In this document: piece after piece, positions 1 to 25,152 of the stretch
Position numbering within the stretch: position 1 is the first letter of the stretch
Layout: each line of letters starts with the position of its first letter
Notes under the pieces: model-generated
The model's input: only the letters and a program-made list of their open reading frames with translations
What the model was told of the DNA's origin: nothing
Database searches by the model: none
Translations under genes and position numbers: made by a program
Origin: a virus
Direction: 5' to 3' (one strand)
IMG/VR virus record: IMGVR_UViG_3300009157_000043
Coordinates: 1 to 25,152 of that record
DNA: 25,152 nucleotides

Positions 1-3000
1 CAGAGGCACCACACCAACAAGGTCGCTGCCGGGGTTACCAAAGCCGATACACGGGCGCTCAACAAAGCCGACGATCTGAACATGGTGGCGGCAGGGAACC
101 TGGGCAAAGTGCTGCGGGAGGCTCGGGAAGCCGGGTTGCTGGATGATGCGCTGTGGAAGCAGGGCGACCTCGGCGACGAATTCAGCCCTGAGATGGCCCG
201 CATGATGGAAGAGAGCGAGTCGTTCAAGAGGCAGATCGGAGACCTGACCAAGCTGCGGGAATTGGCTTCTCAGCCTGATGAGACTGTGGCCCGGTCGATC
301 AATTTCCTGGGGAACGGGCTGCTCAACGATGTTTACACGGTGCGCCGCCATGCTGAGAAGCTGCTCGGGGACACCGACCAGAGCGTGGACGATGTGGCCG
401 AACTGATCAGGGTGCTACGTCGGTCTGACGGTGACCAGCTACTGGCGAGGGGTGCCCATGCCGTCAAGCCGGAGATACCTGCTGACCGCCTCCAGGCCCT
501 GCTCACCGGCAAGGGGCAGGCTGATCTGGTGGAGTCCATTGTGGCTGCCAAGACGATGCGGGAAGTCCATGCCATTTTCGGGCCGACTGTGGAAATGCAG
601 GGGCGGATACCGCCACCACTGCTGAAGGCCCTGGCTGATGCCACCAGCCGTGCTGAAGTGGCGGACATCTTCATGCGGATGGCAGCCGGACAATTCATCC
701 TGCCCCAGCGGATAGGGCTGCTCGGGAAGTCAGCCATTGCCGGGAACCTGGGCACCATTGGTGGGGCCAGCGTGGGTGCCTTCGCTGGGGGAGCGGAACA
801 GGTGGAGGCTGGGGGGAATTTCGGGGATGTGCTGGGCGGTGCCTTCACAGGGGCTGTGCTGGGCACGGTGCTGGGCAGTGGGCTGGGGTCCACTGTGGGC
901 TACGCCATCGGCAACACCACCCGCAAGATCGAAGATGTGGCCGATGCGATGGACCTGATGCTGTCGGGGACTCGCTCCACTACCTCGTCGCTGCTTCGGG
1001 CCAGAGGGGTGGATATGGGGAGGGCGCAGGCAGGGCTGGGCGTCCCCCAGCAGCTTGCCTATGGCCTGGGCCACTCAGCGTTGGGCCGGAGGCTGGCCCG
1101 CAACGCTGGGACCCGGATGAACCTGAACGACCCGACCGACATCTACTACAAGCTGACCGACTACGCCCGTTCCCTGGGCATGACCTCCGATGAGGCCATC
1201 ACGGTGCTGGTCAAGAAAACCACCCGGGACCACTACCTCAAATCGGGCAAGGTGAAGAAGGTCACCGACACCGTGGAGCAGAAGATCGTCCGCTCCCAGT
1301 ACGCCGACGAGTTTGAGTATCAGCAGGCCATCGACCTGGCGAAAGGCGAGGGCTACCAGGTGGACACCGTGAAGAGCATGGATGATGCGCTTCGGGGTGT
1401 GGCCGAGATGTCTCCCAACAACCCGGCCCGGGCCTGGGTGGTGTTGGAGCAGTTCTTCTCTGTGGCCCAAGCCAACCTGTTGTCCCGTGGCCTGCCTCCC
1501 GAGTATGCCAGGGCGCTCACCGACTTCGCCAAGCAAGGCCAGGATGAGTTCCTCGGTACTACCGGGGCGATGGGGCAGGCGTCGAACCACATGCAGGTGG
1601 TGGTCAATGACCGGGTTACCAGTCTGAAGAAAGGTGCTTTGACCGAGGCAGAAACCTGGTCGGGGCATATCAACCTGCCACCCCCGGAGAAGGTGACCCG
1701 GGCGGTCAACCAGTTGGACAGGGCTGGGCGCTACACCCAGCTAATCACCGGAGCCGGGGTCCTCGGCCAGGTGAACCGGAACCTGCGCCGGGTGGCTGGT
1801 GGTGGGGATTGGATGAAGGTCACTCCAGAACTGGAGAGGAATGTGGCGGTGCGTACAGCCCGCAATCTGACCGCAACGTTGTGGGCACCTGTCATCCTTC
1901 TCGGTCGCCCGCTTGCGTTCCTCTCCAGGGTTCTCGGCGAGGACCAGGCCCGGATGACAGCATCAGGTCTGGACTCCATGTTCCATCACCCTTGGAACTA
2001 CACGACCGCCATCCTTGCCAACTGGAAGATGTTTCAGAATCAGGGGATGCTGCGTGGTGTTGCTGCTCGGTCGATCATCCCCGACAACATCCTCAAGGCA
2101 GGCAAGGTTGACGCTGACGTGTTGGACAACATGCCTCACTGGACCATCTCCGAAGAGGCACGCCACAACCTGACTATCTACGACCGGAAGCAGGCCAAAG
2201 AGCAGCGTGCCTTCGGAGCCACCACCTGGGGCACCATTGACGAGACTCAGCCCAAGCATCTGGAAGGGTTGGCTACCGAGTTCAGGCAGTTGGTCACCGA
2301 CCCGATGACCCGCCACCTGGCTCGCTCCCAATCTGGGGATGCGGTGGAGGACACGCTCAACTGGCTGCTCAGTACCCCGCAGGGCAACCGGGTGATGACT
2401 GACTGGTCACGCCAGTTCGACACTCCTGCTGAGGCTGCCGAATTCATGGCGAAGGACAATCTCAGGGCTTTCCTCCAGGACCAGCATGCACGGCTTCACC
2501 TCAAGACGGGCGGTGACTGGATATTCAAGCTGGGCAATGCCGTCACCGATTCCTCCGGCCAAGCCCTCGACCCGACCACTGTGATCGCTCGGGGCTATGA
2601 CCGGCTGGACGACGGCTATGTCATCACCCGTACCGGGGATGAGGACCTGATGGAGATAGTGGGGTCCGGCCAGCTACGAAACGTGAAGCTGGTTGATGAG
2701 GACGGCAACGAGTTCATCCAAGAGTCGCTGCGTATCCGTGACCATCTCACTGAGGAAAAGTGGCGGCTCATCAAGGATGAGCTAAGGGCCAAGAAAACCA
2801 GGTGGGACAAGGCTCGTCGTGCTGACCCTGGCTACGAGGGGCACCGCTTCCCGCCTGTGGTGAAGGGCACCAAGTTCGACCCGGATGCTCGGGAGATGAA
2901 GGGCATTGTCGGAGTGTGGGATGACGCCATCGACCGCTTCTACGACTGGGCCTTGGGCAAGCCGACCCGTTGGTTCTCACGCCAGCCGGTCATGGGCCAG

Positions 3001-5208
3001 CACTACTGGGAGCGCATCGGGATGCTCTACCCGGGCATGACCGATGAGATGCAGGCTGTCTACCGGGGTATCGCTCAGAAGGAAAAGACCTGGAAGCAGG
3101 TCCGCCAGATCGCTGATGTCTACGACGAGGCCGGAGCGGGAGCGGTTCGGACCCTGGACAACATCCAGGTGATAGATGTCAACGCCAAAGCCTTCGCTGT
3201 GGAGCGGACTCGGGACATCCTCTTTGACCTTCACCGCCAGCGCAACTTCGTGGATGGGATGCGGGTCATGTTCCCCTTCATGGGTCCCTTCGTGGAAGCC
3301 TTGGAAGCGTGGGGCCGAGTGTTCCGGGAGAACCCGGTCTACGTGTGGCGCAGGGGCACTCAGATGGTGGACCACCTGTGGAACACCTCGGACATCGGGG
3401 ACACAGTGACACCCGACCCGTTCAACACCGGCTGGTTCTACACCGACAAGGAAACCGGCGAGGAACGCTTCAACTATCCGATCATCGGAGACATGCTGCC
3501 CAAGATGTTCGATGCCTCCATCCCCGAGGGTGGAGCTACACCTGCTCTCGGGGGTAGGGCACGGGGCCTCAACGTGATGTTTGGCTCAGAGGACATGACC
3601 CAGGGCACTTCTCCTGAGTTTGCCGGATTCCCCATCTCAGCGATCAACCCTGGGGTGGGAGCCTTGTTCCAGATGGCAGGCACTTCCCTGGTTCGGGACC
3701 CGGAAGCCAGGACCAGCGAGATATTCAAGTGGGCCTTCCCCTATGGCACCCCGGACAATGTGTTCGCCCTGCTCCCCTACAACCTGCGCAAGTTCTCCGA
3801 GGGTTTCCTGCCCGGGACCGAGAACGACCTGCAACGGAACGTCATGGATCAGTTCGGGCGCATGGTCAGCGGTGGGGAGATAGGCACGGGCAACAAGTAC
3901 GCCTTCGACGTTGGCACCCCGGGTGGGGTGGAGAAGGCGATGGAGGAAGCCCAGTCTCGGGCTATTGCCCACAATCGGTTTGAGGGGTTCATGCGCACCC
4001 TGCTGCCGACCACGATCACACCCGAGGTGATGGTGGACCTGCCCAAAAAGGTGCCCGGGTTCAACCCGGAATACTTCGTGACCATTGAGGCGCTCGGCCA
4101 GTTCGCCCGTGACCTGACCACGGAGAAGGGGGCGCAGTGGTTCAACACCCCGGATGGCTACCGGATGAGTACCGAAGGGGACTACGAGATAGCCACCGAA
4201 TACATGAACTCCATCTTTGGCACCGACATGTTCAGCGCCGAGTTGCTCTCCCTGCCTCTCACTGACCGGGCCTACCCCAGGTCATACACCGAGAGCGGGT
4301 TGCTGTGGGTCCACGACCATCCTGATGTCATCCAGACCTGGCAGTCCTCGGGTTCGTTGCTCATGCCTGACTATGCCGGTATCAACCAGGAGGAAGAGAT
4401 GGGCGGGGAGCCTTACTCCTGGGAGGCTTTCGATGCTGCTGTGGACCGGGGTGACGCCACCTTCTTCACCCATGATGAGCAGATCGTGGAGGTGGAGTCC
4501 CGGCTGCTGAAGATGCGCAACCGTCAGATTGACGTGGAGGCCACCAAGATTTACGGGCATCCTGATTTTCTCAAGGGTGAGGAACACACCGATATACGCA
4601 ATCAGAGGGAAGCCTATGTTGCCAACGCCAAGCAGGTGGCCCTGGGTATTTTTGAGAAGGGGAAGATCAACGAGGCCCAGCAAACCAAGGTGTTCAATGA
4701 GCTTCTGCTGTGGGGGCAGCACAACTGGGAGCAGCACAATCTGACCCCGGAGGAACTGCGTACCGTGGAGGCTGTGTCCTGGTACCTGGGTGTCAGGACT
4801 CAGGCCCTGGGGATTCTCCAGCCAACTGGTACCACCAAGCTCAGTAATGTCGGCTCATCTGACGAAGAGAAGGCGATGGTGTTGGCAGTAAAAGCGGACC
4901 TTCAGAACATCGTTGCCATGCAGTTGGACCATGCTGCCAAGCGGGGCGCTGACATGGGCAACTTCGTCTACATCTACGAGACCTACCTGAAGCCTGAACT
5001 GACCGAGGATGATGAGAACTCGGACTTCGACCCGCTGCAACTGCTTGCTGAGGTGCGAGCCAAGGACGACAATCTCAGCCCGGAAGAGATAGAGGAATGG
5101 GGTAGCCCTCCTGATCGAAATTCGATCAGCAGTGGTGGTGGCTCATTCTCGTTGGCAACACAGCCCAGTAGCCAGTTTGGTGAAGAAGAGGTGACGTATG
5201 GCCCGTGA
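1..5208 (+). CDS. Very large putative virion-internal (ejection-type) protein, 5' partial
   Basis: The frame is open from base 1, so the gene starts left of the window. The first internal ATG is at 82, but the 27 codons before it are also coding-like, giving at least 1735 residues. I do not recognise a catalytic domain. Codons at about 733-912 encode a Gly/Ala-rich hydrophobic stretch with repeated small-xxx-small spacing (for example GGAFTGAVLGTVLGSGLG), which could insert in a membrane. A second hydrophobic patch lies near 1870-1935. The rest is mostly charged and helical-looking, and the C-terminus is acidic with a Ser/Gly linker. It sits upstream of the scaffold and capsid genes and directly before a transglycosylase-type gene. 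By analogy with podovirus internal virion proteins, I infer that it is ejected with the DNA. A tape-measure or polyvalent enzyme role is possible. One 17-bp palindrome lies in its 3' end. Confidence 0.6.
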   Translation, partial: QRHHTNKVAAGVTKADTRALNKADDLNMVAAGNLGKVLREAREAGLLDDALWKQGDLGDEFSPEMARMMEESESFKRQIGDLTKLRELASQPDETVARSINFLGNGLLNDVYTVRRHAEKLLGDTDQSVDDVAELIRVLRRSDGDQLLARGAHAVKPEIPADRLQALLTGKGQADLVESIVAAKTMREVHAIFGPTVEMQGRIPPPLLKALADATSRAEVADIFMRMAAGQFILPQRIGLLGKSAIAGNLGTIGGASVGAFAGGAEQVEAGGNFGDVLGGAFTGAVLGTVLGSGLGSTVGYAIGNTTRKIEDVADAMDLMLSGTRSTTSSLLRARGVDMGRAQAGLGVPQQLAYGLGHSALGRRLARNAGTRMNLNDPTDIYYKLTDYARSLGMTSDEAITVLVKKTTRDHYLKSGKVKKVTDTVEQKIVRSQYADEFEYQQAIDLAKGEGYQVDTVKSMDDALRGVAEMSPNNPARAWVVLEQFFSVAQANLLSRGLPPEYARALTDFAKQGQDEFLGTTGAMGQASNHMQVVVNDRVTSLKKGALTEAETWSGHINLPPPEKVTRAVNQLDRAGRYTQLITGAGVLGQVNRNLRRVAGGGDWMKVTPELERNVAVRTARNLTATLWAPVILLGRPLAFLSRVLGEDQARMTASGLDSMFHHPWNYTTAILANWKMFQNQGMLRGVAARSIIPDNILKAGKVDADVLDNMPHWTISEEARHNLTIYDRKQAKEQRAFGATTWGTIDETQPKHLEGLATEFRQLVTDPMTRHLARSQSGDAVEDTLNWLLSTPQGNRVMTDWSRQFDTPAEAAEFMAKDNLRAFLQDQHARLHLKTGGDWIFKLGNAVTDSSGQALDPTTVIARGYDRLDDGYVITRTGDEDLMEIVGSGQLRNVKLVDEDGNEFIQESLRIRDHLTEEKWRLIKDELRAKKTRWDKARRADPGYEGHRFPPVVKGTKFDPDAREMKGIVGVWDDAIDRFYDWALGKPTRWFSRQPVMGQHYWERIGMLYPGMTDEMQAVYRGIAQKEKTWKQVRQIADVYDEAGAGAVRTLDNIQVIDVNAKAFAVERTRDILFDLHRQRNFVDGMRVMFPFMGPFVEALEAWGRVFRENPVYVWRRGTQMVDHLWNTSDIGDTVTPDPFNTGWFYTDKETGEERFNYPIIGDMLPKMFDASIPEGGATPALGGRARGLNVMFGSEDMTQGTSPEFAGFPISAINPGVGALFQMAGTSLVRDPEARTSEIFKWAFPYGTPDNVFALLPYNLRKFSEGFLPGTENDLQRNVMDQFGRMVSGGEIGTGNKYAFDVGTPGGVEKAMEEAQSRAIAHNRFEGFMRTLLPTTITPEVMVDLPKKVPGFNPEYFVTIEALGQFARDLTTEKGAQWFNTPDGYRMSTEGDYEIATEYMNSIFGTDMFSAELLSLPLTDRAYPRSYTESGLLWVHDHPDVIQTWQSSGSLLMPDYAGINQEEEMGGEPYSWEAFDAAVDRGDATFFTHDEQIVEVESRLLKMRNRQIDVEATKIYGHPDFLKGEEHTDIRNQREAYVANAKQVALGIFEKGKINEAQQTKVFNELLLWGQHNWEQHNLTPEELRTVEAVSWYLGVRTQALGILQPTGTTKLSNVGSSDEEKAMVLAVKADLQNIVAMQLDHAAKRGADMGNFVYIYETYLKPELTEDDENSDFDPLQLLAEVRAKDDNLSPEEIEEWGSPPDRNSISSGGGSFSLATQPSSQFGEEEVTYGP
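5112..5128 (+). repeat. 17-bp dispersed palindrome, copy 1
   Basis: TGATCGAAATTCGATCA, with 8-bp perfect arms around a single central A. It lies in the last 100 nt of the very large virion gene, where it encodes Asp-Arg-Asn-Ser-Ile. It is 86 nt upstream of the next start codon. Four other copies occur in this window. Confidence 0.9.
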
Positions 5209-6523
5209 AGCAGGCGGAGGTACTGGTAGCTCCGGTGGTGGCACCAGTGCTGTTGGTATCACCCCTCGGAGGCCGACCACCCCACCCCCTGCCCCACCGA
5301 TGAAGCCACCGGAGACCCTTGTTGAGTCAGCGTGGCAGCGGCAGGCGGCAGCCTGGAAGCCAGAAGCGTGGAAGCGGACGGCCAACTGGCTCTTGGGTGA
5401 CATGGAGAAGGCCCGATTGCTCAACCCGTTCTACAACAACCCCTGGTTCGTGGTGCCCCCTCCGATGGTGGTCAGGCCGAAGAACTATCAGACGGGGAAC
5501 CGGCCACCTGTCCTGGAGTCGAGAGGGCCGGGGATGACCGAGGCCACCACCGGGTTCACCACCACCAGCCAAGCGTCGGACACACTGAGTACCGGGGCTG
5601 GAGATTTCCTGGACTTGAACGAGACCTTTTGGGAGAACTCCCGCAACGTGGAGACCACTCAGACCTGGGAGGAAGCCTGGGAAGAGTATGCCTCTGCTGC
5701 TGGCATCGGCTCCATCATCGACGTGCCGATCAACTGGTGGCCGGGACTGACCACCCCTGACTTGGACACCATTGCCAACGCTCCTGGCTCCTGGTCGGAA
5801 GGCCCCACTCCGATGGAGATGGAACCGTGGCGTCCCCCCGGGCAGATCAGCACGTTCACCAATGAGGAAACCGGGGAGGAATTCTCCCGGTGGACCCGCT
5901 ATGACCCGAACCGGGCAGCCCAGCAATTCATGCTGATGGGGTCAGCAACCAGGGCCAAGATGACACAGTTGATGGCGGATGCGGGAATCCTGGACGAAGA
6001 GTGGGGTGGCATCTCCGACTTCGCACCGGAAGCGGCTGCTGGTTTCGCCGAAGCTCTCGCCCTCGCCAACTACTACGGCCAGCCCGTCGAGTATGTGCTG
6101 AAGCAGCGTGGGGAACTGTTCGACAAGCTCAACCCTGGTGGTGGTGGCCGTGGTAGTGGTGGTGGGGGTGGCCCCAAAGTCCAGTTGGAGGTACCCAACT
6201 ATGAGACTCTGGTGCAGAATGCGAAAGAGATGCTCGCCGCCGAACTGCAACGTGACCCGGCACAGTGGGAGATGACCCTCCTGGCCGATGAGATGCAGAA
6301 GCAGTACGGCTCGTGGGCTGCTGCCACTCGTGCCCGCATGTTGGGTGGGAACGGGACCTTTGAGATTCCTGACCCGACCACGTTGTCCACTGCCTTCATG
6401 GAGGAAACCTGGGGGGATGAAATCTCCCGGTTGGAGGACATCGGTGATACCACTGCGACCAACCAGTACCTGATCGCAGCGGCCACCAAGGGTGCGCAGA
6501 TGGTTGGAGGTTTGAGTGGCTGA
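5198..6523 (+). CDS. Putative virion protein with Gly-rich linker, 441 aa
   Basis: The ATG overlaps the end of the preceding gene by 11 nt and has a GAGGTGA ribosome site 5 nt upstream. I do not recognise a domain. The first ~35 residues are Gly/Ser/Pro/Thr-rich and probably disordered. A Trp-rich middle region follows (several WE and WW pairs around residues 140-220), then a helical segment, then a Gly-rich linker at roughly residues 310-325 (PGGGGRGSGGGGG), then a helical C-terminal domain. It is co-directional and translationally coupled with the very large gene before it and the transglycosylase-like gene after it. I therefore infer a structural or ejected virion component. No signal peptide or transmembrane helix is visible. 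The exact role is unknown. Confidence 0.55.
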   Translation: MAREAGGGTGSSGGGTSAVGITPRRPTTPPPAPPMKPPETLVESAWQRQAAAWKPEAWKRTANWLLGDMEKARLLNPFYNNPWFVVPPPMVVRPKNYQTGNRPPVLESRGPGMTEATTGFTTTSQASDTLSTGAGDFLDLNETFWENSRNVETTQTWEEAWEEYASAAGIGSIIDVPINWWPGLTTPDLDTIANAPGSWSEGPTPMEMEPWRPPGQISTFTNEETGEEFSRWTRYDPNRAAQQFMLMGSATRAKMTQLMADAGILDEEWGGISDFAPEAAAGFAEALALANYYGQPVEYVLKQRGELFDKLNPGGGGRGSGGGGGPKVQLEVPNYETLVQNAKEMLAAELQRDPAQWEMTLLADEMQKQYGSWAAATRARMLGGNGTFEIPDPTTLSTAFMEETWGDEISRLEDIGDTTATNQYLIAAATKGAQMVGGLSG

Positions 6524-7178
6524 CGAAGCTGACGTGTTCGCCAAGGGCATCCGCATGGCAGAGACCGGCACCTACGAGGGGTCTTATCAGCGTGTGTCTG
6601 GCCTTGTACGAGGCTCCAACCGGCTGCTTGGTGCCTATGCCATAGCCTCCGATGACTGGTCTGCTCTGGCTTCGGATGCGGGGATGGAGGGTGCCCGGTG
6701 GAAGGACCCGAAGGCTCAGGACTTGGTAGCCAAGCGCACCTTTGAGCGGCTCTACGACAGGTATGGGGATTGGCGGCTGGTGGCTGTGGCATGGAAGGCG
6801 GGGGAGAGGCTGGCCGATGCCATAGCTAATGACCCGTCCATCCTGGAACACAAGAAGATGGCTCCAGTCAAGTCCTATGCCCGTCAGGTGATGAAGCACG
6901 CAGGCAAGAACCTGAAAGTGACCAAGCCCACCTTCCGTGACGGCACTCCCATCCCTGTTGAAGCCTTCCCTTCGGAGACAGACGGCATGATTCCCGCTGG
7001 ACAGGATGAGGCGATAGCCCCCCAGGATGCCGCAGAAACGACGCTCCGTGAAATGCTCGTCGCTATGCGTGAGAGGGAAAGAAACCTGGCTACGGCCCAA
7101 CCAGAGGCTCCTGCTGCCCCTGTGGAGGAAGCTCCAGCCGCTCCAGCACCTGCTGAAGAGGTGATGCCAGGTGGCTGA
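6516..7178 (+). CDS. Virion-associated lytic transglycosylase-like protein
   Basis: The GTG start overlaps the upstream stop in the 8-nt sequence GTGGCTGA and has GGAG about 7 nt upstream. Residues ~10-105 match the pattern of phage SLT/lysozyme-fold transglycosylases. There is an early AETG (candidate catalytic Glu16, corresponding to the family's ESGG), then GAYAI..DDW, then a DPKAQDLVAKRTF segment. It finishes with YGDWRLVAVAWKAG, which corresponds to the usual YGDWxLVAxAWNAG. The C-terminal half is charged, then Ala/Pro/Glu-rich and probably disordered. Lying in the block upstream of the capsid genes, it probably opens the host peptidoglycan locally during DNA entry rather than acting in lysis, because a separate holin and endolysin are present. 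The family is called from motifs only. The Asn-to-Lys change in the last motif is notable, so activity is not certain. Confidence 0.7.
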   Translation: MADEADVFAKGIRMAETGTYEGSYQRVSGLVRGSNRLLGAYAIASDDWSALASDAGMEGARWKDPKAQDLVAKRTFERLYDRYGDWRLVAVAWKAGERLADAIANDPSILEHKKMAPVKSYARQVMKHAGKNLKVTKPTFRDGTPIPVEAFPSETDGMIPAGQDEAIAPQDAAETTLREMLVAMRERERNLATAQPEAPAAPVEEAPAAPAPAEEVMPGG

Positions 7179-8634
7179 CCCGCTATCCCTCATCCCCCCG
7201 GGGTCTGCCTACGACGCAATAAGGGCGACCTTGAAGATCATGCAGCGGGACTTCAAGGACCAGTATGCGGGGCTGGCATCCCAAGCTGCTCGCATCACCG
7301 GGTGGGTCAATGCGGTCAAGAACGGAACTCGGGACGCAGATGACGTTCGGGATGACATCTTCAAGCACATCATCGGGCGTGATGCCCTGATCGCCTCAGG
7401 GAAAACCCCGGCTGAAGCGGACAAGATCATCCTCGGAGCCAATGAGGGGGGCATCAACTATCAGGGTGGTGCTGGCGGTTCTGATGTGAACGACCCCTAC
7501 CAGGGGCGGACTCTCAACAATGTGCCCGGTAAGCCCGAGGTGTGGAAGGTGGGTAAGACGGTGTACCTGGCTTACATCGTGCCTGGTACACAGGGTGACC
7601 CGGTGTGGCTCACCTGGAAGGCGACCAGCATGGAGGATGTCCAGTCGTTCTTCGGGCCGGGGAAGAAGATCGTGTATGACCGGACCCTCACCCCTGCTGA
7701 ATACAAGCAGTCGGGAGCGGTCAACTTCGGCATCACTGATGAGATACCACCAGGGGCGAAAGACCCCTTCTCTACCTGGGCTGAGGTGCTGCGCACCGAG
7801 GCTGTGACCCAGCCGTGGATTCTGGAGGCCGACTACAAGAAACTGATGGTCATGTCCATCCTGGAGGGGAGGACACTGACCGACTCTGAGATACAGACCA
7901 CCAAGTGGTGGCGGACTCACAACGTGGCACAGCGACAGTGGATGCAGCTTTACCACGGGGACCCGCAGGAAGCGCAACGGACAATCAAAGAGGCGGAGAA
8001 CGAAATCCGTCAAGCCATCAAGGATGCTGGTGGGGGCACGGCATCAGGTGCAGTGGTCTCGTTCATGGCGGGGAAGCTGGTCCGAGGGGACTGGACTTCC
8101 AGCTACGTGCGCAACCAGGTGCTTGCCTTGACCGACCCCTATGCCGGGATGAGGCTCGACGCTGAACTGGCGAAGGTGCAGGGAGTGGGTGCCGTGGGTG
8201 ACACTCAGGGCAAGGAGGATGTGGTCCGTGACCTGCTTTCCACCTGGCTCGGCCCTGCCTTCGGGGAGTGGTCCGATGCTGAGATAGCCCGGGTAGCTGG
8301 CCGGATACGCAACGATCCTGATGCTGAAATCAACTTCGTGGAGCAGTTGAAGGACCAGCGGATGGCGATGCTCCCCGAATACACAGACCGGAACACCTCG
8401 TATGCAGCCATTGCGAACACATGGAGGAACTGGTGGATAGGCCAGTGGGCGGAAACCCCCGATGAGAAGGACCCCATGTTTCTCAAGGTGTTGCGGTCGA
8501 ACGACATGGACGAGTCGGCCAAGCTGTTGAGAAAGGAAGGGTTGGCCCGTGGCAAGAGCAAGGTACTCAGTGACTTCTCCCAGGCTGGGATGCAGTTGGG
8601 TACCTCTGAGCGCAGGCCGACACTGACCCGATGA
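7171..8634 (+). CDS. Putative virion protein, 487 aa
   Basis: This gene starts with GTG in the same 8-nt GTGGCTGA overlap used at the previous junction, with an AGAGGTG ribosome site upstream. No named domain is recognised. It begins with a helical region (residues 1-80) and then a Gly-rich loop. A segment around residues 120-165, with VWKVGKTVYLAYIVPG, looks like beta strands. The rest is helical and charged, including a region rich in Trp near residues 410-430 (NTWRNWWIGQWAE). No signal peptide or transmembrane helix is seen. Its position between the transglycosylase-like gene and the scaffold/capsid genes suggests a structural or ejected protein. The last ~110 residues, mostly helical, remind me of similar stretches in other phage virion proteins, but I cannot name the family. 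Confidence 0.5.
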   Translation: MADPLSLIPPGSAYDAIRATLKIMQRDFKDQYAGLASQAARITGWVNAVKNGTRDADDVRDDIFKHIIGRDALIASGKTPAEADKIILGANEGGINYQGGAGGSDVNDPYQGRTLNNVPGKPEVWKVGKTVYLAYIVPGTQGDPVWLTWKATSMEDVQSFFGPGKKIVYDRTLTPAEYKQSGAVNFGITDEIPPGAKDPFSTWAEVLRTEAVTQPWILEADYKKLMVMSILEGRTLTDSEIQTTKWWRTHNVAQRQWMQLYHGDPQEAQRTIKEAENEIRQAIKDAGGGTASGAVVSFMAGKLVRGDWTSSYVRNQVLALTDPYAGMRLDAELAKVQGVGAVGDTQGKEDVVRDLLSTWLGPAFGEWSDAEIARVAGRIRNDPDAEINFVEQLKDQRMAMLPEYTDRNTSYAAIANTWRNWWIGQWAETPDEKDPMFLKVLRSNDMDESAKLLRKEGLARGKSKVLSDFSQAGMQLGTSERRPTLTR

Positions 8635-8828
8635 GCGGATTCACCTGGCCCTGGTGTCGAACCCATGATGCGCCCTTTGCTGCCACTCCAGAGGGGTGGA
8701 AGTGCTATTGGGAGGGGACAGAGGGGGTGTCGATCTATTGCGTAGCCACCACAGTTCACGTAACCCACACCGACACCCCCTACGACCTGACCTGGACTGC
8801 CACCATGATGGGGATTCCTGATGCCTGA
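8631..8828 (+). CDS. Small hypothetical protein, 65 aa
   Basis: It begins at an ATGA overlap with the preceding gene and ends by overlapping the next gene by 8 nt, so it is embedded in a coupled operon. That is the main support for it being real. The protein is Trp- and Thr-rich, with Cys at residues 9, 25 and 37 and aromatic residues spread throughout. It looks like a small beta-type domain. No function can be assigned. Confidence 0.55.
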   Translation: MSGFTWPWCRTHDAPFAATPEGWKCYWEGTEGVSIYCVATTVHVTHTDTPYDLTWTATMMGIPDA

Positions 8829-9630
8829 CCTCTACATCCCGATCTGGATGCGGGGCACTCCAATGGAGGCCGTCTACAAGGACGCCTGGATAGAGACCGG
8901 GGATGCGATGCTGGCCCGGGAACTGGTCCGGCAGACCGACTACTACTCGACCGCCTTCTCGGGCAATGTGCGTGACGACGGCTCGGTGCGCTACGACGAG
9001 GACACCTACCTGTCCTTCGTTGAGTCCTACTCCGATGCCATCCTCAGTGCAGGGCTGAATCCTGATCTGTTCACCAGCAAATATGGGGACCTGATCGCAG
9101 GCAATGTCTCCCCCAACGAGTTCGCCTCCCGTGTGGAAACGGTATACAACCGGGTAATCGACGCTGTGCCCGAGGTGAAGCAGAAGCTGAGTGACTACTA
9201 CGGGGTACCCATGACCAACCAGGCGATCATGGCCTCGTTCATGGATGCTGATGTAGGGGCTGCCATCCTGGAGAAGCGGATAGCCGTATCAGAGGTGGGT
9301 GCCGAAGCCTCTGTCCGTGGGTTCAACATCGCCCAAGACTTCGCCAACCGGCTCTACGAGGCAGGCACCGACACCACCAGCGAGGCTGCCCAGTTCTTTT
9401 CCCTGGCCGAAAACAGCCTCCCAGTGTTGAACGCCCTGGCTGCCAGACATGATGACCCGGATGACGATTTCAACCTGGAGGACTTTGCTGCTGCTGAGAT
9501 TTTCTCCGACCCGGGCCAGCGCCGGACCATCCGCAGGCTGCTCGCCCAGGAGCGGTCCACCTTCAGTCTGAGCAACGCCACCATCAGGCGTACTGATGGC
9601 TATGGTTTGACAGGGCTGGCAGATACTTAG
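8821..9630 (+). CDS. Putative virion protein, mostly helical, 269 aa
   Basis: The ATG lies inside the end of the 65-aa gene. The product is predominantly charged and helical, with segments such as GDLIAGNVSPNEFASRVE followed by a long amphipathic stretch, and no signal peptide or membrane helix. I have the impression of having seen this type among structural proteins of actinobacterial phages, but I cannot name a family. It is the last gene before a 209-nt non-coding stretch. Its stop codon sits in the middle of a 15-bp inverted repeat. By position, it is the end of the block upstream of the capsid genes. Confidence 0.5.
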   Translation: MPDLYIPIWMRGTPMEAVYKDAWIETGDAMLARELVRQTDYYSTAFSGNVRDDGSVRYDEDTYLSFVESYSDAILSAGLNPDLFTSKYGDLIAGNVSPNEFASRVETVYNRVIDAVPEVKQKLSDYYGVPMTNQAIMASFMDADVGAAILEKRIAVSEVGAEASVRGFNIAQDFANRLYEAGTDTTSEAAQFFSLAENSLPVLNALAARHDDPDDDFNLEDFAAAEIFSDPGQRRTIRRLLAQERSTFSLSNATIRRTDGYGLTGLADT

Positions 9631-9635
9631 TATCT
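9621..9635. repeat. Inverted repeat around a stop codon
   Basis: AGATAC-TTA-GTATCT has perfect 6-bp arms with 3 central bases, and the TAG of the 269-aa gene is at its centre and right arm. It is A/T-richer than its surroundings. It could be a weak stem-loop at the transcript end or a protein-binding site. There is no T-tract after it, so a classical intrinsic terminator is unlikely. Confidence 0.5.
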
Positions 9636-9839
9636 TCGGTTCTGCTTCTCGGAGTCGGCGCTCCGGGTCGTAGGCTTTGCATAGCTCGCCAAGGGAAACC
9701 GTCGTTACCCACCCTCCAAGGAGCGCAGGAGTCTGGCCTTGATGATGAGGCAGGTCCTGGCTCCGCTTGTCCCCCCTCATCCGGCACAGTCTCTACCGGC
9801 ATGGGGCTGTTGTACCGCAGATGCCGTGGAGGTATTGAC
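9631..9839 (+). promoter_or_regulatory. Non-coding leader before scaffold/capsid genes
   Basis: This is the longest stretch without a gene in the otherwise overlapping + strand cassette. I see no convincing ORF and no tRNA. It can form a stem CGGAG/CTCCG at 9650-9665 with a 6-nt loop, and a stem GATGAGG/CCTCATC (9744-9750 with 9775-9781). It ends with a strong GGAGG ribosome site before the ATG at 9840. A promoter or a processing/termination region that separates capsid-gene transcription from the upstream genes is a reasonable inference. I do not see clear -35 and -10 boxes. Confidence 0.4.
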
Positions 9840-10367
9840 ATGACGGACGAGCGACTACCCGCATCTGATGACGAGTTCAGTGAAGAGGAACTGGAAGAGG
9901 AAGCTCAGGCTCCGACTCCGCCTTCTGAACAGGACGGTCCGAAGGGTCTCCGCCAGAAGCTCTCACGAGTGGAGAAAGAGAACCGGTCACTGAGGGAGCA
10001 GGTGATGAAGAGTCACCTGGAAGCCTTGGGGCTACGACAGGACATCGGGTTGGGTAAGGCGATCTTCAAGGAATACTCGGGCGATTTCAGCCTTGAGGCC
10101 ATCCGGTCTTATGCGGCTGACGAGTACGGCCACGACAGTGGCACGGCACCCGTGGAACCCCCGGAGGTTGCCATCGCAGAGAAGGTGGCTGGTATGCACG
10201 CAGTTTCGACTTCGGTGATACCGCAGCCTCCGACCGACCAGGCAGCAGAGGCCGTAGCAAAGATGCACGACCCTGAAGCCACACGGGACGATGCTGTTGC
10301 CAGCCTCAATGCGAAGGTCGATCAGTTCGGCAGAGAGCAATACCCGCACGCATACCCAAAGCAATAG
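9840..10367 (+). CDS. Putative capsid scaffolding protein
   Basis: I start at the ATG at 9840 because GGAGG lies 6 nt upstream. A 13-codon upstream in-frame extension from 9801 has no ribosome site and an unrelated composition. The 175-aa product starts with a very acidic, disordered segment (SDDEFSEEELEEEAQAP). A short coiled-coil-like stretch of Lys, Glu, Leu and Arg follows (LRQKLSRVEKENRSLREQV), then an Ala/Pro/Glu-rich tail. This composition, its size and its place immediately before the major capsid gene fit a phage scaffolding protein that shapes the procapsid and is lost later. No maturation protease motif is seen in it. The call rests on composition and position, not on sequence homology. 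Confidence 0.65.
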   Translation: MTDERLPASDDEFSEEELEEEAQAPTPPSEQDGPKGLRQKLSRVEKENRSLREQVMKSHLEALGLRQDIGLGKAIFKEYSGDFSLEAIRSYAADEYGHDSGTAPVEPPEVAIAEKVAGMHAVSTSVIPQPPTDQAAEAVAKMHDPEATRDDAVASLNAKVDQFGREQYPHAYPKQ

Positions 10368-10387
10368 CTCTCTTGGAGGAATAGAAC

Positions 10388-11440
10388 GTGGCCGCATACG
10401 GCACAACCAACCAACCCGCTGCTGCTGTCCCCACGGGCGGCGTAGCCGGGTTCGGTACCTGGAACCTTCCCAACTTCGTGGGCGAGCTTTTTCGCCTCTC
10501 CCCCCTGGAAACGCCGCTCCTGACAATGATCGGCGGACTCAGCGGGGGAGTGTCACTGAGCGCACCCCACTTCGTGTGGCAGGACACACTGCACAGGGCA
10601 CCGGCCCTCACTCACGCCTCTAGGGGCCTGATTGAAGGTGACGATGCTGTGTTCAGTGCGCAGTCCCGCACCGAGCGTCAGAACGTCACCGAGATTTTCC
10701 AATACGGTGTCGAACTGACGTACACCAAGCAGGCCGCAACAGGGCTGCTCGGTACCTCGGGTGCCACACCCACTATCGGGGCCGAGAACATCCTCGGTAC
10801 CCAGCCGGTGCAGAACGAGATGGCGTGGCAGCTTCAGATCAAGCTGGAGCAGGCCGCTCTCGACTGCGAGATTGCCTTCCTCACCGGCACCTTCGCCTAC
10901 CCGTCTGACGGTACGGCGAGGCGCACACAGGGCATCATCGGTGCCATCACCGACATCGCCCTGGATGCTGACCTGGCTGCCAACTTCGGCGTCACGGCCC
11001 CTGCCCCGGTGACAGGTTCCGTCCTGTTGGAGCAGTTGGGCCAGAGCCTCTACGACAACGGTTCCCCGCAAAGGAACATGGTTGTCATGGTGTCCTCGGC
11101 AGCGAAGAGGCTCATCTCAGCCGCCTACACCAACAGCAACGCCCAGCCCCGAGACCGGAGCGTGTTCGGCGTCAATGTGACGGATGTCATCACCAACTTC
11201 GGGACGTTCCCGATTGTGTTGAACCGTCACCTGGCAGCTACCACGGTCCTCGCCTTGGAGTTGAGCGTGATGGCTCCTGCCTTCCTGCCCATCCCGGGCA
11301 AGGGGCATTTCTTCCTGGAGCCTCTCGCCAAGTCCGGGTCGTATGACCGCCAGCAACTGTACGGAGAAATCGGTCTCCGCTACGGGCCACAGGGGTGGCA
11401 CGCCAAGGTCATCGACTTCGACGGTGGAGCCACTGTCTGA
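10388..11440 (+). CDS. Major capsid protein, SU10-like (DUF5309) type
   Basis: The GTG start has GGAGGA 8-9 nt upstream. The 350-aa product resembles the SU10-like major capsid family, an HK97-fold group. It has an N-terminal Ala/Pro/Gly region, then NFVGELFRLSPLETPLLTMI, then a GG.S...FVWQDTLHRA segment. An acidic loop with V..IFQYGVELTYTKQA and a QLQIKLEQAALDCEIAFLTG helix follow. The last third contains the usual TDVITNFGTFPIVLNR and a C-terminal DRQQLYGEIGLRYGPQGWHAKVID segment. It forms the capsid shell. It follows the scaffold gene and is followed by a strong hairpin, which is common after highly expressed capsid genes. This is one of the most secure calls in the window. Confidence 0.88.
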   Translation: MAAYGTTNQPAAAVPTGGVAGFGTWNLPNFVGELFRLSPLETPLLTMIGGLSGGVSLSAPHFVWQDTLHRAPALTHASRGLIEGDDAVFSAQSRTERQNVTEIFQYGVELTYTKQAATGLLGTSGATPTIGAENILGTQPVQNEMAWQLQIKLEQAALDCEIAFLTGTFAYPSDGTARRTQGIIGAITDIALDADLAANFGVTAPAPVTGSVLLEQLGQSLYDNGSPQRNMVVMVSSAAKRLISAAYTNSNAQPRDRSVFGVNVTDVITNFGTFPIVLNRHLAATTVLALELSVMAPAFLPIPGKGHFFLEPLAKSGSYDRQQLYGEIGLRYGPQGWHAKVIDFDGGATV

Positions 11441-11448
11441 CAGACCCT

Positions 11449-11487
11449 CGGAAGGGGGGCGGGTACCTGCATCCCTGCCCCCCTCCG
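11449..11487 (+). terminator. Strong G/C hairpin after the capsid gene
   Basis: CGGA-a-GGGGGGC (11449-11460) pairs with GCCCCCC-TCCG (11477-11487), giving 11 base pairs with one bulged A. The stem can extend inward through GGG/CCC. It lies in the 62-nt gap after the capsid stop codon. There is no T-run after it, so it may attenuate transcription, protect the capsid message from decay, or act as a host-type T-less terminator. Confidence 0.6.
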
Positions 11488-11502
11488 GGAAAGGATTGAA
11501 CA

Positions 11503-11898
11503 ATGGCTCTAGGAGTCAACACCACCACACGCCACGCCTGGTTGGATGCGATTACCACCCGGGCTGGAGCTTCCGCACTGCTCCGCATCTACGACGGTTC
11601 ACGTCCCGCCACTGGTGGTGCCGCCACCACCCTGCTCGCCGAACTCACCTGTAACGCCACCTTCGCCCCCGCCGCTGCCGGTGGGGTACTCACCTTGAAC
11701 GCCATCACTGCCGATGCCTCGGCCAATGCCACCGGTACGGCCACCTGGTTCCGCATTGTCCAATCCGGTGGCTCGACTCATGTGTTCGACGGGAACGTGG
11801 GCACCTCCGGGTCTGACCTCAACTTCAACACGGTGTCCTTCGTGGTGGGTGGGAACGTGGCCGTGACCTCGTTCACGATTACCGCACCTAACCCCTGA
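11503..11898 (+). CDS. Putative capsid-associated or decoration protein, 131 aa
   Basis: The ATG is preceded by AAAGGA. The product is rich in Ala, Thr and Gly and looks like a single beta-sandwich. It has LLRIYDGSRPATGGAATTLL near the start, then ATWFRIVQSGG and HVFDGNVGTSGSDLNFNT, and a final beta strand. Proteins with this LRIYDG...TWFRI...DG pattern are often found beside phage capsid genes, usually annotated as hypothetical. Its place directly after the capsid gene, with its own ribosome site and after the hairpin, fits a decoration or head-associated protein. That role is an inference. Confidence 0.5.
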   Translation: MALGVNTTTRHAWLDAITTRAGASALLRIYDGSRPATGGAATTLLAELTCNATFAPAAAGGVLTLNAITADASANATGTATWFRIVQSGGSTHVFDGNVGTSGSDLNFNTVSFVVGGNVAVTSFTITAPNP

Positions 11899-11910
11899 TC
11901 GGAGGGCTGG

Positions 11911-12555
11911 ATGCCTGGTGTTGAAATCTCCGCCCTCCCCGATGGCGGCGCTGTCGTTGCTGCTGACGAGTTCGCCCTCAACGATGCGGGCACGACACGG
12001 AAAGCTACTGCCGCCCAAATGCTCACCTTCGTCAAGGGGAACAGTGCGGTCTACAACGCTTCGGTCGCTGCTCAGGGTGCGGGCTTTGCTTCCGACACCT
12101 ACCTGACCGGAAGCTCCATCGCTATCCCCGCCAGCCGGTTGCAGGCCAAGTCGATCTACCGCTGCAAGTTCAACGCTGTCAAGACCGCAGCGGGCACGGC
12201 CACTCCCATCATCCAGGTGCGCTTCGGCACCAACGGGACCACCGCTGACACCTCCCGGGGCACGCTCACCCATTCGGCGCAGACCGGCGTGATCGACGAG
12301 ATGACCTACGAGTTCATCGCCATCTTCCGCACTGTCGGCTCGGGCACGTCGGCTGTCCTCCAATCGTTGGGTCAGATCAACCACCGCCTGTCCATCACCG
12401 GGTTTGGCACCGGGGTGTCCGAGCCAGAGATTGCCACATCGGGAGGCTTCGACTCGACTGTCGCCAACAGCATCATCGGCCTCAGCGTGAACGGTGGCAC
12501 ATCGGCATCGTGGACGGTCAACGTTGTCACCGCTGAACTAGTCAACCTGGCGTAG
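11911..12555 (+). CDS. Putative virion appendage protein, 214 aa
   Basis: The ATG has GGAGGG about 4 nt upstream. The N-terminus (ISALPDGGAVVAADEFALND, then GTTRKATAAQM) is the short 'ISALP...DEF...KATA' motif common at the start of phage tail-fibre and appendage proteins, where it seems to mediate attachment to the particle. The rest, from about residue 45, is Thr/Ser/Gly-rich and beta-like, with no charged helical region. It is reminiscent of the jelly-roll C-terminal domains of the fibre proteins encoded further right. I infer a structural appendage or receptor-contacting protein. Its location close to the capsid genes leaves a capsid-fibre role open. Confidence 0.5.
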   Translation: MPGVEISALPDGGAVVAADEFALNDAGTTRKATAAQMLTFVKGNSAVYNASVAAQGAGFASDTYLTGSSIAIPASRLQAKSIYRCKFNAVKTAAGTATPIIQVRFGTNGTTADTSRGTLTHSAQTGVIDEMTYEFIAIFRTVGSGTSAVLQSLGQINHRLSITGFGTGVSEPEIATSGGFDSTVANSIIGLSVNGGTSASWTVNVVTAELVNLA

Positions 12556-12565
12556 AGGGGGGCCT

Positions 12566-14155
12566 ATGGCCTTCCCCACCGTAGCCAGTCTCCAAGAGAC
12601 CACGGTGGCGTCGATGTCCACGACGCACAACATCGCTCATGGGGCGACGGTCAACGCCGGGGACCTGCTGGTGATGATCTTCGTCGGGTCCCAGGTGGGA
12701 GCCGACGAGACCTACACCATCACCGACCCGTCCGGCTGGACACTGCTTGCCGAGAACCAATACAACGACGGCTCGGGCAACAACCGGCAGAACACCGGCG
12801 TCTACTACAAGGTGGCCTCGGGTTCTGAGGGTGGCACCACGGTCAACGTGGCTACCAGTGCCTCGGTGTCTGCCGCAGCCCAGGTCTACCGGATTACTGC
12901 TGGCACCCACAACAGTGCCGTGGAGATTGGCACCTTCTCCGAGGTGGAGGATGGGGCCAACCCGAACCCACCATCCCTGACCCCTTCGTGGGGTTCGGCG
13001 GACACGCTGTGGCTTGCGGTCGCCACCTGGGAGGACTCGGACTTTTTCGCCTCTGCTGCTCCCGCCTCCTACACCAACCTGACCACGGAGATTGCCGACT
13101 CCACTGAGGATGCGGTCATCTCGTCGGCTCGCCGGGAGAACGCCACCGCTACCGAGGACCCAGGCACCTTCACCGCTGCTGCCGAGAAGCATCAGGCTTT
13201 CGTCATCGCCATCGAACCAGCAGGTGGTGGTGGCGCAGGGTCGATGGACGGGTCGATACTGCTGGAGGGCACCGACGACTACCTGATTCTTGAAGGTGGC
13301 ACCGATGACGACCCCATCTTGCAGGAGGGTTTCACCTGGCCTGCTGCTGCCAGTGGTACTGCTGCCGTCACCCTGGATGCCTTTGTCTCTGCTGCATCGG
13401 GAACGTTCACCCCTCCACCGATAACCGGTACCTCTGCGGTGACGTTGGCGGACTTTGTATCCGCTGCCAGCGGTACGTTCATAGCCCCGATCACGGGTAC
13501 CAGTGCGGTCACCCTGGGAGATTTCCTCTCCACTGCTGCCGGTACTTTCACTCCACCGCCCATCACTGGCACCTCGGCTGTCACTCTTGGGGATTTCGTA
13601 TCTGCTGCCAGCGGTACCTACACCCTGCCCCCTATCACCGGTACGGCTGCGGTCACTCTCGGTGAATTCCTCTCCACAGCCACAGGAATCCACGCTGCTG
13701 GCCCGGAAGGTACGGCGGCCGTCACCCTCGGGGACTTCATCAGCGATGCGTCAGGGACGTTCACACCGGCCCCTGCCACCGGTACAGCGGACATCACCCT
13801 GGGGGATTTCATTTCGGACGGTGTTGGGACCTTCTCCCCTCCGGCCATCACAGGTACAGCAGCAGTCACCCTGGATGACTTTGTTACCAGTGCTGATGGG
13901 GCTTTCTCGTTCCCGATCACGGGCACTGCTGACGTGGTGCTTGGAGATTTTGCAGCAGTCGGAGTGGGGGCCTTCTACACCACCAACGTCCCCCAGGGTG
14001 GTGTGGTGTCAGGGGGTAGCGGAGCTACCGACACCAGTGGAGGTACCTTGCGACAATCAGACGTTGCCGGAACCAGTGGTGCCAGTAAATTGAGACCATC
14101 TCCGGGGTCTCCCCGGGTGGGTGGTGGTGGTGGTCAACCGAGCGTGGAGGAATGA
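12566..14155 (+). CDS. Repeat-containing putative fibre or decoration protein, 529 aa
   Basis: The ATG follows GAGGGGGGCCT. The first ~220 residues form a beta-rich globular domain, beginning MAFPTVASLQ and ending near FVIAIEPAGGGG. A short acidic linker (GSILLEGTDDYLILEGG, then DDDPILQEG) leads to nine tandem units of 23-24 residues (consensus GTxAVTLGDFxSxASGTFTPPPIT, residues 264-471). The tail is Gly/Ser/Thr-rich with a final basic-acidic end. No signal peptide or membrane helix is present. The repeats look like a beta-strand-turn ladder, suited to an elongated stalk. Its location among virion genes suggests an external fibre or a capsid-surface protein. The opposite strand is open over a long stretch here, but only as a compositional shadow. 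Confidence 0.6.
   Translation: MAFPTVASLQETTVASMSTTHNIAHGATVNAGDLLVMIFVGSQVGADETYTITDPSGWTLLAENQYNDGSGNNRQNTGVYYKVASGSEGGTTVNVATSASVSAAAQVYRITAGTHNSAVEIGTFSEVEDGANPNPPSLTPSWGSADTLWLAVATWEDSDFFASAAPASYTNLTTEIADSTEDAVISSARRENATATEDPGTFTAAAEKHQAFVIAIEPAGGGGAGSMDGSILLEGTDDYLILEGGTDDDPILQEGFTWPAAASGTAAVTLDAFVSAASGTFTPPPITGTSAVTLADFVSAASGTFIAPITGTSAVTLGDFLSTAAGTFTPPPITGTSAVTLGDFVSAASGTYTLPPITGTAAVTLGEFLSTATGIHAAGPEGTAAVTLGDFISDASGTFTPAPATGTADITLGDFISDGVGTFSPPAITGTAAVTLDDFVTSADGAFSFPITGTADVVLGDFAAVGVGAFYTTNVPQGGVVSGGSGATDTSGGTLRQSDVAGTSGASKLRPSPGSPRVGGGGGQPSVEE
13355..13978 (+). repeat. Nine tandem ~69/72-bp repeats within the 529-aa gene
   Basis: Units start GGT-AC-GC... and encode GT(A/S)(A/D)(V/I)(T/V)L(G/D/A)(D/E/A)F. 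The first eight are 24, 23, 24, 24, 23, 24, 24 and 23 codons long. The ninth is partial and begins at 13922. Amino-acid identity between units is high at the GTxAVTL and DF positions and low in the Pro/Thr turn. Nucleotide spelling differs widely between units, so they are not a recent slippage expansion. Confidence 0.9.
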
Positions 14156-14634
14156 TGCCCAAGTTGGAGGATGGTGGTGGTGCGTCACGGACGACAGACC
14201 CGGCAAGTGGGTCGTCCACAGGTACCGATGTTTCCCTGCGGGAGTATGTCTTTGCTCTCCGTGCGGCTGACCTGGCGTTCCATGAGGAACGGGACCGCAG
14301 GTACACCGAGGTGGCGCAGGAGCGGGAAAAGGCGCTGAAGATCAAAGAGGAAGCGGACAAGGCTGCTCTCCAACTGGCCCGGGAAATCCAGACTTACAAG
14401 GACGAGAAGGCCAATGAGCTTCGGGAGCAGATCAGCCAGGAGCGTGGGCTGTATGTGTCCCAGGGTGAACTCAAGTCGGCTCTTGCTGAAATCCAGGCCA
14501 CTCTCAAGCCGATCCTCGACTTTGTGGCAGGCCAACGAGGGGAAAGACAGGGCACTTTCGACCAGCGGCAGCTTGTTCAGTGGGCGGCAGGGCTGGTCTT
14601 GGCCGGACTCACCATCTACTTCGCATTCAACTAG
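14155..14634 (+). CDS. Coiled-coil protein with C-terminal membrane helix
   Basis: Two ATGs lie in tandem at 14152 and 14155. GGAGG ends at 14150, so the second has better spacing. The first would overlap the previous stop as ATGA. The 159-aa product has a disordered Gly/Ser/Thr start, then a long charged helix of about 85 residues (for example ERDRRYTEVAQEREKALKIK and LAREIQTYKDEKANELREQI). It ends in one hydrophobic segment (WAAGLVLAGLTIYFAF). Proteins with this ERDRRY...KALKIKEEAD...YKDEKANELREQI pattern and a C-terminal anchor recur in phage structural or lysis cassettes, and some are labelled holin-like. Here a better holin is present at 19824, so I leave the role open. It may be a membrane-contacting virion or lysis accessory protein. 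Confidence 0.55.
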   Translation: MPKLEDGGGASRTTDPASGSSTGTDVSLREYVFALRAADLAFHEERDRRYTEVAQEREKALKIKEEADKAALQLAREIQTYKDEKANELREQISQERGLYVSQGELKSALAEIQATLKPILDFVAGQRGERQGTFDQRQLVQWAAGLVLAGLTIYFAFN

Positions 14635-14650
14635 GAGGTACTCTCACACC

Positions 14651-15034
14651 ATGCCCGCTCAAACAGCCCAGGTAGGGCAAGCCTTCTATCAGGAGTTCGA
14701 CACTGCTCCCGCCCTGCGGCGACAGCTATTGGATGGGACGGGCACACCCTTGGACCTGACCGGGGCCAGTGTCACCATCGACATTGCCCACACCTCCTAC
14801 GACTACTACTACTCCCCAATGAGGCGGATAGTGGAGGATGGGGCCTGCATCGTGGAAGGGGGCACAGAGGGGTGGGTGCAGTGGGAGCCGGGAGTAGGTG
14901 AGCTATCGCCACCTGGCAACTACCGGTATAGGTTCACCATCACCTATGGGGGTGGTACCCAGCAGACAGTTCCGGCCAACACCAGTGAGGCGCTGACGAT
15001 CACTACCCGAGTAGGAGGTCCTGGCGGCGCATGA
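14651..15034 (+). CDS. BppU-like baseplate/tail Ig-type domain protein
   Basis: I start at the ATG at 14651, with GGAGG 12 nt upstream. The frame is open further upstream, but that part overlaps the previous gene in another frame. The 127-aa product has the look of the N-terminal domain of BppU-type phage proteins. It has a polar start, then PLDLTGASVTIDIAH and a Cys-containing strand (GACIVEGGTEGWVQWEPGVG). It ends with ELSPPGNYRYRFTITYGGG plus TQQTVPANTSEALTI. This is a small immunoglobulin-like beta-sandwich that usually links receptor-binding modules to the tail. It overlaps the next gene by an ATGA. The family call is from pattern only. Confidence 0.6.
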   Translation: MPAQTAQVGQAFYQEFDTAPALRRQLLDGTGTPLDLTGASVTIDIAHTSYDYYYSPMRRIVEDGACIVEGGTEGWVQWEPGVGELSPPGNYRYRFTITYGGGTQQTVPANTSEALTITTRVGGPGGA

Positions 15035-15918
15035 GTGACATGAGGAACCTGGTTGACCGGGCTTTCCGCACCTACCTGGAACCCCCCAATGCTCGGGCGG
15101 CTATCGCCAAGCTGGACGGGGCGATACTGGCTACGGATACTGCTCTCATTGTGGACATCACCGCTTGGCAGGTACCCGAAGATGAGGAACTGATGCGTCA
15201 GGGGGTGCTGTTGGAGATAGACAGCGAACTGATAGAGGTTCTCACCTACGACGAGTTCACCGGGACGTGCGACGTGGACCGTGCCAAAGAGGGGACTGTG
15301 GCTGTGGACCATGCTGATCGAAGTTCGATCAAACTCTCCCCCAACTACACCCGTCTGTCCGTGTTTGAGGCTTTGGCCGACAACATCAGCCAGCTATACC
15401 CCAGCCTCTACACGGTGCGGGCAGTGATGGTTCAAGGGGGTAGGGCAGCAGCGATGGAGGACCCTCTGGCCGTGGACATCGTGGAGATGACCGCTGGTGC
15501 CAACGGTGGGCCACCCATCGGAGGGAAGATCGTTGATTTCCACCCTGATATTGGAGGCAGGGCAGTGGTGGCCGACCAGATGATGGGGTCAGCATGGGTG
15601 CGCTATCGCCGCAGGTTCGGTTCGGCCACCAGTGAGGATGACACCTATGAGGACCTCGGCCTCGACCCTCGTTGGGCCAACATCGCTCTGATAGGTGCTT
15701 GTGCCGACCTGTTCGTAGGCCAGGACATCGAAGCCTCCCAGGTGGAGTGGGTGGGTGGGGTGCTGGCTGCTGAGAACATCACTGTGGGCACCAGGGCACA
15801 GGTGGCAGGGGCCATGCTCCGGTACAGGGAGGTGCTGATGGACCGGGCCAAGTCTGAGATGCGGGCTGAATACAAGACCACGATGAGATTCCGTCCCACC
15901 CAGGTGTCGTTCCGCTGA
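15031..15918 (+). CDS. Putative head-tail adaptor/connector protein
   Basis: Its ATGA start overlaps the stop of the BppU-like gene. Residues ~25-105 form a beta domain (ALIVDITAWQVPEDEEL, then GVLLEIDSELIEVLTYD, then CDVDRAKEGTVAVDHADRSS). A segment SVFEALADNISQLYPSLYTV follows, a pattern seen in proteins that sit between the portal and the tail in podovirus-like phages. A C-terminal helical part ends near MDRAKSEMRAEYKTTMRF. The beta domain resembles the N-terminal domain of the fibre protein at 17930. The position just before a large beta-rich tail gene fits a connector. One 17-bp palindrome (15315) lies in the coding sequence. The role is inferred. Confidence 0.5.
   Translation: MSDMRNLVDRAFRTYLEPPNARAAIAKLDGAILATDTALIVDITAWQVPEDEELMRQGVLLEIDSELIEVLTYDEFTGTCDVDRAKEGTVAVDHADRSSIKLSPNYTRLSVFEALADNISQLYPSLYTVRAVMVQGGRAAAMEDPLAVDIVEMTAGANGGPPIGGKIVDFHPDIGGRAVVADQMMGSAWVRYRRRFGSATSEDDTYEDLGLDPRWANIALIGACADLFVGQDIEASQVEWVGGVLAAENITVGTRAQVAGAMLRYREVLMDRAKSEMRAEYKTTMRFRPTQVSFR
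15315..15331 (+). repeat. 17-bp dispersed palindrome, copy 2
   Basis: TGATCGAAGTTCGATCA, with perfect 8-bp arms and a central G instead of A. It is inside the adaptor gene, about one third of the way along, and encodes Asp-Arg-Ser-Ser-Ile in the same codon phase as copy 1. Confidence 0.9.
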
Positions 15919-17933
15919 TGGTCGGAGTACCCACCCGGCCCCGGGCACAAGGCTACGGAGTGCAGATAGGGGAGGAATGGTTCCGTATCGCCCCCTCATC
16001 TGATGTGCCCCTCAACATATACACCCAGGACAGCTTGGCTCCCCGCCAGGAGAACCGTGCCTCGGTTGAAGAGAACGTGCTGGACCTGGGTATCGCCTGG
16101 TCAAGGTCGAACCTGACCGGGGGTGAAGGAATGGACCGGTTCCCACGGGGTCCTGGTGAACAACCCCAGGAGACCGATGCCATCAGGTTTTGGGATAGCT
16201 CCAACGTCGAAATCAACAGGCCCAAAGAGGGAGACCCCTACTCCATCAAGTTGTCCACCGTGTCCACCCTGTTCACCACTCCTGCATCTGCACCAGTGGA
16301 CATGGCTGCCAGCATCGACCACTGGTGGTACATCGGGGGCACCTCTGTGTTCCGCTTTGACGACTTTGCCAACACGGTGGCTGACGACACTGACAACCTG
16401 GCTGATGGCAACCTGGTCCAGATAGAGGCCAGTGCTGACAACCAGGTGGCTGTGCTGACCACGTCGGGGGACATCTGGTACAAGGGGGCCAACACCAACA
16501 CCTACCTGAAGGTGTATGACCAGCCCACCCAAGGCTTCCCCGCTCAGGCCATCTGGTTGGTGAAAGGTCGAATCATCGCCGCCACCCGTGACACTGCTTC
16601 AGCGGGGGATGGGCGCATGTTGGAGATAGCCCCGGTCATTGGTGGCACCCCGGCTACCCCCACTCAGGGGGCCACGGTTATCACCATCGTGGACACCTTC
16701 ACTCAGACCATGAACGCCTGTGTCGATGCGGGCCATGCCATCGTTGCTGCCTTCGCTGATGGCTCACTGAGAAGCTATGTCACTCAGACTGACACCCAAG
16801 GTGGTAGCCCCGACCTGACGGTTCATGCTCGCACCCAGGTGCCCCGAGGGGAGAACCCTTATGCCCTGGCCTGGAACATGGGCACCTTGCTGATACTCAC
16901 CATCGACTCTGATGGGGACCATGTCCGGCTCTACAAGGCGGAGGTGTTGGACGAACGCTTCGACTTCGTCGTCGGCGACATGCAGCTACTGCGCACTTGG
17001 ACTGGTCCCGGGGAGACAGCGCCCAACTACACCAAGGCGATGGTTGCCACTCGGGATTCCATCCTGTTCTGGATGGAAGAGACCGACAATGTGATGAACA
17101 TGTGGCGGTATGACCTGGTCACAGCGGGGCTGGTCCGGGAGAGGGGAGAAGCCCGTACTGGCGTGGTTTCTAGTGTTGTGTTTGAGGATGTGATCGGGTT
17201 CATCGACGGGACCAGCATCTACGTCAGCAGCACCACTGACAGGGTGGCAGAGGGGTATCTCATATCCCCCATCCTCAACCTGGGGTTGAACACCACTATC
17301 AACTGGGCTGCCTTTGTCCTCGCTGCGAAAGGGTTGGCCTCCAATGCCAAGGTCGAGTTCTATTACAGCATTGAACCCGAGGTTGCCATCCTCAACCCGA
17401 CCCACGCCTCGTGGATTTCGATTCAGACCTTGTCCGCTCCCGGTCATTCCGGGGTGGAACAGACCAAGGTGGGCATTTCCTCTAACACTCTCGCTCTGAA
17501 GATCGTGCTGAAACGTGGCTCGTTCAACAACAGCCCCGAGGTGACCCGGATAGCAGTGCGAGGTATCCCTGCTCACCGTGACTGGATAGCCGAGGTGCCT
17601 ATCAACGTGTCTGACATGGTGGAAGCACCAGGTCGTGCCCCTTACCGGGTGCCCGGGCTGGGCCACACCACTCACAGCAGGCTGTTTGCCCTCTCCGGTC
17701 TCAGCGTCACTCTCACCCTGCTCCAACCTCCAATGGTGTTGCATGGGGTGGTCCATCGGATTGCCGAACCGACCGCCTATACCGGGGATAGGGGTTCGGT
17801 GACCAGGGTGGCTGTCCTCCAGTTCCGAGGGTCCCGTACTGGGGCCACCATCTCCGATGAGGGCCAGTCGCTGGGTGTGCTGGGTCTCGGTATCGGCCAG
17901 GTGGGTACAGCTAGTGTGGGAGTCCTGACATGA
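15918..17933 (+). CDS. Large beta-rich tail protein (nozzle/propeller candidate)
   Basis: The ATG at 15918 overlaps the previous stop as TGATG. The 671-aa product is beta-rich, with repeated short strand-turn units such as HWWYIGGTSVFRFDDF, NQVAVLTTSGDIWYKG, AIWLVKGRIIAATRD and DVIGFIDGTSIYVSS. These suggest a beta-propeller-like fold over residues ~110-440. A C-terminal beta domain follows, ending near GSVTRVAVLQFRGSRTG. In podovirus-like phages a protein of this size after the adaptor often forms the tail nozzle or tube. Several Trp/Asp turns (SGDIWYKG) resemble sugar-binding or WD-like loops, but no catalytic motif is visible. The neighbours (adaptor before, fibre after) support a tail role. 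The exact identity is not proven. Confidence 0.55.
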   Translation: MVGVPTRPRAQGYGVQIGEEWFRIAPSSDVPLNIYTQDSLAPRQENRASVEENVLDLGIAWSRSNLTGGEGMDRFPRGPGEQPQETDAIRFWDSSNVEINRPKEGDPYSIKLSTVSTLFTTPASAPVDMAASIDHWWYIGGTSVFRFDDFANTVADDTDNLADGNLVQIEASADNQVAVLTTSGDIWYKGANTNTYLKVYDQPTQGFPAQAIWLVKGRIIAATRDTASAGDGRMLEIAPVIGGTPATPTQGATVITIVDTFTQTMNACVDAGHAIVAAFADGSLRSYVTQTDTQGGSPDLTVHARTQVPRGENPYALAWNMGTLLILTIDSDGDHVRLYKAEVLDERFDFVVGDMQLLRTWTGPGETAPNYTKAMVATRDSILFWMEETDNVMNMWRYDLVTAGLVRERGEARTGVVSSVVFEDVIGFIDGTSIYVSSTTDRVAEGYLISPILNLGLNTTINWAAFVLAAKGLASNAKVEFYYSIEPEVAILNPTHASWISIQTLSAPGHSGVEQTKVGISSNTLALKIVLKRGSFNNSPEVTRIAVRGIPAHRDWIAEVPINVSDMVEAPGRAPYRVPGLGHTTHSRLFALSGLSVTLTLLQPPMVLHGVVHRIAEPTAYTGDRGSVTRVAVLQFRGSRTGATISDEGQSLGVLGLGIGQVGTASVGVLT

Positions 17934-18889
17934 GTACGAGAACCCGTACCGCCAACGCTTACGAAAGCTCATTGAACGGGTCGATCACCAACTCGGCCAC
18001 CTCGTTCGCCGTGGTCTCTGGTGCTGGCCTGGTCCAGCCCATGTACCTAGTGATAGAACCCGATGTCCCCGCCCTTCGTGAGTTCATCCGGGTGGGTGTG
18101 ATTGCCGGGAACAACTTCTCTTCGGTGACCAGGGGACTGACCGGCTCTACCGCAGGGGCACAAGCCCACTCTTCGGGAGCCATTGTCCGTACTGTGGTCA
18201 CCAGCCAGTTGGTAGGGGACATCTTCACTGATATTGAGGCAGTGGAGGCTTCGGGTGCTGCCCACTATGCGGGCACCGACGTAGCTGACCACCCCGAGGC
18301 CACTACCTCTGTGCGTGGGTTCATCTCCGCAGCCGACAAGACCAAGTTGGATGCCCTGGCCGCTGCCAACCAGGTCACCGGGGGCAACGCCCATGACCAT
18401 GCTGGTGGCGATGGGGCGCAGATCAGTCACTCTGGCCTATCGGCGCTCACCACAGGCGACCCTCACACACAGTACGTGCTTCACACTGCCCTCATTGCCG
18501 CCATTGTGGACACTGTCCGAACCAGTTCATTGGCGGAAACAGCAGATGATGCCTCCCTCTCCGCCTCATGGGAGAACGGGGCGAGCATCGCTTTCACCAA
18601 GCCTGCGGCATGGGCTACTTATGAGTTGATGGCTTGGGGTGACGTGACCTTCCACCTTCTGGCAGCAGGCTTGGAGACTTGCTTGGCCCGTATGGACATC
18701 AGCGCCAACCAGGGTGATATTGGACAGGGAGCTATGGCTGCGAACCAGGAGATTCAGTCGGTTCCATGCCAGCACAGACGGACAGGTCTGTCAGGGGATG
18801 TGACTGTGACTATCCAATACTCGGGGTCCAGTGGCGATATGTCCAAGACCGGCTCTCAGCTTTGCTTTATCGCCAGACGGTTGACCTGA
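17930..18889 (+). CDS. Tail fibre protein with DPHTQY motif, 319 aa
   Basis: The gene starts in an ATGA overlap. Residues 10-80 form a beta domain like that in the adaptor (SLNGSITNSATSFAVVSG; LVIEPDVPALREFIRVGVI; SSVTRGLTGSTAGAQAHSSG) and probably attach the fibre to the particle. The middle carries fibre motifs: a VRGFISAADKTKLDALAAAN segment, NAHDHAGGDGAQISHSGLSA and GDPHTQYVLHTALIA. The last ~125 residues are a beta-rich knob-like domain, expected to contact the host surface. That domain shares WATYEL with the WATYDL of the fibre gene at 19180, and a 16-nt exact match at DNA level (18609-18624 and 19454-19469). Host-receptor binding is an inference from these family traits. Confidence 0.7.
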   Translation: MSTRTRTANAYESSLNGSITNSATSFAVVSGAGLVQPMYLVIEPDVPALREFIRVGVIAGNNFSSVTRGLTGSTAGAQAHSSGAIVRTVVTSQLVGDIFTDIEAVEASGAAHYAGTDVADHPEATTSVRGFISAADKTKLDALAAANQVTGGNAHDHAGGDGAQISHSGLSALTTGDPHTQYVLHTALIAAIVDTVRTSSLAETADDASLSASWENGASIAFTKPAAWATYELMAWGDVTFHLLAAGLETCLARMDISANQGDIGQGAMAANQEIQSVPCQHRRTGLSGDVTVTIQYSGSSGDMSKTGSQLCFIARRLT

Positions 18890-19183
18890 GTGGCCGCACC
18901 CCTCCACTTTCAGACCTCGGTGGGTACTTCTGCTGTCCAGTTGAACGGCACCCAGCATCCCGGTTGGATTCTGAGGAACATGCACGCCACCAATGTGGTC
19001 TACCTGGGGGGTACTGGGGTAACCACGGCTACTGGCTTTCCCGTAGAACCCCTTCAGACCTTCTCTCCGGGCCAGGTGAGCCACCAGAGTCTCTCGTCCA
19101 AGATCGCTGACATACGGCTGTGGGCGATAGCGTCAGGGGCCTCTACGGACGTGCGGGTATTGGTCCCTGGTAGGACTGAATGA
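18890..19183 (+). CDS. Small putative tail/fibre-associated protein, 97 aa
   Basis: The GTG start follows the TGA stop of the fibre gene with no gap, and the gene ends by an ATGA overlap with the next. No upstream GGAGG is obvious, so it is probably coupled to its neighbour. The product is short and beta-like, with LHFQTSVGTSAVQLNGTQHP, then GWILRNMHATNVVYLGG, then two more strands. It has no Cys pair, membrane segment or signal peptide. Its composition resembles other small virion beta-sandwich proteins. Its location between two fibre genes suggests a fibre accessory or chaperone-like role, but I have no direct motif for that. Confidence 0.55.
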   Translation: MAAPLHFQTSVGTSAVQLNGTQHPGWILRNMHATNVVYLGGTGVTTATGFPVEPLQTFSPGQVSHQSLSSKIADIRLWAIASGASTDVRVLVPGRTE

Positions 19184-19767
19184 GCCGGGAACTGGTCATC
19201 CCCCATCTCGGGCCGTTCATCTCCCCTGATCCTTCCCATGCTGACCTGGCTACCAACGCCGCTCTAGCTGCACATGAAGCAGCAAGTAATCCACACGTAG
19301 GTTATGCCACCGACACCGATCTGACTGCCCATGAGGGCGACTGGGATGCCCACACCCTGCCCTATGTCAAGGCCCGTATTGCAGATGCAACGGGTTCGAC
19401 CATCTCCACCACAGAGGCAGTGGAGCAAACCCTGACCGTGACCATCCCCGGCACATGGGCTACTTATGACCTAGAAGCCTTTGCTGTGTGCGAGTTGTTG
19501 GAGTCGGGAACCCTGACGGGGCAGCGAACCATCACCGTCCGCTTACGGCGGGGGACCACTGTCGGCGGTACCTCCCTTGCGTTCTCCCAACCAACCATCG
19601 ACATTGATCAACCCAACCGATTTTCGGTGTCGCTCCTGGGTGTCTCTGAGGGGGAAACGGCAACGGGAGGCCAGTCGGTCGTGTTCACCACGGCGATTCC
19701 CGCTGACACCGGCCAGACTTCCTACGACCATTTCTCTGCGGTGCTCACCGCCTGGAGGACTTCCTGA
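19180..19767 (+). CDS. Second tail fibre protein, 195 aa
   Basis: It starts in an ATGA overlap. The N-terminal part (HADLATNAALAAHEAASNPH, then DLTAHEGDWDAH) holds the alternating helix/His motifs typical of phage fibre shafts (the 'AAHxAxxxPH' type). From residue ~65 a beta-rich C-terminal domain begins. It includes TEAVEQTLTVTIPGTWATYD and ITVRLRRGTTVGGTSLAFSQ, and ends FSAVLTAWRTS. The domain resembles the knob of the fibre gene at 17930 in layout, with an exact 16-nt match around WATY, suggesting duplication or exchange. There is no signal peptide. A receptor-binding fibre or fibre tip is the likely role. A possible leftover C-terminal tail follows it in another frame. Confidence 0.65.
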   Translation: MSRELVIPHLGPFISPDPSHADLATNAALAAHEAASNPHVGYATDTDLTAHEGDWDAHTLPYVKARIADATGSTISTTEAVEQTLTVTIPGTWATYDLEAFAVCELLESGTLTGQRTITVRLRRGTTVGGTSLAFSQPTIDIDQPNRFSVSLLGVSEGETATGGQSVVFTTAIPADTGQTSYDHFSAVLTAWRTS

Positions 19768-19814
19768 ACGAACAGCCCTACATTGTGGTCTACATGTGGA
19801 AGCGGACGACCTAG
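19764..19814 (+). pseudogene. Possible leftover fibre C-terminus (LNEQPYIVVYMWKRTT)
   Basis: In another frame that overlaps the end of the fibre gene, 16 codons run from 19764 to a TAG at 19812. The end (YIVVYMWKRTT) resembles the fibre's own final strand (FSAVLTAWRTS) in length and pattern. There is no start codon or ribosome site for it. It may be a fragment left by recombination at the fibre tip, or chance. Confidence 0.3.
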
Positions 19815-19823
19815 GAGGAACGG

Positions 19824-20063
19824 ATGAAAACTGCCAAGTTCTGGTGGGAGACACTGGACCGGGCAATCAAGACCGGGGCACAGGACATCATCAAGGTGTT
19901 CGGTGCTGCTGAAATCCTGTCACTGGCAGGGGTGAACTGGGGGGAAATCCTTGGCTTTGCTGGAGTGGGAGTGGCGCTGTCCATCCTCACCTCCATCGTG
20001 TCTGCACCCTTTGGTGAAGAGGACTCCCCCACTCTGTTGGGTCCTGGGCTGCCCACTGTCTGA
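19824..20063 (+). CDS. Holin, r1t type
   Basis: The ATG has GGAGGAAC upstream. The 79-aa product has the features of r1t-like phage holins. A short charged amphipathic N-terminus (KFWWETLDRAIKTGAQDIIK) is followed by a hydrophobic segment with LAGVNWGEILGFAGVGVALS. A second stretch, ILTSIVSAPFG, leads to a polar tail (GEEDSPTLLGPG). Members form membrane holes that release the endolysin at the end of the lytic cycle. The gene is last in the + cassette, and the endolysin gene lies directly downstream but on the opposite strand, which is not the usual holin-endolysin operon. Its stop codon is the first three bases of the 17-bp palindrome at 20061. Confidence 0.8.
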   Translation: MKTAKFWWETLDRAIKTGAQDIIKVFGAAEILSLAGVNWGEILGFAGVGVALSILTSIVSAPFGEEDSPTLLGPGLPTV

Positions 20064-20077
20064 TCGAAATTCGATCA
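20061..20077. repeat. 17-bp dispersed palindrome, copy 3, at convergent stops
   Basis: TGATCGAAATTCGATCA. The first three bases are the stop (TGA) of the holin on the + strand, and the last three (TCA) are the stop (TGA) of the endolysin on the - strand. The palindrome therefore spans the junction of convergent genes with 11 bases between the two stop codons. It may serve as a bidirectional boundary or a binding site; there is no T-tract. Confidence 0.9.
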
Positions 20078-20770
20078 GGCTCCGGCCTTGCGCACTGCGG
20101 CGTTGACGATTCCCTCGGTGACCGCTTCCTCGTAGAACTGGACCCACTTGACATGCTCAGGGTCACCAAGCAGGGCCACCATCTCGGCAGCGAGGGCGAC
20201 CCGGTTGGTCTTGCCCGGGTAGACAATCCACTTGCCCCCCTCCCCTCGGGTGGTGCATACCACCTCCACCTGTTGGGGGCTGAGGCGTGAAGCGAACTGG
20301 GCGGGGGTCATGTCATGGTCTCCTATGGGTGGGGCTGGTTCCGGGTTTATCGGCCAGGGTTTGGTGGATTCGGCTATCACAGTAGAGACTACTGACAGGT
20401 GGCCGTGGTCCTTGTGCCCGTTGGGTCCGTCATATGCCTGCCACATCCAGGCAGGGCGTCCCGCCGAGTCCACGTAGCCCTTGAAGATGCGGACATCGTG
20501 GATGAAATACTTGAGCCTCTCATCCTTGGCATGACGTAGCCGTTCCCCGACATCATCAACGAAACCGGGGCTGGATTCCTCAAAGTCGATAGCCCGGACA
20601 ATCCCATCCTCATCCGGGTTGTGGTCGGAGACCCGGTTGGAGTGGGCAGTGTCTCCCACGGTGCCATCCTTGGAGTAGCTGTCGTCGTTGCCCCGTAGCG
20701 CCATGATCTGGTCACCGAATGTGTTGATGGAGAAGGCGGTCCTCCAGCCTGTGCCCTTGTATCTGAACAT
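20075..20770 (-). CDS. Endolysin, M15-like zinc peptidase
   Basis: The start ATG overlaps the upstream stop as TGATG. Residues ~20-130 look like a phage M15-type (D-Ala-D-Ala carboxypeptidase/L-Ala-D-Glu peptidase-like) domain. They contain TAHSNRVSDHNPD (His50), then VRAIDFEE (Asp62), then NGHKDHGHLSV (His122 and His124). These fit a zinc site of one His, one Asp and a final His. After a Pro-rich linker (PWPINPEPAPP), the last ~80 residues form a separate module starting MTPAQFASRLSPQQVE. It could be a wall-binding part, but I do not recognise it. The protein has no signal peptide, so it needs the holin. The gene converges on the holin gene. I am confident of a wall peptidase, less of the exact bond cut. 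Confidence 0.75.
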   Translation of the reverse strand: MFRYKGTGWRTAFSINTFGDQIMALRGNDDSYSKDGTVGDTAHSNRVSDHNPDEDGIVRAIDFEESSPGFVDDVGERLRHAKDERLKYFIHDVRIFKGYVDSAGRPAWMWQAYDGPNGHKDHGHLSVVSTVIAESTKPWPINPEPAPPIGDHDMTPAQFASRLSPQQVEVVCTTRGEGGKWIVYPGKTNRVALAAEMVALLGDPEHVKWVQFYEEAVTEGIVNAAVRKAGA

Positions 20771-21126
20771 CAGGCGTCCTTCCGTTTGAGCGCCTCGTTG
20801 GGGGTGTAGAGAGCCTCAAACCTGCCCATCCCGGTGGCGCTCTTGTTCATGGCCTGAGCAGTGAGCAGTTGCAGTGTCTCCGGCTCTACGAACTGGTAGG
20901 TACCGGGAGGTATCGAATGATGGATGAGCAGGGGTGGCAGGTCGGTGCCTGCGGGCCATAGCTCGTCCTCGTACACCCGCTCCATCATGTCCTGGATGGG
21001 TGCCTTGTCGTCGGGACCGGTAGCTATCCCCATACCCCGGCGTACTGCGGCAACACAGTTGTCACGGAAGAATTCGTACCAACGGGCAAGGTCCCGTTCC
21101 TGGTTGGCTGACTCTGATGCTGGCAT
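20770..21126 (-). CDS. Hypothetical protein, 118 aa
   Basis: The ATG at 21126 has only a weak AGGG upstream. A stop codon (TAG) lies four codons before the ATG in the same frame, so the start is well bounded. The product is helical and charged at the start (NQERDLARWYEFFRDNCVAA). It has a mixed middle part with Pro-rich turns (LPPLLIHHSIPPGTYQFVEP) and a helical end. No known motif is visible, and there is a single Cys. It is transcribed with the endolysin gene, which follows it with a TGATG overlap, so a lysis accessory role is possible but not shown. Confidence 0.5.
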   Translation of the reverse strand: MPASESANQERDLARWYEFFRDNCVAAVRRGMGIATGPDDKAPIQDMMERVYEDELWPAGTDLPPLLIHHSIPPGTYQFVEPETLQLLTAQAMNKSATGMGRFEALYTPNEALKRKDA

Positions 21127-21144
21127 CAGGTAACCCTACAACAA

Positions 21145-21178
21145 GAGGGAGGACCAGGCTTGGCCTTACCTGGCCCTC
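21145..21178 (-). terminator. Hairpin in a 105-nt gap
   Basis: GAGGG (21145-21149) and CCAGG (21154-21158) pair with CCTGG (21169-21173) and CCCTC (21174-21178), leaving a 4-nt bulge and a 10-nt loop. It lies in the gap 21127-21231 between the 53-aa gene and the 118-aa gene, the largest gap in the - strand cassette. There is no T-tract in either direction. It may be an attenuator or an mRNA-stability element. Confidence 0.4.
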
Positions 21179-21231
21179 GACCTCTCCACCAGCCTCCCAA
21201 CAGCCAGGAACTGCGGTAGGTGAGTGGGACT

Positions 21232-21393
21232 CTAACCGATTGATCGAATTTCGATCACCTTGTCCCATGCTCGGAGTCGGTCTATGTGCTGGCCGATGAA
21301 CCGATACAAGATGGGAGCAGCCTCCGTGATAATCCCCTCGTCATTGGTGCCAACACCGCAGCAGAAGAAGGTGCCGTTGACCCAGAAGGTCAT
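21232..21393 (-). CDS. Small hypothetical protein, 53 aa
   Basis: The ATG at 21393 overlaps the previous stop as ATGA, the same coupling used by neighbours, and there is an uninterrupted frame to a TAG at 21234-21232. The product begins MTFWVNGTFFCCGVGTNDEG and ends in a helical, charged tail (LYRFIGQHIDRLRAWDKVIE). There is an adjacent Cys pair at residues 11-12. I do not recognise a family. The 17-bp palindrome at 21241 lies in its last codons. Support comes mainly from the ATGA overlap and from filling a gap that would otherwise be unusually long for this genome. Confidence 0.55.
   Translation of the reverse strand: MTFWVNGTFFCCGVGTNDEGIITEAAPILYRFIGQHIDRLRAWDKVIEIRSIG
21241..21257 (-). 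repeat. 17-bp dispersed palindrome, copy 4
   Basis: On the + strand it reads TGATCGAATTTCGATCA; on the - strand, the direction of local transcription, it reads TGATCGAAATTCGATCA. It lies at the 3' end of the 53-aa gene and is translated there in a different codon phase (Ile-Glu-Ile-Arg-Ser). Confidence 0.9.
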
Positions 21394-21635
21394 GCGAACA
21401 GATTCCCTTGACCAGTCTTAACCGGGTCGTACATCTCTTCTAAGCACCCGACATGGGCGAAGTCACCGGTGGTGTTCTGCCACCGGATATGGTTGGCTCC
21501 ACCCTGGTCACGGGGTACCACCCATCCAGTCACATGCTTCGCCACCCCCTTGTCGGTGGTCTGCATGCTCTTCCCACACTGGATGCACTTGACGGTGACA
21601 GCGGGGGCTGACCTACGCAGGTTCTTGTAGGGCAT
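21390..21635 (-). CDS. Small putative zinc-binding protein, 81 aa
   Basis: The ATG at 21635 overlaps the 93-aa gene by 23 nt and has GAGG about 6 nt upstream. The product has CIQC (Cys17, Cys20) and later HVGC (His61, Cys64), a spacing that could hold one zinc ion, plus His34 and His49 between them. The N-terminus is basic (MPYKNLRR). The rest resembles small phage zinc-ribbon proteins, which often bind nucleic acid or protein partners. It ends by an ATGA overlap with the 53-aa gene. No enzyme motif is visible, and the function is not known. Confidence 0.55.
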   Translation of the reverse strand: MPYKNLRRSAPAVTVKCIQCGKSMQTTDKGVAKHVTGWVVPRDQGGANHIRWQNTTGDFAHVGCLEEMYDPVKTGQGNLFA

Positions 21636-21894
21636 CTTCTGCCTCTGCTTCCTCTGCTGCCTTCGCTGCCCGTCGCCGCCGCCGCAGTTCGACGCCGCTG
21701 ATGCTCCATGTCTGGTTGGGGTCAGTCGCTATCTCTGTGTTGCAGGTCTTGCAATACAGCCGCCAAGTCCCACCCCGAAGTAGCGTTGACCGCTTGGCCT
21801 TCAACCCCATCCAGTAGTCGATGCAACACTGGCTCAGATGGTGGAAGGCCAGGTGGGGTTCTATCCCGAGCTTGGTCTCATCCCATTCAGTCAT
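21613..21894 (-). CDS. Small putative Cys/His protein, 93 aa
   Basis: Starts at an ATGA overlap with the preceding gene. The N-terminal two-thirds contains HLAFHHLSQCC (His14, His18, His19, Cys23, Cys24) and YCKTC (Cys48, Cys51), plausible zinc ligands. A strongly basic stretch (LRRRRRAAKAA) and an acidic Ala/Glu tail follow. The Arg run suggests DNA or RNA contact, but this is an inference. The final 23 nt overlap the next gene in another frame. No known family is recognised. Confidence 0.5.
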   Translation of the reverse strand: MTEWDETKLGIEPHLAFHHLSQCCIDYWMGLKAKRSTLLRGGTWRLYCKTCNTEIATDPNQTWSISGVELRRRRRAAKAAEEAEAEDALQEPA

Positions 21895-22442
21895 TCCTCT
21901 TCCTCCTGTGCCTTCATTTCCTTGATCTTGTCGGACAGTTCTTGGAGGGCAGCCTTGAACCCGTCTATGCCTTCGCCTTCGATGACATGGACAGCCAGCC
22001 CGTCCTCACCGTGGGCTTCACCCCTGCCGAACAGCATGGCCTGAGCGGTGGCTGATTCGATCTGCTCCCGGAAGTCAGCAAGCAGCTTCTCGTGGTGTTC
22101 CTGGTGTGCAGCATCCTCGTCTGCCATCTCACGGAGGAAGGCAGCCCTCGCCTCGTCCACGCTGTCGAACCCGGCCCGCTTCACCATGTCCAGCATGTCA
22201 CCGGCTGCCACTGCCTGCCCTGGTTTCAACCCAGGGTTGAGCATGAAGTGGGTGTTGAGCCGCTTCGCTTTCTCCAAGCACTTGATCTGCTGGTCCACAG
22301 TCAGCATGTCCCATTCGATGAGAGGGAATATCCGATGAGCAACAGCAGTGCATTGTTCCTCGGTATCCCAAAAGGCCATGACTGCCTGCTCTGCCTCGTC
22401 TGTTGCCTGTCGCTCGTGCCTGCCCTTGGGTCGGTCACTCAT
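21891..22442 (-). CDS. Hypothetical helical protein, 183 aa
   Basis: I start at the ATG at 22442 because it overlaps the end of the 76-aa gene in the 8-nt sequence ATGAGTGA. Further in-frame upstream codons lie inside that gene in another frame and look unlike protein (many Pro/Arg/Lys). The product is charged and helical. It has a basic start (MSDRPKGRHERQATDE), a middle with QQIKCLEKAKRLNTHFMLNP, and a long helical Ala/Glu/His region. It ends LQELSDKIKEMKAQEEEE, an acidic coiled-coil-like tail. No enzyme motif or membrane helix is visible. It may be a DNA-metabolism accessory protein given the nuclease gene nearby, but that is only context. Confidence 0.5.
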   Translation of the reverse strand: MSDRPKGRHERQATDEAEQAVMAFWDTEEQCTAVAHRIFPLIEWDMLTVDQQIKCLEKAKRLNTHFMLNPGLKPGQAVAAGDMLDMVKRAGFDSVDEARAAFLREMADEDAAHQEHHEKLLADFREQIESATAQAMLFGRGEAHGEDGLAVHVIEGEGIDGFKAALQELSDKIKEMKAQEEEE

Positions 22443-22665
22443 CGTCAGTACCCCCCACCTTGACATCGGTCTCTTCGATGGCCTCTTCGATGGTGGCCTG
22501 ACCGGGGATATGCACTGAGCTACGCCTCCGGTCAAAGTCAGCAGCGATAAGCCGGTCGATGTAGATGTTCACTGCTTCACCCTGGTCGTCTACCCCTTCG
22601 TTGAGCAGGTCCCAGGTCTGCCTGTTCAGTTGTTCGATCACTGTCTCCAGTGTCCATTTCTTCAT
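22435..22665 (-). CDS. Small hypothetical protein, 76 aa
   Basis: The ATG at 22665 has GGAAG 6 nt upstream, and the gene starts 8 nt after the VRR-NUC gene stops. The acidic product begins MKKWTLETVIEQLNRQTWDL and ends with an Asp/Glu-rich tail. The middle contains AVNIYIDRLIAADFDRRRSS. It is mixed alpha/beta in appearance with no Cys. No family is recognised. Genes on both sides suggest a role in DNA metabolism, not shown. Confidence 0.5.
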   Translation of the reverse strand: MKKWTLETVIEQLNRQTWDLLNEGVDDQGEAVNIYIDRLIAADFDRRRSSVHIPGQATIEEAIEETDVKVGGTDDE

Positions 22666-22673
22666 TGCACTTC

Positions 22674-22997
22674 CTATCGTTTGAGTGTGGCGATGATTTC
22701 ATCCAGGTCGTCAGGTCTCCACACGTAGACCTCGACCCCGGGCACGGTCATCAGCAGGGATAGCCATATCTCCTGTGTCGCCGATACCCGTCCCCGCTTC
22801 GATTTGAGTTCGGCAAAGATGAGGCGTTCGCCTCGTACCAGCACCAGGTCGGGGAAGCCTGTCTCCCCGCTGATCGCTGTTATCCACTTGCCTGCTCCTG
22901 GCTGGTATCCGGCACGCTGGTGGTGGCGGTGCCATCCGTATATCCGGGCCACCTCCAAGACCTTCTCTTGAAGGATTGCCTCCGGTCCTCTACTCAC
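22674..22997 (-). CDS. VRR-NUC family nuclease
   Basis: The GTG start overlaps the previous stop (GTGA). The 107-aa product has the compact PD-(D/E)xK fold pattern of stand-alone VRR-NUC proteins. It has an N-terminal helix with Glu11, a GFPDL motif (Asp50), and then a strand ending AELKSK (Glu63, Lys65). Next come a GRVSATQEIWLSLLMTV helix and a final strand-helix (VEVYVWRPDD). These match the catalytic core Asp/Glu-x-Lys and the following Gln-containing helix. Family members cut or trim DNA structures and are common in phage genomes. The substrate is unknown here. The gene lies between small unknown genes, co-directional with a DEDDh exonuclease gene upstream, which suggests DNA processing. 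Confidence 0.85.
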   Translation of the reverse strand: MSRGPEAILQEKVLEVARIYGWHRHHQRAGYQPGAGKWITAISGETGFPDLVLVRGERLIFAELKSKRGRVSATQEIWLSLLMTVPGVEVYVWRPDDLDEIIATLKR

Positions 22998-23563
22998 GAT
23001 GTGCCACGTATCACCTTCCTCCGTTGTTTCTTCGCTGCGGGCAGGGCTGCCAGTTCCTCAGCCTGTCGCTCATTCCTAAGTCTCCGTGCCTCGTCTGACA
23101 CCCTGCGCTCGGCCTTGAACCTCTCGTAGTCCTGGATTGCCTTGCCTTCCTTAACGGCCTTCTCATATGCCTTCTCAAACAGAGGCACATCCTGCGGGGA
23201 AATCATCATCAGTTGCCTGAAGGCTTCCTTGCTCAAGGTGGACATCGCCGTGGATGTTGACGACCCCCCGCCCCCTCCTGTACCCGAGTAGGTGACACCC
23301 GAGATGGTGGTCTGCCAGTTGGGGGTGCCCGGGTCGGACTGGATGTAGGCCCGGGGGAACACATGGTCCTCCATCGCTTGTAGCCGTTCCGCCAGGTTGG
23401 TCAGTTCCTTGATGAAGGTAGGCCCACCTTTCTTCCCGCACTTCTCATGCTCTGACTTGAAGGCGATGTATTGCATACGGAGGATGCCGAGGCCAGCGTG
23501 GTCGTCAGCCTCGGCAGTGAACGAATCCCCGCATGAGCAGGTGTGGTTCAGCTTGGTTCCCAT
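22994..23563 (-). CDS. Hypothetical protein with N-terminal Cys/His cluster, 189 aa
   Basis: The ATG at 23563 has a strong GGAGG 7 nt upstream. The N-terminus has HTCSCGDSF (Cys9, Cys11) and later SEHEKCGKK (His39, Cys42), which may form a zinc site. A middle section is Gly/Ser-rich (SGTGGGGGSSTSTA), and a flexible linker is likely there. The C-terminal third is strongly charged and helical (YEKAVKEGKAIQDYERFKAE and EARRLRNERQAEELAALPAA). It ends basic. No known family is recognised. The basic tail and zinc-like start would suit a nucleic-acid-binding protein, but this is inference. Confidence 0.5.
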   Translation of the reverse strand: MGTKLNHTCSCGDSFTAEADDHAGLGILRMQYIAFKSEHEKCGKKGGPTFIKELTNLAERLQAMEDHVFPRAYIQSDPGTPNWQTTISGVTYSGTGGGGGSSTSTAMSTLSKEAFRQLMMISPQDVPLFEKAYEKAVKEGKAIQDYERFKAERRVSDEARRLRNERQAEELAALPAAKKQRRKVIRGTS

Positions 23564-23573
23564 CCCTATCCTC

Positions 23574-23765
23574 CTATCTCTTGATCGAATTTCGATCAGG
23601 GTTTTTCTTGCACTCCCCGCACATGTCGATGAGCTTGGCCCTACCCACCAGCCGCTGGTTGGTCTTGCCCATCTCCCCGCAGTTGCGGCATCGCACGGTC
23701 GCCATCCCGTAGTGCTTGTACGGGTACAGCTTGTTGTCGCTTGGCTTCGGCTTCTCTCCTATCAA
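23574..23765 (-). CDS. Small zinc-ribbon protein, 63 aa
   Basis: I choose the TTG at 23765, which overlaps the upstream stop as TTGA and has GGAAGAG 5 nt upstream. An ATG at 23828 would overlap the exonuclease gene by 67 nt, and an ATG at 23705 would lose the Lys/Pro-rich start. The product begins MIGEKPKPSDNKLYPYKHYG. It then has CRNC (Cys26, Cys29) and CGEC (Cys49, Cys52) separated by 19 residues, the layout of a Cys4 zinc ribbon. Such small ribbons are frequent in phages, and the partner is unknown. The gene ends with codons (Asp-Arg-Asn-Ser-Ile) spelled by the 17-bp palindrome at 23582. The start choice is moderately supported. Confidence 0.6.
   Translation of the reverse strand: MIGEKPKPSDNKLYPYKHYGMATVRCRNCGEMGKTNQRLVGRAKLIDMCGECKKNPDRNSIKR
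23582..23598 (-). repeat. 17-bp dispersed palindrome, copy 5
   Basis: Reads TGATCGAATTTCGATCA on + and TGATCGAAATTCGATCA on the - strand, the direction of transcription. It encodes Asp-Arg-Asn-Ser-Ile at the extreme 3' end of the zinc-ribbon gene and lies 19 nt upstream of the 189-aa gene start. Confidence 0.9.
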
Positions 23766-24427
23766 AACGGCTCTTCCTTCTCGGGTGGCCTGCGCTCCAT
23801 CACTGCAAGGTAGATGGCTCGTGCCCATCGTGCATCACCAATAGCTGTGTGCTTGGCGAAGGCAGGGTCGTCCCGGTCCACGCCCACTGCCTCGGCCAGG
23901 TGTGTGCTATCCCAGGGTAGGACTAGCTCATACTGGCTCTCACCGATAAGGAACCCCACGGCCAGGGCTTCCACGTCGATGAGGTGGTAGTGCCAGTTGG
24001 GGGGCAGGTACAGCCCACCCGTGTTGACACCCGGCCCCATCTGCATGCCGTAATAGTCGGCCTGTTCGATGATGCGCCTGATACGTGTCTCATCGAACGA
24101 CGGCACAGCCCCCGCCCAATGCAGTCCCCAGGTCAGCTTGGTGAACATCTTCCCGAACGCATCGTGGGGCACGGCACGGGTCGAGTCGTACCTGTCGAGG
24201 AACCCACCTATCTGCAATGCCTTCGGGTCAGCACTGGTCATGCTGTTGATCGGCAACTGCCACTCATGTTCCTCCCCGTTGGGCAAGATGAGCGCCACCT
24301 CCCACACCTCATGGTGGTTCATCAGGCCAGTGGTTTCACAGTCCACGAAGAACACACCGGGTGTGGCCTTGGGTTGTTCCACCACTCGGGCTTCTGCCTG
24401 GTCCCGGATGGGTATGCCCTCACGCAT
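23762..24427 (-). CDS. DEDDh-type 3'-5' exonuclease
   Basis: The ATG overlaps the upstream stop in the 8-nt sequence ATGCGTGA. The 221-aa product shows the exonuclease motifs in order. FVDCETTG gives Asp29 and Glu31 (ExoI), AVPSFDETRI gives Asp112 (ExoII), and KHTAIGDARWA gives His193 and Asp198 (ExoIII). This is the DEDDh layout of the DNA polymerase III epsilon/RNase T group. The reaction is 3'-to-5' hydrolysis of DNA or RNA. The ExoII motif is AxxSFD rather than the common NxxFD, a small change. It lacks a polymerase domain, so it is a stand-alone exonuclease. It is followed by a zinc-ribbon gene, and a VRR-NUC gene lies nearby, which suggests a DNA-processing group. The substrate cannot be told from the sequence. 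Confidence 0.85.
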   Translation of the reverse strand: MREGIPIRDQAEARVVEQPKATPGVFFVDCETTGLMNHHEVWEVALILPNGEEHEWQLPINSMTSADPKALQIGGFLDRYDSTRAVPHDAFGKMFTKLTWGLHWAGAVPSFDETRIRRIIEQADYYGMQMGPGVNTGGLYLPPNWHYHLIDVEALAVGFLIGESQYELVLPWDSTHLAEAVGVDRDDPAFAKHTAIGDARWARAIYLAVMERRPPEKEEPF

Positions 24428-25152
24428 CTTCGGCCTCCACCTTGTCGGGCTTCATGCCCCGTGCGAACAGGAGTACCAGTCCTCCCGCTGCCAGGGTGAT
24501 GAAGGCGATGGTGTCGAGGTGGTCACCTATCCCGGTGAAGGGCAGTTCACCGTCCCCCGCTGGCGTGGTTGGTGCCCCTGGGTCGGGCACCAGGGTGGGC
24601 AATGGGGTCACAGTGGATGGGGTGTCCGGTGGGACCACACTGCATGGCTCTATCAGCACTCGGGCTGAGTCGGGCACCGGGAAGTGGTTGCCGTCAGCAA
24701 TGGGCACTATGTCGATGAGGGTGGGTTCGGTCACAAGCACGCCATAGGCACCCGGATACTCAAAGCGATAGAACGCCTCAAAGTCTCCGACTACTACCAG
24801 TTCCACTGCGTCGATGGCATACCCGAAGTCCACGAACACGATGCCGCACTCCACACTCCAACTCCACTCAGTGGGTTTCGGTGCAGGGAGGGTCGTTGTC
24901 GTGGTCGTGACCAGAGAACCTGATGAAGGCACCGTGGTAGTGCTTGATACGGATGTGGTGGTCTGGTTCGCCGTGGTGGTGGTGGACCCTGCGGTCGTCG
25001 TTGTCTCTTCGGGCAGTGTCGTCGTCGGTGCTGTCGAAGAGGTGGTCGGTGAGGTGGTCGAGGTAGTCGAAGTAGTCACCGAGGTGGAAGTTGTCGCCTC
25101 GCATTCCTCATCGTCCTTGTCGTAGTAGTCGCCGTCGTGACTGTCGTGCCCA
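24420..25152 (-). CDS. LPFTG-anchored surface protein with Thr-rich stalk, 5' partial
   Basis: The frame is open to the right window edge. A GTG at 25079 could be mistaken for a start, but the 24 codons before it read as protein, including acidic GDYYDKDDEECEA, so the gene begins beyond 25152 (at least 243 residues here). A long Thr/Ser/Pro stalk (such as TTTSTTSTTSPTTSS) is followed by a beta-like domain with two Cys (SVECG and IEPCS). A Pro-rich linker leads to LPFTG (24531-24545), a hydrophobic helix and a charged tail (ARGMKPDKVEAEDA). That is the pattern of a sortase-anchored Gram-positive wall protein, although the tail after the helix is less basic than usual. The stalk is typical of actinobacterial surface proteins. 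The gene overlaps the exonuclease gene by 8 nt. Binding target and role are unknown. Confidence 0.7.
   Translation of the reverse strand, partial: GHDSHDGDYYDKDDEECEATTSTSVTTSTTSTTSPTTSSTAPTTTLPEETTTTAGSTTTTANQTTTSVSSTTTVPSSGSLVTTTTTTLPAPKPTEWSWSVECGIVFVDFGYAIDAVELVVVGDFEAFYRFEYPGAYGVLVTEPTLIDIVPIADGNHFPVPDSARVLIEPCSVVPPDTPSTVTPLPTLVPDPGAPTTPAGDGELPFTGIGDHLDTIAFITLAAGGLVLLFARGMKPDKVEAEDA

Follow-up and report, generated by a model that had tools for sequence, protein, structure and literature searches.

A candidate phage-encoded sortase substrate: an LPFTG stalk protein coupled to an exonuclease gene in a viral fragment of actinophage type

The window analysed here, the whole stretch of 25,152 bases, is an entire IMG/VR virus record and probably a fragment. 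At its right end the minus strand carries the reading frame of an LPFTG stalk protein (24420-25151), of which 243 codons are seen without an internal stop and which is truncated on its 5' side by the contig end. The translated parts follow one another in the order of an acidic piece with one cysteine, a Thr-rich stalk, a two-cysteine domain, a Thr/Pro-rich linker, the LPFTG motif, a helix and a tail. The Thr/Ser/Pro-rich stalk (24876-25094, minus strand; about residues 20-92, as read from the translation) reaches a combined T/P/S content of up to 82% within 40 residues. It is preceded by a third cysteine, Cys-17, and followed by a compact core domain (24636-24869, minus strand; about residues 95-172) that contains Cys-102 and Cys-170 and is predicted to be all-beta. 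The LPFTG sortase-type motif occupies residues 203-207 of 243 (24531-24545, minus strand), and the hydrophobic stretch directly behind it, TIAFITLAAGGLVLLFA (24462-24512, minus strand; about residues 214-230), passes a hydropathy filter. The layout given in the initial annotation (a Thr-rich stalk, a two-Cys beta domain, LPFTG and a helix) was borne out by the 243-codon frame and the all-beta prediction. The C-terminal tail, RGMKPDKVEAEDA, holds three basic residues (R, K and K), none of them adjacent, together with four acidic ones; a published screen for sortase substrates requires two consecutive basic residues in the tail (PMC4155245). Read in this frame, the earliest possible start is the GTG at 25079, which lies within the stalk and has no signal peptide after it, so the true start of the gene, and with it any signal peptide, must be past the contig end.

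GC content at codon positions 1, 2 and 3 of the core-domain region is 0.68, 0.46 and 0.70, respectively, resembling that of the neighbouring phage genes, to which the frame is also similar in codon preference. Open reading frames combining an LPXTG motif with a helix were absent from 400 first-order Markov windows of the same dinucleotide composition as the window, and the LPFTG layout is not a product of chance. Two such frames were present in 1.04 Mb of phage and prophage loci that had been fetched via other genes and not chosen for LPXTG: one, in L044, has a Thr/Ser/Pro-rich stalk, and the other, in L042, appears to be non-coding. The latter match (L042:6214-6564) was rejected because its frame probably does not code for a protein. 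The Gram_pos_anchor profile PF00746 does not match the window protein; it also misses the proteins of G001, G003, G007, G008 and G011, whose sorting signals are apparently complete. No sortase gene was found within the 25,152-base window.

The end of the LPFTG frame overlaps by 8 nt (ATGCGTGA, 24420-24427) with the start of a gene for a DEDDh/DnaQ-like 3'-5' exonuclease (23762-24427, minus strand; phrog_192, E 8.5e-19). The catalytic residues Asp-29, Glu-31, Asp-112, His-193 and Asp-198 of this exonuclease are invariant in an alignment of eight sequences. Its Shine-Dalgarno-like site, GGAGG (24434-24438, minus strand), is located within the LPFTG frame, 6 nt before the exonuclease ATG. Relatives of the exonuclease mostly start a few residues ahead of the first catalytic motif and translation from the window ATG is longer by about 20 residues, so that a later GTG start is possible and the 8-nt overlap could be an annotation effect; the best ribosome-binding site for the gene is the one that serves the window ATG. 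Gordonia and Mycobacterium phages encode relatives whose annotation is DnaQ-like DNA polymerase III subunit. In bacterial genomes, all 17 confirmed relatives (17/17, among the genomes that matched) are in Actinomycetota, a phylum in which sortases are common. A DEDDh exonuclease resembling that of the window is also encoded some 0.7 kb behind a phage gene at L011:8898-9368 (plus strand).

Further genes mark the contig as viral. The leftward gene row that holds the LPFTG and exonuclease genes also includes a VRR-NUC nuclease (22674-22997, minus strand; PF08774, E 2.7e-7), and an SU10-type major capsid protein that marks the contig as phage is encoded at 10388-11440 on the plus strand (PF17236, E 3.7e-62). 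This capsid protein is 40-42% identical to those of Mycobacterium, Propionibacterium and Bifidobacterium phages. Judged from its genes, the window is a viral fragment of actinophage type. The 8-nt overlap, the placement of the Shine-Dalgarno-like site, the phrog_192 exonuclease and the SU10-type capsid gene together support the earlier assignment of the LPFTG gene to a phage operon rather than to a stray host fragment. When closer relatives of the window were sought, the capsid protein led to one (41% identical), and neither a 189-aa protein nor a 1708-aa protein led to any. With no closer phage relative, the LPFTG gene could not be extended through one. A very long protein is encoded at 1-5208 on the plus strand; it comprises at least 1735 aa, its left end is cut off, it has no PHROG match, and the patterns used for it turned up no relative among the viral contigs. 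A 529-aa protein encoded at 12566-14155 (plus strand) contains several copies of a short repeat, TGTAAVTLGDF..SAASGTFTPPP, and has no Pfam or PHROG match.

The core domain was searched by sequence and by structure. The initial annotation had singled it out for comparison with phage and host collections, and this comparison yielded no homologue: none was found in the viral contigs or genome contigs and none in the INPHARED phages at E up to 10, and the PDB sequence search gave nothing below E 0.25. AlphaFold2 modelling of 24600-24866 alone produced an all-beta fold of seven strands at moderate confidence (mean pLDDT 67, pTM 0.53), and modelling of the whole C-terminal piece gave a poor fold (pLDDT 39). 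Foldseek with the core model returned no significant match. VIA-align returned middling rows only (Z 4.4 or less, none significant), and collagen-binding and Ig-like domains are among these weak rows.

Viral contigs were scanned with DNA patterns for ELPFTG and for a Thr run combined with LPXTG, and each match was then examined as to its frame, helix, signal peptide and neighbouring genes. Among the matches listed, LPXTG proteins encoded amid clear phage genes occur in at least six unrelated viral contigs. In G003, an LPFTG protein (L074:7774-8517, minus strand) with a signal peptide, a Thr stalk and a helix-hairpin-helix domain (PF12836) has its gene immediately behind that of an M15 endolysin, the two overlapping by 4 nt. 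In G002, which carries terminase, portal and capsid genes, the gene for a protein made up of a signal peptide, a stalk and LPFTG (L072:7687-8205) overlaps by 4 nt with a gene for a DUF5658 membrane protein; the same gene row includes a DnaQ-type exonuclease (phrog_403), an amidase endolysin and a second secreted Thr-stalk protein. This second protein (L072:9009-10019, minus strand; 336 aa) has no LPXTG and is encoded between the DnaQ-type exonuclease and the LPFTG gene. G008 encodes an LPSTG protein (L086:7987-8646) between integrase and repressor, its gene overlapping by 4 nt with a TM2 gene. The surrounding region, L086:4857-10164, is a temperate-phage lysogeny module of integrase, LPSTG protein coupled to the TM2 membrane protein, and repressor. 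Two further cases are an LPRTG protein (L114:1249-1896), whose gene has a 4-nt overlap with a dNMP kinase gene, and a protein with an Excalibur domain and LPVTG (L117:2285-2833), whose gene precedes those for terminase, portal and capsid; in the latter frame a signal peptide was not recognised. The LPXTG matches in L100, L120, L187, G001 and G009 were not counted as phage, being at prophage edges or having no clear phage neighbours.

The remaining case, G007, combines a substrate candidate with a sortase. An LPTTG protein (L085:6417-7211) is encoded in this record (IMGVR_UViG_3300050503_000044), and 37 nt downstream of its gene lies one for a membrane-anchored class E sortase (L085:7248-7997, plus strand). 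The sortase scores 164.9 bits against NF033747 (cut-off 160) and matches PF04203 at E 2e-31; it keeps the expected His, Cys and Arg regions, with the motifs AGHREHG and TLTTC read from the sequence. G007 is a 104-kb tailed-phage record with 16 tRNAs, a terminase gene, a portal protein (phrog_776, E 1e-107) and a major head protein (phrog_777, E 3e-133). A 2045-aa protein of this phage (L228:107-6244, plus strand) matches, in its C-terminal part, a PHROG annotated as ADP-ribosyltransferase. G007 was the only one of the 11 records tested to have a sortase gene; in the 10 others, anchoring, if any, must therefore use a host sortase. Every INPHARED match to the G007 sortase falls in an unannotated record of 1.9-22 kb that may represent host contamination, and the isolated phages of that collection yielded no clear sortase of this type.

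The outer domains of the phage LPXTG proteins show no mutual similarity, and only short C-terminal anchor pieces align; INPHARED contained no relatives of the LPXTG proteins of G003, G007 or G008. Because the cases are independent and their outer domains non-homologous, sortase-type display has the look of a rare trait that recurs among phages, and not of the product of a stray host gene. These independent cases in other viral contigs also strengthen the initial annotation's suggestion that sortase-type proteins can be genuine phage genes.

Taken as a whole, the window gene is best explained as a moron-type accessory gene of the phage for a secreted, surface-changing protein anchored by the host's sortase, a reading to which we assign a probability of about 55%. 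A sortase of the actinobacterial host would cleave the exported protein at LPFTG and link it to peptidoglycan. As long as the phage resides or replicates in the cell, a Thr-rich and possibly glycosylated stalk would then hold the small beta domain out from the wall. The surface of the infected cell would thereby be changed to the benefit of the phage, chiefly by hindering the adsorption or DNA entry of competing phages; phages commonly shield the host cell from competitors at its surface. The parts of this reading differ in strength. The frame, the motif, the order of the parts, the phage context and the coupling to the exonuclease gene are observed, and that the gene encodes a sortase substrate belonging to the phage is probable. 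That the purpose is a surface change directed chiefly against competing phages is a tentative proposal. It is equally speculative to see in sortase-dependent display a convergent strategy of Actinomycetota phages, in which different domains, once together with the phage's own class E sortase, would re-decorate the wall and exclude competitors.

Thr-stalk LPXTG proteins are typical of hosts, and the LPFTG gene is the contig's last feature with no phage gene seen beyond it, as would be expected if a host gene for a surface protein stood at the edge of a prophage or if the assembly were chimeric. Such an origin is improbable, however, given the 8-nt overlap with the phage exonuclease gene, the Shine-Dalgarno-like site inside the LPFTG frame, a composition matching that of the phage genes, and the phage genes that flank LPXTG genes of this type on both sides in other phages. 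In addition, no copy of the gene in a host chromosome was found among 84,980 genomes at the sensitivity of the search, which fits the initial view that this is not a stray host fragment. Nor does it seem at all likely that the product is a membrane-anchored stalk protein left uncleaved by sortase, with LPFTG incidental. The phage protein encoded at L011:8898-9368 does have a signal peptide, a Thr/Pro stalk and a C-terminal helix without LPXTG, and the window protein's tail, with acidic and basic residues mixed, falls short of the ideal; but LPFTG sits exactly at the position of a sorting signal, an arrangement found in none of the 400 random windows, and LPXTG occupies the same place in six other phage proteins, one of them accompanied by its own sortase gene.

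Other readings accept display and differ in its purpose. The chief rival to exclusion is that the stalk protein makes the infected cell or lysogen adhere, clump or bind matrix differently, as a form of lysogenic conversion that would serve host fitness or the dispersal of the phage. Adhesins are often built as a stalk bearing a small beta domain, collagen-binding and Ig-like domains appear among the weak VIA-align rows (none significant, Z at most 4.4), and the LPSTG gene of G008 sits between integrase and repressor, a region that often holds prophage-expressed genes. Yet the fold matches are too weak for use, and the window fragment shows no integrase or repressor, its LPFTG gene being placed among nuclease genes and not in a lysogeny module; we consider this reading rather unlikely. 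A role in lysis or release, for instance by binding or remodelling the wall or by stopping progeny virions from sticking to debris, has a low probability. It draws on the G003 gene directly behind an endolysin gene with a 4-nt overlap, and on the leftward row that the window gene shares with 20075-20770, a lysin candidate by position only. That candidate is, however, about 3.6 kb and several genes away from the LPFTG gene, other phage LPXTG genes are in replication, lysogeny or pre-terminase positions, and sortase anchoring, being tied to wall synthesis, would fit poorly with late lysis.

If true, wall decoration of this kind would add a surface-based route to phage competition or lysogenic conversion, and the recurrence in unrelated viral genomes, once with an own sortase, suggests that some phages re-decorate the host surface. 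In the open-access papers searched, we found no report of a phage-encoded sortase substrate that decorates the Gram-positive wall covalently. Proteins of this type are familiar from bacteria; as a phage gene, none turned up in those papers, and relatives of the cases tested were likewise missing from the isolated phages of INPHARED, an absence from these collections that does not prove novelty. The best-known cases in which phages alter the surface of their hosts involve O-antigen enzymes, membrane proteins and lipoproteins. The superinfection-exclusion proteins reviewed in PMC11436027 and in the introduction of PMC4737114 are, like the window protein, encoded by phages, and they are located at the cell surface, as is predicted for the window protein; unlike it, they are mostly membrane proteins or receptor modifiers, and sortase and LPXTG are not mentioned in the review PMC11436027. 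CwpV, a wall protein of Clostridioides difficile, stops phage infection after adsorption, an effect that its authors found reminiscent of superinfection exclusion (PMC4737114), and an exclusion task of that sort would be well matched by a small binding domain on a stalk anchored in the wall. CwpV differs from the window gene in being host-encoded and phase-variable, and the word sortase is absent from PMC4737114. GamR, the LPXTG receptor of Bacillus anthracis phage gamma (PMC9863714), is also an LPXTG wall protein at the phage-host interface, but it is a host-encoded receptor and not a phage gene. The LPXTG sortase substrates of Gram-positive bacteria are alike in having a stalk, a folded domain, LPXTG, a hydrophobic helix and some basic residues at the C-terminus, which in the window protein are not adjacent and stand among acidic ones; in contrast to them, the window gene lies in a phage operon, is coupled to an exonuclease gene, has its start and any signal peptide past the contig end, gives no PF00746 score and encodes a core without detected relatives. 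The Streptomyces class E sortases SrtE1 and SrtE2 have LAXTG substrates, the motif that class E enzymes are reported to prefer (PMC5148588); the G007 enzyme also belongs to class E, but it is encoded in a phage genome and is accompanied by an LPTTG motif instead of LAXTG.
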